Below, piece by piece: positions 1 through 64,000 of a DNA stretch of 64,000 nt. The position numbers and the translations under genes were made by a program. The stretch comes from Pseudomonadota bacterium (GTDB lineage: Bacteria; Pseudomonadota; Alphaproteobacteria; Micropepsales; Micropepsaceae): NCBI GenBank assembly GCA_018241025.1, contig JAFEEQ010000003.1, positions 186,001 through 250,000 of the forward strand, in the 5' to 3' direction. The notes below the pieces were generated by a model. The model was not told the DNA's origin and made no database searches. It worked only from the letters and a program-made list of their open reading frames with translations. The first letter of the stretch is position 1. Every line of letters begins with the position of its first letter.

Positions 1-338
1 GTGACGAGTCCCTGGGTCGTGCCGGCAAGCGCCCAGAAATAGGCGAGATCATAGGCCTGCTGGTTCGGGCGTATGAGCGTGACGATGAGCGCGATGGTGG
101 CCCAGTCACACAGGTTCATCGGAAACTCGTTTCCGGCCCCGAGCCAGTGCCGCGCGATGAAGAGCATGTACCAGGCGATCCATGTGCCTATCAAAAGCGC
201 CGCGAAGGACCATCGAATCGGCGTGTCGCCATCCGGCCATGCGGTCCTTCGCACACCGGCGAGGACCGCCGGAACGGAAAGGGTCAGACCGATAGCGGTG
301 AGATGCTGGTGACCGAACAGGACGAACGGTGCCGGCAT
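1..338 (-). CDS. YwaF/TIGR02206-type integral membrane protein (3' part cut by window edge)
   Basis: The reading frame starts at ATG 338 and runs off the left edge, so 112 codons are visible. The product opens with MPAPFVLFGHQHLTAIGL and has three hydrophobic stretches at about residues 14-30, 44-62 and 75-92. The FPMNLCDWA segment between the second and third resembles the P-x-x-LCD signature of the YwaF/TIGR02206 family of multi-pass membrane proteins, whose function is unknown. The family call rests on this motif and the hydrophobic pattern only. It is divergent from purA, with about 260 bp between them. Confidence 0.6.
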   Translation of the reverse strand, partial: MPAPFVLFGHQHLTAIGLTLSVPAVLAGVRRTAWPDGDTPIRWSFAALLIGTWIAWYMLFIARHWLGAGNEFPMNLCDWATIALIVTLIRPNQQAYDLAYFWALAGTTQGLV

Positions 339-598
339 GAGAGCCCCTTATGCAGACGAGCCATGGAACCGGCGCAGGATGGCGGTTTCTGGGCCGAATT
401 CCGGCCCCTCCGGACAATCTGTGCTGCGGCGGAACGCCGTTCGCGCTTCCGGGAAGGGCCAGCTATAAGTCGTCACCGGCCTTCGCTGCGACGCAGTGAC
501 GGCTGCTGCGCCGATGCCCAATGGGGTAGCGGCCAGCGTGCTTTCCGCAGCTTCGGCCGGCTGGCCGTTTGCTCAAGACAAGGTCGGGAATTTCATTC

Positions 599-1885
599 AT
601 GTCCAATGTGGCCGTGATCGGCGCCCAGTGGGGCGACGAGGGCAAAGGCAAGATCATCGACTGGCTGGCCAACCGGGCCGAGGTCGTCGTTCGCTTCCAG
701 GGCGGCAACAATGCCGGCCATACCATCGTGGTGGGCGACAAGACCTACAAGCTGTCGCTGCTGCCCTCGGGCGTGATCCAGGGCAAACGCTCGATCATCG
801 GCAACGGCGTGGTGGTCGATCCGTGGTCGCTGCTCGATGAGATTGGACGGGTCTGCGCCGCGGGCGTCGCAGTGACGCCGGATGTGCTGGTGCTGGCGGA
901 GAATGCCGTGCTGGTACTGCCGATCCATCGTGAGCTGGATGCGGTGCGCGAGATGTCGAACACCTCGAAGCTGGGCACGACCAAGCGCGGTATCGGACCG
1001 GCTTATGAGGACAAGGTCGGGCGGCGGGCGATCCGCGTCGTCGATCTCAAGGATTTCGATTCGCTGCCGGCGAAGGTCGACCGTCTGCTGGCCCATCACA
1101 ATGCGCTGCGTCGCGGCGCAGGTGCCGACGAGATCGACGGCGACAAGCTTCTGGCCGAACTCAAGGAAGTCGCACCGAAAATTCTGCCCTATGTCGGATC
1201 GAGCTGGCGCGAACTGGATGCCGCGCGGCGCGCGGGCAAGCGCGTGCTGTTCGAAGGTGCGCAGGCCGTGCTGCTCGACATCGACCACGGCACTTATCCT
1301 TATGTCACCTCGTCCAACACCGTGGCGGGACAGGCGGCAGCGGGCGCCGGCATCGGGCCGAAGCAGATCGGCTATGTCCTCGGCATCACCAAGAGCTACA
1401 CCACGCGTGTCGGCGAGGGACCCTTTCCGACCGAGCAGGTCAATGCGACGGGCGAGATGCTGGGTTCGCGCGGCAACGAGTTCGGCACGGTGACGGGACG
1501 CAAGCGGCGCTGCGGCTGGTTCGACAGCGTGCTGGTGCGCCAGACCGCGATCACCGGCGGTATCGACGGCATCGCCCTGACCAAGCTCGACGTGCTCGAC
1601 ACCTTCGAGACCATCGATGTCTGCGTGGGTTACCGGTTGGGCGATCAGGTGCTCGACTATCTGCCGGCCGACGCGGTCGCGCAGGCGAAGCTGACGCCGG
1701 TCTACGAGACCATGGAAGGGTGGAACTGCTCCACCCGCGGGGCGCGGAGCTGGGCGGACCTTCCGGCAAACGCGATCAAGTATGTGCGGCGGATCGAGGA
1801 GCTGATCGGCGCGCCGGTCGCCCTGCTCTCCACCAGTCCCGACCGCGACGACACCATCATGGTGCGGGACCCGTTCCTGGGCTGA
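599..1885 (+). CDS. purA: Adenylosuccinate synthetase
   Basis: This enzyme joins IMP and aspartate using GTP, the first committed step from IMP to AMP, in the cytoplasm. The 428-residue product has the usual family length. It begins [18 protein letters not shown], which holds the GDEGKGK phosphate loop with the catalytic Asp13, and NNAGH supplies His41. [16 protein letters not shown] (VGEGPFPTE) and [10 protein letters not shown] segments further on are also family signatures. The ATG at 599 is chosen because the family begins there; an upstream in-frame ATG at 569 would add ten unconserved residues. It stands alone between a divergent membrane gene and a nitronate monooxygenase-like gene. 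Confidence 0.97.
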
Positions 1886-1895
1886 ACTTCCGTAG

Positions 1896-2945
<1,050 letters not shown>

Positions 2946-2971
2946 GACAAACAAGTTTTGCGTAGCGAATG

Positions 2972-3001
2972 GCGAGCGGGGGAACCCCGCTCGCTATTTT
3001 G
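2972..3001 (+). terminator. Rho-independent terminator of the nitronate monooxygenase-like gene
   Basis: GCGAGCGGGG (2972-2981) and CCCCGCTCGC (2985-2994) form a perfect 10-bp stem with a GAA loop, followed by TATTTTG on the plus strand. The minus side has no T-run, so it serves the plus-strand gene rather than thiD. Confidence 0.85.
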
Positions 3002-3793
3002 CTATTGGGGAAGATGATTGAGCGGGCCGTGGCCCTTGCCGAGGCCGGGCGCGGTGCGGATGGCGTGCTGGACGAAGGCATGGGCGCGCGCGACGGCCTC
3101 AGCCAGCGGCAGCCCTTGTCCCAATCCGCAGGCGATCGCCGTCGACAGCGTGCAGCCGGTGCCGTGGGTATTGTTGGTAACGATGCGCGGCGCACGGAAG
3201 TGGCTGGGCGGAGCGTCCATCGTGAAGAGGGTGTCGACCAGCATATCGGAGGCGCCGTGGCCCCCTTTGATCAGCACCGCCTGGGGTCCGAGGGACAGCA
3301 GCGTTTCGCCGGCATGGGCGATATCCTCCGGCGAACGGAGCGGGAAGCCGCAGAGCTTTTCCGCCTCCGGCAGGTTCGGCGTGATCAGGGTCGCACGCGG
3401 GAAGACGTCCGCCTTGAGAACCTCGACCGTTCCGGCATCGGCAAGCGCCGCGCCGCTGGTCGAAACCATCACGGGATCGACGACGAGCGGAATGCCGCCG
3501 GCATATCGCGCGAGCGCCTGCGCGGCCGCGCGGGCGATGGCGGCCGAGCCGAGCATGCCGGTCTTGATCGCATCGGCGCCGATATCGGTGAGGCAGCGTT
3601 CGATCTGTTCGGCGACGATGCCGGAATCGGCAAGCTGCACCGCGCCGACGCCTGTCGTGTCCTGTGCGGTGATGGCGGTGATCGCCGTCATCGCATAGGC
3701 ACCGAGCGCGCTTGCGGTCTTGATGTCGGCCTGGATACCCGCACCGCCGGACGAGTCCGAGCCGGCGACCGACAGGATTCGAACGGGCGTCAA
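3002..3793 (-). CDS. thiD: Hydroxymethylpyrimidine/phosphomethylpyrimidine kinase
   Basis: ThiD phosphorylates HMP and HMP-phosphate to HMP-PP in thiamine biosynthesis. The product shows the ribokinase-type start RILSVAGSDSSGGAGIQADIK, the TPNLPEAE segment, and NTHGTGCTLSTAIA near residue 210, which carries the anion hole. A TTG start at 3793 gives 263 residues, the family's normal size, and places the conserved VRILSVAGSDS segment at the N terminus. An upstream ATG at 3877 would add 28 unconserved residues inside glmM. The TTG lies 19 bp after the glmM stop with a GGCGGGG-like ribosome site, so the two genes are probably co-transcribed. Confidence 0.93.
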   Translation of the reverse strand: MTPVRILSVAGSDSSGGAGIQADIKTASALGAYAMTAITAITAQDTTGVGAVQLADSGIVAEQIERCLTDIGADAIKTGMLGSAAIARAAAQALARYAGGIPLVVDPVMVSTSGAALADAGTVEVLKADVFPRATLITPNLPEAEKLCGFPLRSPEDIAHAGETLLSLGPQAVLIKGGHGASDMLVDTLFTMDAPPSHFRAPRIVTNNTHGTGCTLSTAIACGLGQGLPLAEAVARAHAFVQHAIRTAPGLGKGHGPLNHLPQ

Positions 3794-3812
3794 GGCGCGG
3801 TCCCCGCCGCCC

Positions 3813-5159
3813 TCAGGCAGCGAACTCCTGGATCGCGCTGACCACGTCGCCAACGACCTGGCGCACCAAGGCTTCATCGTCGCCTTCGGCCATCACGCGG
3901 ATCACCGGCTCGGTACCGGATTTGCGCACGAGGAGACGGCCGGAGCCGTTGAGGCGCGCTTCGCCCGCCTTGATGCTTTCGGTGACACGCGCGTGGGTGA
4001 GCGGCGAGCCCTTCTGGAAGCGCACGCTTTCGAGCACCTGCGGAAGCGGCTCGAAACGGTGCGCGGCTTCGCTGGCCGGCTTGCCCTGCGTTGCAAGCAC
4101 GGCAAGCACCTGGAGCGCCGCGATCATGCCGTCGCCGGTCGGGGAGAAATCGCTGAGCACGACATGGCCGGACTGTTCACCGCCGATGTTGAAGCCGCCC
4201 TTCTGCATCTGCTCTATGACATAGCGGTCGCCGACCGCGGCGCGCGCGAGCTTGAGATCGAGGCCCTTGAGGTAACGTTCGAGGCCGGCATTCGACATCA
4301 CCGTGCCGACCACGCCGCCGCCCTTGAGACGGCCGCGCTTCTGCCAGGAATCGCCGAGCAGGGCGAGAACCTGATCGCCGTCGATGATGCGGCCGCGTTC
4401 GTCGGACATGACGACGCGATCTGCGTCGCCGTCGAGCGCGATGCCGAAATCGGCGCGCACCTCGCGAACCTTGTCGGCCATCATCTCCGGTACGGTCGAG
4501 CCACAATCGGAATTGATGTTGAAGCCGTCGGGCGCCACGCCCATCGTGACGATCTCTGCGCCAAGCTCCCAGAGGATGGCAGGTGCAACTTTGTAGGCCG
4601 CACCGTTGGCGCAATCGATCACGATGCGCATGCCTTCGAGCGTGAGATCCGCGGGGAACGTACGCTTCACGAATTCGATATAGCGGGCCTGGGCATCGTC
4701 GATACGCTTGGCGCGGCCGAGCTTGGGCGACGTGGCGAGGCCATGCTCGAGACCGTTGTCCATCAATGCTTCGATCGCCGCCTCATGCTCATCGGAGAGC
4801 TTGCGGCCGTCGGGACCGAAGAACTTGATGCCGTTGTCCTGATACTGGTTGTGCGAGGCCGTGATCATCACGCCCATATCGGCGCGCAAGGTGCGGGTGA
4901 GCATGGCGACGGCGGGCGTCGGCAGCGGACCGAACTGGAAGACGTCCATGCCGACCGAGGTGAAACCGGCGACGAGCGCGGATTCGATCATGTAGCCCGA
5001 CAGGCGGGTATCCTTGCCGATCACGACGCGATGGCGGTGCTCGCCGCGGGTGAAGATGCGTCCCGCGGCCATGCCGGCGCGCATGGCGATGACGGGCGTC
5101 AGGGCGGCCGAATTGGCGCGGCCGCGGATACCGTCGGTGCCGAAGTACTTCCGGCTCAT
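3813..5159 (-). CDS. glmM: Phosphoglucosamine mutase
   Basis: GlmM converts glucosamine-6-phosphate to glucosamine-1-phosphate for UDP-GlcNAc, the precursor of peptidoglycan and lipopolysaccharide. The 448-residue chain has the family's N terminus ([11 protein letters not shown]), the phosphoserine loop [15 protein letters not shown] with Ser102, the metal-binding DGDADR and the C-terminal phosphate site RKSGTEP. The usual family length is about 445-450. It follows folP by 74 bp and precedes thiD. The folP-glmM order after ftsH is a common bacterial arrangement. Confidence 0.97.
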
Positions 5160-5233
5160 GTTTTTGCTTTCCCCAGATGCAGCGTCATTTTAGCAGGCAT
5201 TGTGACAGGTGCAGCCCCAACAATTGTTAACGG

Positions 5234-6028
5234 TTATGACGGCCCGGCCAGCGCTTTATCGAGCAAAAGCGCGTCTTTCAGTGCCCCGGGGGCGTGGGTG
5301 CGGATATAATCCGCCCCCTGACGGATGGCGAAAAGCTCCGCCGCGAGGCTGGCCGGGCCGGAATCCGCGGCGCTGCGGCCGGTCAGGCGGCGGAGGAAAG
5401 ACTTGCGCGAGACCGACACCAGGACCGGCAGGCGATAGCGGTCGCGCAAGGCACCGAGGTTCCGCAGGACGGTGAACGAGGTCTCGGGATCGGTGCCGAG
5501 GAAGAAGCCCATGCCGGGGTCGAGGATCAGGCGGTCGCGCGCGACGCCCGCGGCTTCGAGGGCGGCAAAGCGCGTATCGAAGAACCGGTAGAGCCGATCC
5601 ATGATCTCGCCGGGTCGAACGTCCACGCGCGTCGCCGCCCCGCGCGCCTGGACCGCGTGCATCACGATCAACTTTGCCGGCGAACCCGCGAGGTCGGGAT
5701 AGAGATCCGGATCGGCGAAGCCCTGGATGTCGTTGATATAGGCGACGCCCTGCGACAACGACCAGCGCTGAACCGGGAGCGAGAAGCTGTCGATCGACAC
5801 CGGAATGCCGGCGAGCGAGGGCAGCACCGATTGCAGGCGACCGATTTCGATCTCCGGCGCGACGCCTTTGGATTCCGGATTGGACGAGGCTGCGCCGATG
5901 TCGAGTACAGCCGCACCGTCGGCCGCAAGCGCCCTGCCCTGCGCGATGGCGGCAGACGGCTCGAGATATTTGCCGCCGTCGAAAAACGAGTCGTCGGTGA
6001 TGTTGAGGATGCCGAGGATCGTGGTCAT
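5234..6028 (-). CDS. folP: Dihydropteroate synthase family protein (divergent PABA loop)
   Basis: Dihydropteroate synthase joins 4-aminobenzoate to a pterin pyrophosphate in folate synthesis. The 264-residue product has the expected landmarks: GILNITDDSFFDGGKY at the start, SIDSF and NDIQGF in the middle, LDPGMGFFLG for pterin binding and SVSRKSF near the end. The loop that normally reads GGESTRPG is here GAASSNPES, so the Thr-Arg pair that contacts substrate in canonical enzymes is absent. The locus (folP-glmM) argues for a real folate gene. It may belong to a divergent DHPS clade or have changed specificity. Its ATG lies only 12 bp past the ftsH terminator. Confidence 0.8.
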   Translation of the reverse strand: MTTILGILNITDDSFFDGGKYLEPSAAIAQGRALAADGAAVLDIGAASSNPESKGVAPEIEIGRLQSVLPSLAGIPVSIDSFSLPVQRWSLSQGVAYINDIQGFADPDLYPDLAGSPAKLIVMHAVQARGAATRVDVRPGEIMDRLYRFFDTRFAALEAAGVARDRLILDPGMGFFLGTDPETSFTVLRNLGALRDRYRLPVLVSVSRKSFLRRLTGRSAADSGPASLAAELFAIRQGADYIRTHAPGALKDALLLDKALAGPS

Positions 6029-6040
6029 GCGGCCCGAAAG

Positions 6041-6073
6041 CGAAAACGCCTCCCGCCATTACGGCAGGAGGCG
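6041..6073 (-). terminator. Rho-independent terminator of ftsH
   Basis: Read on the minus strand, an 11-bp stem (CGCCTCCTGCC with GGCGGGAGGCG, one T-G wobble) and a GTAAT loop are followed by TTTTCGCTTT. It sits between the ftsH stop and the folP start codon. Confidence 0.85.
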
Positions 6074-6099
6074 CCTCGCAGTTCAATCTCGCCTTTGGT

Positions 6100-8013
<1,914 letters not shown>

Positions 8014-8164
8014 GGGGCCGTCCTTTCAACGGGGGCCGAGGGCCACGGACTTAGTAGATAGGTCTTCTTTACCGTTTTGCCAGCCATCGGGACGTTAGGA
8101 AATTTACGTCCGTGCAGCAACGATAATGCCAGAAGCCGATTAACGCAGTCTGATTACGGCTGTT

Positions 8165-9172
8165 TTAGGCCGGCACGGTTGCTCGCCGCAGCGTTTCGCG
8201 CGTGACGGCCAGAGTTCCCATGCCAAAGACCCCACGTTTGGCGGGAATTGGGGCAATCCGGCAGCCATGGAGCGTGGCGCCGCCACCCAGCTGTCCTGCC
8301 GCGAGACGGTCGTAGAGCCGCTCCAGACGCTCAAAACGGGGGCGGTATGCCTGTTCCGACACCTGCATCAGAATTTGGGACAGGGCTCGCAAGCCGATCT
8401 CGCGCGGCGCGGCCGTGAGCGCGACAGAATCGATCTGAAACCCGCCCGCAATCGGATGGACACAGCGGACCAGGACAGCCGCCGTGACGGTGTCGAGCGC
8501 CTCGCGGGCACGGCTGAGATGGGCTGCCGCGGCAGCGATGCGCGCGCAGGTGACGCCCGCGGCGTGCAGGTGCGGCATCGCATTGCGCAAGCGGACTCGG
8601 GCAAAGCGTTCTTCGCCGTTCATCGGATCCTCGAGCCAATCCTGGCCCAGTCCTTCGAGATGGCCACGCAGGGATGCACGATCGATCGACAGGAGCGGCC
8701 GGATCACGTGCAACTCGCGAAATGCCGATAGCGGATAGCCAGCGACCGGACGCATGGCGGCGAGGCCGTCGAGACCGCTGCCGCGCATGAGGCGGAGGAG
8801 AAAGGTCTCCGCCTGATCGTCTTCAGAGTGCGCGACATAGAGCGTCGAAATGCGTTGCTTGCGGAGCCATGCGCCCATCAGGCGATAGCGCGCCTCGCGG
8901 GCTTCGGCCTCGATATCGGCTTTGGGCCGTGCTCCGGTCCACCGGAGAACCCGTGTCTTCAGGCCGAGCGCGCGCGCCCAGCGCGCGACCTTCCGCGCGT
9001 CGGCGGACGAGTCGTTCCGCAAACCGTGATCGACGGTGAGGACCAGGGGCGCGGGAAGCCCGGATCGCTTCGCCCAGGACGCAAGCAAATGCATGAGCGC
9101 GACGGAATCGCCGCCGCCCGAAACCGCTACGGCGCCCGGCCAGTAGCCGTCTTCCCGCGCGATGGCGGCCAT
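8165..9172 (-). CDS. tilS: tRNA(Ile)-lysidine synthase
   Basis: TilS puts lysine on C34 of the tRNA(Ile) CAU anticodon, changing its decoding from AUG to AUA. It is an essential cytoplasmic enzyme. The N-terminal PP-loop VSGGGDS and the following TVDHGLRNDSSADA are typical, as is AHSEDDQAETFLLRLMRGSG. The frame stays open to an ATG at 9313, but that extra segment is basic, low in complexity and lies wholly in the cpoB 3' end. The ATG at 9172, 19 bp after the cpoB stop, is the likeliest start, although its ribosome site is weak. The C-terminal half is poorly conserved, as usual for the family. Confidence 0.92.
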   Translation of the reverse strand: MAAIAREDGYWPGAVAVSGGGDSVALMHLLASWAKRSGLPAPLVLTVDHGLRNDSSADARKVARWARALGLKTRVLRWTGARPKADIEAEAREARYRLMGAWLRKQRISTLYVAHSEDDQAETFLLRLMRGSGLDGLAAMRPVAGYPLSAFRELHVIRPLLSIDRASLRGHLEGLGQDWLEDPMNGEERFARVRLRNAMPHLHAAGVTCARIAAAAAHLSRAREALDTVTAAVLVRCVHPIAGGFQIDSVALTAAPREIGLRALSQILMQVSEQAYRPRFERLERLYDRLAAGQLGGGATLHGCRIAPIPAKRGVFGMGTLAVTRETLRRATVPA

Positions 9173-9191
9173 CGCCGCGGCAAAGCGCGCC

Positions 9192-10145
9192 TCAAGTGTT
9201 GCGGCAGCTGGCTTTGCGGAGGTCGACCCCGCGGGAGAGGACCTTGGCGTCCGCTTTGGGGAATTTTGCCGGGAGCGCGGCAAGGGCGGTGCAACCTTCC
9301 TTCTTCTGGCCATTCGCGAGCAGCGCCTGACCCATCATCAAGAGACTTTCGGGCGCGCGCGTCGAGACCGGATATTTCTTGATAACCTCGGCAAAGCCGC
9401 GCGCCGCGCTGTCGTAGTCCTTCTGAACATACGCGATGTCGGCGACCCAGTAGAGTGCATTCGGCGCCAGATCGTCCTTCGGGTTGGTGTCGGCGAAGTT
9501 GCGGAACGCGGCGGCGGCCTCGTCATAACGGCCTTTGGCCAGCAGCGTGCCGGCAGCATCGTATTGCGCCCTGGTGTCTGGCGCCGCTGGCGCAGCCGGC
9601 GAGGTGTTCGCGGAATTCGCCGGCAGCGTGCCGAGGACGCCTGGCGGCGGCGCGAGCGTGACACTGCCTGCCGTAGGCGGCGGCGCAGATGCGCCGGGCA
9701 TCGGCGCGCCGCCGGCCGAGGCGCCACAGGGAACGGCATTGGGATCGCCCGATCCGGCAGAGGCGCCGAGCTGCTGCGCCGCCATCATGCAGATCCGGTA
9801 TTCGAAATCCTTCTGCTGGCGATCGATCTTCGCGTTGAGTTCGCTGACGCGATGGGAGAGCTCTTCGTTTTGTCCGGTGAGGTTGCGAACGGTGTCTTCG
9901 AGGTCACGGACCCGATCGTTGAGGCGATTGATCGCGGCATCCTGGTTCTGCTCGTGCTGGAGACGTGCCGCCTTCTCCTCATCGCTTTCCCCGAAGAGGC
10001 CGGCGACGCGGATCTCGCCCGATGGCGGCGCAGATACATAGTTCGGCATTGCCGGATCGACGGCCACCGCGCCGACCGGTGCGCCGGCGAGCAGCGCTAC
10101 GACGCAGAGGATGCTGCTGCCGAGCAAAAGTCTCGTCCTGTTCAT
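9192..10145 (-). CDS. cpoB: Cell division coordinator CpoB (YbgF), Tol-Pal associated
   Basis: CpoB is a periplasmic protein that links peptidoglycan synthesis to Tol-driven outer-membrane constriction. The 317-residue product has a signal peptide (about residues 1-28), a coiled-coil trimerisation region around residues 55-115 rich in heptads such as INRLNDRVRDLEDTVRNLT, a Pro/Ala/Gly-rich linker at about 125-185, and C-terminal TPR repeats containing ALYWVADIAYVQKDYDSA. A strong ribosome site (CGGAGGCG) precedes the ATG. The pal terminator at 10230 separates it from pal, so it probably has its own promoter. Confidence 0.93.
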   Translation of the reverse strand: MNRTRLLLGSSILCVVALLAGAPVGAVAVDPAMPNYVSAPPSGEIRVAGLFGESDEEKAARLQHEQNQDAAINRLNDRVRDLEDTVRNLTGQNEELSHRVSELNAKIDRQQKDFEYRICMMAAQQLGASAGSGDPNAVPCGASAGGAPMPGASAPPPTAGSVTLAPPPGVLGTLPANSANTSPAAPAAPDTRAQYDAAGTLLAKGRYDEAAAAFRNFADTNPKDDLAPNALYWVADIAYVQKDYDSAARGFAEVIKKYPVSTRAPESLLMMGQALLANGQKKEGCTALAALPAKFPKADAKVLSRGVDLRKASCRNT

Positions 10146-10229
10146 GATCGCCTCCGGTCGGGATGTCGCGCAGTTTGCCGAACAGTTAGCCCAATTTGTG
10201 ACCCCGCGGAATCGGTGGGCGCCACAACG

Positions 10230-10260
10230 AAAAAGGCGTCCGGCATCGCCGGACGCCTTT
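10230..10260 (-). terminator. Rho-independent terminator of pal
   Basis: A perfect 13-bp stem (AAAGGCGTCCGGC with GCCGGACGCCTTT) and a 3-nt loop end in a T5 run on the minus strand. It closes the tolQRAB-pal transcript. The A-rich opposite side could also allow weak bidirectional use. Confidence 0.92.
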
Positions 10261-10284
10261 CGTCCCTGATAACGGCGGAACCCG

Positions 10285-10800
10285 TCAGGAGTTCGCGCCG
10301 CCCGCGATCGAGGTCACACCGCGGCGATTCTGTGCCCAGCAATCCTCGGTCGACTCCGTGCAGATCGGATGCTCCTTGCCGTAGGAGATCGTGTCGACCC
10401 GGCTCGCCGAAACGCCGAGGCTCACGAGATACTCCTTCACCGCGTTGGCGCGACGGGCGCCGAGAGCGAGGTTGTATTCGCGCGTGCCGCGCTCGTCGCA
10501 ATCGCCTTCGACGACGACGCGGATCGAAGGATACTTCTGAAGCCATGCAGCCTGGCGCTGCAGCGTGGCCTTGTCGTTGTCCTCGATATTGTACTCGTTA
10601 TAGGCGAAATGGACCGTGTCGCCGACGTTGACGCGGAGATCTTCCGCGCTGCCGGGAACGATGGTCGAAGACGGCGGTGCAGTGTAGCCGCCACCGGACG
10701 GCGGCGGCGTGTTGTCTGCCTGCTTGGGTGTGGTGCAACCAGCAAGCGCCAAAGCCGCGGTGAGGGCGGCCAGGCTCAAAACTCGGGAAAACTTCAGCAT
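10285..10800 (-). CDS. pal: Peptidoglycan-associated lipoprotein Pal
   Basis: Pal is an outer-membrane lipoprotein that binds peptidoglycan and TolB. The 171-residue product has a lipoprotein signal ending in the lipobox LALAGC at residues 18-23, a short Pro/Gly linker, and an OmpA-like domain with GDCDERGTREYNLALGARRA, the diaminopimelate-binding segment. The ribosome site TGGAGGAG lies before the ATG. The gene follows tolB and ends at a strong terminator. Confidence 0.97.
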   Translation of the reverse strand: MLKFSRVLSLAALTAALALAGCTTPKQADNTPPPSGGGYTAPPSSTIVPGSAEDLRVNVGDTVHFAYNEYNIEDNDKATLQRQAAWLQKYPSIRVVVEGDCDERGTREYNLALGARRANAVKEYLVSLGVSASRVDTISYGKEHPICTESTEDCWAQNRRGVTSIAGGANS

Positions 10801-10942
10801 CGAATTCAGGCTCCTCCAAAATCAGGTTCCAGCAGCGCCCGTCGCCGATGCGTCGCCAGGGAACTTAAAGTCTAACGCATTCATGGCCAAAAAGAGCCAA
10901 GCGTCCTGTTAATAGCAGTTTAGTGACAGCTTACCGCAGGGT

Positions 10943-12274
10943 TCAAGGCCGTGTCGGCGGTTGAATGAGCGGCGACCAGGCCGGATCTGAGGCATCGCCC
11001 GGCGTCGGCACGCGCCGTTCATTACGGCCGGTAACGTCCACGGACCAGATCTGCGAGCCGCGCCCGCCGGGCGAGGACCGGGTGAACATCAGCACGCGGC
11101 CATTGGGTGCCCAGGTCGGTCCTTCATCCTCCCATCCATGGGTGATGATGCGCGCGCCGGAGCCGTCGGTGTGCATGACTCCGATATGGAATCCAGAGCC
11201 TTGGTTGGTAAATGCGATGAGATCGCCACGCGGGCTCCAGACCGGCGTGCCGTTGCGCCCGGGCATGAAGGAGATCCGATGCTGGTTCGAACCGTCGGCG
11301 TTCATCACATAGACCTGCTGGCTGCCGCCACGGTCGGATTCGAAAGCAATCTGGGTACCGTCGGGCGAGAAGGAGGGCGCCGTGTCGATGCTGGGATTCG
11401 TCGTTAACCGCGTCATCGCACGGGTGCGCAAATCCATGATGTACACGTCCGAGTTGCCGCCGGATTCGAGCGACATGGCGACCTTGTTGCCGTCGGGCGA
11501 GAAGCGCGGCGAGTAGGTCATGTTGGGGAAGTTGCCCAGCATCTCCTGGCGGCCGCTCTCGAGATCGAACTCGTACACATGCGGCTTGGTGCCGATGTAG
11601 GACATATAGGCAATCATCTGTGCTGTCGGGTTGAAGCGCGGCGTGAGCACCAGATAGTCGCCGCGCGTCAGGAACATTGGGTTGGCGCCGTCCTGGTCCA
11701 TCACCGCGAGGCGCTTCTTGCGTGCCAGGGCCGGACCCGATTCCGAGATGAAGACGATGCGGGTGTCGAAGTAGCCGGTCTCGCCGGTGATGCGCTGGTA
11801 GATCGCGTCGGCGATGATATGCGCGATGCGGCGCCAGTTGTCCGGCGTCGCCTTGTAGCTGTGCGAGAACATCTGGTTGCCGCCGAAAACGTCCCAAAGC
11901 CGGAAATCGACCTGGAGGCGGCCGTCGGGCAAGGTCTGGGTCTGGCCGATAACGAGTGCCTGGGCGCCGATCGGCCGCCAGCTGCCGAATTGCGGCTCGA
12001 CGTTGACGCTCGGCACCTTCTCGATGAAGGACTTCGGATCGAGCGATTTGAAGAGACCGGAACTGTCGAGGTCGGCACGGATCACCTTGGCGATGTTCTG
12101 GCCGCTGGCGGCATCCGAGGAATTCGGCGCGGCGAAATCCGGAATGGCGATCGGAAGCGGCTGCGGATTGGCCTGATCGACGGTGACGTGGAGCTCGGCG
12201 CGTGCGGGAACGAGGCCCAGCACGAGAAGCGAGAGCAGTGCGGCCGCGAACCGGGCAAAACGCAGATCGGTCAT
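10943..12274 (-). CDS. tolB: Tol-Pal system protein TolB
   Basis: TolB is the periplasmic beta-propeller that shuttles between Pal and TolA. The 443-residue product has a signal peptide ending near PARA at residue 27, an N-terminal domain with [14 protein letters not shown]-like sequence ([15 protein letters not shown]), and six propeller repeats that can be seen as recurring FSPDG and YIMDL/WSVDV blades. The ATG at 12274 is preferred over an upstream one at 12331 because it begins the signal peptide and has GGGAG upstream. The tolA stop lies 16 bp upstream, which fits operon translation. Confidence 0.96.
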
Positions 12275-12290
12275 CGTCAAATCACTCCCG

Positions 12291-13151
12291 TCATTGAACC
12301 ATCTCGCGCGGATCGAAGCTGATCGTGGCATCTTTCCACTGCTCGTAACGATCCGCAGGCAGTTTGTAGGGCCCGCAGGTCAAAATTGCGCGACGGGCCG
12401 CTTCCACGGCGGCACGCATGAACGGATCCGCGGCGGCCGCTGCTGCCGATTCTGCAGCCAATTGTGGCTGACGTGCGACCGTGCCGTCGCGGTTGAGCTG
12501 AATGCGGAAGCTCGGAATGAGACGTTCCGGATGCGGCGCACCGACCGGAGGACTGGTCCAGCACGGGCTCATCTCGCTTTTGAGCATCGATGCGAGATCG
12601 GCCGTCATCATGTTCATATCGCCGATGCCTTGCCGCGGCCGATCGTTGGTCTTCGTCGACTTACCGGCTTTCGGCGGCGGCGCGGTGAGGCTGCTGAGCA
12701 ACGCATTGAGGTCGTCGCTGGCTGTCTTCTTTTTCACGTCGGGCTTCGGCTTGACCGGGGCCGGCTTCGGCGCCGGCTCGGGCTTGGGTGGCGGTTCGGC
12801 TTTAACCACCGGCGCGGGTTTGGGTTCCGGCAAGGGCTCGGCAGCCTGCGGCGGCGGCGGTGCAGGTTCGGGTGCCGGCTGGACCGCGGGTTGTGGCGGT
12901 TCCGGGGTCGGTTCGGGCGCTTTCTTTTCGGCGACCGGGGTGACGTTCGTGCGATCCGACAGGGTCACGAGATCGACCGGCACGTTGGGGGGCGATTGAT
13001 CGACGATGTCGAGCTTGTGCTCCCAGGTCAGCAGCGTGACCGCAATAAGCGCAGCATGGAGCAGCACCGCGACGATCAAGCCGCCGATGCCGGTGCCACG
13101 CGCGGTCGTCGCGCGCGGACTAATGTGTGCCGGGCTTAGGCTTTGCGACAT
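12291..13151 (-). CDS. tolA: Tol-Pal system protein TolA
   Basis: TolA spans the periplasm and transmits proton-motive energy from TolQR to Pal/TolB. The 286-residue product has one N-terminal membrane helix ([19 protein letters not shown], about 23-41), a long Pro/Lys/Glu/Ala-rich middle region at about 75-150 in place of the long helix of enteric TolA, and a C-terminal domain with SCWTSP-like [13 protein letters not shown] and the [12 protein letters not shown] segment. The sequence is shorter than enteric TolA (about 420). It overlaps the tolR end by 32 bp. Confidence 0.9.
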
Positions 13152-13572
13152 CGGTTACGAGCCCGATATGCGTGAATCCGGCTCCCGAGAGCACGCCGAG
13201 AACTTTTGCGATCTCCGTCCAGGACGCGCCGCCATCGCCACGCACGAAGATGCGCTGATCGTAGCCGTTGGCGGAAATGGCGGTGAGCTTCTCCACTAGT
13301 TCGGCTTCTTTCACGGCGGTGTTCTGAAGGAAGAGATCGCCATTACGTTTGACGGTGACGGTGAGCGGCTCGCGATCCTGGGTCAACGGCTGGGCCTTGG
13401 TCTTGGGCAGATCGACGGGAACGCCGACGGTGAGCAGCGGCGCCGTCACCATGAAAACGATGAGCAGGACGAGCATCACGTCGACGAAAGGCGTCACGTT
13501 GATCTCGGCCATCGCGCGGCGGCGGCCGCGTCTCCGCCTGCCGCCTTCGCGGCCTTGCAGTGCCGCCGCCAT
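13120..13572 (-). CDS. tolR: Tol-Pal system protein TolR
   Basis: TolR is the inner-membrane partner of TolQ in the proton-driven Tol motor. The 150-residue product has a basic cytoplasmic N terminus and a single helix that contains NVTPFVDVMLVLLIVFMVTAP, in which the Asp of FVDVML is the residue needed for proton use in the ExbD/TolR family. A periplasmic domain follows. Its ATG overlaps the tolQ TGA by one base (TGATG), so translation is coupled. Confidence 0.97.
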   Translation of the reverse strand: MAAALQGREGGRRRRGRRRAMAEINVTPFVDVMLVLLIVFMVTAPLLTVGVPVDLPKTKAQPLTQDREPLTVTVKRNGDLFLQNTAVKEAELVEKLTAISANGYDQRIFVRGDGGASWTEIAKVLGVLSGAGFTHIGLVTDVAKPKPGTH

Positions 13573-14450
13573 CAGCGCGCCTTCTCATCGAGTTGGCGCG
13601 AGAGGATCGCTGAGAATTCGTCGGCGAAAGCATCGAGCCGCGTCGTGTAGCGCGAAATCTCGTTGACGAAGCGGTTGTAGAAGATGACCGCCGGAATGGC
13701 GGCGAACAGGCCCATGGCGGTGGCGAACAGCGCCTCGGCGATGCCGGGCGCCACGACCGCGAGCGTCGTGTTGTGCTGCGCGGCGATGGCGGTGAAGGAA
13801 TTCATGATGCCCCAGACCGTGCCGAAAAGGCCGACGAAGGGCGCGGTCGACCCGACCGTGGCGAGGAAGCCGAGCTGGCGCTCCAGCCCGTCGGTCTCGC
13901 GCATGATGGTGACGCTCATCGCCTTTTCGATGCGGTCCTTGACGCCACCGATCATGGATTCGCGCGGTGCCCCGCCTTCGAAGGCGCGGCGCCATTCGCG
14001 CAGCGCGGCGACGAAGGTCGCGGCCAGCGGATGATCGGCCTTGGGCGCAAATTGCTGGTAGAGCTCGTCGAGCGACTGACCCGACCAGAACGTCTTTTCG
14101 AACCGACCGGCCTTGCGCTTGAGCGCGCCGAAGGCGAGCCATTTGTTGATGATGATGGTCCAGGACCAGAGTGACGCGATCAGCAGGATCACCATCACGG
14201 TTTGAACGATGGGATCCGCCCTGAGGAAGACCGAGACGACGGAGAGACCGCCCGGGGCGAGCGCATCGGGCGCTGCCGGTCCGCTGCCTTCCACGGCGCC
14301 GCTGGGCGCGGCGGCGGGCAGATCGGATTGTTCGGCGACGGCGCCCCCGGTGGGAGCCGCCATCGGTGCCCGCTGGGCCAAAGCCGCGGTTCCCAGGCAC
14401 GTCACGAGGGCCGCAACGGCCAGCATGCGGATCAGAGTCATGAATTTCAC
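13572..14450 (-). CDS. tolQ: Tol-Pal system protein TolQ with N-terminal signal-like extension
   Basis: TolQ is the channel-forming inner-membrane subunit of the Tol motor. The 292-residue product is about 60 residues longer than enteric TolQ. The extra part is a signal-peptide-like helix (about residues 6-25, ending ALAQ) and an Ala/Pro/Gly-rich linker up to about residue 70. The conserved MotA/TolQ/ExbB core follows with helices at about 79-100, 195-220 and 238-258, including [17 protein letters not shown]. Similar extensions are known in some ExbB proteins. The operon tolQRAB-pal starts here; ybgC lies 92 bp upstream. Confidence 0.95.
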
Positions 14451-14542
14451 CTTGTTCCGGCCGCCTGCCTAGCGCGTCCGCCGCCTGCGGCAAAGGCCAT
14501 CCAATGGTGGCTGAATTTGGGCCGCAATAGTTAAGCGCTTGT

Positions 14543-14986
14543 TTACAATAAATAAGGTTGCAGTTTGTCGCGCACCGATTGCGGAATTCGCCGCGGCTTG
14601 CCGCCGAGCGTCATGATGCAGGCTTCAACCTTGCCATGCACGAGCAGGTTGGTGCCGCAGTAAATCTTCTGGTCGGCCACCATGCGCGCGCCGCCGAGCA
14701 GCGGACAGGTGGTGTGAACCTCGAGCTGGTCATCGAGCCGGGCCGGACGGATGAAGTCGAGACTCGCGTTGCGCAGAGTCCAGGCGGTCGGTTCCTCGTC
14801 GTCGAGCGACGCCATCTTGGAGACGCCCGCAAGGCGGAAGAATTCGGTACGGCCGCGCTCCATGTAGCGAAGGTAATTCGCGTGATAGACGACGCCGGAG
14901 AGGTCGGTGTCTTCGTAATAGATGCGGATCGGCAGGATATGCGTTTTGCCTTCGAAGCGGCCGAGGCCTTGCGGTTCGTCGGTCAT
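14543..14986 (-). CDS. ybgC: Tol-Pal system-associated acyl-CoA thioesterase
   Basis: This is a hotdog-fold thioesterase of the YbgC family that hydrolyses acyl-CoA and is usually the first gene of the tol-pal cluster. The 147-residue product carries [20 protein letters not shown], with the catalytic Asp of the family, and ERGRTEFFR. The gene lies 92 bp upstream of tolQ on the same strand, which supports the assignment. A pair of inverted repeat arms separates it from ruvB. Confidence 0.95.
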
Positions 14987-15001
14987 CGCTTAGCGTCCTC
15001 G

Positions 15002-15074
15002 TCCTTCGACAGGCTCAGGATGAGGACTACTTCTGGGTCCCAATCTCTGACCTCATCCTGAGCCTGTCGAAGGA
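15002..15074. repeat. Inverted pair of a 24-bp dispersed repeat
   Basis: Two perfect 24-bp arms (15002-15025 and 15051-15074) in opposite orientation flank a 25-bp spacer between ruvB and ybgC. Each arm has the core CGACAGGCTCAGGATGAGG. A third copy lies at 17836-17859. Such arms could fold into a long RNA hairpin and resemble alphaproteobacterial intergenic palindromes. Confidence 0.85.
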
Positions 15075-15086
15075 TGGATGGCAAGC

Positions 15087-16142
15087 TCAACTCTCGGAAT
15101 CATCTGAATTGAAAAGGCCCATCTGCGCCGCGCTGCGCGGCGGCGTGGCGAGACCGAGATGCGCATAGGCCGCGCCGGTGAGCATGCGGCCGCGCGGGGT
15201 GCGCTGCACGAAACCCTGCTGCATCAAGTAAGGCTCGACGACGTCTTCGATGGCGTCGCGGGATTCGCCGAGCGCGGCGGAAATCGTCTCGACCCCGACA
15301 GGACCGCCGGAGAAGCTTTCGGCGATGAGGCGCAGATAACGCGCATCGAAGGAGTCGAGGCCCCTATGATCGACTTCGAGACGGGTGAGCGCGGCGTCGG
15401 CAATCGGCGCCGTCACCGTGGCGTGGCCGGCAACGGCTGCGAAATCGCGCACGCGCTTGAGCAGGCGGCCGGCGATGCGCGGCGTGCCGCGCGCCCGGCC
15501 CGCGATCTCGCGTGCACCTTCGGCGGTGAGGTCGAAGCCGAGGACGCGGGCGCCGCGCTCGACAATCGCGAGAAGTTCGTCGGCGGTGTAAAAATTGAGC
15601 CGCACAGGAATGCCGAAGCGATCGCGCAATGGCGTGGTGATGAGGCCGGAGCGGGTGGTGGCGCCGACCAGCGTGAAGGGCGCGAGCGTGATCTTCACCG
15701 AGCGAGCCGAAGGGCCTTCGCCGATGACGAGATCGAGCTCGTAGTCTTCCATTGCTGGATAAAGGATTTCTTCGACCGCGGGATTGAGACGATGAATTTC
15801 GTCGATGAAGAGGACATCACGCGGTTCGAGATTGGTGAGGATGGCGGCGAGGTCGCCGGCCTTCGCCAGCACCGGACCCGAAGTCGAACGGAAATTCACC
15901 CCAAGCTCACGCGCCACGATCTGCGCCAGCGTCGTCTTGCCGAGACCGGGCGGACCGGAGAAGAGGACGTGATCGAGCGCCTCGCCGCGCGCCTTCGCGG
16001 CCTGGATGAAGATGGAGAGGTTCTCGCGCGCCTGTTGCTGGCCGACGAAATCGGCGAGGCGCTTGGGGCGGAGCGAGGATTCGAGCGAGTCCTCTTCGCT
16101 GCGCTCGGGCGTGACCAGCCGTTCGGGTTGTGCCTTCGCCAT
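15087..16142 (-). CDS. ruvB: Holliday junction branch migration ATPase RuvB
   Basis: RuvB is the hexameric motor that drives branch migration with RuvA. The 351-residue product has [13 protein letters not shown] at the start, the Walker A box [22 protein letters not shown] as Walker [20 protein letters not shown] as sensor 1, and the C-terminal winged-helix region with DRRGLD-like VDHRGLD and TPRGRML. Its ATG overlaps the ruvA stop by one base. The 3' end abuts the 24-bp inverted repeat. Confidence 0.98.
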
Positions 16143-16747
16143 CAGCGGGCCACCGCGCGGAGGGATTCACGGATCAGCGCATCGACGGGCGCGGTGGCGC
16201 CGAGATCGTTCGCGGCGCGGGCGACCATTTCGGCGGCCTGGCCCTGCTGGTAGCCGAGCTTGACGAGCGCCGCGACGGCGTCGGCTTCCGGGCCGCGTGG
16301 GGCGACGGCGATGGGAGTCGTTTCGTCGCCATGGCCGCGCAGCATCATCGCAGGTGCCTTGTCCTTCAGCTCGGTGACGATGCGGAGCGCGAGCTTGGGG
16401 CCAACGCCCTGGGCCTTGCCGATGGCGGCCTTGTCGGACAGCGCCAGTGCGCGTTCGAGGGCGCGTGGCGTGAGCGCGGAGAGCACATTGAGCGCAACGC
16501 GCGAGCCGACGTTCTGCACCGTCTGGAGAAGGCGGAACCATTCGCGCTCCTCGGCGGTGTGGAAGCCGTAGAGCTTGATCGCGTCGTCGCTGACTTTGGT
16601 CTCGATCATCAACGCGGCGGTGGCACCGGATGTCAGCTTGGACAGAGTCGAGGCCGGGCAATGGACGAGATAGCCGACGCCGCCGACATCGAGGATCGCG
16701 TGATCCTCGGCGACGGAATCGACGGTACCAGTGAGCTTGCCGATCAT
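16142..16747 (-). CDS. ruvA: Holliday junction DNA helicase subunit RuvA
   Basis: RuvA tetramers bind the four-way junction and load RuvB. The 201-residue product opens with [12 protein letters not shown], has two helix-hairpin-helix regions containing [16 protein letters not shown] and [17 protein letters not shown], and a C-terminal RuvB-binding domain with [19 protein letters not shown]. It overlaps ruvC by 4 bp (ATGA) and ruvB by 1 bp. Confidence 0.98.
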
Positions 16748-17253
16748 GCGAGCGCTCGCATCAGACGTGCGCGCGTACCGGCGAGATGGGCGTGGGCGAT
16801 GGCGGCGGCGAGCGCGTCGGCGGCGTCGGCCTGCGTGACCTGCGAGGTCGGCAGGAGGCGTTTCACCATCGCCTGGATCTGCTCTTTCTGGGCGTGGCCG
16901 ACGCCGACCACGGATTTCTTGATGTGGTTCGGCGCGTATTCGGCGATCTCGAGGCCCGCCTGAGCGGCGGCGAGCAGCGCGATGGCGCGGGCGTGGCCGA
17001 GCTTGAGCGCGGCAGACGGGTCTTTCGCAACGAAAGCCTGCTCGACCGCGATGGCGGCGGGCGACTGCGCGGCGATGACCTGCGCGATCTCGATGTGAAG
17101 ACGATGGAGCCGCGCGCCGAGGCCGTCGGTAGTGCGGGTGACGATGACGCCATGGGCGATGTGGCTGAGGCGCGAGCCTTCGACCGCGATCACGCCCCAG
17201 CCCATGCGGGCGAGGCCGGGATCCAGACCCATGATGCGAATCGGCGTGGTCAT
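16744..17253 (-). CDS. ruvC: Crossover junction endodeoxyribonuclease RuvC
   Basis: RuvC resolves Holliday junctions by paired nicks. The 169-residue product shows the RNase H-like fold signatures IMGLDPGLARMGWGV with the first catalytic Asp, AIAVEQAFV with the catalytic Glu, YAPNHIKKSVVGVGHAQKEQI, and DAADALAAAIAHAH near the end with the C-terminal acidic residues. It is the first gene of ruvCAB. A near-match to the alphaproteobacterial SOS box lies just upstream at 17263-17277. Confidence 0.98.
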   Translation of the reverse strand: MTTPIRIMGLDPGLARMGWGVIAVEGSRLSHIAHGVIVTRTTDGLGARLHRLHIEIAQVIAAQSPAAIAVEQAFVAKDPSAALKLGHARAIALLAAAQAGLEIAEYAPNHIKKSVVGVGHAQKEQIQAMVKRLLPTSQVTQADAADALAAAIAHAHLAGTRARLMRALA

Positions 17254-17262
17254 CGGTTTCTT

Positions 17263-17277
17263 GTACTCTTTATGTTC
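17263..17277. promoter_or_regulatory. Probable LexA (SOS) box of ruvCAB, one mismatch
   Basis: GTAC-TCTTTAT-GTTC differs at one position from the alphaproteobacterial LexA site GTTC-N7-GTTC. It lies 9 bp upstream of the ruvC start codon, a fitting place for an SOS-controlled recombination operon. Confidence 0.5.
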
Positions 17278-17333
17278 GGCTGTTTCCTAGAGCGAAGCCC
17301 TGCGAGAGTGATGCAAATCTTCCGGAGAACGCG

Positions 17334-17792
17334 ATGCGGCGCTGGGTTCTGGCTGTTCTGTTGCTGATCGGCTTCGCAGCGCCTGCGGCGGCGGTCTCGA
17401 TCACCGATTGCAACGACGACACGGTGACCGCCAGCGCCGCGAATATCGCCGAGCCATGGGACAAGAACACCAAGACGTTCTCCAACGGGCTGATCCGCGT
17501 CGCGCTGATCGATACCGGCGGCGAGCCGGTGTGCTGTTCGATGCATCTGCTGGTGCTGCATGCCGTGCAGGATGAGGGCATCGAGGATCGCTATTGCCAC
17601 ATCGTCAACGATCACGACCAGATGGGTTTCGTCGGGATCGGCTTCGACAAGCTGACGGCGCGCTACGATCCGAAGAAGGGGCTGCTGATCACGTTCCCCT
17701 ACTCGCTCTATGTCGACGGGATGAGCGACAAGCCCGGCGTGGCGAAGATCAGGATCAACATTCCGGACGGCACGGTGAAGGTGGAGAAGTGA
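17334..17792 (+). CDS. Small secreted protein of unknown function
   Basis: The 152-residue product has a clear signal peptide (MRRWVLAVLLLIGFAAPAAA) with predicted cleavage after residue 20. The mature part has four cysteines (DCNDD, VCCSM, RYCHI), consistent with periplasmic disulfides, and ends in alternating beta-like stretches. I do not recognise a family. CCGGAGAAC before the ATG is a good ribosome site. The gene separates yebC from ruvCAB, which are neighbours in many bacteria, and is divergent from ruvC. Confidence 0.75.
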   Translation: MRRWVLAVLLLIGFAAPAAAVSITDCNDDTVTASAANIAEPWDKNTKTFSNGLIRVALIDTGGEPVCCSMHLLVLHAVQDEGIEDRYCHIVNDHDQMGFVGIGFDKLTARYDPKKGLLITFPYSLYVDGMSDKPGVAKIRINIPDGTVKVEK

Positions 17793-17835
17793 CAGATCGT
17801 CCGTAGACGGATCGCTCTACCTCGCAGGACTGCCA

Positions 17836-17859
17836 TCCTTCGACAGGCTCAGGATGAGG
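17836..17859 (+). repeat. Third copy of the 24-bp dispersed repeat
   Basis: This is an exact copy of the left arm at 15002-15025, here without an inverted partner. It lies between the convergent secreted-protein gene and yebC. Confidence 0.85.
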
Positions 17860-17870
17860 TTTGGGGTTAC

Positions 17871-17953
17871 CCTGCCAGCTTCGCCATCCGCCTGCGCTGC
17901 TTCGCAGCTTCGGCGGACAGGTCATCGCCTCTCAGCCTGCCAGCTTCGCCATC
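17871..17953. repeat. Palindromic element flanked by an 18-bp direct repeat at the yebC stop
   Basis: The 18-bp direct repeats at 17871-17888 and 17936-17953 are identical and encode (minus strand) the last residues of YebC, MAKLAG. Between and overlapping them lies a 35-bp nested palindrome (17887-17921) with outer arms TCCGCC/GGCGGA and inner arms GCTGC/GCAGC. A related 35-bp copy is at 59102. The arrangement looks like an insertion of a small non-autonomous element with duplication of the target. Confidence 0.75.
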
Positions 17954-18678
17954 AACGCTTCGGACAATTCGTAATTGCCGAACACGTTCTGGACGTCGTC
18001 GTGGTCGTCGAGGGTTTCGATCAGCTTGAGCAGCGTCTCGCCGGCGGCGTCGGGGACGGCGACGCTGTTGTTCGGGCGCCAGACGAAGCCGGCGGAGTCC
18101 GGTGCGCCGAGCTTGGCTTCGAGCGCATCGCGAACCTGCGCGAAATCCTCGGGGCTGGTGAGGAATTCGTGACCGTCCTCGCCCGACAGCACCTCGTTGG
18201 CGCCGGCTTCGAGCGCCAGTTCGAGCATCGTGTCGTCGTCGCCCTTGTCCTTCGGATAGACGATCTGGCCGACGCGCTCGAACATGAAGGTGACCGAGTT
18301 GTTGGCGACCATCTCGCCGCCATACTTGGCGAAGGTCGAGCGGACATCGGCGCTGGTGCGGTTGCGGTTGTCGGTCAGCGCCTCGACGATGATGGCGGTG
18401 CCGCCGGGGCCGCGGCCCTCATAGCGCACCTCGTCGTAGTTCTCGGCATCGCCGCCCTGGCCCTTCTTGATCGCGCGCTCGATGTTGTCCTTCGGCATCG
18501 ACTGCGCCTTGGCGGCGGCGATGGCGGTGCGCAGGCGCGGATTGTGGTTCGGGTCGGGCAGCCCGCCCTTGGAGGCGACGGTGATCTCGCGCGCGAGCTT
18601 GGAGAAGAGCTTGGAGCGCTCCTTATCCTGCTTGCCCTTGCGGAACATGATGTTCTTGAACTGACTGTGACCGGCCAT
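17932..18678 (-). CDS. yebC: YebC/PmpR family transcriptional regulator / translation factor
   Basis: YebC-family proteins bind DNA or the ribosome and are highly conserved. The 248-residue product begins [18 protein letters not shown] and contains [36 protein letters not shown] and [11 protein letters not shown], all family landmarks. The open frame extends upstream to 19020, but the family starts at 18678 and the extension encodes a different, decayed protein. The stop codon TGA appears to come from an inserted repeat, the older TAA being in the duplicated copy downstream. Confidence 0.96.
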
Positions 18679-18699
18679 GGCGACTGCTTTGCTGGAGGC

Positions 18700-18894
18700 G
18701 GGGTGGAATAGCCGGGCGCGGGTTGCCGGATCAAGAGTGCGGCCGGCGGCGAGCGCGGACACGGCGTCGCCGAGCGCACCGACCCGGCGCAGGAGGCCGC
18801 GGGCCTCGGCGTTGATGCGGCGGTTTTCGCCGGTAAAAGCGCCATGCTTCAGGGCATTTTTGTTCCCGAAAGGCGCACCACCCCGGTTCGGCGA
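18700..18894 (-). pseudogene. Remnant of a GNKNALKHG-type protein, in frame with yebC
   Basis: Directly upstream of and in frame with yebC, the translation reads [17 protein letters not shown], then an Arg/Ala-rich helix-forming stretch. The G-A-P-x-G-N-x-N-A-L-K-H-G motif is the start of a family of small alphaproteobacterial proteins of unknown role. There is no start codon in the expected place just before the motif and no stop before yebC. The only upstream in-frame ATG (19020) overlaps the SOS box. It is best read as a truncated gene. Confidence 0.5.
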
Positions 18895-19003
18895 TTTTTT
18901 GAAAACAACCTCGGCGGATTGGCGCTTAAGTGCCGGAGGGGTAAGGAGAATCTTTCTCCTTCGAAGACTTCGGGATGATGACACGGATTTCTGCTCCGTT
19001 CTT

Positions 19004-19018
19004 GAACAAAACAAGAAC
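19004..19018. promoter_or_regulatory. Perfect alphaproteobacterial LexA (SOS) box
   Basis: GAACAAAACAAGAAC is an exact GAAC-N7-GAAC (GTTC-N7-GTTC on the other strand). It lies 246 bp before vsr and 325 bp before yebC, so its target is unclear. The overlapping TTGAAC could act as a -35 element for the plus strand, but the -10 region is poor. Confidence 0.6.
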
Positions 19019-19264
19019 ATACAACATCATCGCTAAGCCGTCAAATCTCACCTACCCGACAAAATCTACTGCGCGCGGGGCGCCAACATTTGACGTGTTG
19101 TTACCCCGACCGCAGTCCAGGTTTGTCGAACGAAGGTTTGGACAGGTTTCGAGTTTCCAACCGCTTGTGACATTCGGGATTGCGCGCCAATTTGACTCGG
19201 CAGGATCTGTCCCGGAGAGGGGTCATGCGAGGATGACGGTAGCCTAGACGGATTGGGATGGCAC

Positions 19265-19690
19265 ATGGCGGATACGCGCTCGCGCGCGCAACGGTCTGCG
19301 ATCATGAAGTCCGTCGGCTCGAAGAACACCGGACCGGAGCTGGCCGTGCGCAGAATACTGCACGCTTGTGGATATCGTTTCCGGTTGCACAGAAAGGACC
19401 TGCCGGGAACGCCCGATATAGTACTTTCTGGCCGTCGGAAGATCATCTTCGTTCATGGCTGCTTTTGGCATGGACACCGGTGCAGAAAGGGCGGGCTGCC
19501 GAAATCGAGGATCGATTTCTGGACGGCCAAAATCTCCAAAAACAGAAAGCGGGATGCCAAAAATCGTCGAGCCCTCAAGCTGCTTGGCTGGGACACGGCC
19601 GTCGTCTGGCAATGCCAACTCAAGTCGGAGGCGAAGCTGGAGCGAAGGCTCGTACGGTTTGTCGAATTGCGCAGAATCGCTCCACCTTGA
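19265..19690 (+). CDS. vsr: Very short patch repair endonuclease (Vsr)
   Basis: Vsr nicks next to T:G mismatches that arise when 5-methylcytosine deaminates in a methylated site. The 141-residue product has RSAIMKSVGSKNTGPELAVR, GYRFRLHRKDLPGTPDIVL with the catalytic Asp of the PD-(D/E)XK-like fold, and FVHGCFWHGHRCRKG with the zinc-binding Cys/His cluster. The ATG at 19265 is chosen over a TTG at 19253. It is followed after 25 bp by a C5 methyltransferase gene, the classical partner. Confidence 0.95.
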   Translation: MADTRSRAQRSAIMKSVGSKNTGPELAVRRILHACGYRFRLHRKDLPGTPDIVLSGRRKIIFVHGCFWHGHRCRKGGLPKSRIDFWTAKISKNRKRDAKNRRALKLLGWDTAVVWQCQLKSEAKLERRLVRFVELRRIAPP

Positions 19691-19715
19691 ACCCCGACAG
19701 CTACTGGAATAAAAC

Positions 19716-21071
19716 ATGAACAAAATGGGGAGCCAAATGCGGCCGATGGGAGTCGACTTGTTTGCAGGCGCCGGCGGGATGAGCCTCGGTTTCGAACAAG
19801 CGGGCTTCGATATCGTCGCCGCTGTCGAGGTCGATCCCGTCCACTGCGCTGTACATAAATTCAACTTTCCAAAGTGCGCAGTCATACCGAGATCGGTGGT
19901 CGGACTTTCCGCGGAGGCTATCAGAAGGGCGGCGGGAATCGGCAATCGGACGATAGATGTCGTCTTCGGCGGACCGCCGTGTCAGGGATTTTCGCTCATT
20001 GGCCACCGTTCATTGGACGATTCCAGAAATAGACTTGTGCTCGAATTCGTGAGGCTTGTCGCCGAACTCGATGCATCACAGTTTGTCTTCGAGAATGTAA
20101 AAGGTCTTACAGTCGGCAAGCATCGAGCTTTTCTGGAAGAATTAATCGCCTCTTTCGGTGCGGTCGGTTACAAAGTCCGACTGGCGCCGCAAGTCTTGAA
20201 TGCTGCTAACTTCGGAGTTCCCCAGAGCCGAGAAAGACTGTTTCTTTTAGGAGCGAAGGACGGCATTCCACTTCCCGAATATCCAGGGAAGCAGACAAGC
20301 CATCCCAGAACGCATGCCGGATTCGACGGATTGCCGCCAGGCCCCACTTGCGAAGACGCTTTGTCCGATATTCCGGATGCGGACAAATTTGACGAACTCG
20401 CTAACAGCGACGAGGTTTTTGTCGCGAAATGGAGCAGACCGAGCCGGTACGCAAGCGAAATGCGTGCGTTATCCAACGACGCTTGGCACTACGGGTATCG
20501 ACGCGCCTGGAATCCTCGCGTCCTGACTTCCAGCATGCGGACTATCCATTCCGATATCTCGAGAAGCCGATTTTCCGAAACCCGGCCGGGAAACGTCGAG
20601 CCGATCTCGCGGTTCTTCAAATTATCGAAGAGTGGAATATCGAACACGCTGAGGGCTGGCACCGACTCGGCGCGCGGCGCCTTCACCAGTCCGCGTCCCA
20701 TTCACTATGACTTTGATCGATGCATAACCGTGCGCGAAATGGCGCGGCTTCACGGTTATCCGGACTGGTTTAGGTTCCACTCAACCAAGTGGCACGGTGC
20801 GAGACAGATCGGAAATTCCGTGCCGCCACCGCTTGCCCGAGCGGTTGCCGAAATGGCGATCCGAAGCCTTGGGATCACACCAAATCGACCGGACGATATA
20901 CTTTCTCTGGGCGAACCTGCTCTACTGACGATGGAAATGTCCTCCGCCACCATACACTTCGACGTGCCACGCGCCATAGGAAATCGCGATCGCAAGAGCG
21001 GAGCGAAAAAAAGAAAACAGCACGAAGTCGAGGCCGACCGGCGCGCGGCATTGGCCCTCGCCAATGGTTAA
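19716..21071 (+). CDS. DNA (cytosine-5-)-methyltransferase
   Basis: The 451-residue enzyme transfers a methyl group from SAM to C5 of cytosine in a specific DNA site. Motif I is DLFAGAGGMSLGF (14-26), motif IV GGPPCQGFS with the catalytic Cys89, motif VI ENV (126-128), motif VIII QSRER (170-174), motif IX ARLHGYPDWF and motif X IGNSVPPPLA. The variable target-recognition part lies at about 185-330. Starts at codons 1, 4, 8 and 11 are all possible; codon 8 (19737) has GGGGAG just upstream. GC is lower than in the flanks, which suggests transfer. The last 8 bp overlap the next gene. Confidence 0.96.
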   Translation: MNKMGSQMRPMGVDLFAGAGGMSLGFEQAGFDIVAAVEVDPVHCAVHKFNFPKCAVIPRSVVGLSAEAIRRAAGIGNRTIDVVFGGPPCQGFSLIGHRSLDDSRNRLVLEFVRLVAELDASQFVFENVKGLTVGKHRAFLEELIASFGAVGYKVRLAPQVLNAANFGVPQSRERLFLLGAKDGIPLPEYPGKQTSHPRTHAGFDGLPPGPTCEDALSDIPDADKFDELANSDEVFVAKWSRPSRYASEMRALSNDAWHYGYRRAWNPRVLTSSMRTIHSDISRSRFSETRPGNVEPISRFFKLSKSGISNTLRAGTDSARGAFTSPRPIHYDFDRCITVREMARLHGYPDWFRFHSTKWHGARQIGNSVPPPLARAVAEMAIRSLGITPNRPDDILSLGEPALLTMEMSSATIHFDVPRAIGNRDRKSGAKKRKQHEVEADRRAALALANG

Positions 21072-21867
21072 GCCTAGCGCCGAAACCAATCGTTATAAGG
21101 CAATCATCGAGCGAATTTTTTATTCGCATTGGAAAAAAGGCGCGCGGGAGTTCGAATTTCTTCGCTCCGAAATCGAAGATGCGGCCCTAAAGCTCAAGCT
21201 GGCACTGCCCAAGAACTTCGGCGACACAGTTTATTCGATCCGATATCGCACCCCGCTTCCGAGTTCGGTAGTCCGCACACAGCCGAAAGGGTTGGAATGG
21301 ATTATCGAAGGCGCCGGCAAGGGGAAGTACAGGTTCAAACTCGTCCCGGCGAACAGAATACGTCCGCGCGAAGACATGGCGTGGATCGCCATTCCCGATG
21401 CGACTCCCGAGGTCATTCGCCTATACAAGCTAGACGACGAACAAGCACTTTTGGCCATCGTGCGCTACAATCGTTTGGTCGATATATTTCTCGGTCTCAC
21501 TACCTTCAGCCTACAAAATCATCTTCGAACGACCGTTCGGGATGTCGGTCAGATAGAGATCGACGAACTTTATGTCGGCCTCGACAGCGAAGGTCGCCAT
21601 TATGTCATTCCGGTTCAGGCAAAGGGCGGCAAAGACCAGATCGGTGTCGTTCAAACGACACAGGACATTCGGTATTGTCTTCAAAAGTTTCCTGAATTGC
21701 GTTGTCGGCCGATCGCCGCACAATTCCTGTCAGAGGGCGTTGTTGCCCTCTTCGAACTGAAACTCCAGAACGACGAGGTGCGCGTCTCGGAAGAGCGCCA
21801 CTACAAGCTTGTGCCGGCCTCGGAGATTGAAGGAAATACGTCAGACTCCAGTCGTGCCCCACGATAA
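21064..21867 (+). CDS. Putative type II restriction endonuclease, PD-(D/E)XK-like
   Basis: The 267-residue product has no family I can name. Its start overlaps the methyltransferase gene by 8 bp, so it is co-translated, and position and size fit a restriction partner. A possible nuclease centre is EIDELYVGLD (about 165-174) followed by HYVIPVQAKGGKD, that is D/E-X(n)-Q-X-K with Asp167 or Glu168, Gln185 and Lys187. QIGVVQTTQDI then begins a helix. The N terminus is Lys/Arg-rich. A role as the cleaving partner is inferred from context and this motif, not proven. Confidence 0.6.
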   Translation: MVKPSAETNRYKAIIERIFYSHWKKGAREFEFLRSEIEDAALKLKLALPKNFGDTVYSIRYRTPLPSSVVRTQPKGLEWIIEGAGKGKYRFKLVPANRIRPREDMAWIAIPDATPEVIRLYKLDDEQALLAIVRYNRLVDIFLGLTTFSLQNHLRTTVRDVGQIEIDELYVGLDSEGRHYVIPVQAKGGKDQIGVVQTTQDIRYCLQKFPELRCRPIAAQFLSEGVVALFELKLQNDEVRVSEERHYKLVPASEIEGNTSDSSRAPR

Positions 21868-21879
21868 GGAAGATCTGGG

Positions 21880-21901
21880 TGGCCGGCTCGGAGGCCGGCC
21901 A
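21880..21901. repeat. Palindrome of the TGGCCGG family
   Basis: TGGCCGGC and GCCGGCCA form a perfect 8-bp stem with a 6-nt loop, 12 bp after the restriction gene. Related copies are at 22224, 24357 and 61961. Confidence 0.75.
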
Positions 21902-21924
21902 GATGATGGGATGGGGATTTGCGC

Positions 21925-22191
21925 ATGGGGCGATCGAGGCAAGACGCCCAACCCGACCTGTTCGGCTCGGAGCCGGTGCAGCAGTATCGGCCCGATCCCG
22001 AGCGGGTGCGGCGGCGGCTGGAGTCCATTCTCGCCGAGGCGCGGGCTGCCGCGTCGATGCCGTGGCGGCCGGTGAAGCTGTCGCTCTACCGCGAGATCGT
22101 GCCGCGCATGTGCGCGTTCCTTCCGGCGGAAGAAGGCGCGCAGTACAGCTTTCAGTTCGAGACCGAGCTGAAGCGGCTGGAAGCGGCGTAG
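21925..22191 (+). CDS. Small conserved hypothetical protein
   Basis: The 88-residue product starts MGRSRQDAQPDLFGSEP and continues with a helical region RVRRRLESILAEARAA, then WRPVKLSLYREIVPRMCAFLPAEEG and FETELKRLEAA. There is no signal peptide or membrane segment. I believe I have seen proteins of this type in alphaproteobacteria but cannot assign a function. An upstream TTG at 21919 would add two residues. The gene is followed by a palindrome-rich gap. Confidence 0.65.
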   Translation: MGRSRQDAQPDLFGSEPVQQYRPDPERVRRRLESILAEARAAASMPWRPVKLSLYREIVPRMCAFLPAEEGAQYSFQFETELKRLEAA

Positions 22192-22196
22192 TCTCC

Positions 22197-22325
22197 CCCG
22201 CGCGCCGACGCGCGCGGGCTGGGTGGCCGGGTCGGGCCCGGCCATGGTGAGTTTGGGTGCGGATTTCGCTGCCCTCCACAGCCGCTGCGCGGCGGTCCCC
22301 CTCGGATACGCTGCCGCTATCCGAG
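22197..22325. repeat. Cluster of three palindromes
   Basis: Three hairpin-forming sequences lie within about 130 bp: CCCGCGCG/CGCGCGGG at 22197-22218, TGGCCGGG/CCCGGCCA at 22224-22244, and CTCGGATA/TATCCGAG at 22301-22325. They fill the gap between a small gene and the dioxygenase gene and look like REP-type intergenic repeats. Confidence 0.65.
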
Positions 22326-22404
22326 CCCGTACCCACGGGGGAGGAACGGTCACCTTGCCTCGCCCGCGCCCTGCGCTAGGCTTCGGCGCCTTCGGGAGCT
22401 GAAC

Positions 22405-23589
22405 ATGGGCGAGTTGGACGATTTCCGGATTTACGGCGAGACCTCCGTGGGGTGGTGCGCGGCGACGGCGCCGAATGAGACCACCGACGAGGAAGGGCGG
22501 CCCTATGTGCCGGAGCTGGCGACCAAGCAGGTCGATCCGCGGGCGCCGAAGGCGCGGGTCTATGACGATCCGGAGGTCGTGGCGCTGCGCGAGCGGCTGC
22601 GCGCGAAGAACGGCATCACGGGGCTCGAGATCGTCGAGCCGCATGAGGTCGAGCGCGCGGCACGCATCTTCTATCGCGACGGCTTCGTGGTGGTGCGCGG
22701 GCTCTTGAGCCCCGAGCGGCTGGAGCGCTGGCGCGAGGCGTCGGCACGGGTGCTGAAGATGATCCTCGAGATCAAGGGCGAGGGCGGGCGCAAATACATC
22801 ACCGAGACCGGGCGGCTGCCGCACCGCTATTCCTACGGCACGGCGTCGGCGTCGCGCGAGCTTTTGCACGATCCGGTGTGGGCCTCGATGGTCGACCTGC
22901 CGACGACGACGCCGATCCTCTCGCGGATCTTCGGCACCGAGGATTATCACGTGCGCGGCGCGGGCGGCGATCTCTGCCTGCCGGGGGCGATCGAGTACCA
23001 GGCGCTGCATTCCGACATCAAGGAGACCTTCGAGATCACCAAGGCGCGGATCGAGGCGGCGCGGCGCGTCGGCGTCGATGTGCGGTATCGTCCGGGTACG
23101 GAGGAGCTGACCTTCCAGACCCAGCAGCTGATCATGGAGCGGACGCCGCCGCATGTGACGATCAACTTCCTGATGAGCGACTTCACCTGGGAGAACGGGC
23201 CGATCCGGCAGATCCCGGGCACCTCGGCGATGGTGGCGAGCCCGCCCTCGCCGTCCGACGAGCCGGAATGGATGCGGCTCTCGACGCTGGTCGGCGCCAA
23301 GGCGGGCGACGGCGTGATCCGCGACAACCGCGCCTGGCACGGCGCGACGCCCAATCTCTCGCGCGAGGTCCGCGCGATGCCGAATGTCGAGTATTACGGG
23401 CCCTGGGTCGAAGGCGAGCGCTATTACTGGAAGTCGATGCCGCACACGATCTGGGAAACGCTGACGCCGCACGGGCAGAAGATCTGCAAGCGGGTCACGG
23501 CGGAGCCGGGCGTGTGGCCGGCGGGCGCGGGCGTGATGCATCCGATCGCGAGCAAGCGGAAGGAAGCGAAGGCGGCCGCGGCGGAGTAG
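22405..23589 (+). CDS. Phytanoyl-CoA dioxygenase family protein
   Basis: The 394-residue product belongs to the Fe(II)/2-oxoglutarate-dependent phytanoyl-CoA dioxygenase (PhyH) family. A likely facial triad is His202 and Asp204 (LHSD) with His312 (RAWHGATPN), and Arg320 is placed to bind 2-oxoglutarate. The double-stranded beta-helix core spans about 90-330; DGFVVVRGLLSPE is the usual entry strand. The substrate is unknown. A GGGAGC ribosome site precedes the ATG. It stands alone on the plus strand and converges with the ampD-like gene only 5 bp away. Confidence 0.85.
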   Translation: MGELDDFRIYGETSVGWCAATAPNETTDEEGRPYVPELATKQVDPRAPKARVYDDPEVVALRERLRAKNGITGLEIVEPHEVERAARIFYRDGFVVVRGLLSPERLERWREASARVLKMILEIKGEGGRKYITETGRLPHRYSYGTASASRELLHDPVWASMVDLPTTTPILSRIFGTEDYHVRGAGGDLCLPGAIEYQALHSDIKETFEITKARIEAARRVGVDVRYRPGTEELTFQTQQLIMERTPPHVTINFLMSDFTWENGPIRQIPGTSAMVASPPSPSDEPEWMRLSTLVGAKAGDGVIRDNRAWHGATPNLSREVRAMPNVEYYGPWVEGERYYWKSMPHTIWETLTPHGQKICKRVTAEPGVWPAGAGVMHPIASKRKEAKAAAAE

Positions 23590-23594
23590 CGGCC

Positions 23595-24290
23595 CTACCC
23601 CACCGCGCGCGGAGCCAGCAGGGCCGCGAGGGTCGCGGCGCATTCGCCGTCCCAGGTGCCGGAGATGTCGGCCGGGCGGAAATGGCGCTGGAAGGCGGTG
23701 ACGACCTTGTCGAGCGGCACATCCATGTCGGGCGCGAGACCGTAGCCGTAGCGCGCGAGATCCTGTGCGCTGCATTCGGCGTTGCGCGGCAGTGCCGACG
23801 GCCAGAGGCCGATGCCGAACTCGGCGAGCTTCTCCCACGGGAAGAGTTCGCCGGGATCCTCCTTGCGCGCCGGGGCGACGTCGGAATGGCCGAGCACGCG
23901 CTGCGGCGGGATCGGATGGCGTTGCAGGATCTCATGCGACAGGTCGAGGAGCGCCGCGATCTGCGCGTCGGGGAATTCGACATAGCCGAACTCATGACCG
24001 GGATTGACGAGCTCGATCCCGATCGAGCGGGCGTTGATGTTGCGCTCGCCCGCCCAGAAGGAGACGCCGGCATGCCAGGCGCGGCGCTCCTCCGGCACGT
24101 GAACGAAGACGCGGCCGTCGCGGCCGATGGTGTAATGCGCGCTGACCTTGGCCTCGGGATCGCAGAGGCGGGCGAGCGCCTCCTCCGCGGATTTCATCCC
24201 GGTGTAGTGCAGGACGAGGATGTCGACGGGCGCACCATCGGGACGCGCATCGTGGTTGGGCGAGGGACAGGAGATCTTGCGCAAGGCCAT
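23595..24290 (-). CDS. N-acetylmuramoyl-L-alanine amidase, AmpD-like
   Basis: Amidase_2 family zinc enzymes cleave the bond between N-acetylmuramic acid and L-alanine during cell-wall recycling. The 231-residue product has ILVLHYTGMKSAEEAL with the zinc-binding His28, VSAHYTIGRDG, SIGIELVNPGHE and GHSDVAPARKEDPGELFPW, which holds the second zinc His and the catalytic Lys/Asp. No signal peptide is visible, which fits a cytoplasmic AmpD role rather than a periplasmic AmiD. The 3' end abuts the dioxygenase gene. Confidence 0.9.
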   Translation of the reverse strand: MALRKISCPSPNHDARPDGAPVDILVLHYTGMKSAEEALARLCDPEAKVSAHYTIGRDGRVFVHVPEERRAWHAGVSFWAGERNINARSIGIELVNPGHEFGYVEFPDAQIAALLDLSHEILQRHPIPPQRVLGHSDVAPARKEDPGELFPWEKLAEFGIGLWPSALPRNAECSAQDLARYGYGLAPDMDVPLDKVVTAFQRHFRPADISGTWDGECAATLAALLAPRAVG

Positions 24291-24356
24291 GGGTCACTCT
24301 TGGACGAGGGCCGATTGGCGGCACCGCGCCCGCACCTTCAACATGGGTGATCTTGG

Positions 24357-24379
24357 GTCCCCGGGACAAGCCCGGGGAC
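24357..24379. repeat. Palindrome of the CGGG-N5-CCCG family
   Basis: GTCCCCGGG and CCCGGGGAC form a perfect 9-bp stem around ACAAG, in the gap between the amidase and siderophore-interacting genes. Its reverse complement shares CGGG-CTTGT-CCCG with the copy at 61961. Confidence 0.75.
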
Positions 24380-24393
24380 GACGTTTCGTGTTG

Positions 24394-25143
24394 TCACGCG
24401 TGATCGTGGCCGCCGATGCGGCCGGGGCGCCAGTAGCCTTCGGCACAGGTCTGTTCCTTGCCGAGGCCGCGGGCGATCAGGCGCTGGCGGATGGCGCGGA
24501 CGTTCGAGGTCTCACCGATGACATAGGCATGGCCGAAGCCGGGCGGAAAGGCGAACGCCTCGACCGCGTCGTAGAGGACGCGCGACGGACCGGGCGCGGC
24601 GCCGTTGCGCGGTAGCCAGACGACCGGCGCATCGCTCGCGATCGGCTGGCGCTCGGCATCGTCGGCGATTTCGAGGAAGGCGAAGGCCTTGTCGCCGCGC
24701 GGCAGCGCTTCGAGCATCGCGGCGATGCCGGGGATGCAGGTTTCATCGCCGACGAAGAGATGCCAGTCGGCCTCGCGCAGATAGGTGTGGCCGCGCGGGC
24801 CGGCGGCGACGATGGTGTCGCCGGTGCCGGCAGCGCGCAGCCAGTCGCCGGCGGCGCTCGCACCGGGATGGAGCACGAAGTCGACGGTCAGTATCGTCCG
24901 GTCGTGCCTGCGGATCGTGTAGTGGCGCCGGGCGATGCCGCCCTGCACCGGCAGTTCGAGCACGAGATCCTGGCCGGGCTTCCATTCGAGGCGGTCGAGC
25001 GTGTCGCAGGCGAAGACGACGCGCATCATGCGCGGCGTGACGAGGCTTTTCTCCGCGACGGTGAGATTCCAGGTCGGCCGGCCCTTGCGGGCGAGGAAGC
25101 GGCCGAACTGCGACAGCGGGTTTGCGGTTTCGGTGACGGTCAT
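24394..25143 (-). CDS. Siderophore-interacting protein (FAD-dependent ferric-siderophore reductase)
   Basis: The 249-residue product belongs to the ViuB/YqjH-type family of flavoproteins that reduce iron in imported ferric siderophores. The FAD-binding motif is RHYTIRRHD (about 74-82), followed by DFVLH and GPRGHTYL for the isoalloxazine region, and the NAD(P)-binding half contains WHLFVGDETCIPGIAAML. The C-terminal KEQTCAEGYWRPGR is also typical. Its ATG overlaps the stop of the upstream ribbon-helix-helix gene by one base. Iron or siderophore transport genes are not adjacent. Confidence 0.88.
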   Translation of the reverse strand: MTVTETANPLSQFGRFLARKGRPTWNLTVAEKSLVTPRMMRVVFACDTLDRLEWKPGQDLVLELPVQGGIARRHYTIRRHDRTILTVDFVLHPGASAAGDWLRAAGTGDTIVAAGPRGHTYLREADWHLFVGDETCIPGIAAMLEALPRGDKAFAFLEIADDAERQPIASDAPVVWLPRNGAAPGPSRVLYDAVEAFAFPPGFGHAYVIGETSNVRAIRQRLIARGLGKEQTCAEGYWRPGRIGGHDHA

Positions 25144-25442
25144 CAGACGAAGATCTTGTAGGCCACGGTCTCGCCGTTGGCGCGTTTCAGGGAAAATTCC
25201 GCGCCGCCTTCATGCTCCTGCACCAGAGCTTCGAAGACGCGCAGCGCATTGCGGATGACCTCGGCATAGGAGGCCGCTTCGGTCTTTTCCTTCAGGCGCT
25301 GCAGGCGTTCCATCGCCTGGGGCGGCATTTCGAGCTGGACGCGCGTGGTGGTGCGCTCGCCGGTTTCCATCGCATCGGCCGCGGCGCGCATCGCCTCGGC
25401 GGCGGCGCCATGGAAGCGGCGGTGATGATGTCTGTGTCTCAT
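25143..25442 (-). CDS. Ribbon-helix-helix protein, candidate repressor of its operon
   Basis: The 99-residue product starts with a His/Arg-rich tail (MRHRHHHRRFHG) and contains TTTRVQLEMPPQAMERL followed by KLKEKTEAASYAEVIRNALRVFEALV-like sequence, which matches the beta-strand, helix, helix pattern of MetJ/Arc proteins. Such proteins bind short direct or inverted repeats as dimers of dimers. An ATCATCA repeat array lies upstream of the operon at 25980. The gene is 12 bp after the membrane-protein gene and is coupled to the siderophore-interacting gene. Autoregulation is inferred. Confidence 0.7.
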   Translation of the reverse strand: MRHRHHHRRFHGAAAEAMRAAADAMETGERTTTRVQLEMPPQAMERLQRLKEKTEAASYAEVIRNALRVFEALVQEHEGGAEFSLKRANGETVAYKIFV

Positions 25443-25454
25443 AATCGATAGTCC

Positions 25455-25937
25455 TTAGTTGGCGGTGTCGCGCGGGGCCGGCGGTTCGGCGCGGCGCGGG
25501 GGCATGTCGTCTTCGCCGTCATGACGATGGCGATAGGGCGGCAGGTCGAAGGGATCGAAGCCGTGGCGGGCCGCGGCGAAGATCAGGGCGACGACGACCA
25601 GCGCGCCGAGGATGAAGTAGATGTGGGTGACGAAGAACACGGCGGCGGCGAGCGCCGCGACCACGGCGATGGCGCGCCACAGCATGTGCGGCTCGAAAAA
25701 GCCGGAGCGCCAATAGGGGCGGCCGTTGCTGTCGTAATAGGCGTCGCGGTAGCGCGTGCGGTAGTCGCGGCGGCGCGACTTCCATTCGTGTTTCCACTGC
25801 CGTTTCCATTCGCGGCGCGCCTCGCGCCAGCGGCGATGGGCCTCGTCGCGGTTCGCGTCGGGCGCGTCGTCGCGGCGATTTTCGCCGCTGTCGTCGACCG
25901 GGAAATCTTCGCCGATTCCGACGCCGATCTTGCTCAT
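25455..25937 (-). CDS. Membrane protein of unknown function
   Basis: The 160-residue product has a long charged N-terminal half rich in Arg, Trp and Asp (residues 1-78, with repeats such as RREWKRQWKHEWKSRRR), two adjacent membrane segments at about 88-102 and 105-121, and a Pro/Arg-rich cytoplasmic tail. No known domain is recognised. AAGGAGTCC before the ATG is a strong ribosome site. It is the first gene of an operon with the RHH protein and the siderophore-interacting protein. Confidence 0.7.
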   Translation of the reverse strand: MSKIGVGIGEDFPVDDSGENRRDDAPDANRDEAHRRWREARREWKRQWKHEWKSRRRDYRTRYRDAYYDSNGRPYWRSGFFEPHMLWRAIAVVAALAAAVFFVTHIYFILGALVVVALIFAAARHGFDPFDLPPYRHRHDGEDDMPPRRAEPPAPRDTAN

Positions 25938-25979
25938 GAAGGACTCCTTGTTTTGGGCCGGGGGGACGGCCCCCGTGCA

Positions 25980-26038
25980 ATCATCATAAAATCATCAAAG
26001 GCTCTTTCGTCAAGATGGATCATCAGAAAATCATCAAA
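25980..26038. promoter_or_regulatory. Four ATCATCA heptads in two direct-repeat pairs (candidate RHH operator)
   Basis: ATCATCA occurs at 25980, 25991, 26019 and 26030. Within each pair the boxes are 11 bp apart (one helical turn); the pairs are 39 bp apart and 19 of 20 bases identical. The array lies 43 bp upstream of the membrane-protein gene start. Short directly repeated heptads are known binding sites for ribbon-helix-helix repressors such as omega. Confidence 0.6.
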
Positions 26039-26056
26039 TAGTTACATGCTATTGTT

Positions 26057-26227
26057 CTATTTGCGGTTTTTCGGGCGATAGAGGGCGAGGCTGACGATCG
26101 CGACGGCGATGCCGCTCAGCAGCACGTAGAACCAGAAGGCGCGATCGGTGGGGACGAGCTGCTGCGCCGCCGCGACGACGAGCGCGACCGCGACACCCAA
26201 AAAGAACCAGAGCCAGCCGAGCGACAT
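26057..26227 (-). CDS. Small two-helix membrane protein
   Basis: From ATG 26227 the product has 56 residues: a helix SLGWLWFFLGVAVALVVAAA, a short polar loop with QLVPTDR, a second helix FWFYVLLSGIAVAIVSLALY and a basic tail (RPKNRK). A GTG at 26254 would add nine residues. Neither start has a clear ribosome site. The function is unknown. It lies on the same strand as the djlA-like gene and the ATCATCA array. Confidence 0.55.
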   Translation of the reverse strand: MSLGWLWFFLGVAVALVVAAAQQLVPTDRAFWFYVLLSGIAVAIVSLALYRPKNRK

Positions 26228-26272
26228 GGGCTGGAGATATAGGAATAAAGTCACATATTCAAGATGCGCGCG

Positions 26273-26998
26273 TCAGCCCTTCCGCTCGCGCTCGATCCTG
26301 TCGTAGGCGGCGTTGATGGCGGCGAGCTTGTCGGTGGCGAGGCGGATGAATTCTTCCGGAACGCCGCGGGCGATGAGCTTGTCGGGATGGTTCTCGCGCA
26401 CCAGCATCCGGTAGGTCGCCTTCACCTCGTCGTCCGACGCGGCGTGATCGACGCCGAGGATGACATAGGGATCGTTGCGGTCGGGACCGATATGGGCGGC
26501 ACGGATGCGGCGGTATTCGTTGGGCGTGAAGCCGAAGATCTCGGCCACGCGTTCGAGGAAGGCCGACTCGCCGGGATGGAAGACGCCGTCGGCCTTGGCG
26601 ATCTCGAACAATCCGTCGAGGATGTCTTCGAGCAGCGCGGGATTGCCGGCGAGCATCTTGCCGATCTGCGCGGCATAAGCCTCGTAGCCCGCGGTGTGCT
26701 CCTGGGCGAGGCGGAAGATGCGGTCGACGCTCGCCTGCTCATGCGGCGGAACGCGGAAGAGGCGCTTGAAGGTCTCGACTTCGTCCTTCGTCACCGCGCC
26801 GTCGGCCTTCGCCATCTTGGCGGCGAGCGCGATCATCGCGATGGTGAAGACGATGCCCGGCGCCTCGCCCGGCTCCAGCGTCGGCATCTCGCGGTCGATC
26901 AGGAAATGCCCCGCCAGCGCGCCGATGAGCGCGCCGATCGGACCGCCGCCGAGGACGAATCCCGCCGCGGCCCCGCTGAGTTTTCCCAAGATGGACAT
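26273..26998 (-). CDS. djlA: DjlA-like co-chaperone (TerB and J domains)
   Basis: The 241-residue product joins three parts: a Gly/Ala-rich N-terminal helix (AAAGFVLGGGPIGALIGALAGHFL, about 9-32) like the membrane anchor of DjlA, a TerB-type helical domain with AKADGAVTKDEVETFKRLF and DGVFHPGESAFLERVAEIFGF, and a C-terminal J domain with DPYVILGVDHAASDDEVKATYR and the signature NHPDK, which stimulates DnaK ATPase. The ATG at 26998 matches the family start; an ATG 26 codons upstream is unlikely. It is divergent from the next small secreted gene. Confidence 0.8.
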   Translation of the reverse strand: MSILGKLSGAAAGFVLGGGPIGALIGALAGHFLIDREMPTLEPGEAPGIVFTIAMIALAAKMAKADGAVTKDEVETFKRLFRVPPHEQASVDRIFRLAQEHTAGYEAYAAQIGKMLAGNPALLEDILDGLFEIAKADGVFHPGESAFLERVAEIFGFTPNEYRRIRAAHIGPDRNDPYVILGVDHAASDDEVKATYRMLVRENHPDKLIARGVPEEFIRLATDKLAAINAAYDRIERERKG

Positions 26999-27048
26999 TG
27001 CGGAAACCTCTAGGCCAATCTGGGCTGAATTGCGACGAGGAAAGCGGC

Positions 27049-27423
27049 ATGCGTTACGGGCTTGCAGGATTTGCAATGGCGATCGGATTGGCCGCGAATG
27101 GCGCGGCGGGAGAAGATCTCTCGCCCGAAGGGGTTTTCACCGACAACGGCCACTACGCCTATATCGGGCCCAAGGGCGATGGTTACGAAGTCGAGTTCCT
27201 GTCCGTGCCCGACAGGAGCGTGGACACCAAGGTACCCGCCACGGTGTCCGGCAATCACGTGATCTTCACGATCCCGGTTACCGCGCCTGGTGCGGGCGTT
27301 TACGAAGGCGACGTGACACTCGCCGGATTCAAAGGCACCTGGACGCACGTCAAAGACGGCGTGCGCATGGCCGAGCCCATGGACTGGCCGCGCACCTTCC
27401 CAGCACCGTCGCCGCCACGTTGA
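27049..27423 (+). CDS. Small secreted protein of unknown function
   Basis: The 124-residue product has a signal peptide (MRYGLAGFAMAIGLAANGAAG) and a mature part predicted as beta-rich: DNGHYAYIGPKGDGYEVEFL, NHVIFTIPVTAPGAG, and TLAGFKGTWTHVKDG. AGGAAAG before the ATG is a good ribosome site. I recognise no family. It lies 7 bp before the 5-oxoprolinase gene and may be co-transcribed. Confidence 0.7.
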   Translation: MRYGLAGFAMAIGLAANGAAGEDLSPEGVFTDNGHYAYIGPKGDGYEVEFLSVPDRSVDTKVPATVSGNHVIFTIPVTAPGAGVYEGDVTLAGFKGTWTHVKDGVRMAEPMDWPRTFPAPSPPR

Positions 27424-27430
27424 GAGCGTC

Positions 27431-30400
27431 ATGCACAAGCAGTGGAATTTCTTCATCGATCGCGGCGGCACCTTCACCGATGTGGTGGCGGAGGCGCCGG
27501 ATGGCACGCTGTCGACGCTGAAATTGCTGTCCGACAGCCCGCGCTATGACGACGCAGCGCTGGAAGGAATTCGCCGCGCGACCGGACTTGCGAGCGGTGC
27601 CGGCATTCCGCCGGGCCTCGTGCATGAAGTGCGCATGGGCACGACAGTGGCGACCAATGCGCTGCTGACGCGGCGCGGCGAACGCACCGTGCTGGTGACG
27701 ACGCGCGGGTTCCGCGACCAGCTGCGCATCGGCTACCAGAACCGGCCGAAGCTGTTCGCGCTGAAGATCGAACTGCCCGATATGCTCTATGGCCACGTGA
27801 TCGAGGCCGGCGAGCGGATGGATGCGAAGGGCGGCACGCTCGTGCCGCTGGACGAGGCGGCGCTGGCGCGCGATCTCGCCACGGCGCGGGCGGAGGGGTT
27901 CACCGCCTGTGCCATCGTGTTCCTGCACGGCTTCGCGTTTCCGGCGCATGAGAAGCGCGCGGCGGAGATCGCGCGCACTGCCGGGTTCGAACAGGTAAGC
28001 GCGAGTCACGAGACCGTGCCGCTGATCAAGTTCGTGTCGCGCGGCGACACCACGGTGGCCGATGCCTATCTCTCGCCGGTGCTTGGGCGCTATACGCGAC
28101 GGATCGCCGGCGCGCTCGCGGGCACGCGGCTTTCCTTCATGACCTCGAATGGCGGATTGGCGGCGCCCGAGTTCTTCCGCGGCAAGGATGCGATCGTCTC
28201 GGGGCCCGCGGGCGGCGTCGTCGGCATGGCGGAGACGGCGCGCACCGCCGGCTTCGACAAGGCCATCGGCTTCGACATGGGCGGCACCTCGACCGACGTG
28301 GCGCGTTTCGACGGCGAATATGAGCGGGTCTACGAGACCGAGATCGCGGGCGTCCGGCTGCGCACGCCGATGCTGGCGATCCATACCGTGGCGGCCGGCG
28401 GCGGATCGATCCTCTCCTTCGACGGCGCGCGCTTCCGCGCCGGACCGGATTCGGCGGGCGCCAATCCGGGTCCGATGAGCTATCGCAATGGCGGGCCGCT
28501 GACGGTGACGGACGCCAATGTGATGGTGGGCAAGCTGCGCGGCGAGTACTTCCCGAAAATATTCGGCGTGGCGGGCGATCAGGCGCTGGACGAAGACGCC
28601 GTGCGCGCCGCCTTCGCGGAGCTTGGCGCGCGCGCGGGAATGAGCGCCGAAGCGGTGGCCGACGGATTCATCCGCATCGCGGTCGAGAACATGGCCAATG
28701 CGATCAAGCGCATCTCGGTCGCCAAGGGATACGACGCGCGCGACTATGCCCTCGCCTGCTTCGGCGGCGCGGGCGGGCAGCATGCCTGCCTCGTCGCCGA
28801 CGCGCTCGGCATGACGACGGTGTTCATCCATCAGTTTGCGAGCCTGCTTTCGGCCTATGGCATGAAACTGGCGGCGCTGCGCAGCGTGAAACAGCGCGCG
28901 GTCGGCAAGCCGCTCGCCGGGTCGGAGAAGGCGCTGGCGGCGGCGGTGAGCACGCTGACGCGCGCAGCCGAGACGGAGCTGATCGCGCAGGGCGCGGACC
29001 TGATCGCGAGCGCGGTGCGGGTGCATGTGCGCTATGAGGGCAGCGATACGAGTCTGGCGGTGATGCTGGATGCGCCGGCGGCGATGGCGGAGGCGTTTGC
29101 CGAGGCGCATGCACGGCAGTTCGGATTCGGGTTCGAGGGACGGGCGCTGATCGTGGAGTCGGTGGAGGTGGAGGCGCGGAGTGCGTCGAAAGTTGCAGGG
29201 AGCGCACGGGAGCACACCCTCACCCTGCCCTCTCCCCTGCTTCGCGGGGACGAGGGAATTTCGAAGTTCTTCAGCCAAGGGACGTGGCACGATGCGGCCG
29301 TGATGGAGGCGGCGGCGCTGTCAGAAATCAAGGGCCCTGCGCTGATCGTCGAGCCGCATCAAACCATCGTGGTCGAGCCTGGCTGGAGCGCGGTGCGCAA
29401 CGCGCATGGCATCGTGCTGACGCGGCAGGGCGCGGCGCAGCGTGCGCTGGGATCGATCGAGGCCGATCCGGTGGCGCTGGAAGTCTTCGCCAATCTGTTC
29501 ATGGGGATCGCGGAGGAGATGGGCGCGGTGCTGCAGAACACCGCGACGAGCGTGAACATCAAGGAGCGGCTCGATTTCTCCTGCGCCGTGTTCGATGCCG
29601 AGGGCGGGCTGGTGGCGAATGCACCGCATATGCCGGTGCATCTGGGCTCGATGGGCGATTGCGTGACCGCCGTGATGGCGAAGCATCCCGAGATGCGTGC
29701 CGGCGACGTGTTCGTGACCAATGCCCCTTACGACGGCGGAACGCATCTGCCCGACGTGACGGTGGTGATGCCGGTCTTCGTCGATGGCGTGCGTGCGTTC
29801 TTCGTCGCCGCGCGCGGGCATCATGCCGACATTGGCGGGATCACGCCGGGGTCGATGCCGCCCTTCTCGAAGGATATCGCCGAGGAAGGCGCGCTGTTCG
29901 ACGGCGTCCGCATGGTACAGGACGGGCGCTTCGACGAAGCGGCGGTGCGCGCTGTGCTCGGTGCGGGGACATGGCCGGCGCGCAATCCGGACCAGAACCT
30001 TGCCGATCTGCGGGCACAAGCGGCGGCCTGTGCGAAGGGTGCAGAGGGTCTGCGCCATGCCTGTGCGGTGCATGGACGCGATGTCGTTGCGGCCTATATG
30101 CGGCATGTGCAGGACAATGCCGAAGAGTCGGTGCGCCAGGTGATCGGGCGGCTGTCCGACGGATCGTTCGAGATGGCGATGGATTCCGGCGCCGCGATCC
30201 GCGTGGCGGTGACGGTGGACCGCGCTTCGCGTTCGGCGAAAATCGATTTCGCGGGGACGAGTGCGCAGGCGGCGGACAATTTCAACGCGCCGGGATCGGT
30301 GACCAAGGCGGCGGTACTCTATGTCTTCCGCTGCCTGGTCGACAGCGAGATTCCGATGAATGCGGGATGTCTGAAGCCGCTCGAGATCGTGGTGCCGGAG

Positions 30401-30985
30401 GGCTGCTTCCTGCGCCCGAAGCCGCCAGGCGCGGTGGCGGCGGGCAATGTCGAGACCTCGCAGGCGGTGGTCGATGCGCTGTTTGGAGCGTTGGGCGTGC
30501 TCGCGGCGTCGCAGGGAACGATGAACAATCTCACCTTCGGCAATGCGCGGCACCAGTATTACGAGACGATCTGCGGCGGGGCCGGCGCGGGCGCGGATTT
30601 CGACGGCACCTCGGCGGTGCATACGCATATGACGAACTCGCGGCTGACCGATCCGGAAATTCTGGAGACGCGGTTTCCGGTGCGGGTGGAGGAGTTCCGC
30701 GTTCGCACGGGCTCCGGCGGCACGGGCGCACACAAGGGCGGCGACGGTGCGGTGCGGCGGATCCGCTTTCTCGAAGACATGACGGCGGCGATACTCTCGA
30801 CACGGCGCGTGACCGAGCCGTTCGGCCTGGCAGGCGGTGCGGCGGGCGCGAAGGGCCGCAACACGGTGCTGCGCAAGGACGGAACCGAGGTTGCGCTCAA
30901 GGGTTGCGATGAGGTCGACATCGCTGCGGGCGAAGCGATCACGATCGAAACGCCGGGCGGCGGCGGATTTGGAGGAAAATCATGA
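27431..30985 (+). CDS. 5-oxoprolinase / hydantoinase A-B fusion (ATP-hydrolysing)
   Basis: The 1184-residue protein combines HyuA (about 1-650) and HyuB (about 675-1175) domains, the layout of ATP-dependent 5-oxoprolinases that open 5-oxoproline to glutamate. [15 protein letters not shown] starts the ATPase fold, [11 protein letters not shown] and GGAGGQHA are further ATP-binding segments, and the B half has [26 protein letters not shown] and [16 protein letters not shown] hydantoin substrate cannot be excluded. An embedded repeat (29216-29256) adds a foreign segment in the linker. Its stop overlaps the next ATG by 4 bp. Confidence 0.85.
29216..29256. repeat. Dispersed hairpin repeat embedded in frame in the 5-oxoprolinase gene
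   Basis: The segment starts with a CACCCTCACCCTGCCCTC run and forms a hairpin (CCCTC/GAGGG outer, TCCCC/GGGGA inner) at 29228-29256. It encodes [15 protein letters not shown], a peptide typical of intergenic repeats read through in frame. No other copy was found in this window. Confidence 0.6.
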
Positions 30986-31662
30986 CGACCGTTCTCGTTA
31001 CCGGCGCCAATCGCGGCATCGGGCTGGAATTCGTGAAGCAATACGCGGCCGACGGCGCGGAGGTTATCGCCTGTTGCCGTGAGCCAGATGCCGCGAAAGA
31101 GCTGAAGGCCGTGAAGGGTAATGTCCGTGTCGTGGCGCTCGACGTGACCGCGCCGGCGTCGGTCGAGGCGCTCCAGCGGACGCTGGACGGCGTGGCGATC
31201 GACATCGTCATCAACAATGCCGGGGTCGGCGGGCCGCGCGAACGCACGACCGGGATCATTCCGTTCGAGGCCTGGCTGAAAGTGTTCGCGGTCAACAGCG
31301 TGGCGCCGGTGCTCGTCGCGTCGGCACTGCGCGACAACCTGCTGAAGGGAACGCAGAAGAAGCTGGTGACGATCACGAGCCAGCTCGGCTCCGTCGCCAA
31401 TCACGGCGGCGGCGCCTATCCCTATCATGCCTCGAAGGCGGCGGTGAATTCCTTCATGCGCGGGCTTTCGAAGGAATGGGCGCGCGACGGCATCGCCGTC
31501 GGCATCTTCCATCCCGGCTGGGTGAAGACCGACATGGGCGGACAGAGTGCGCCGGTCACGCCGGAACAATCGGTGCGCGGATTGCGCGCGCGCATAGCGG
31601 AACTGTCGCTCGCAAACACCGGCTCGTTTTGGGATTTTCAGGGCAAGGAAATTGCCTGGTAG
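30982..31662 (+). CDS. Short-chain dehydrogenase/reductase
   Basis: The 226-residue product is a classical SDR. The nucleotide-binding motif is VTGANRGIGLEF (6-17), NNAG is present (near 80), the catalytic Ser is in TSQLGS, and the Tyr and Lys are in YHASK. VFHPGW-like FHPGWVKTDMGG follows. The short C terminus fits a carbonyl or C-factor-like SDR. The substrate is unknown. The ATG overlaps the 5-oxoprolinase stop (ATGA), so the two are translationally coupled. Confidence 0.88.
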   Translation: MTTVLVTGANRGIGLEFVKQYAADGAEVIACCREPDAAKELKAVKGNVRVVALDVTAPASVEALQRTLDGVAIDIVINNAGVGGPRERTTGIIPFEAWLKVFAVNSVAPVLVASALRDNLLKGTQKKLVTITSQLGSVANHGGGAYPYHASKAAVNSFMRGLSKEWARDGIAVGIFHPGWVKTDMGGQSAPVTPEQSVRGLRARIAELSLANTGSFWDFQGKEIAW

Positions 31663-31806
31663 CGATGCTGCGTTTGCTCACCACCCATAGAAAAAATATT
31701 TTCTGTCGTTTTCTCCAGCAGATTCAAAGAAGCCCGATTCGGGACGTTTGACGATTGCGCGACGGTCCTGCGATGCTTCACACGCATCCAGGACTGGAGG
31801 GCTTCC

Positions 31807-31884
31807 ATGGTCCGCGAGTTGCAGATCTTCACGGTCGGACTTGTGTTTTTTTTTCTGGGGGCGATCGTCGCGGGCGTGTTCTGA
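31807..31884 (+). CDS. 25-residue single-pass membrane microprotein
   Basis: An ATG with a strong ribosome site (GGAGGG five bases before it) opens a 25-codon frame: MVRELQIFTVGLVFFFLGAI, then VAGVF and TGA. The first six residues are polar and the rest form one hydrophobic helix. The three Phe codons lie in a run of nine T bases. A rho-independent terminator follows 26 bp later, so this looks like an independent small gene. The function is unknown. Confidence 0.6.
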   Translation: MVRELQIFTVGLVFFFLGAIVAGVF

Positions 31885-31910
31885 CGCTTCACGACGGGAA
31901 ACGAGTTCAG

Positions 31911-31940
31911 GCCGCGGCGGGGGCGCCGCGGCTTTTTCTT
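31911..31940 (+). terminator. Rho-independent terminator of the microprotein gene
   Basis: GCCGCGGCG (31911-31919) and CGCCGCGGC (31924-31932) form a perfect 9-bp stem with a GGGG loop, followed by TTTTTCTT on the plus strand. The minus side has no T-run. Confidence 0.88.
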
Positions 31941-31966
31941 ATTTAGGCTGGAAACGCGGCTGATGT

Positions 31967-32902
31967 TCAGTGCGCGTCCGCGGCAGTGATGTAGAGCTTG
32001 TGTTCGCGATACGCGACGTAGAGATGCAGCTTGCGCAACACATTCGCGCCGATGATGGCCGTCCTCGGCATCTTGCTTTCGGAATCCGGCACCAGCAGGA
32101 TGTCCGGATTGTTCACCGCAACGCCGCCGAACGCCATGGACTTGAAACGATAACGGTAGATATGCGTGTCGGGCTCGTTCCGAACGATCTCGAGGTTGGG
32201 CGACGAAAGATCAAAATCGAAAAGACGCTCCGCCAGTTCGAGGCTCATGAACGAGGTTGCCGATCCGGTGTCGAGCGATGCGGTGAAATCCACGCCATCC
32301 GTCAACAGCTTGACGTCGATATGGGCCTTGCCCTCGAAGGTGAAAGGCAGAACGGCGTAGTCGGTGGCCCAGTACACGACGTTTCCTGGACAGTGATGCT
32401 GTGAGTAGAGATTGAACCGCGAACCGGCAAAGTCGAATTCGGCATCGTAGGCGCCGATGATATCAGGCGCGAGCGTTCCACCCAATTTGATCTCGGGAGC
32501 GCGGTTCGGCATGACGACCAGCAGCATTTCGTCGGCCTTCATGCCGCCAAGAGCGACATTCGGCGCGCGCACGAAGCTCTTGAGCTTCGCGCCGCCAAAC
32601 ATCTCGAAATACATCTGGTGCGCTATAGGCGTCTTGTGCAGCCCGAGCGATGCCACGCTGTCCTCTGTCAGCGCCGATATCACGCCACCGGTATCGATCA
32701 GCATGTCGACCGTGCTGCCATCGATTTGCATCGGAACGAATGGTCTTCCCGTCGGGTCCATTTCCATCTGCACCGACGCAAGCCGCGTGATGGTGCAGGC
32801 TTCGTCGGCATGCGCCGACAGGACGAAGCCGCCGGAAAGCAAGATTCCGAACGCGCATATTCTAACGACATTCAGCAAGGCGGTCCCCCGATCAATGCGC
32901 AT
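31967..32902 (-). CDS. Secreted retropepsin-like aspartyl protease, paralogue 3 of 3
   Basis: The 311-residue product has an N-terminal signal segment (about 8-32), then two protease-like halves, each with an aspartyl motif: LIDTGGV (first lobe) and SLDTGSATS (second lobe). This two-DTG layout is like a bilobal pepsin made in one chain. Two conserved cysteines follow the signal (ACTITR) and lie near HHCPGNVVYW, which could form a disulfide. The start at 32902 overlaps the upstream paralogue by 11 bp. Its proteolytic activity is inferred. Confidence 0.72.
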   Translation of the reverse strand: MRIDRGTALLNVVRICAFGILLSGGFVLSAHADEACTITRLASVQMEMDPTGRPFVPMQIDGSTVDMLIDTGGVISALTEDSVASLGLHKTPIAHQMYFEMFGGAKLKSFVRAPNVALGGMKADEMLLVVMPNRAPEIKLGGTLAPDIIGAYDAEFDFAGSRFNLYSQHHCPGNVVYWATDYAVLPFTFEGKAHIDVKLLTDGVDFTASLDTGSATSFMSLELAERLFDFDLSSPNLEIVRNEPDTHIYRYRFKSMAFGGVAVNNPDILLVPDSESKMPRTAIIGANVLRKLHLYVAYREHKLYITAADAH

Positions 32903-33791
32903 CGGCGGGCGTGACGTAGAGCTTGTGCTCGCGATAGGCGATATAAAGGTGGAGGTGGTGCAGGATGCTGACGCCCAGGATTAAGCTGTGCATGTGCGAA
33001 TCCCGGTCCGGTACGAGTTCGATGTCCGGATTGTTCACCGTCACGCCGCCAAACGTCATGGTTTTGAATCCGTATCTGTAGCGACGGAATCCGGCGCCCG
33101 TCGGAAGCGTCGTCAGGCCGGGTGACGCGGAATCGAAATCGAACATGTCCTCTGCCATTTCGAGGCTCATGATCGAGTGGGTCGAGCCGCTGTCGAGAAT
33201 GGCGCTCTGAACCTTGCCGTCGAGCGTGACCTCGAGCCGGATATGCTTGTCCCTGTCGAAGGTGAAGGGAACGATGGCGTAATCCGTCGCCCAATAGACG
33301 ACCTTCCCCGGGCAATGATCCTGGGTATAGAGCTTGAAGGTCGACGCGCCGAAATCGAAATCGACGTCGTAGGATCGCAGGATATCGGGCGCGAGCGTAC
33401 CTTCGATTTCGTCGGAAAGGCCGCTGCCGGGAAGTACGAGGAAGTCCAACTGCGACGCTTTGAGGCCGCCGAACTCGATGTCATGGGCGACGACGTAGTT
33501 GGTGATGCGGGTGCCGCCGAACTCCATGAAATAGCCATCCTGAATCGATTGTTGATACAGAGAGAGCGTCTTGACCGTCTTTTCCGAGAGCATCGACACA
33601 ACACCGGCGGTATCGACCAGAAGGTTGACTGTGTGGCCGGAAATCTGCATCGGGACCTGCACACCCCTGTCGCTATCGGGCCGCATCTGAATTGCAGCAA
33701 TGCGCGTAACCGTGCAGACGTCTTCGGCACGTGCGAGAGCAGCGAGGCCGATCACCGTTGCAAATGTGAAAACGAAAGCAGCCTTTGCCAT
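32892..33791 (-). CDS. Secreted retropepsin-like aspartyl protease paralogue 2, degenerate first motif
   Basis: The 299-residue product shares the architecture of its neighbours: signal peptide (1-22), DVCTVTR start of the mature part, APDIL in the first half and DHCPGKVVYWATDYAIVPFTF in the middle. The first active-site motif reads LVDTAGV, with Ala in place of the third Gly, and the second reads ILDSGSTHS. DSG is accepted in pepsins, but DTA is unusual. This copy may be weakened or inactive. It lies 12 bp after paralogue 1 and overlaps paralogue 3. Confidence 0.7.
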   Translation of the reverse strand: MAKAAFVFTFATVIGLAALARAEDVCTVTRIAAIQMRPDSDRGVQVPMQISGHTVNLLVDTAGVVSMLSEKTVKTLSLYQQSIQDGYFMEFGGTRITNYVVAHDIEFGGLKASQLDFLVLPGSGLSDEIEGTLAPDILRSYDVDFDFGASTFKLYTQDHCPGKVVYWATDYAIVPFTFDRDKHIRLEVTLDGKVQSAILDSGSTHSIMSLEMAEDMFDFDSASPGLTTLPTGAGFRRYRYGFKTMTFGGVTVNNPDIELVPDRDSHMHSLILGVSILHHLHLYIAYREHKLYVTPADAH

Positions 33792-33803
33792 AATTTTTTT
33801 GCC

Positions 33804-34703
33804 TCAATGCGCATCGGCCGATGAGACGTAGAGTTTGTGTTCGCGGTAGGCGATGTAGAGATGGAGTTTGCGCAGGACGCTCATGCCCAGGATCGTGCCA
33901 CGCATGTGGGAGTCGTTGTCCGGAATGAGGTCGATGTCCGGGTTGCTCACGATCACGCCGCCGAAGGTCATCGTCTTGAGCGGATATTTGTAGCGGCGGT
34001 AGTCGGCGGCCGCTTGCAAGGTCTTGAGATCGGGGGATGCGGTATCGAAGCCAAAGAGGCTCTCGGCGAGTTCGAGGCTCATGCTCGACAGCGTCGAGCC
34101 GGTGTCGAGGTCGGCATGAACAAGCTTGCCGTCGACGGTGACTTCGAGGCGGATATGGCCGTATTCGTCGAGCGTGAACGGGATGACGGAATAGCCCGTC
34201 GTCCAGTAGACGACCTTGCCTTCGCAATGGTCCTGCGAGAACAGCTTGAAGGTCGAGTTGCCGAAATCGAAATCGACGTCATAGGCGCGCAGGATGTCGG
34301 GCGCGAGCGTGCCGCCGACGTCCTTCTCGAGATAGCCATCGGGCATGACGAGGAAATTGAAGCTCGAGGCCTTCAGCCCGCCCAGTTCGATGTCATGGGC
34401 GACGACGAAGCGGTCGATGCGCTTGCCACCAAACATCCGAAAGGAAATCGAGGTATTGAACAACTGCTTCTTGAGGCCAAAATCGGCGACCGCTGCTTCG
34501 GTCAACATCGAGTATACGCCGCCGGTGTCGACCAGGAGGTTCACCGGTTTGCCGGCGATCTGCATTGGAATGTCGACGCCGTTCGCAGCGTCCAGAGCCA
34601 TCGGGATCGACGTAATCCGGTTGACGGTGCAAACCTCTTCGGCGCGGGCGGGCAAGGCGAGCAGGAGCAGTACGCTCAGCGCGAGCGTCAGCGTTTTCGG
34701 CAT
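33804..34703 (-). CDS. Secreted retropepsin-like aspartyl protease, paralogue 1 of 3
   Basis: The 299-residue product has a signal peptide (MPKTLTLALSVLLLLALPARA), motifs LVDTGGV at 59-61 and LDTGSTLS at 200-202, and GTLAPDIL and CEGKVVYWTTGYSVIPFTL shared with the two paralogues. The ATG at 34703 has CCGGGGGGACGG upstream; a TTG at 34730 is a weaker alternative. It is the first gene of a three-gene operon read leftward. Sequence similarity of the copies and their tight spacing show tandem duplication. Confidence 0.75.
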   Translation of the reverse strand: MPKTLTLALSVLLLLALPARAEEVCTVNRITSIPMALDAANGVDIPMQIAGKPVNLLVDTGGVYSMLTEAAVADFGLKKQLFNTSISFRMFGGKRIDRFVVAHDIELGGLKASSFNFLVMPDGYLEKDVGGTLAPDILRAYDVDFDFGNSTFKLFSQDHCEGKVVYWTTGYSVIPFTLDEYGHIRLEVTVDGKLVHADLDTGSTLSSMSLELAESLFGFDTASPDLKTLQAAADYRRYKYPLKTMTFGGVIVSNPDIDLIPDNDSHMRGTILGMSVLRKLHLYIAYREHKLYVSSADAH

Positions 34704-34835
34704 GCGAGTCCGTCCCCCCGGGGGATGCAAACACGCGTAAAACGCACGCGGTCCGGAGGCGTACCGCGAACAGCGGGGCCTTCCGGATCGATCGATATTC
34801 GCGCAATTCGCGGGACGCGAAAAGCGATTTGTGGG

Positions 34836-38539
<3,704 letters not shown>

Positions 38540-38543
<4 letters not shown>

Positions 38544-39424
38544 GACAGGTCCTTCGGCTCCAAGCCCATGATCCGGCAGGCGGCATAGGACAGGTTGGCC
38601 TGGTTGAGCGTGTAGAAGTGGAACTGGTCGAAGCCGCGGGCGCGCAGCTCCTGCACCTGTTCGGCGAGAACGGCGGCGGCCACGATGCGGCGGGTCTCGA
38701 GGTCGTCGTCGAGGCCCTTATAGGCGCGCGCGAGCCATGCCGGAACGCTGGCGCCGGCCTTCGCCGACATGCGCTCGATGCCGCGGAAGCCGGTGGTCGG
38801 CATGATGCCCGGCACGACCGGAACAGAGATACCCGCGGCAACCGCCTTGTCGCGGAAGCGGCTGATGATGTCGCTGTCGAAGCAGAACTGACCGAGGGCG
38901 CGGGTGGCGCCGGCATCGACCTTCTTCTTCAGGAGATCGACGTCGTGATCGAGCGAGGGCGAGTCCGGATGCTTTTCGGGATAGAACGAGACCGAGATGT
39001 CGAACGGGGCGACGGCGCGAATGCCGGCGATCAGCTCCGGCGTGGAACGGAAGCCTTCGGCATGCGGACTGTAGGGTCCCTGCATGTCGGGCATGTCGCC
39101 GCGCAAGGCGACGATGTGGCGGATGCCGGCATCCCAATAGCCGTGGAGGATCTCCTCGATCTCCGCCTTGGGATGGCCGACGCAGGTGAGATGGGCCGCA
39201 GGCTTCAGCGTCGTCTCGTCGACGATGCGCTTGACGGTGGCGTGGGTGCGCTCGCGGGTCGAACCGCCGGCGCCATAGGTCACCGAGACGAAGCTGGGCT
39301 GCAGCGGTTCGAGACGGCGGATCGCCTTCCACAGATTCTCTTCCGCTTCCTCGGTCTTCGGCGGCGAGAATTCGAAGGAGACGGTGAGCGGGCGGCGTTC
39401 GGAAACGAGCTCTCGGAGGCTCAT
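38540..39424 (-). CDS. metF: 5,10-methylenetetrahydrofolate reductase
   Basis: MetF reduces methylene- to methyl-tetrahydrofolate for MetH and uses FAD. The 294-residue product begins [23 protein letters not shown] and has [19 protein letters not shown] and VALRGDMPD in the TIM barrel, then FCFDSD and [16 protein letters not shown], all family features. The frame is open further upstream but the family begins at the ATG at 39424, which overlaps the regulator stop by 4 bp. The overlap with metH shows one transcript. Confidence 0.96.
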
Positions 39425-40383
39425 GCGGCTTCTGCTTTCGCGTTGGTGGCCGACTTGGCGAGCCAGAGCTTGACGGTGAGCTTGTCGGGGCCGGCGGCGA
39501 TGGCTTCGCTGGCGAGCGGCTTCAGGCGCGCGGCGGTGAACCAGCCCTGCACTTCGCGATCGGAGAAGCCGAGACGGCGATGGGCATAGTCGGTGCGCAG
39601 GAATTCCATCTCGTGGGGCGCGAAGTCGGCGATGAGCAAACGGCCGCCGGCGCGCATCACGCGCGCGGCTTCGAGCACGGCAGCGCCGGGGTCGTCGAGA
39701 TAGTGCAGGACCTGGTGGAACAGCACGGCGTCGAAACCTTGCAGCGCCGACCCGTTCGGGAATGGCAGGCGGAAGGTGTCGCCGAGACGGACCTGGGCGT
39801 GATGGATGCCGGCACGCGCGAGGCGGTCGCGCGCGATGGCGAGCATCTCGGGCGAGACGTCGACGCCGACGGCGCGTTTCACATGGGGCGCGAGCAATTC
39901 GAGCATGCTGCCGGTCCCGGTGCCGGCATCGAGCAGCGAATCCATCGGATGCTGCGCGATATGGCGGACGATGGCGGCCTCGACATCCTTGTCGGGCGCA
40001 TGGAGGGCGCGGATGCGCTCCCACTCGGCGGCGTTGGCCTTGAAGAAGGCCGCAGCCTCGGCAGCGCGCGCTTCGCGCACGGCGGTGAGACGCTTGGAAT
40101 CCGTGCCGAGCTCATCCGGCGTCGCGATGGACGCGATGGCGGCGCCGAGCTCTGCCCCCTGCCCCCGGTCGGCGGCGCGGTAGAACACCCAGCTGCCTTC
40201 CTTGAAGCGCTCGATCAGATGGGCCTCGGTGAGGAGCTTCAGATGGCGCGAGACCCGCGGCTGGGACTGGCCGACGATCTCGACCAGCTCGCTGACCGTC
40301 AGCTCGGCCTGGCGCAGCAGCAGAAGCAGGCGCAGCCGGGTCGGATCGCCCGCGGCGCGCAGCATGGTGACAAGCGTTTCCAT
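39421..40383 (-). CDS. ArsR-family regulator fused to a SAM-dependent methyltransferase
   Basis: The 320-residue product has an N-terminal winged helix (about 1-85) with RAAGDPTRLRLLLLL and SQPRVSRHLKLLTEAHLIE, followed after about 60 residues by a class I methyltransferase with LLDAGTGTGSMLELL and VGVDVSPEMLAIARDR. This fusion is often found next to methionine-cycle genes and resembles the SahR group that senses S-adenosylhomocysteine. The ATG at 40383 has CCGGAG just upstream; the ATG at 40422 would put the operator inside the gene. It leads the metF-metH operon. The ligand and repressor role are inferred. Confidence 0.82.
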   Translation of the reverse strand: METLVTMLRAAGDPTRLRLLLLLRQAELTVSELVEIVGQSQPRVSRHLKLLTEAHLIERFKEGSWVFYRAADRGQGAELGAAIASIATPDELGTDSKRLTAVREARAAEAAAFFKANAAEWERIRALHAPDKDVEAAIVRHIAQHPMDSLLDAGTGTGSMLELLAPHVKRAVGVDVSPEMLAIARDRLARAGIHHAQVRLGDTFRLPFPNGSALQGFDAVLFHQVLHYLDDPGAAVLEAARVMRAGGRLLIADFAPHEMEFLRTDYAHRRLGFSDREVQGWFTAARLKPLASEAIAAGPDKLTVKLWLAKSATNAKAEAA

Positions 40384-40391
40384 CTCCGGAA

Positions 40392-40413
40392 CATATAAAC
40401 ATATCTTTATATG
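40392..40413. promoter_or_regulatory. AT-rich palindrome, candidate operator of the methionine operon
   Basis: Arms CATATAAA and TTTATATG, separated by 6 bp, form a 22-bp palindrome 8 bp upstream of the regulator ATG; CATAT-CTTT-ATATG is nested within it. An ArsR-type dimer is the natural ligand. The divergent mlaA gene lies 65 bp away and might share control. Confidence 0.6.
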
Positions 40414-40478
40414 GGAATGCAAACGGGGCGTGTTACGACCGTCACGAAGCCCATTATAGTGGCAAATCCGGGGGGACC

Positions 40479-41207
40479 ATGCGCATTTCCAGACTGATGG
40501 CTGTCGGGCTGCTGGCGGCGGTGCTTGCCGGCTGCTCGACGCCGACGCCCGAGATGATCGCCAACAACGATCCCTGGGAACCGACCAACCGCGAGGTCCT
40601 GAAACTCAACGGCAAGATCGACCACTACTTCGTCATCCCGACCGTCGGCATCTATTTCATGCTGGTCGGCGATAGCGGACGGAAGATGGTGCACAACTTC
40701 CTGCAGAATATCGCCGCGCCGACAGTGTTCGTGAACGACGTGCTGCAAGGCGAGCCCCGGCGCGCGGCGCAGACCCTGGAGCGTTTCACGCTCAATTCGA
40801 CCGTGGGACTGGGCGGGTTCTTCGACCCGGCGACGCGGCACTGGCATGTCCCCGGCCACGGTGAGGATTTCGGACAGACGCTCGCTGTGTATGGAGTCGG
40901 CGAGGGTCCGTACATGATTCTTCCATTTTTCGGACCGCAGCCGCCGCGCGATGCGACCGGGCTGCTGGTCGATGCGCTCGTCATCGACCCATGGAACCAG
41001 GTGCCGCTCAAGCAGCACATCTGGTGGGATGCGGGACGCTATTACTTTACGCTGCTGGATCTGCGCGGACAGACATATTCGACCGTCCAGGGTATCCAGC
41101 GCAGTTCTGTGGATTACTATGCGTCGCTGCGCAGCCTTTACAGGCAGATGCGCAACGCCGAAATTCGCAACGGGAGACCGGATACCGCCGACCTGCCGGA
41201 CTTCTGA
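40479..41207 (+). CDS. mlaA: Outer-membrane lipoprotein MlaA (VacJ)
   Basis: MlaA removes mislocalised phospholipids from the outer leaflet and passes them to the periplasmic carrier MlaC. The 242-residue product has a lipobox AVLAGC (cleavage before Cys19), and the family landmarks NDPWEPTNREVLKLN, FTLNSTVGLGGFFD, GHGEDFGQTLAVYGVGEGPYMILPFFGP and a C-terminal RMQMR-like region (RQMRNAEIRNG). The gene is divergent from the methionine operon and precedes mlaC by 75 bp. Confidence 0.94.
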   Translation: MRISRLMAVGLLAAVLAGCSTPTPEMIANNDPWEPTNREVLKLNGKIDHYFVIPTVGIYFMLVGDSGRKMVHNFLQNIAAPTVFVNDVLQGEPRRAAQTLERFTLNSTVGLGGFFDPATRHWHVPGHGEDFGQTLAVYGVGEGPYMILPFFGPQPPRDATGLLVDALVIDPWNQVPLKQHIWWDAGRYYFTLLDLRGQTYSTVQGIQRSSVDYYASLRSLYRQMRNAEIRNGRPDTADLPDF

Positions 41208-41282
41208 ACGGGCGCGCCACGAGTTTGCCACAACCGGGCGCTCCAATCGGTTTCATGCGTTACTGTTCTTTTGGGGATTTCG

Positions 41283-41927
41283 ATGCCTGAGACGACACCG
41301 AAGCTTTTCCTGCTGGCGCGTCGCGCCTTCCTGGCGCTGACGCTCGGGCTGGCGACCTTCGCACTGGCGCCGGCCGCATCGGCTGCGCCTGCCGCCGAAG
41401 GTTTTGTGCAGTCCAATGTGCAGAAGGGCCTCGCGATCCTGAACAACAAGGGCCTCTCGGCCGAGCAGAAGCGCGAGCAGTTCCAGGGCTTCATCCTCGG
41501 CCTGACCGACATGAAGCGGATCGCGAACTTCACCCTCGGCCAGTATCGCCGCACGGCGAGCCCGCAGGAGCAGGACGCCTTCGCACAGGCGTTCCAGGGC
41601 TACGCCATCGCGGTCTACCAGTCCTACTTCTCGAAGTATTCGGGCCAGAGCCTGCGCGTGACCGGCTCGATCGAGCGCGCGCCGGGCGACGTCGTGGTGC
41701 AGACCCAGATGGTCGATCCCAACGATCACAGCGGCCAGCAGCCGCTCGAAGTCGATTTCCGCGTGCTGTCGGACAACGGCAAGCTGGTGGTGGTGGACTT
41801 CTCGGTCGGCGGCATCTGGCTGGCGCTCGAGGAGCGCGACCAGTTCAGCTCTTTCCTCGGCCAGAATGGCGGGAATATCCAGGCGCTGATCAAGCATCTG
41901 GGCGACCTGGCGAAGTCTTATAGGTAG
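41283..41927 (+). CDS. mlaC: Phospholipid-binding protein MlaC (Ttg2D family)
   Basis: MlaC is the soluble carrier that moves phospholipids between MlaA and the inner-membrane Mla complex. The 214-residue product has a signal peptide (about 1-37, ending AASAAP), then FVQSNVQKGLAILN, LTDMKRIANFTLGQYRR and IAVYQSYFSKYSGQ, all typical of Tol_Tol_Ttg2 proteins. The ATG at 41283 is used; a TTG at 41271 adds four residues. The inner-membrane MlaFEDB genes are not in this window. Confidence 0.92.
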   Translation: MPETTPKLFLLARRAFLALTLGLATFALAPAASAAPAAEGFVQSNVQKGLAILNNKGLSAEQKREQFQGFILGLTDMKRIANFTLGQYRRTASPQEQDAFAQAFQGYAIAVYQSYFSKYSGQSLRVTGSIERAPGDVVVQTQMVDPNDHSGQQPLEVDFRVLSDNGKLVVVDFSVGGIWLALEERDQFSSFLGQNGGNIQALIKHLGDLAKSYR

Positions 41928-41929
41928 GC

Positions 41930-41950
41930 GTTGGCGGGCTGCCCGCCAAC
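41930..41950. terminator. Hairpin after mlaC (terminator-like, no T-run)
   Basis: GTTGGCGGG and CCCGCCAAC form a perfect 9-bp stem with a CTG loop, 2 bp after the mlaC stop. There is no T-run on either side, so termination may be rho-assisted. Confidence 0.45.
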
Positions 41951-41987
41951 CCAAAGCCTCGCCAACACGAGTCTTCAGGGCGAAGGG

Positions 41988-43280
41988 TCAGTGCGCCGGC
42001 GCGCCGAAGCGCCGGGCGAGGATGTGATAGACGCCTTCCTTGCTGACGAAGCGCGCGCAGCCATCGGCGATCAGCGCCGTCGTCATCAGCGCGGCGAGCA
42101 TGCCATGATCGCCCGACATCTCCGAAACGATGACGAAGCCGGTGATCGGCGCGCGCACCACGCCGGTGAAATAGGCGACCATGCCGAGCAGGATGATCGG
42201 TCCCGGGTCGGGATGGTGGAACAGCCGCGCGATATCGGCGCCGATGCCCGCGCCGACCGCGAGCGAAGGCGAGAAGATGCCGCCCGGTATGCCGCTGACC
42301 GTCGAGAGCGCGGTCGCGAGGAGCTTCAGCGGCGCGAATTCGAGCGGCACCGTGCCGTCATGGTGCAGAACCGCGCGGGCATTCTCATAACCCGTTCCGA
42401 ACACCGCGCCGCCACTCAGCAAGCCGCAGATCGCGACGCCGAGGCCGCAGGCGACGGCGAAGAAGACCGGGTTGGCCTTGCACCATTCCGCAGCCTTCTT
42501 CGGCAATGTGGACGGCAGCGCAACAATGAGATGCGAGAAGAAGGCACCGCTGAGCCCGCCGATCACGCCGCAGAGCGGCACCGCCATCCAAGCCGTGCCG
42601 ATGGGCAGTGACGCGGTGGTGTGGCCGAAATAGGTGTAGTCGCCGAGGATCGCCTGCGCGGTCAGACCGGCGAGGATCACCGCGCCGATGATGAGGCCGC
42701 TGGCGCGCACTTCGAAGCTGCGGCTCATTTCCTCGATGGCGAAGACGATACCGGCGAGCGGCGTGTTGAACGCCGCGGCGACACCGGCGGCGGCGCCGGC
42801 GAGGATGAGCCCGGGCTGGCGCCGCGGCGTCAGCCTTCCGATCAGATACATCACCGAAGCGCCGACCTGGACGGTGGGACCCTCGCGCCCGCTGGAGGCG
42901 CCGACAAGAAGCCCGAAGGTGGTGAGCAGCACCTTGCCGATGGCGGCGTTGAGGCCGACGAGGCGGTCGCGGTCTTTGGGTTCCTTCAGGCTGCGGGCGG
43001 CGATCGCCTGCGGAATGCCCGAACCCTGCGTGTTCGGAAAGTAGCGCGTGGCGAGATAGACCGCGATGCCGAAGCCGAGCGGCGTGACGAGGAGCGGCGC
43101 ATAGGGCCAGCGCCCATCCATCGCCTTGAACAGGTCCTGCATCTTGTCGGCGGCAACGGCGAGACCGACGGCGGCAAGACCGACCACGAGACCGCCGACC
43201 ATGAAGATCAGGCGGCGCTGCCAGCGGCGGGAATAGACCCGCAGGGTGCGGGTGTGGCGACGGGTAATCAGGCTTGCCAT
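41988..43280 (-). CDS. ClC-type chloride channel / H+-chloride antiporter
   Basis: The 430-residue membrane protein has the selectivity motifs of the ClC family: GSGIPQA, GREGPTVQ with the gating glutamate, and GIPGGIFSPSLAVGAG. About ten hydrophobic segments can be seen. There is no C-terminal CBS domain. The ATG at 43280 is chosen because the preceding 80 residues of open frame are low-complexity and lie partly in the intergenic region. Whether it is an antiporter depends on the inner proton glutamate, which I could not place securely. An inverted repeat lies 27 bp upstream. Confidence 0.9.
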   Translation of the reverse strand: MASLITRRHTRTLRVYSRRWQRRLIFMVGGLVVGLAAVGLAVAADKMQDLFKAMDGRWPYAPLLVTPLGFGIAVYLATRYFPNTQGSGIPQAIAARSLKEPKDRDRLVGLNAAIGKVLLTTFGLLVGASSGREGPTVQVGASVMYLIGRLTPRRQPGLILAGAAAGVAAAFNTPLAGIVFAIEEMSRSFEVRASGLIIGAVILAGLTAQAILGDYTYFGHTTASLPIGTAWMAVPLCGVIGGLSGAFFSHLIVALPSTLPKKAAEWCKANPVFFAVACGLGVAICGLLSGGAVFGTGYENARAVLHHDGTVPLEFAPLKLLATALSTVSGIPGGIFSPSLAVGAGIGADIARLFHHPDPGPIILLGMVAYFTGVVRAPITGFVIVSEMSGDHGMLAALMTTALIADGCARFVSKEGVYHILARRFGAPAH

Positions 43281-43307
43281 GGGGAGGCTATAAGCCCGAA
43301 AGCCGGT

Positions 43308-43327
43308 CAAATGGCGATTATCATTTG
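43308..43327. promoter_or_regulatory. Inverted repeat upstream of the ClC gene
   Basis: CAAATG and CATTTG arms flank 8 bp (GCGATTAT), 27 bp before the ClC start. It could be an operator, but the arms are short and no regulator gene is adjacent. Confidence 0.3.
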
Positions 43328-43404
43328 CGTCATATCGGCGCCGGGAGGCCCAGAGATGGCGTGACCAGCCAGCCTCCTTGGGAACTGGTCTCGCGGATTT
43401 GACC

Positions 43405-45066
43405 TTACGTCCGCGCAAACCGCTTGTACTTGATCCGGTGGGGCTGGTCGGCGTCGATGCCGAGGCGGCGTTTCTTGTCGGCTTCGTAGTCCTGGTAGTT
43501 GCCCTCGAACCATTCGACATGGCTGTCGCCTTCGAAGGCCATCATGTGGGTCGCGATGCGGTCGAGGAACCAGCGGTCGTGGCTGATGATCATCGCGCAG
43601 CCGGCGAATTCTTCCAGCGCGCTTTCGAGCGCGCGCAGCGTGTCGACGTCGAGATCGTTCGTCGGTTCGTCGAGCAGGAGGAGATTGGCGCCGGATTTCA
43701 GCATCTTGGCGAGATGGACGCGGTTGCGCTCGCCGCCGGAGAGCTGGCCGACCTTTTTCTGCTGGTCACCGCCCTTGAAGTTGAAGGCGCCGACATAGGC
43801 GCGGGAGTTCATCGTGCGCTTGTTGCCGAGTTCCAGCACGTCGAGACCGTCGCTGATCTCCTGCCACACCGTCTTGTTGGGATCGAGCGCGTCGCGGCTT
43901 TGATCGACATAGCCGAGCTGCACCGTGGGACCGACGCGCAACGTGCCGGCGTCGGGCTTCTCCTGGCCGGTGAGCATGCGGAACAGCGTCGTCTTGCCCG
44001 CGCCGTTGGGGCCGATAACGCCGACGATGCCGCCGGGCGGGAGCTTGAAGTTCACGTTTTCGTAGAGCAGCCGGTCGCCGTAACCCTTGGCGAGGCCTTC
44101 CGCCTCGATCACCACGCTGCCGAGGCGCTCGGCGACCGGAATTATGATCTGGTTGGTGACGACGCGCTGTTCGTTGCTCTTGGCGACAAGCTCTTCGTAC
44201 GCGTTGATACGTGCCTTGGATTTGGCCTGGCGGGCCTTCGGCGATTTTTGAATCCATTCGCGTTCGGCGGCGATGGCGCGTTCCTGCGCCGCTTCCTCGG
44301 CGCCTTCCTGGCGCAGGCGCTTTTCCTGCACGACGAGGAAGGAGGAGTAATTGCCTTCGTGCGGGATGCCCTTGCCGCGGTCGAGCTCGAGGATCCAGCC
44401 GGTGACGTTGTCGAGGAAATAGCGGTCGTGGGTGACGAGGATGATGCAGCCCTTGTACTCGCGCAGCGTCTTCTCGAGCCATTCGACGGACTCGGCATCG
44501 AGATGGTTGGTCGGCTCGTCGAGGAGCAGGATATCGGGTGCATCGAGCAGGAGCTTGCAGAGCGCGACACGGCGGCGCTCGCCGCCCGAGAGCTTGTCGA
44601 CCTCGGCATCGCCTTCGGGGCAACGCAGCGCATCCATCGCCTGATCGACCTGGCTGTCGAGATCCCAGAGGCCCTGCGCCTCGATTTCGTCCTGGAGCCT
44701 GGCCATCTCGTCGGCGGTCTCGTCGGAGTAGTTCGAGGCGAGTTCGTTGTAGCGGTCGACCAGCGCCTTCTTGGCGGCGACGCCTTCCATCACGTTGTCG
44801 CGGACGTTCTTCGAAGCGTCGAGCTGCGGCTCCTGGGGGAGATAGCCCATGCGGACGCCTTTGGCGGCCCAGGCCTCGCCGGTGAAGTCCTTGTCGAGGC
44901 CGGCCATGATTTTCATCAGCGTGGACTTGCCGGCGCCGTTGACGCCGACGATGCCGATCTTCGCGCCCGGATAGAAGGACAGCCAGATGTCCTTCAGCAC
45001 CTGCTTGCCGCCGGGATAGGTCTTCGAGAGACCTTTCATCACATAGACGAATTCTGGACCGGCCAT
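43405..45066 (-). CDS. ettA: Energy-dependent translational throttle protein EttA (ABC-F)
   Basis: EttA binds the ribosomal E site and gates translation according to the ATP/ADP ratio. The 553-residue product contains two ABC cassettes (Walker A GVNGAGKSTLM and GPNGAGKTTLF, signatures LSGGERRRVALC and LSGGERNRVHLA, LLLDEPTN twice), and between them the charged arm and linker with SPKARQAKSKARINAYEEL. There is no membrane domain. The closely related spacing and length match EttA rather than Uup. The gene is followed by the ClC gene and preceded by the RND pump. Confidence 0.96.
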   Translation of the reverse strand: MAGPEFVYVMKGLSKTYPGGKQVLKDIWLSFYPGAKIGIVGVNGAGKSTLMKIMAGLDKDFTGEAWAAKGVRMGYLPQEPQLDASKNVRDNVMEGVAAKKALVDRYNELASNYSDETADEMARLQDEIEAQGLWDLDSQVDQAMDALRCPEGDAEVDKLSGGERRRVALCKLLLDAPDILLLDEPTNHLDAESVEWLEKTLREYKGCIILVTHDRYFLDNVTGWILELDRGKGIPHEGNYSSFLVVQEKRLRQEGAEEAAQERAIAAEREWIQKSPKARQAKSKARINAYEELVAKSNEQRVVTNQIIIPVAERLGSVVIEAEGLAKGYGDRLLYENVNFKLPPGGIVGVIGPNGAGKTTLFRMLTGQEKPDAGTLRVGPTVQLGYVDQSRDALDPNKTVWQEISDGLDVLELGNKRTMNSRAYVGAFNFKGGDQQKKVGQLSGGERNRVHLAKMLKSGANLLLLDEPTNDLDVDTLRALESALEEFAGCAMIISHDRWFLDRIATHMMAFEGDSHVEWFEGNYQDYEADKKRRLGIDADQPHRIKYKRFART

Positions 45067-45157
45067 GGCGTCGAAGTTCCTCGGTTCTGCGGGTGCGGAC
45101 CCGCGCGGACGAGCGCATACATACGCGGCGCCGCGCCCGTGTCTAGCGGAAAGCGGT

Positions 45158-48100
45158 TCAGGCCGCCGGAGCGCTGCGCCGGTCGGTCAGACGGCGCCGG
45201 ACCACGTCGTAGAACAGCGGCACGAAGAAGATCGAGAGCACCATGCCGGACAGCATGCCGCCGATCACGCCGGTGCCGATGTCGTTCTGGCTGGCGGCGC
45301 CGGCGCCATTGGCGAGGGCGAGCGGCAGCACGCCGGCGATGAAGGCCAGCGAAGTCATCAGGATCGGCCGGAGCCGCAGGCGCGCGCCGGCGAGCGCCGC
45401 GTCGCGTATGCCCATGCCGCGCTTTTGGGCATCGACGGCGAATTCGACGATCAGGATGGCGTTCTTGGCGGATAATCCCATCGTGGTCAGCAGGCCGACC
45501 TGGAAATAGATGTCGTTGTAAAGTCCGCGCAGGGTCGCCGCGAGAATCGCGCCGATGATGCCGAGCGGGATCACGAGCATCACCGAAAGCGGGATCGACC
45601 AGCTTTCGTAGAGCGCGGCGAGCAGCAGGAACACCACCAGCACGGAGATGCCATAGAGCAGATAGGTCTGCGATCCGGCCTGACGCTCCTGATAGGACAA
45701 CCCGGTCCATTCGAGGCCGACGCCTTTGGGCAGTTTCTGGAACAGGCGCTCGACCTCGTCCATGGCGGCGCCGGAGCTTTGTCCGGGTGCGGGCGAGCCC
45801 TGGATCTCGATCGAACCGAGGCCGTTGAAGCGTTCGAGCTTGGCCGGGCCGACGGTCCAGCGGAAATCCGCGAAGGAGGAGAACGGCGCCATCGAGCCGT
45901 CATTGCCGCGCACATACCAGCGATAGAGGTCGTCGGGCAGCATGCGATAGGGCGCGTCCGCCTGCATGTAGACGCGCTTGACGCGGCCGCGGTCGATGAA
46001 GTCGTTGACGTAGAGCCCGCCCCAGGCGGCACTCAGCGTCGCGTTGATGGTGGAAAGCGGCACGCCGAGCGCGGAGGCCTTGTCGCGGTCGATGTCGATG
46101 TGGAGCTGCGGCGTGTCGTCGAGACCGTTGGGGCGGACCGCCGAGAGCAGCGGATCGCGCGCGGCAAGCTGGAGGAACTGGGCGCGCGCCTTCATCAGGC
46201 CGTCATGTCCGAGATTGCCGCGATCCTCCATCTCGACGTCGAAGCCGGAGGACTGGCCGAGTTCCTGAACCGCGGGCGGCACGAGGGCGAAGATCTGCGC
46301 GTCTCGGATGGTGCTGAATTTCTTCAGGGCGCGCTGGACGATGGCCTGCGCCCGGTTCTCGCTGCCCGGACGATCGCTCCAGTCGCGCAGATGGCCGAAG
46401 GCAAGCGCGGTGTTCTGGCCCTGGCCGGCGGTGGAGAAGCCGGCGACGATGAACAGGGTCTGCATGTTTTTCGCTTCGTCGGTCAGATAGTAGTGCTCGA
46501 CCTGCTTGGCGACGTCGAGGGTGCGCGACTGCGTGGCGCCTACCGGCAGGGTGATGATGGTGAGCACGGTGCCCTGGTCCTCTTCCGGCAGGAAGGCGGT
46601 CGGCAGGCGGGTGAAGAGGAACACCAGCGCGACGACGATAAGGACGTAGATCACCAGGGCCGGACGCACCCAGCCGAGGAAGCGTTCGAGAAGCTCGCGA
46701 TAGCGCGCGACGCCGTATTCGAAGGTCGTATTGAACCAGGTGAAGAAGCGGCCATGGGCCGGCCGGTCTTTCGGGATCGGCTTCAAAAGCGTGGCGCAGA
46801 GCGCCGGCGTCAGGATCAGCGCGACGGTGACGGAGAGCACCATCGCCGCGACGATGGTGACGGAGAACTGGCGATAGATGACGCCGGTCGAGCCGCCGAA
46901 GAAAGCCATCGGCAGGAACACTGCGCTGAGCACCAGGGCGATGCCGATCAGCGCGCTGGTGATCTCGGTCATCGACTTCTTGGTGGCTTCCTTGGGCGGA
47001 AGCCCTTCTTCGCGCATGACGCGTTCGACGTTCTCGACCACGACGATGGCGTCGTCGACGAGGAGACCGATGGCGAGGACGAGCGCGAACAGCGTCAGCG
47101 TGTTGATCGAATAGCCGAAGGCGGCGAGGACGCCGAAGGTGCCGAGCAGGACCACCGGCACCGCGACCGCCGGCACGAGCGTGGTGCGCCAGTGCTGGAG
47201 GAAGATGAACATCACGATGACGACGAGCAGCGTCGCCTCGATCAGCGTCTTGATCACGTCCTGGATTGAGATGCGGATGAAGGTGGTGTTGTCGACCGGG
47301 AAGGCGAGCTTGACGCCCGGCGGGAAGGTCGAGGAGAGCTGCTGTGCCCGGGCCTTCACCGCATCGGCGGTGGTGAGCGCGTTGGCGCCCGGTGCGAGCT
47401 GGATCGCGAGACCGGCCGCCGGATGGCCGTTCATGCGGCTGACGACGGTGTAGTTCTGGGCGCCGAGTTCGACCCGCGCGACATCCTTGAGGCGGACGAT
47501 GGCGCCGCCCGCGTCGCTCTTGAGCACGATCTCGCGGAACTGCTCCGGTGTCTCGAGGCGCGACTGCGCGGTGACGGTGGCGTCGAGCTCCTGGCCCGGA
47601 ACGGCCGGCTGGGCGCCGATCTCGCCGGCGGAGACCTGCACGTTCTGGGCGAGGATCGCTGCCTGCACGTCGGACGGCGTGAGGCCGAAGCTGTTCAGCT
47701 TGAAAGGATCGAGCCAGATGCGCATCGCATAGGGCGAACCGAAGACCTGAACCTGACCGACGCCGGAGACGCGCGAAATCGGGTCCTGCAGCTTCGAGGC
47801 GATGAAGTCGGAAATATCGATGTTGGTGTAGCGGCCGCTGTCGTCATAGAGCGCGACGACGAGCAGGAAGCTCGTCTGCGACTTGAGCACGGTGATGCCG
47901 GCCTGCTGGACCTGCTGCGGCAGCGTGGGCAGCGCCTGCTGCACCTTGTTCTGGACCTGGACCTGGGCGATGTCGGGATTGGTGCCGGGCGCGAAGGTCG
48001 CCGTGATCTGGACCTGGCCGGACGAGCTGGAGCTCGACGAGAAGTAGAGCAGATTGTCGACGCCGGTAAGCTGCTGCTCGATCACCTGGGTGACGGAATT

Positions 48101-48280
48101 CTGCACGGTCTGTGCATCGGCGCCGGGATAGGTCGCGACGATGGTGACGGCCGGCGGCGCGATAGACGGGTATTGCGTGATCGGCAGCACGTTGATGGCG
48201 AGCACGCCGGCCATCGCAATGATGATCGCGATAACCCAGGCGAAGACCGGACGCTCGATGAAGAATTGCGAAAGGCCCAT
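45158..48280 (-). CDS. RND efflux transporter permease (AcrB/MexB type)
   Basis: The 1040-residue inner-membrane pump has the HAE1 signature: [20 protein letters not shown] at the start, twelve hydrophobic segments in two groups around two large periplasmic domains, [19 protein letters not shown] in the fourth helix with the proton-relay Asp pair, and the [14 protein letters not shown] region in the tenth. The ATG at 48280 overlaps the adaptor stop by one base; an upstream frame is low complexity. It works with the adaptor gene. The outer-membrane channel is not here. Substrates are unknown. Confidence 0.96.
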
Positions 48281-49389
48281 CAGGCGTGGTCCGGCTTCGA
48301 GCCCGCCGGCACGGCATGCACCGGCTGGTCCGCCTGCACCTTCTGCAAACCTTCGACGATCAGGCGGTCGCCCGCCCTGAGGCCATCCTGCACCAGCCAC
48401 TTGCTGCCGATGGCCTGGCCGATCTTGAGCACGTGGAGACGCGCGATGCCCTTGGCATCCACGACATAGGCGGTGGGCTCGCCCTTCTCGGTGCGGCCGA
48501 TGGCCTGCTGCGGCGCGAGGATCGCGTTCGGCCTGGTGCCTTCGATGACAAGCGCGCGCACGAACATTCCCGGCAGAAGGATGCCGTCGGGATTGGCGAA
48601 GAGGGCGCGCAAGGTCACCGCACCGGTGGCGGGATCGACCGTGACCTCGCTGAACTCCAGCTTGCCCTCGGTCGGATAGGGCGTGCCGTTGTCGAGCGTG
48701 AGGCTGACGCGGGCCACGGCCGGCGCATCCTGGGTGAGGCGGCCGCCCTGGACGGCGAGCTTGAGGTTGAGCAATTCCGCAGCCGACTGGTTGATGTCGA
48801 CGTAGATCGGATCGAGCGTCTGGATGGTGGCGAGCGCGGTCGTCTGATCCGCTGTGACAAGCGCACCTTCGGTTACCGAGGAGCGGCCGATGCGGCCGGA
48901 GATCGGCGCGAGCACTTTTGTATAGGTGAGATTGATCCGCGCAGTGTCGGCATTCGCCTTGGCGACGAGATAAGCGGCCTGGGCATCGTCATAGTCCTGA
49001 CGGGCAATGGCGTTCTGGTGCAGCAGGGCGGTGTAGCGTTCGGCCTTGGAGCGCGCCGCGGCCAGTGTCGCCTTGGCATTGTCGTAGGCGGCGATGAACG
49101 GCGCCGGATCGATCTGGTAGAGCGGCTCGCCGGCCTTCACCAGGCCGCCCTCGACGAAGAAGCGCCTGAGCACGACGCCGCTGACCTGCGGGCGGACATC
49201 GGAGACGCGATAGGATTCGGTGCGTCCCGGAAGCGTCGTCGTGAGCGTGGCAGGCTGCGCCTTGAGCGTCACCACGCCGACTTCGGGCGGCGGACGCTTG
49301 GGCGGCGCATCGCCGCCGCAGGCCGCGAGCAAGGCACAGGTGAAGACAACCGATACGAGGGCAACGAGCCTGTTGGCTGGGAGGGGCAT
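48280..49389 (-). CDS. RND efflux periplasmic adaptor lipoprotein
   Basis: The 369-residue product is a membrane-fusion protein of the AcrA/MexA class. A lipoprotein signal ends in the lipobox LLAAC (Cys24 of this start). [23 protein letters not shown] begins the lipoyl domain, a helical hairpin follows (about 95-150), then the lipoyl return strand [20 protein letters not shown], and a beta barrel. The ATG at 49389 is preferred over 49461 because it begins the signal. It is coupled to the pump gene. A hairpin and T-rich stretch lie in the leader. Confidence 0.93.
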
Positions 49390-49420
49390 TCTGGAATCCG
49401 GACAAAATAAAAATCTGCAC

Positions 49421-49440
49421 GCCGGCGCGATCACGCCGGC
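49421..49440 (-). terminator. Leader hairpin before the RND operon (possible attenuator or weak terminator)
   Basis: GCCGGCG and CGCCGGC form a perfect 7-bp stem with a 6-nt loop. On the minus strand TTTTTATTTT follows six bases after the stem. It lies between the 45-aa gene and the adaptor start, so it may end the former or modulate the latter. Confidence 0.45.
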
Positions 49441-49522
49441 CATCCCCAGGGTGCAAGGCAATATCAGGTGCGCGGCCGTTGGGAAACGGGCCTTTGAATT
49501 ATGTCGTAAGGCCGTACGCTGT

Positions 49523-49660
49523 TCAGACGAGTCCGAACAGCATGTTTACGGTCCACTGCAACACGGGCACCGCGACCGCGATGATCGCGAGAATAACCAG
49601 CGCCAGTCCGCAAACCGACAGGTCTTTCGACCGATGGCCGCTGTCGTGAACAAGAGCCAT
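49523..49660 (-). CDS. 45-residue single-pass membrane protein
   Basis: The frame begins at ATG 49660, with GGGAGG as ribosome site seven bases upstream. The product starts MALVHDSGHRSKDLSVCGLA, with a polar head of about 16 residues, followed by one long hydrophobic helix and a short tail ending MLFGLV. The coding pattern and ribosome site support a real gene. It lies 133 bp upstream of the RND adaptor on the same strand. The function is unknown; a link to the pump is only a guess. Confidence 0.65.
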   Translation of the reverse strand: MALVHDSGHRSKDLSVCGLALVILAIIAVAVPVLQWTVNMLFGLV

Positions 49661-49766
49661 ATGACCTCCCAACCGGATTCTTCGATCCGTGCTGCGACAT
49701 CCTGCGCCTATTATCCCTGACTGCCAAGGGGATTTGTGCGGCGGGAATCGGGGCGTCGAACAATCT

Positions 49767-50498
49767 TCAGCGGAGTTCGAGCAGGCTGATTTCCGGCGGC
49801 ACGCGAAATCGCACAGTCAGGATCGAGGTGCCGATACCGGTGGAAACAAACAGGACATGCCCGTTTTCACGAACGATACCGGCCGCGTAGCGCTGGCCGT
49901 AGCGCGAAGGGACGATGAGGCGGCCAAGAAATGGCAGGGCCACCTGCCCGCCATGGGTATGGCCGGCGATCGTCAGCGCACAAGTACGCGGCAACACCGG
50001 AAAGGTATCGGGCGAGTGGGTGAAGCAGAGCGCCTGCGCGTCCTTCGGGACATGAGCGAGAGCGCGTGACGGGTCGGCGTGGCCGGAGGCGGCGTCGCCG
50101 ATGCCGACAAGAAAGAGCGGGCCGTGTGGCGCCTCGATGCGGCGTGTGTCGTTCTCCAGCACCGCAATGCCGGCGGCGCGAAGGGCAGCGGCAAAACGCG
50201 GGCCATCCTGCCACTCGTCATGATTGCCGAGAACCGCAAAGACGCCGAGCCGGGCATGAAGCGGCGAGAGGGCGCGCGCGATCGCCTCGGGCGTCATGTA
50301 GCGCGGCTGGTCCGGACGCCGGCCGGTGTAATCGCCGGCGAGCAGTATGAGATCGGGCGCCGCGGCATTGGCGAGAGCGACGACCCGGCGAATCTTGTCG
50401 CTGTCGACGAAGCGAGCACCGGCGTGAAGGTCGGCGATCACCGCGATGCGCAGGTCGGAGAGCGGCAGCGGAACTGCGACGACATGCGGCACGACCAC
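49767..50498 (-). CDS. Membrane-anchored metallophosphoesterase (YaeI/YkuE type)
   Basis: The product has the calcineurin-like metal motifs AVIADLHAG, LLAGDYTG, VLGNHDEWQ and IAGHTHGG. The GTG at 50498 gives 243 residues. The open frame continues upstream to 50621 and encodes a membrane helix (VFSFLAFVFGLLAALGLDAF) that the YaeI/YkuE family normally has. No ATG, GTG or TTG exists there; a CTG at 50621 overlaps the previous gene's stop and is the likely start. The true gene is therefore probably 49767-50621. Substrates of the family are often lipid phosphates. Confidence 0.85.
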   Translation of the reverse strand: MVVPHVVAVPLPLSDLRIAVIADLHAGARFVDSDKIRRVVALANAAAPDLILLAGDYTGRRPDQPRYMTPEAIARALSPLHARLGVFAVLGNHDEWQDGPRFAAALRAAGIAVLENDTRRIEAPHGPLFLVGIGDAASGHADPSRALAHVPKDAQALCFTHSPDTFPVLPRTCALTIAGHTHGGQVALPFLGRLIVPSRYGQRYAAGIVRENGHVLFVSTGIGTSILTVRFRVPPEISLLELR

Positions 50499-50617
50499 GA
50501 GACTTGCCGGCTCGATCCAGAAAGCATCGAGGCCGAGAGCGGCCAGAAGTCCGAAAACGAAGGCGAGGAAGGAAAAAACCGGGCGCGGCTTTGCGCCGTC
50601 CTTGAGGCTGCGCCGCG

Positions 50618-51733
50618 TCAGAACTTGATCCGGGCGCGGGACAGCAGCGAGACGGCGTTGGAGCCGTACTGGCCGGCGTAGTTCATCTGGAATGCCGCAT
50701 TGGTCTGCAGCGCGACGGCACCGTCCATGAAGGTGGTGACATAGCCGATTTCGACATCGGTTTCGGGAGCCGTATTCTCCAGCCGCTGACCGCGCGCCGC
50801 AAAGGCCGCCGGCCAGCCCGATGGACCGGAAAGCGTAACGAACTCGCCGCCGATCCCGCCGAGCGCAGGACGCGACACAGCCAGGCCGAGCGCATCGTCG
50901 CCGAAGAGGCCGTTCTTGGCGATGGCGATGCCATAGGTGCGGCTGTGCATCGAGTCGAACGGAAGCGCGCCAATGCGGCCACCCGGCCGCAGATCGAGTT
51001 GCGTCACGCCCTCGCTATAGGAAGCGGTCGTCACCCAGCCATTGCCAAGGCGGAGCTTCGCAGAGACGCCAAGCGAGGCGGTTGTCGCGTTGATGCCGGG
51101 CGCTGGATTGCCGAGCAGGCCATTGCTCTCCACCGTCTGGGTGCCGGCGAAACCGAGTTCGGCCCAGTCGTTGATGTCCCAGGACAGACCCGCGCTGAAC
51201 GACTGCGCGCCGCGGCGAACATAAGGCACCGCATCGCCGGACATGCGCCACAAGGCGTCGCCGGTCGTCATTGCGTAATTCGAGATGCCGGGCGCCAGGG
51301 AGGCGAAACTGACATTCACGTTCAATCCCGAGTCCAGGGCGCTCGAAATGTTGAACGCGGAACCGCCGGCGGTGAGGACGTCGTAACCGCTGGAAGCGGA
51401 GGCGGCTGAGAACAGCCCGGCGTCATGGGTATCCGAGGCTTCGATTGGCGTGACGTCGCCGGCAAGGTCGATCCTGTTGCCCATGCTGACGGTCATGCCG
51501 CCAAGCTGTGCGATGCCGGACACGGAGGAAGCGACCGGAAGCCGGCGCGTCGGCGGCGGCCCCGATGAGATCACATCCATCAGTCGGGCAGCGGAGAAGT
51601 CGATGGAGTCGGCATCGGACATCGAAGCGGCGGCCTGCAAGGGCGAAGCCGTGGGCGCAGCGGCATGCACCACGCTTGCGAAGGCAAGCGTGCCCGCAAC
51701 GGCGCAGAGTGCGCGGCGGAGCATCCCCGTCAT
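50618..51733 (-). CDS. Outer-membrane beta-barrel-like protein
   Basis: The 371-residue product has a signal peptide (about 1-24), a low-complexity Ala/Ser/Gly passenger (about 25-150), then many alternating beta strands (SFSAGLSWDINDWAELGF, ASLGVSAKLRLGNGWVTTA, TYGIAIAKNGL, VEIGYVTTF) and a C-terminal Phe, the outer-membrane insertion signal. It resembles an autotransporter or porin-like barrel; I cannot name a family. The ATG at 51733 begins the signal; an ATG at 51844 has no clear support. It is followed without a gap by the phosphoesterase. Confidence 0.7.
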   Translation of the reverse strand: MTGMLRRALCAVAGTLAFASVVHAAAPTASPLQAAASMSDADSIDFSAARLMDVISSGPPPTRRLPVASSVSGIAQLGGMTVSMGNRIDLAGDVTPIEASDTHDAGLFSAASASSGYDVLTAGGSAFNISSALDSGLNVNVSFASLAPGISNYAMTTGDALWRMSGDAVPYVRRGAQSFSAGLSWDINDWAELGFAGTQTVESNGLLGNPAPGINATTASLGVSAKLRLGNGWVTTASYSEGVTQLDLRPGGRIGALPFDSMHSRTYGIAIAKNGLFGDDALGLAVSRPALGGIGGEFVTLSGPSGWPAAFAARGQRLENTAPETDVEIGYVTTFMDGAVALQTNAAFQMNYAGQYGSNAVSLLSRARIKF

Positions 51734-51999
51734 GGCAATTCCAATCCCACTCAACCTTTCGGTCCTACGCAAACTAGCAGCAGCATGGTTAGCGCACCAG
51801 AAATCTGCCTGATTCTTCCAGCCCTTAAGGGCTCTTTCCCGCATCTTGTTGCACCGGAGATACGCTCCGGCCAGTGAACAGCGCGTAATTAAGTTTCAGG
51901 CGTCAAGATATAGATGCCTACCCACAGGATCGGCCCAGATATCCACAGACCATGCCTGCTCTGTGGACGGCCGGGACGCTTCCCTTTATCTGAAATGGC

Positions 52000-52701
52000 A
52001 TGTCCGAGACCCCGATCAAGGCCGCCATCCTCCCGGTAACGCCCTACCAGCAGAATTGCTCGCTGGTGTGGTGTACGCGCACCATGCGGGGAGCGTTCGT
52101 CGATCCGGGCGGGGATCTGGGCGTGTTGAAGGCGGCGCTGGCGCGCGAAGGGGTGACGCTGGAGAAAATCCTGCTGACCCATGGCCATCTCGACCATGCC
52201 AGCGGCGCGGCAAAGCTGGCGCGGGAATTCGGCGTGAAGATCGAAGGGCCGCACAAGGGCGACGCCTTCCTGCTGAACGAGCTGGGCCGCAATGCCAAGC
52301 GGCCGGGCTTTCCCGATGCGGAGAACTGCACGCCGGACCGCTGGCTCGAGGACAACGACGCGGTGACGGTGGGCGAGGCGACGCTGGGCGTGCGGCACTG
52401 CCCGGGCCATACGCCGGGGCATGTCGTGTTCTATCACGCGGGCGTGAAGGTCGCGTTCGTCGGCGACGTGCTGTTCGCCGGCTCGGTTGGGCGCACGGAT
52501 TTTCCCGGCGGCAATCACCAGCAGCTCGTGGACTCGATCACCCAAAGGCTGTGGCCACTCGGCGACGAGATGCATTTCGTGCCGGGACACGGACAGATGT
52601 CGACGTTCGGGTGGGAGCGGAAGACGAACCCCTACGTCTGCGACCTCGCCCTCGGCATCACGCGCGAGCTGGAAGAGAACGCGCCGCGCCGGCCGTATTG
52701 A
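52000..52701 (+). CDS. MBL-fold hydrolase, glyoxalase II (YcbL) type
   Basis: The 233-residue product is a metallo-beta-lactamase-fold hydrolase. THGHLDHASG contains the metal-binding His-x-His-x-Asp-His, CPGHTPGHVVFY and FVGDVLFAGSVGRTDFPGG give the further metal ligands, and VPGHG ends the site. The N-terminal ILPVTPYQQNCSLVWC is typical of glyoxalase II-like YcbL. The exact substrate is not certain. It is divergent from the barrel gene, with a 266-bp gap. Confidence 0.88.
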   Translation: MSETPIKAAILPVTPYQQNCSLVWCTRTMRGAFVDPGGDLGVLKAALAREGVTLEKILLTHGHLDHASGAAKLAREFGVKIEGPHKGDAFLLNELGRNAKRPGFPDAENCTPDRWLEDNDAVTVGEATLGVRHCPGHTPGHVVFYHAGVKVAFVGDVLFAGSVGRTDFPGGNHQQLVDSITQRLWPLGDEMHFVPGHGQMSTFGWERKTNPYVCDLALGITRELEENAPRRPY

Positions 52702-52704
52702 GCC

Positions 52705-52811
52705 CTCGAGCATTTTCACGTTTCTTCGAATCGCGAAAAATGCTCCAGCTTTTTGATTTGTCGCGGTTCCGGACGGAAGACCGCTACACACTTTTCCTGG
52801 AACGGCTCTAG
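52705..52811. repeat. Dispersed mosaic element, boundaries CTCGAGC and GCTCTAG
   Basis: This 107-bp stretch begins with an imperfect palindrome (GAGCATTTT and AAAATGCTC) and continues with AGCTTTTTGATTTGTCGCGG-like sequence, ending in GCTCTAG. It looks like the short mosaic repeats common in alphaproteobacterial intergenic regions. Its right end overlaps and supplies the TAG stop of the HAAS-domain gene. No second full copy is in the window. Confidence 0.5.
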
Positions 52812-53701
52812 GCCGCGACGGAAACAGCTTCCAGCGGCGGCAGGCGCCGCCACTCGCGATAGATCTTGAGCACGGCCGTCAGAACGAATGCGGCGCCCAG
52901 GAGCTGGAAGGCCATTCGTGCGCCGTGCTCCGCCTGCACATTCGCGAAGATGTCGCCATAGCTCGCATGCCAGCCGAGCTGCGTTCCTGCGAGCAGGAAG
53001 AGCACGATCTCCAGCGTGCGCGTGACGCGCGACCAGCGGCCCCGCGCGATCATGGCCGCTTCCAGGACGATGAGCGCGAAGCCGAACAGCGCGAACCACC
53101 ACATGCGGATCGGATTCAGGAAATCCGCGGTGTAATCGAGAACGCCCGCAGGAATATTGCCGCCGGAGAGCGCGCCGATCACGGTTGCCGGCATGAGATA
53201 CGCCGCCTCGTAAAACACCAGGATAGCGACGATCGGAATTTGTTCGATCATGCGGACGGCATCGTAGTCCCGCAGCCGCGTGGGGTTCCATCGGGAAAGC
53301 GAGGGCCAGCGGCGAAAGGCCCAGCTCTTGGCCGCGAACAGCAACAGCAATGCGCCGAGCCACGCCAGAAAGAAGATCGAAGCGGTGTTCTGGTCCACGG
53401 ACAGCGGCAGGCGTTGGTTCGCAGGGGGGATGAGAAGTGCGCCGATGACAGCCGCCAGTACAAAACCGCGCGTGTCGGTCGATTCGATCAAGGTGTAGGG
53501 CGGATGGTACCGGGCTGCGACGTCGGCCGGCCTGCCGAAGGCGCGCAGACGCGCAATCACCTCGTTCTCCGGCGTATCGGCGCCGATCTCTTCGCGCAGG
53601 AGCGAGCGCAGCTCGGCGGCGACATCGGCGCGCTGAGCACGCGGCAGGCAGGCCGCGACGTCGATGACATAGCTTTCGATGATGTCGAATGCCCTGCTCA
53701 T
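52808..53701 (-). CDS. Integral membrane protein with N-terminal HAAS (DUF1700)-type domain
   Basis: The 297-residue product begins MSRAFDIIESYVIDVAACLP, then RADVAAELRSLLREEI and VIARLRAFGRPADVAARY, which fit the HAAS helical domain often paired with PadR regulators. Six or seven hydrophobic segments follow from about residue 80. The ATG overlaps the PadR stop by 4 bp. The stop codon is supplied by an adjacent dispersed repeat. The function is unknown, but the partnership suggests stress-linked membrane signalling. Confidence 0.75.
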   Translation of the reverse strand: MSRAFDIIESYVIDVAACLPRAQRADVAAELRSLLREEIGADTPENEVIARLRAFGRPADVAARYHPPYTLIESTDTRGFVLAAVIGALLIPPANQRLPLSVDQNTASIFFLAWLGALLLLFAAKSWAFRRWPSLSRWNPTRLRDYDAVRMIEQIPIVAILVFYEAAYLMPATVIGALSGGNIPAGVLDYTADFLNPIRMWWFALFGFALIVLEAAMIARGRWSRVTRTLEIVLFLLAGTQLGWHASYGDIFANVQAEHGARMAFQLLGAAFVLTAVLKIYREWRRLPPLEAVSVAA

Positions 53702-54042
53702 TTGCTCTCCTCCATCAACCCTTCCACGGTTGCGACGAGGCCGCGCCACTGCGTTGCGAGGCCGCGATAGATCTTTTCGCCATCCCTGCTGCGACGGTAG
53801 TAGCGGCGCGGCGGACCGTCCTCGATCTTCCATTCGCTGTGCAGGAGGCCCTGTTCCTCCATCCGGCGCAGCAGCGGGTAGAGCGTGCCCTCTTCTATCG
53901 CCATACCCTTGGCATCGAGCAGCTGGCGAAGCGAATAGCCGTACTGGTCTTTCCTGAGCTGCGAGAGCACCGCCAGCATCAAGACGCCGCGGCGTAATTC
54001 CTGCTCGAGCCTAAAGGCGACATCCGGCGAGTTCTTCTGCAT
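53698..54042 (-). CDS. PadR-family transcriptional regulator
   Basis: The 114-residue product has the PadR winged helix: RRGVLMLAVLSQLRKDQYGYSL, the recognition region EEGTLYPLLRRMEEQGLL, and the wing EDGPPRRYYRRSRDG, followed by a dimerising helix. The ATG at 54042 has GGAG upstream; a GTG at 54051 is an alternative. The gene overlaps the membrane-protein gene, a common pairing. An operator-like inverted repeat lies just upstream. Confidence 0.92.
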   Translation of the reverse strand: MQKNSPDVAFRLEQELRRGVLMLAVLSQLRKDQYGYSLRQLLDAKGMAIEEGTLYPLLRRMEEQGLLHSEWKIEDGPPRRYYRRSRDGEKIYRGLATQWRGLVATVEGLMEESK

Positions 54043-54052
54043 GCGCTCCACT

Positions 54053-54088
54053 TACTGTAGGAAGCACGATACATAGCTACACACAGTA
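54053..54088. promoter_or_regulatory. Inverted repeat upstream of padR, candidate operator
   Basis: TACTGTAG (54053-54060) and CTAC plus ACAGTA (54077-54080, 54083-54088) form an interrupted inverted repeat 10 bp before the padR start. PadR proteins commonly autoregulate through such sites. Confidence 0.5.
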
Positions 54089-54118
54089 TGTCAATCAAAC
54101 TGTCCCGATTGATCGCGG

Positions 54119-54769
54119 CTAGCGCAGCCGCGCGTGCGTTCCGAAATCGTCCTGCCAGTTGGCAGGCAGATCACGCGGCAACCATTGGGCCGGTGCCTGC
54201 CAGTCTTCCCAACTCATGTCGAACGGCGCGTGGCGGGTTTCGAGCCGCGCGATGAACGATTGGCCGGCGGCGCGAACCGCCGCCTGATGTTCGACAGTGT
54301 CGATTCCGGTTTCGAGGCGGCGCGCAAATTCGTCTTCGTCCTTCCAGCGCCAGCACCCCTTGCCGTCGGCAACGACGTCGAGTGCATGGTCGCGTATGTC
54401 GATGCCGATGGGCGTGCGGACGAAAGGCGCTTCGAGATTGCCGTACCAGGACGCAACGCCGCCCTGCCCGTCCGGAAACAGCCAGACCGAGAACGCCTCG
54501 CCTGGCAAGTGAAGGCGCAGGATCGAGGTCTGCCAGCGGCGCCCGACATGGCGGCGGCCGCGCGACGATGGCAGCGTACCGACAGCGGCGGCGCGCTCGC
54601 CATCCGGCACGGCGTAATTGTCGAGCGCGACGGTTTCGACCGGAATGTAGAGCGCGAGAATTTCATCGTCGTCGCGGATCGCAATGGTGGGAACCGCCAT
54701 GCTCACGCTGCCGTCGGAGCGGGCAATGTTGCGCACCACCACTGTCTCGCCGGCAGCAGATCTGCGCAC
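54119..54769 (-). CDS. DUF402 family protein
   Basis: The 216-residue product contains WYGNLEAPFVRTPIGIDIRDHALDVV and WRWKDEDEFARRLETG, the core of the DUF402 fold, related to nucleoside tri- and diphosphatases. The conserved acidic residues of the WKDEDEF and RDHALDV segments are present. The GTG start at 54769 shares one base with the TAG stop of the serine-hydrolase gene. The N-terminal 60 residues are unlike the family and may belong to another domain. The function is not known. Confidence 0.75.
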   Translation of the reverse strand: MRRSAAGETVVVRNIARSDGSVSMAVPTIAIRDDDEILALYIPVETVALDNYAVPDGERAAAVGTLPSSRGRRHVGRRWQTSILRLHLPGEAFSVWLFPDGQGGVASWYGNLEAPFVRTPIGIDIRDHALDVVADGKGCWRWKDEDEFARRLETGIDTVEHQAAVRAAGQSFIARLETRHAPFDMSWEDWQAPAQWLPRDLPANWQDDFGTHARLR

Positions 54770-55908
54770 TATGTGGCGCTCATCGCCTGCAGCGCGGTCG
54801 TGAACAGGCCCAGCGCGCGCATGTCGCCCATCGTCGTGCCGGCCATCTTGTTCATCGCGTAGCCGAAGGACATGCGGTTCTGCATGTCGATGATCGCGAT
54901 CGAACCGCCATAGCCGCCCCAGAACATCGTGCTGTCGTTGATGCCGGGCATCATGCCGCTGGCGAGTCCGAAGCCGAGACCTATGCGCGCGGGTTGAGCG
55001 AGGATCAGGTCGGTGCCTTCCATCTGCAATTCGAGCGCCTTGCGGCAGCCGGCTTCGGACATGAAGCGCTTGCCGTTTGCGACGCCGCCATTGGCGAGGA
55101 TGGTGTGGACGAGTGCGATGGAACGGGCATTGCCCTGCCCGTTCGAGGCGCCGAGTTCGGCGGCGCGCCAGCCCCGGGTTTTCGAGTCGTCGACGCTGAA
55201 CAGCGGGTTGACGATCCAGTTCTTCTGGATCTCGTTCAGCGCATCGAGATTGGCGTCGAGGCCAGTGCCTTTGGGCGGCTCGATGAGTTCGGCGACGCGA
55301 TCATCTTCCGACGGCGGCAGGCCGATCCAGAAATCGGCGCCGAGCGGCTCAGCGATCTCCTCGCGGAAAACCGTGCCGAGCGATTTGCCGGTGACGCGGC
55401 GCACGACCTCGCCGACGAGGAAGCCCATGGTGACGGCGTGATAGCCGGACGCGGTGCCGGGCTCCCAGAACGGTTCCTGCGCAGCGAGAAGCTCGACGGC
55501 GCGTTCCCAGTCGTAGAGGTCCTGTTTGCTGACGGGCTCCCTCCAGCCGGAGAGGCCGGAGCTGTGACTCATGATCTGCGCCACGGTCACGCGGGATTTG
55601 CCGCCCTGCGCGAACTCCGGCCAGTACTTCGCGACCGGTGCGCCGAAATCGATCAGGCCGCGGTCGGCGAGGAGGAGCGCGGTGAGTGCCGTCATCGTCT
55701 TGGTCGTCGAGTAGACGTTGACGATGGTGTCCTTCACCCAGAGCTTGGTCTGGCCTGCGTCGGCGTGGCCGCCCCAGAGATCGACGACGGTCTCGTCGCC
55801 GACACGGACGCTGACCGATGCGCCGATGTCGGCGCCGCTGGCGAAATTGCCTTCGAACGTTTCGCGGAGCGGGGCGAATTTGTCGGTGGTGAAGCCTTCG
55901 GCGTGCAT
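54769..55908 (-). CDS. Serine hydrolase, beta-lactamase/EstB family
   Basis: The 379-residue product is of the class C-like beta-lactamase family that includes esterases such as EstB. The active site STTK is at 67-70, the Tyr motif is GYHAVTMG (about 160), and DRGLIDFGAPVAKYWPEFA is typical. There is no signal peptide, which fits a cytoplasmic esterase more than a secreted beta-lactamase. The gene lies between enoyl-CoA hydratase and DUF402 genes on the same strand. Confidence 0.85.
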   Translation of the reverse strand: MHAEGFTTDKFAPLRETFEGNFASGADIGASVSVRVGDETVVDLWGGHADAGQTKLWVKDTIVNVYSTTKTMTALTALLLADRGLIDFGAPVAKYWPEFAQGGKSRVTVAQIMSHSSGLSGWREPVSKQDLYDWERAVELLAAQEPFWEPGTASGYHAVTMGFLVGEVVRRVTGKSLGTVFREEIAEPLGADFWIGLPPSEDDRVAELIEPPKGTGLDANLDALNEIQKNWIVNPLFSVDDSKTRGWRAAELGASNGQGNARSIALVHTILANGGVANGKRFMSEAGCRKALELQMEGTDLILAQPARIGLGFGLASGMMPGINDSTMFWGGYGGSIAIIDMQNRMSFGYAMNKMAGTTMGDMRALGLFTTALQAMSAT

Positions 55909-55919
55909 GTGTTCCCTCG

Positions 55920-56771
55920 TCAGCGCGGTGCCGGCTTGAAGCTTTGCGGCATCCCTTCGCTCACCTTACCCGGGAATTCCGGTTTGCGCTTCTCGAGGAA
56001 CGCAGCGACGCCCTCTTTCACATCAGGACCGGCACCGAGTTCGAGGCTGAGAGCACCGTCGATGGCCATCACGGGAAATGGTGTCGGCTGGGCACCGTAC
56101 TGCCAGAGCATATGGCGGGTGAGCGCGGCGGATACGGGCGCGGTGTTCTCGATCATCTCGCGCGCGATCTCGCGGGCGCGAGGCAGAAGCCGGTCGGGCG
56201 CGACGACTTCGGAGACGAGACCTCCCTCGAAGGCTTCCTGCGCCGAGAAGACACGGCCGGAGAGGCACCAGCGCAGGGCCTGATTGAGACCGACGAGACG
56301 GGGCAGGAACCAGGCGCTTCCGGCTTCGGGCACGAGGCCGCGGCGGGCGAAGACGAACCCGAAGCGGGCGTCGCTGGATGCGATCTTGATGTCCATCGGA
56401 AGGGCGAGGGTGATGCCGACGCCGACGGCGGGGCCGTTGAAGGCGGCGATCGAGGGCTTCTTCGAATCGTAGATCGCCTGCACGAAGCCGCCGCCCGAGC
56501 GGCGCGGTTTCGCGCCCTGGAACATCTTGGTGTCACCACTCTTCGTATCGAAGGCATTCGCACCGCCGGAGATGTCGGCGCCGGCACAAAAGCCGCGGCC
56601 CGCGCCGGTCACGACGATGACGCGCACCGCGTCGTCCTCGCCCGCGGCAATGAAGGCGTCTTCGAGCTCGACGCCCATGGTCGCCGTGTAGGCGTTGAGC
56701 TTGTCGGGGCGGTTGAGCGTGATCGTGGCGATGGAATCGCCGACCTCGTAGAGGATGTGTTCGTAGGACAT
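55920..56771 (-). CDS. Enoyl-CoA hydratase/isomerase family protein
   Basis: The 283-residue crotonase-fold enzyme adds water to trans-2-enoyl-CoA. The oxyanion-hole segments are GRGFCAGADISGG (about 60-70) and FNGPAVGVGITLALPMDIKIAS (about 113-133); FARRGLVPEAGSAWFLPRLVG carries the catalytic-site Glu. It is separate from the FadB-like fusion, which is divergent. Its substrate chain length is unknown. Confidence 0.9.
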   Translation of the reverse strand: MSYEHILYEVGDSIATITLNRPDKLNAYTATMGVELEDAFIAAGEDDAVRVIVVTGAGRGFCAGADISGGANAFDTKSGDTKMFQGAKPRRSGGGFVQAIYDSKKPSIAAFNGPAVGVGITLALPMDIKIASSDARFGFVFARRGLVPEAGSAWFLPRLVGLNQALRWCLSGRVFSAQEAFEGGLVSEVVAPDRLLPRAREIAREMIENTAPVSAALTRHMLWQYGAQPTPFPVMAIDGALSLELGAGPDVKEGVAAFLEKRKPEFPGKVSEGMPQSFKPAPR

Positions 56772-57011
56772 CGTGACCTCCCGTTTTGGCGGTACGATAG
56801 CCCTGTTCCGTTGCGGCAGGGCCAGATGAAATCGGCAACGGACAGGTCGCCGAGCAACGCGGAAAACGTCTTCTGTGCCGGCTCCGCCAAGTATACCGGG
56901 CCCACCGCCGCTGCGTCACCTTCGGCGGCGGGAAACGACTCGACTCTTGGCCTGCGCCCTGATTTTTTGTGCGCCGCAAAGCCATTTCCACAAGACGACA
57001 AGGGAGCGCCC

Positions 57012-59096
57012 ATGACGGCCATCAATCCGGTTACCGATTTCTCCAAGGACGGCGAGATCGGGATCATCACGCTGAACTCGCCGCCGGTGAACGCGCTGTC
57101 GGCCAAGGTGCGCGACGGGCTGTTCGAAGGCTTCAAGGCGGCGATCGCCGATCCCGCGGTGAAGGCCATCGTGCTGATCTGCGACGGCCGCACCTTCATC
57201 GCCGGCGCCGACATCAGCGAGTTTGGCGGCGCGATGGGCGGCGCTTCGTTGTTCGACGTGCAGAACATGATGGAGGAATCGCCCAAGCCGGTGATCGCGG
57301 CGATCCACGGCACGGCGCTGGGCGGCGGCCTCGAGGTCGCGCTTTGCGCCCATTACCGCATCGCGGTGCCGAGCGCGCGCTGCGGCCTGCCGGAAGTGAA
57401 TCTGGGCCTCCTGCCCGGCGCGGGCGGCACGCAGCGCCTGCCGCGCATCGCCGGCGTCGAAAAGGCGCTCGAGATGGTGACGAGCGGCCAGCATGTGCCC
57501 GCCAAGGAATGCCTCGCCATGGGCCTCGTCGACGAGCTCGCCGAGGAAGGCAAGCTGAAGGACGGCGCGATCGCGTTTGCACGCAAGATCGTCGCCGAGA
57601 ACCGCCCGCTGGTGAAGGTGCGCGACAACAACAAGAAGCTCGAAGAGGCCAAGGGCCATCCGGAGATCTTCGCGAATTTCCGGAAAGCCAATGCGCGCAA
57701 GTTCCGCGGCTTCAAGGCGCCCGAGGCGAACATCCAGTGCATCGAGGCGGCGGTGAGCCTGCCGTTCGAGGAGGGCCTGAAGGTCGAACGCAAGCTGTTC
57801 GGCGAAGTGATGATGAGCCCGCATTCGGCGGCGCAGCGCTATTACTTCTTCGCCGAGCGCCAGGCGAACAAGATTCCGGACGTGCCGGACGACACGCCGC
57901 TGATCCCGATCAAGAAGGTCGGCATCATCGGCGCCGGCACGATGGGCGGCGGCATTGCGATGAACTTCGTGAACGCCGGCATCCCGGTGACCATCGTCGA
58001 GGTCAAGCAGGACGCGCTCGACCGCGGCCTGAAGGTCGTGCGCGGCAATTACGAGCGCAGCGCCAAGAACGGCCGCTTCCCGATGTCGGAGGTCGACAAG
58101 CGGATGGCGATGTTCAACGGCTCGCTCGACATGTCGTCGCTGGCCGATTGCGACCTCGTGATCGAGGCGGTGTTCGAGCGCATGGACATCAAGAAGGACA
58201 TCTTCACCAGGCTCGACGCGATCTGCAAGCCTGGCGCGATCCTGGCGACCAACACCTCGGGCCTCAACATCGACGAGATCGCGTCGGTGACGAAACGTCC
58301 GGAAGCGGTCATCGGCCTGCACTTCTTCTCGCCGGCCAATGTGATGAAGCTCTTGGAGATCGTGCGCGCGGATCATACGTCCAAGTCGGTGATCGCGACC
58401 TCGATGAAGCTGGCCAAGACGATCGGCAAGATCGCGGTGCTGGTCGGCGTCTGCCCGGGCTTCGTCGGCAACCGCATCCTCGGCGCACGCGGACGCGAGG
58501 CGCAGAAGATGGTGCTGGAAGGCGCGATGCCGTGGGATGTCGACCGCGTGCTCTACGATTTCGGCTTCCCGATGGGACCGTTCGCGATGAGTGACCTCGC
58601 CGGCCTCGACATCGGCTGGGTGAAGGAGAAGAGCCACGGCGAGACGATCCGCGACGTGCTGTGCGAGGCGGACCGCCGCGGCCAGAAGACCGGCGCGGGC
58701 TATTACGACTACGATCCCGAGACCCGCGCGGCGAAGCCTTCGCCGGTGACCGAGAAGATCATCAAGGACTTCGTCTCCAAGAGCGGCAAGAACCCGCGCA
58801 CGATTCCGGACGACGAGATCCTGGAGCGTTGCATCTATCCGATGATCAACGAGGGCGCGAAGATCCTCGAGGAGAAGAAGGCGATCCGTCCGAGCGACAT
58901 CGACGTGGTGTGGGTGAACGGCTATGGCTGGCCGGTCTATCGCGGCGGCCCGATGCACTACGGCGACTTCATCGGCCTCGACAAGGTGCTGGCCAAGATG
59001 AAGGAGTTCCAGGCGACGATGGGCGATGCGTTCAAGCCCGCGGCGCTGCTGGAGAAGCTGGTCGCGGAGGGCAAGAAGTTCAGCGATCTGCGCTGA
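57012..59096 (+). CDS. Fused enoyl-CoA hydratase / 3-hydroxyacyl-CoA dehydrogenase (FadB-like)
   Basis: The 694-residue enzyme performs two steps of fatty-acid beta-oxidation. The N-terminal crotonase domain (about 1-190) has [15 protein letters not shown] and [16 protein letters not shown] with a catalytic Glu. The dehydrogenase part (about 300-690) has [22 protein letters not shown] as NAD fold, [12 protein letters not shown] and [15 protein letters not shown] with the catalytic His. The ATG at 57012 has AGGGAG upstream. A long upstream in-frame extension lies opposite the hydratase gene and is not used. No thiolase gene is in the window. Confidence 0.95.
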
Positions 59097-59101
59097 TCCT
59101 T

Positions 59102-59158
59102 CCGCCTGCGCTTCTCCGGAGCTTGGGCGGACAGGTCGGGGCTCCGCTTCGCGGAGCA
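59102..59158. repeat. Second copy of the 35-bp nested palindrome plus a hairpin
   Basis: The 35-bp palindrome (59102-59136) has the outer arms TCCGCC/GGCGGA like the copy at 17887. It is followed by GCTCCGC-TTC-GCGGAGC (59142-59158), a perfect 7-bp hairpin. It starts five bases after the FadB-like stop. Confidence 0.7.
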
Positions 59159-59179
59159 CCTCAGGATGACGACATCAGG

Positions 59180-59212
59180 AACAGCGGCGGGCGACTGCCG
59201 CTGTTTTCTTTT
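59180..59212 (+). terminator. Rho-independent terminator of the FadB-like gene
   Basis: AACAGCGGC and GCCGCTGTT form a perfect 9-bp stem with an 8-nt loop, followed by TTCTTTT on the plus strand, 84 bp after the stop. Confidence 0.9.
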
Positions 59213-59265
59213 GTGCATCCGTTTGCGCGGTGCGCGCATCCAAGCTCCGAATTCGGGAGAATGGC

Positions 59266-60588
59266 ATGCGCAAGATACTGGCCGCGGTGGCGGCTTTGCT
59301 GGTTTCGACGGCGGCACGGGCCGCGGATGATTGTCATATCGGCGCCTATCGCTTTGCCGGCGGAGAGGTGATCGACATCGCGCCGACCGACGGCGCGGCG
59401 CTGCGCTGGCGAATGTTCGATGGCACCGTCGGGCGGCTCGACCGCGATATGGGCGGACATTGGACGAGCAGCTTCGGCTGGACCGGGCGGCCGGACGGGC
59501 ATCGCGTGGCGCTGGGCGACTGTTCGCTCGGCGAGCTGAGCTTCGACGGCAGGCTTGCCAAGCGGATCGCGTTCGACAGCGAAGAGACGACCTTCAAGGG
59601 CCGCGACGGCGTCGATCTGAAGGGCCGGCTGGTGCTGCCCAAGGGCGGCGGCAAGGTGCCGATCGTGGTGCTGGTGCACGGCTCGGAGAGCGACTCGGCG
59701 CTGCGCTTCTATTTCGAGCAGCGGATGTTCCCGGCCGAAGGTCTCGGCGTGTTCGTCTACGACAAGCGCGGAACGGGCTCGTCGGCGGGCACCTATACGC
59801 AGGATTTCGACCTGCTCGCCGACGATGCCGTGGCGGCGATGCGCGCGGCACGGCGGCTGGCGGGCGCGCGGGCTGGGCGCGTCGGCTATCAGGGCGGCAG
59901 CCAGGGCGGCTGGATCGTGCCGCTGGCGGTGAACCGCGCGCCGGTGGATTTCGCCATCGTCAGCTTCGGCCTCGCCGTGACCGTGCTCGAGGAAGACGAG
60001 CAGGAGATGGTGCTCGAGATGAAATTGAAGGGCCATTCAGGCGACGAGATCGCCAAGGCGCTCGAAGTGGCGCATGCCGCCGAGACGCTTGCGGGCGATG
60101 CCATGGCAGGAAAGGCGGTTACCGATGCCGACTATGCCGCGTTCGATGCGGTGCGCGCGAAGTATCGCAACGAACCCTGGTTCAAGGACGTGCACGGCAA
60201 TTTCACCTATTTCCTGCTGCCGCTGGACAAGGAGCAGCTTGAGGCCTTTGCCCGCGAGCACGACTGGCATACGCCGGTCCGCTACGAGCCGATGCCGACG
60301 CTGGAAGCGAGCACGACGCCGCAGCTCTGGATCCTCGGCAGCGACGATCTGCAGGCGCCGAGCGCCGAAACCGCGCGGCGGATCAAATCGCTGATCGACG
60401 AAGGTAAGGACTTCACGCTGGCGCTCAATCCCGGTGCCGAGCATGGCATGACGCTCTTTGAAACGGATGCGAATGGCGACCGGGTGTCGACACGCTATGC
60501 GCCGGGCTATTTCCGGATGATGCGCGACTTCGCCCGCGACGGCGCGATCCCCGGCGCCTATGGCGACGCGACGATCACGCGGCCGTAG
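59266..60588 (+). CDS. Secreted alpha/beta hydrolase
   Basis: The 440-residue product has a signal peptide (MRKILAAVAALLVSTAARA) and a Cys-bearing N-terminal domain, then an alpha/beta-hydrolase fold from about residue 110 with IVVLVHGSESDSA (oxyanion) and FVYDKRGTGSSAG. The nucleophile Ser is in GYQGGSQGGW (about 215), and LNPGAEHG near the end is likely to hold the catalytic His. It resembles periplasmic esterases or acyl-transferring hydrolases; the substrate is unknown. The ATG at 59266 begins the signal peptide. The 3' end is 6 bp from the convergent exbD gene. Confidence 0.82.
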   Translation: MRKILAAVAALLVSTAARAADDCHIGAYRFAGGEVIDIAPTDGAALRWRMFDGTVGRLDRDMGGHWTSSFGWTGRPDGHRVALGDCSLGELSFDGRLAKRIAFDSEETTFKGRDGVDLKGRLVLPKGGGKVPIVVLVHGSESDSALRFYFEQRMFPAEGLGVFVYDKRGTGSSAGTYTQDFDLLADDAVAAMRAARRLAGARAGRVGYQGGSQGGWIVPLAVNRAPVDFAIVSFGLAVTVLEEDEQEMVLEMKLKGHSGDEIAKALEVAHAAETLAGDAMAGKAVTDADYAAFDAVRAKYRNEPWFKDVHGNFTYFLLPLDKEQLEAFAREHDWHTPVRYEPMPTLEASTTPQLWILGSDDLQAPSAETARRIKSLIDEGKDFTLALNPGAEHGMTLFETDANGDRVSTRYAPGYFRMMRDFARDGAIPGAYGDATITRP

Positions 60589-60594
60589 CGAAGC

Positions 60595-60996
60595 TCAGAA
60601 CGGCTGCGTGTCGACCAGCCCGATCCTGGTGAGGCCGAGGCGCTCCGCTTCGGCCATCACCTTCACCACTGCGTCGTATCTGGCGAGGCGGTTGGCCATC
60701 ATGTGGATCTCGGGCTGGGGATTGCTGCGCGCCGCTTCGGCGAGTTTGGCATCGAGCGTCTTCTTGTCGATACGCCAGCCGTTCCACACCGCGGTACCGT
60801 CGAAGTCGACTTCGAGCATGACGACGGGCGTCGGCGTCGCCGGTCCTGGAACCGGCATGTCGAGCTTCACGGCATGGGTCTGCATCGGCAGCGTGATGAT
60901 GAGCAAGGTGAGCAGAACGAGCATCACATCGATCAGCGGTGTCGTGTTGATGTCGAGGACGACTTCGCCGTTGGACTGGGTCGCGGTCATTGCCAT
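60595..60996 (-). CDS. ExbD/TolR family proton-channel protein (orphan)
   Basis: The 133-residue product has the ExbD/TolR plan: a short cytoplasmic N terminus, a helix with INTTPLIDVMLVLLTLLIIT including the conserved Asp of LIDVML, and a periplasmic domain ending GLVDTQPF. ExbD usually works with ExbB/TolQ, but no partner is adjacent. GGGAGGGAG is a strong ribosome site. It may use a distant ExbB or act with the TolQ in this window. Confidence 0.88.
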   Translation of the reverse strand: MAMTATQSNGEVVLDINTTPLIDVMLVLLTLLIITLPMQTHAVKLDMPVPGPATPTPVVMLEVDFDGTAVWNGWRIDKKTLDAKLAEAARSNPQPEIHMMANRLARYDAVVKVMAEAERLGLTRIGLVDTQPF

Positions 60997-61142
60997 GGAT
61001 CACTCCCTCCCTGGTGACGCACAAAGGCTGCGCCGCGATTGTGGCCAATTGCGGCAAATGCCGCTGCGTGGCGGCGTAAATGAGTGACTGCTTGTCAGCG
61101 CGGCGCGGCGCCGTCAGCATGGCGGCGAGGGAGAACGGTGCC

Positions 61143-61940
61143 ATGAGCTTCGCGAAGATCGGCGATCTGGAGATGTATTTCGAGCGCGCGGGTTCGGGGC
61201 CGCCGCTGCTGTTCATATCGGGCTCCGGCGGCGATCTCCGGATGAAGCCGAACCAGATGGATGGGCCGTTTCCGAAGAACTTCGACACGCTGAGCTACGA
61301 CCAGCGCGGACTGGGACAAACCAGCAAACCTGATGCGCCTTATACGATGGCCGACTATGCCGACGATGCGGCGAGGTTGATGGATCACGTCGGATGGGCA
61401 CGTGCGCGGGTGATCGGCGTGTCGTTCGGCGGAATGGTGGCGCAGGAATTCGTGCTCAGGCATCCGAAGAAGGTCGAGCGTCTGGTGCTCGCCTGTACCT
61501 CGCCGGGCGGCGCCGGCGGCGCGTCGTTTCCGTTCCACACGATCGAGCATATGAGCCGCGAAGAACGCGCACGGTATCTCATCCCGGTGAACGACACGCG
61601 GCGCGATGAGGCCTGGGCGAAGGCTCATCCCGAGCAATATGCGCAGTTCCTGGCGCTGGCGATGGCCGACCCGTTCGGCGACGAACCGGGACGGGCGATG
61701 GGTTATCACCGCCAGCTCGAGGCGCGCTCGCACCACGACACCTACGACCGGCTTCCGCAGATCGATTGCCCGGTGCTGATCGCGGCGGGGCGCTTCGACG
61801 GCATCGCCCTGCCCGCGACACAAGAGAAGATGCAGGCGCGGATAAGAGGTTCGGAGCTGCGGTTCTACGATGGCGGGCACATGTTCATGATCCAGGACCG
61901 CGCGGCGATCCCGGACATGGTGGCCTTTCTGAAGGGGTAA
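61143..61940 (+). CDS. Alpha/beta hydrolase
   Basis: The 265-residue cytoplasmic protein is an alpha/beta-fold hydrolase. LSYDQRGLGQTSKP precedes the nucleophile elbow GVSFGGMVAQE (Ser about 99), AGRFDGIA holds the likely Asp, and YDGGHMFMIQD the His. There is no signal peptide. The substrate is not known; it may be an ester, lactone or epoxide hydrolase. The ATG at 61143 has GGGAGAACGG upstream. It is divergent from the exbD gene. Confidence 0.88.
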   Translation: MSFAKIGDLEMYFERAGSGPPLLFISGSGGDLRMKPNQMDGPFPKNFDTLSYDQRGLGQTSKPDAPYTMADYADDAARLMDHVGWARARVIGVSFGGMVAQEFVLRHPKKVERLVLACTSPGGAGGASFPFHTIEHMSREERARYLIPVNDTRRDEAWAKAHPEQYAQFLALAMADPFGDEPGRAMGYHRQLEARSHHDTYDRLPQIDCPVLIAAGRFDGIALPATQEKMQARIRGSELRFYDGGHMFMIQDRAAIPDMVAFLKG

Positions 61941-61960
61941 GGAATTTTCCCCATTCGTCT

Positions 61961-61981
61961 TGGCCGGGCTTGTCCCGGCCA
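61961..61981. repeat. Palindrome of the TGGCCGGG family
   Basis: TGGCCGGG and CCCGGCCA form a perfect 8-bp stem around CTTGT. It lies 20 bp after the hydrolase stop and shares its core with the copies at 22224 and 24357. Confidence 0.8.
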
Positions 61982-62060
61982 TCCATGAACTCTATTCAGC
62001 AGGGCGATCCTGGATCGCCGGAACACGTCCGGCGTTGACGACCTTCTTGAAAGCGCCTTT

Positions 62061-62690
62061 GTGTTCCACCTTTTTGCCCCCGCCTTCACCACACTGTTCG
62101 TCGCCATCGGGCCGGTGGAGATCGCGTCGATGTTCCTCGCCCTGACCGCGGGCATGGGCAAGGCGGAGCGGCGCAACACCGCCATCGTCTCGGCTGCCGT
62201 CGCGACGGGCGTGCTGGTCGCATTCGCGCTGGGCGGCATCCAGCTGCTCGACCTGATCGGAGTCGGATTGCCCGCGTTCCGCACGGCAGGCGGCGTGCTG
62301 CTGCTGATGGTGGCGGCCGACCTCCTGCTGGCGCAGCACACGGCGATCAGCTCCATCACTCCGACCGAAGAGGGCGAGGCCCAGCGCCATGAGACCGACG
62401 TTGCCGTGTTTCCGCTAGCCATCCCGCTGACCGCCGGCCCGGGCAGCATGACCGCCATCGTCCTTCTGATGAGCAAGACGCGCGTACCGCTCGACGTCGT
62501 GTCGGTGCTGGGGGCACTGGGCGCGATCATGCTGATCACCTTCGTCTCGATGCTGGCATCGGACCGGCTGATGAAGCTGCTGCGCAAGACCGGGGCGAAC
62601 GTGATCGCGCGCGTTTCCGGCGTGCTTCTGGCGGCATTGGCGATGCAGTTCATCTTCGACGGCCTGAGCGACAGCGGGCTGTTCCGCTAG
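62061..62690 (+). CDS. MarC family integral membrane protein
   Basis: The 209-residue product has about six hydrophobic segments and the MarC landmarks FAPAFTTLFVAIGPVEIASMF at the start and AVFPLAIPLTAGPGSMTAIVLL in the middle. The family has no settled transport role. A GTG start is used. It follows a hydrolase gene by 120 bp that include a palindrome. Confidence 0.87.
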   Translation: MFHLFAPAFTTLFVAIGPVEIASMFLALTAGMGKAERRNTAIVSAAVATGVLVAFALGGIQLLDLIGVGLPAFRTAGGVLLLMVAADLLLAQHTAISSITPTEEGEAQRHETDVAVFPLAIPLTAGPGSMTAIVLLMSKTRVPLDVVSVLGALGAIMLITFVSMLASDRLMKLLRKTGANVIARVSGVLLAALAMQFIFDGLSDSGLFR

Positions 62691-62770
62691 AAGCGATTGC
62701 CGCAGCCGGTTTGACCGCGTGCCCCGCGGGCGGTTTGATGCCGCCAACAAGATATCCAGGGCACGGAACC

Positions 62771-64000
62771 ATGTCTCAGCAGGGCGTATTGGCGGCATTG
62801 GCGACCGGGGAGTTCATCTCCATCGGCGCGCGGATGATGGAGATCGCAGCGGAGAAACCCGATGCGCCGGCGGTGACCGCGAACGACGTCACGCTTAGCT
62901 GGAAGGAACTGCACGAGCGCACCAACCGGATGGCGCGCGGGATGCTCGCCAAAGGCGTGAAGTTCGGCGATTTCGTCACCATCGCGCTGCCCAACGGATC
63001 GGGTTTCATCGAGGCTTGCTATGCCTGCTGGAAAATCGGCGCGACGCCGCAGCCGGTGTCGTCGAAATTGCCGGCGGGCGAACTGGCAGCAATCGTCGAG
63101 CTGGCGAATTCGCCGATCGTGGTCGGCAATCCCGGACTGACGAGCCCGCGCCCGCTGGTGACGGCGGAAGAGCTGGTCGCAGCCTCGGCCGACGACAGCG
63201 ACCTGCCCGATACGATTGCGCCATCCTACAAGGCGCCGACGAGCGGCGGTTCGACGGGGCGGCCGAAACTGATCGTCTCGGGTTCGCGCGGCGTGACGGT
63301 GAAGGGTGGGGTCGAGGGCTCGTTCTGGCGTTATGACGGCAATTCGACGGTGCTGATGCCCGGGCCGCTCTATCACAACGGACCGTTCGGCTGCGTCTTC
63401 GGCGCGCTCAACGCCGGGGCGTATGTCGTGGTGATGCCGAAATTCGATGCCGAAGCGACGCTGCGCGACATCGAGAAATACAAGGCCGACTGGGTCTATT
63501 TCGTGCCGACGATGATGAGCCGGATTTGGCGCCTACCGAATCGCGAAGATTTCGACGTCTCGTCGCTGAAAACGCTGTGGCACCTCGCGGCGCCCTGCCC
63601 GCCGCATCTGAAGGAAGCCTATATCCACTGGCTCGGCGGCGACGTGATCATGGAGCTCTATGCCGGAACCGAGGCGCAATGCGTGACGGTGATCACCGGA
63701 ACCGAGTGGCTGCTGCACCGGGGCTCGGTTGGACGAGTGATGGGCGGCGGCGAGATGGCGGCGTTCGATGCCGAAGGCAACAAGCTGCCGACCGGCGAGA
63801 CCGGCGAGATCTATATGAAGCGCGATCCGTCGCTGCCGCCGAGCTATCGCTATATCGGCGCCGAGGCGCGGACGCTTCCGGGCGGCTGGGAGAGCCTGGG
63901 AGACATCGGCTATTTCGATCACGACGGCTATCTCTATCTCGCCGACCGGCGCACCGACATGATCCTGGTCGGCGGCGCGAACATCTATCCGGCCGAGATC
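62771..64000 (+). CDS. AMP-binding acyl-CoA synthetase (cut by window end)
   Basis: An uninterrupted frame of 410 codons runs from ATG 62771 to the window end. The product belongs to the ANL superfamily: the P-loop is TSGGSTGRPKL (about 155-165), then PGPLYHNGPFG, ELYAGTEAQCVT and YLADRRTDMILVGGANIYPAEI, where the A8 motif DRRTDMI marks the hinge. It activates a carboxylic acid as an acyl-adenylate and probably makes a CoA thioester. The C-terminal domain is cut off. The neighbouring hydratase and FadB-like genes make fatty acids or aromatic acids plausible substrates. Confidence 0.88.
   Translation, partial: MSQQGVLAALATGEFISIGARMMEIAAEKPDAPAVTANDVTLSWKELHERTNRMARGMLAKGVKFGDFVTIALPNGSGFIEACYACWKIGATPQPVSSKLPAGELAAIVELANSPIVVGNPGLTSPRPLVTAEELVAASADDSDLPDTIAPSYKAPTSGGSTGRPKLIVSGSRGVTVKGGVEGSFWRYDGNSTVLMPGPLYHNGPFGCVFGALNAGAYVVVMPKFDAEATLRDIEKYKADWVYFVPTMMSRIWRLPNREDFDVSSLKTLWHLAAPCPPHLKEAYIHWLGGDVIMELYAGTEAQCVTVITGTEWLLHRGSVGRVMGGGEMAAFDAEGNKLPTGETGEIYMKRDPSLPPSYRYIGAEARTLPGGWESLGDIGYFDHDGYLYLADRRTDMILVGGANIYPAEI

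Follow-up and report, generated by a model that had tools for sequence, protein, structure and literature searches.

The question raised by this locus was whether three adjacent genes, initially annotated as a tandem triplication of secreted proteases with two aspartyl motifs each, encode bilobal enzymes in a single chain, and how such a set arose. We consider it likely that the trio encodes exported single-chain aspartic endopeptidases, locally multiplied at the metH site and belonging to a family assisted by a TPR protein. All three genes are located on the minus strand of the window, i.e., the whole stretch of 64,000 nucleotides analysed, and code for proteins of the anticipated size of about 300 aa. 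Gene A, the first of the set (33804..34703), encodes 299 aa counted from ATG, gene B (32892..33791) also 299 aa and gene C (31967..32902) 311 aa. In gene A, an in-frame TTG would lengthen the ORF to 34730. Good ribosome-binding-like sequences precede the ATG codons of A (GGGGGGA) and B (GAGG). Of the 11- and 12-bp spacings reported initially, the 12-bp gap between A and B was confirmed, but the 11-bp overlap between B and C depends on the first ATG of C. A TTG at 32875, 8 nt behind GGGGGA and leaving a 16-bp gap to B, may just as plausibly be the true start of gene C. The gene spacing alone suggests that A, B and C are co-transcribed.

Two stretches of each protein matched PF13650, with whole-protein E-values of 2.8e-19 for C, 2e-19 for B and 1.1e-21 for A and scores of 70, 70.5 and 77.8 bits, all above the cut-off of 24.3 bits; at such E-values, the family assignment is not a matter of chance. 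The pairwise identity within the trio was 48–60%. Two aspartyl motifs were indeed found in all three proteins, DTG/DTG in A and C and DTA/DSG in B, which departs from DTG in both lobes and in part from the D-[TS]-G pattern. The conserved N-terminal Cys was also present in A, B and C, and the DHC-x-G-x-VVYW signature was exact in A and B but began with HHC in C, giving a linker motif of (D/H)HCxGxVVYW across the trio. The N-termini, assessed by eye for signal peptides, displayed a hydrophobic stretch and an AxA-like site with the Cys shortly behind, suggesting that all three proteins are exported to the periplasm or outside the cell.

The AlphaFold2 model of A, for which the alignments comprised 27 rows drawn from window proteins and related loci, had a mean pLDDT of 91.7 and a pTM of 0.86 and represented one bilobal pepsin-like fold. 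Lobe-versus-lobe hhalign and the predicted strands delimited lobe 1 at residues 27–158 (34230..34625, minus strand) and lobe 2 at residues 169–299 (33807..34199, minus strand). The top structural match in both Foldseek and VIA-align was 9iy9, an exported putative endopeptidase of Bacteroides fragilis (VIA-align Z of 22.6 and rmsd of 3.1 over 250 aligned residues). For endothiapepsin 4ape, Z was 19.2 (247 residues aligned over 29–296, rmsd 3.7), and many A1 structures gave Z values of 17.6–19.2 over residues 29–296. Matches of both lobes at such Z values indicate that the lobes of A would pair like those of pepsin, which implies, as far as the model goes, that the aligned catalytic residues D59 of the lobe-1 DTG (codon 34527..34529, minus strand) and D200 of the lobe-2 DTG (codon 34104..34106, minus strand) would share one active site within a single chain. 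The structure prediction proposed as a check of pepsin-like pairing thus came out in favor of a bilobal protease in a single chain, with a confident model and full-length matches to pepsin-type structures.

When aligned to each other, the two lobe profiles gave an hhalign probability of 99 and an E-value of 7.7e-18, which shows the protein to be an internal duplicate. By sequence, the lobes are retropepsin-like, with relatives among TIGR02281, ApRick, DDI1 and the retroviral proteases, and no match of pepsin-family Pfam models to A, B or C was obtained up to an E-value of 1. The trio is pepsin-like in predicted architecture, yet by sequence it lies outside the pepsin family A1.

A second feature concerns cysteines. 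In gene A these are Cys25 (34629..34631, minus strand) and Cys160 (34224..34226, minus strand), the latter lying in the DHCxGxVVYW motif of the interlobe linker. The Cys25 position was conserved in 85 of 89 homologues and that of Cys160 in 84, being moved nearby in three more. Exactly two Cys residues, one N-terminal and one in the linker, were found in the mature domains of 74 homologues and four or six in 8; three homologues had two with the linker Cys displaced and two lacked both. Complete homologues carried 0, 2, 4 or 6 residues and none an odd number, the two one-Cys rows being sequences cut at a contig end. The simplest reading of this pairing is a disulfide between Cys25 and Cys160, which would tie the N-terminus to the interlobe linker. 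One lineage of array members (L069:4392-5522 and L086:2394-3506) lacks both conserved Cys residues and the linker W; here, the presumed disulfide appears to have been lost along with the linker motif.

To the upstream side, the trio is bordered by metH, encoding the B12-dependent methionine synthase (34836..38543, minus strand), which marks a site common to L037, L058, L059 and L077. On the other side, a convergent gene of an SDR-family dehydrogenase (30982..31662, plus strand) and, as the outer neighbour, the hydantoinase/oxoprolinase A+B region (27431..30985, plus strand) form an arrangement shared with L037, L038 and L077, all neighbours being assigned by Pfam. The gene order in L077 is hydantoinase, SDR, protease, metH, and that of the window is identical except for the three proteases. 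In L037, metH is followed by a TPR gene and the protease, with SDR and hydantoinase next on the opposite strand, and the order metH, TPR, protease was also found in L058 and L059. Relatives have one protease copy at this site, the window has three, and the L077 copy is catalytically dead (STG/ATG). Apart from the TPR gene, no conserved functional neighbours were found at the metH site; metH, SDR and hydantoinase seem to be housekeeping genes with no connection to the proteases. A TPR gene is absent beside the window trio, and a three-frame translation of the 132 bp that separate metH from A, inspected by eye, revealed nothing like a TPR C-terminus. In the interval from the SDR gene to gene C, a strong hairpin with a T-rich tail was noticed at 31909-31934 on the plus strand; it is possibly a terminator of the hydantoinase/SDR side.

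In a small careful tree, the trio formed a clade with a support of 94/87, but the grouping of C with L077 instead of A and B was not rejected (p-AU 0.21), so the multiplication could predate the split from L077. The tandem triplication proposed initially has moderate phylogenetic support. The small careful tree did not resolve a six-row metH clade that had received an SH-aLRT of 98 in a large quick tree. The duplication is not recent, given the identity of 48–60%. The NG86 estimates of dN and dS were 0.28 and 1.10 for A–B, 0.42 and 1.14 for A–C and 0.42 and 1.32 for B–C; the resulting dN/dS ratios of about 0.26–0.37 indicate purifying selection. Compared in 30-codon windows, A, B and C nowhere shared an unusually high third-position identity that would point to gene conversion.

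The genome of the window contains five full-length copies, i.e., the trio, one copy on contig C6 and one on contig C2. Among 24 additional genomes from the genus, 20 gave at least one match, and copies also occur in some related families within the class; duplicate records (L082 = L049, L076 = L047 and L053 = L064) were counted once. A site between ubiD and pmbA holds 0–4 copies in relatives, and cysQ, waaA and lpxK come next in many of the genomes. Single copies occur there in L039, L041, L048, L049, L052, L054 and L080, two copies in L043 and L068, three in L046, L065 and L066 and four in L045, one of them split across two frames. In L067, pmbA is preceded by three copies at the edge of a contig; L078 has one split copy. 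Arrays of three or four were found in a second family (G037 and G154). The initial impression that bacterial tandem sets are uncommon was wrong for this lineage, in which arrays of two to four recur. The split copies (L045:7878-9032 and L078:5422-6356) represent either frameshifted pseudogenes or assembly errors. In a third recurrent setting, an acyl-CoA dehydrogenase gene is immediately preceded by one or two protease genes (L047, L057 and L076).

The arrays of 1–4 copies between ubiD and pmbA in about 15 relatives, with lipid A genes next in many of them, would fit proteases of envelope maturation comparable to RloA of Pseudomonas and APRc of Rickettsia, and secreted retropepsins influence envelope traits in P. 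aeruginosa (PMC12239564). Such a role would be compatible with, and a narrower form of, the explanation preferred here. However, the window copies are located at metH, and the ubiD–MAPEG–pmbA region of the window genome (G000:C10:9474-12848; L096, L097 and L103) is an empty array site without the protease. Moreover, ubiD, pmbA and waaA are housekeeping genes, the order of which may be ancestral and unrelated to the proteases. An envelope function of the trio was regarded as possible, with the balance tilted against it.

The TPR partner was encountered well beyond the metH site. A TPR gene lies directly upstream on the same strand in eight loci (L037, L056, L058, L059, L061, L063, L064 and L073), of which L056 is the C6 locus of the window's own genome. 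Pfam detected the protease and TPR parts in one protein in L084:1069-2991 and L085:56-1897, and three more homologues look like fusions of this type, with the TPR part judged from the sequence (L100:3420-5264, L101:2912-4831 and L102:2942-4732). In the fusion homologues, of about 600–640 aa, TPR repeats follow the bilobal protease; L100–L102 come from other families, and L100 from outside the class of the window. The protease signals of L099 were rejected as being due to the TPR regions of the fusion queries, the profile giving no protease match. Operons and fusions together are good evidence of a functional link between protease and TPR protein, and they provide a concrete first lead toward the substrates. 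The TPR protein may act as an adaptor that holds or selects substrates.

Proteolysis by the trio members, suggested by their motifs, had to be weighed against the loss of catalytic residues elsewhere in the family. Both catalytic Asp residues were kept in 66 of the 89 homologues; lobe 1 alone had lost its Asp in 11, lobe 2 alone in 1 and both lobes in 11. At least one was thus missing in 23 of 89, the lobe-1 Asp being conserved in 67 and the lobe-2 Asp in 77. The tree, computed after removal of the motif columns, required the dyad to have switched between the intact and the broken state at least 12 times; the extreme motif readings in L079 and L081 belong to long branches and may be misaligned. 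The array pair L069/L086 (GTG/DSA and ATG/DTA), which lacks the lobe-1 Asp, showed 86% identity and a dN/dS of 0.075/0.735 = 0.10, the lowest among the four orthologous pairs of its array (0.229/0.705, 0.128/0.925 and 0.135/0.963 for the other three, with ratios of 0.14–0.32). The dead members do not merely represent genes in decay. The doubly dead L054 (EFG/ATD), with related dead copies in several genomes, retained the bilobal fold in its predicted structure (pLDDT 83.6, pTM 0.81, Z of 19.4 to 9iy9 and 18.3 to 4ape), a model that may be biased toward this fold by an alignment of mostly intact homologues. Loss of catalysis with the fold kept is a frequent outcome family-wide, and intact and dead copies are mixed in arrays, e.g., in L066, L067 and L046.

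Within the trio, B is most likely the copy with altered or reduced activity, as far as its motifs can tell. A stronger version, in which B would already be a pseudoprotease regulating or competing with A and C, draws on its DTA/DSG motifs and on these mixed arrays of relatives. B nevertheless keeps both Asp residues, DTA combined with an intact second Asp also occurs in L040 and L060, and some pepsins normally have DSG in their second lobe; this version was considered rather improbable.

As a catalytic Asp is missing in 23 of 89 homologues, including L077 at the same site, binding and not cleavage could be the common function. The frequent loss of catalysis with the fold kept makes a binding or regulatory role a serious rival, in which the family would be mainly a scaffold for peptides or proteins outside the cytoplasm, catalysis being optional and the trio representing three binding variants. 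The repeated dyad changes, the strong constraint on L069/L086 and the predicted fold of L054 all speak for it, as does the better conservation of the Cys residues and of the W and Asp in the linker than of the catalytic Asp. The presence of both Asp residues in 66 of 89 homologues, distant ones included, as well as in A, B and C, speaks against it, and we hold it to be unlikely. A role as nutritional or broad-specificity digestive peptidases, the multiplication of which would raise the dose and breadth of protein breakdown, would fit exported paralogues that are repeatedly amplified and variable in copy number, but a more specific role is indicated by the TPR linkage, the conserved chromosomal positions and the recurrent loss of catalysis with the fold kept, which leave this explanation doubtful.

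According to the preferred reading of the trio as exported endopeptidases, a retropepsin-type domain was duplicated internally to give a two-lobed chain, in which the lobes would pair and each contribute one Asp to a single intramolecular active site, the structure being stapled by the disulfide from the N-terminus to the linker. One gene between metH and SDR/hydantoinase would then have been multiplied locally into A, B and C. A TPR protein, encoded just before the protease or fused to it in the family, could aid the holding or selection of substrates, and purifying selection keeps the copies, the specificities of which have probably diverged. A more speculative proposal, to which little probability is given, is that the TPR protein and the bilobal protease form an exported alphaproteobacterial module which reached a pepsin-like architecture through its own retropepsin duplication and that its arrays are sets of peptide-binding and peptide-cleaving members, in which non-catalytic paralogues are selected and do not represent redundant enzymes. 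Natural pseudoproteases are numerous in this family and occur in arrays beside intact copies, at least one of them being under strong purifying selection; no report of pseudoproteases in arrays among bacterial aspartic proteases was found in the open-access literature. The same literature yielded no description of the Cys-stapled, TPR-linked, array-forming subfamily or its pseudoproteases.

The general kind of protein is already known, as general family models cover two-domain PF13650 proteins and the structure 9iy9 exists. Each lobe of the trio is of the TIGR02281 type (E-value of 2.3e-15 for A), although the scores of 45.8, 31.6 and 56.9 bits were all below the cut-off of 57.95 bits. ApRick/APRc of Rickettsia (5c9b), which is lobe-like, matched the family profile with an E-value of 8e-6. 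Single-domain retropepsin-like bacterial proteases also include PerP of Caulobacter. Proteases such as TIGR02281 members and APRc have one domain and act as dimers, whereas the trio has two domains per chain and in this respect departs from MEROPS A2, with its one protease domain per chain. In P. aeruginosa, RloA enzymes are exported, retropepsin-like and present as three redundant paralogues in one genome, form dimers related to RimB and in one case share their operon with rloB and rloC (PMC12239564). The trio is likewise paralogous and probably exported, but RloA proteins, likened here by description, are dimers of a different subfamily.

The closest known structure, 9iy9, was the top PDB profile match too, with both lobes matched and DTG in each. 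It differs from the trio in its identity of about 14% and its length of 420 aa, with roughly 150 residues ahead of the matched part, and its lobe 2 is only a weak sequence match to the trio family. The pepsins of family A1 (endothiapepsin and pepsin) are bilobal single chains over the whole length, as in the model of A, and the bacterial A1 shewasins are of the same bilobal single-chain type; bacterial A1 homologues have no signal peptides (PMC2761423). It has long been asked how an ancestor of half the size gave rise to the two lobes of pepsin. In pepsin, the lobes share only short motifs (PMC2761423), whereas those of the trio family are still alike by profile, and the predicted pepsin arrangement of such still-related lobes makes this family a testable model of the duplication–fusion step.
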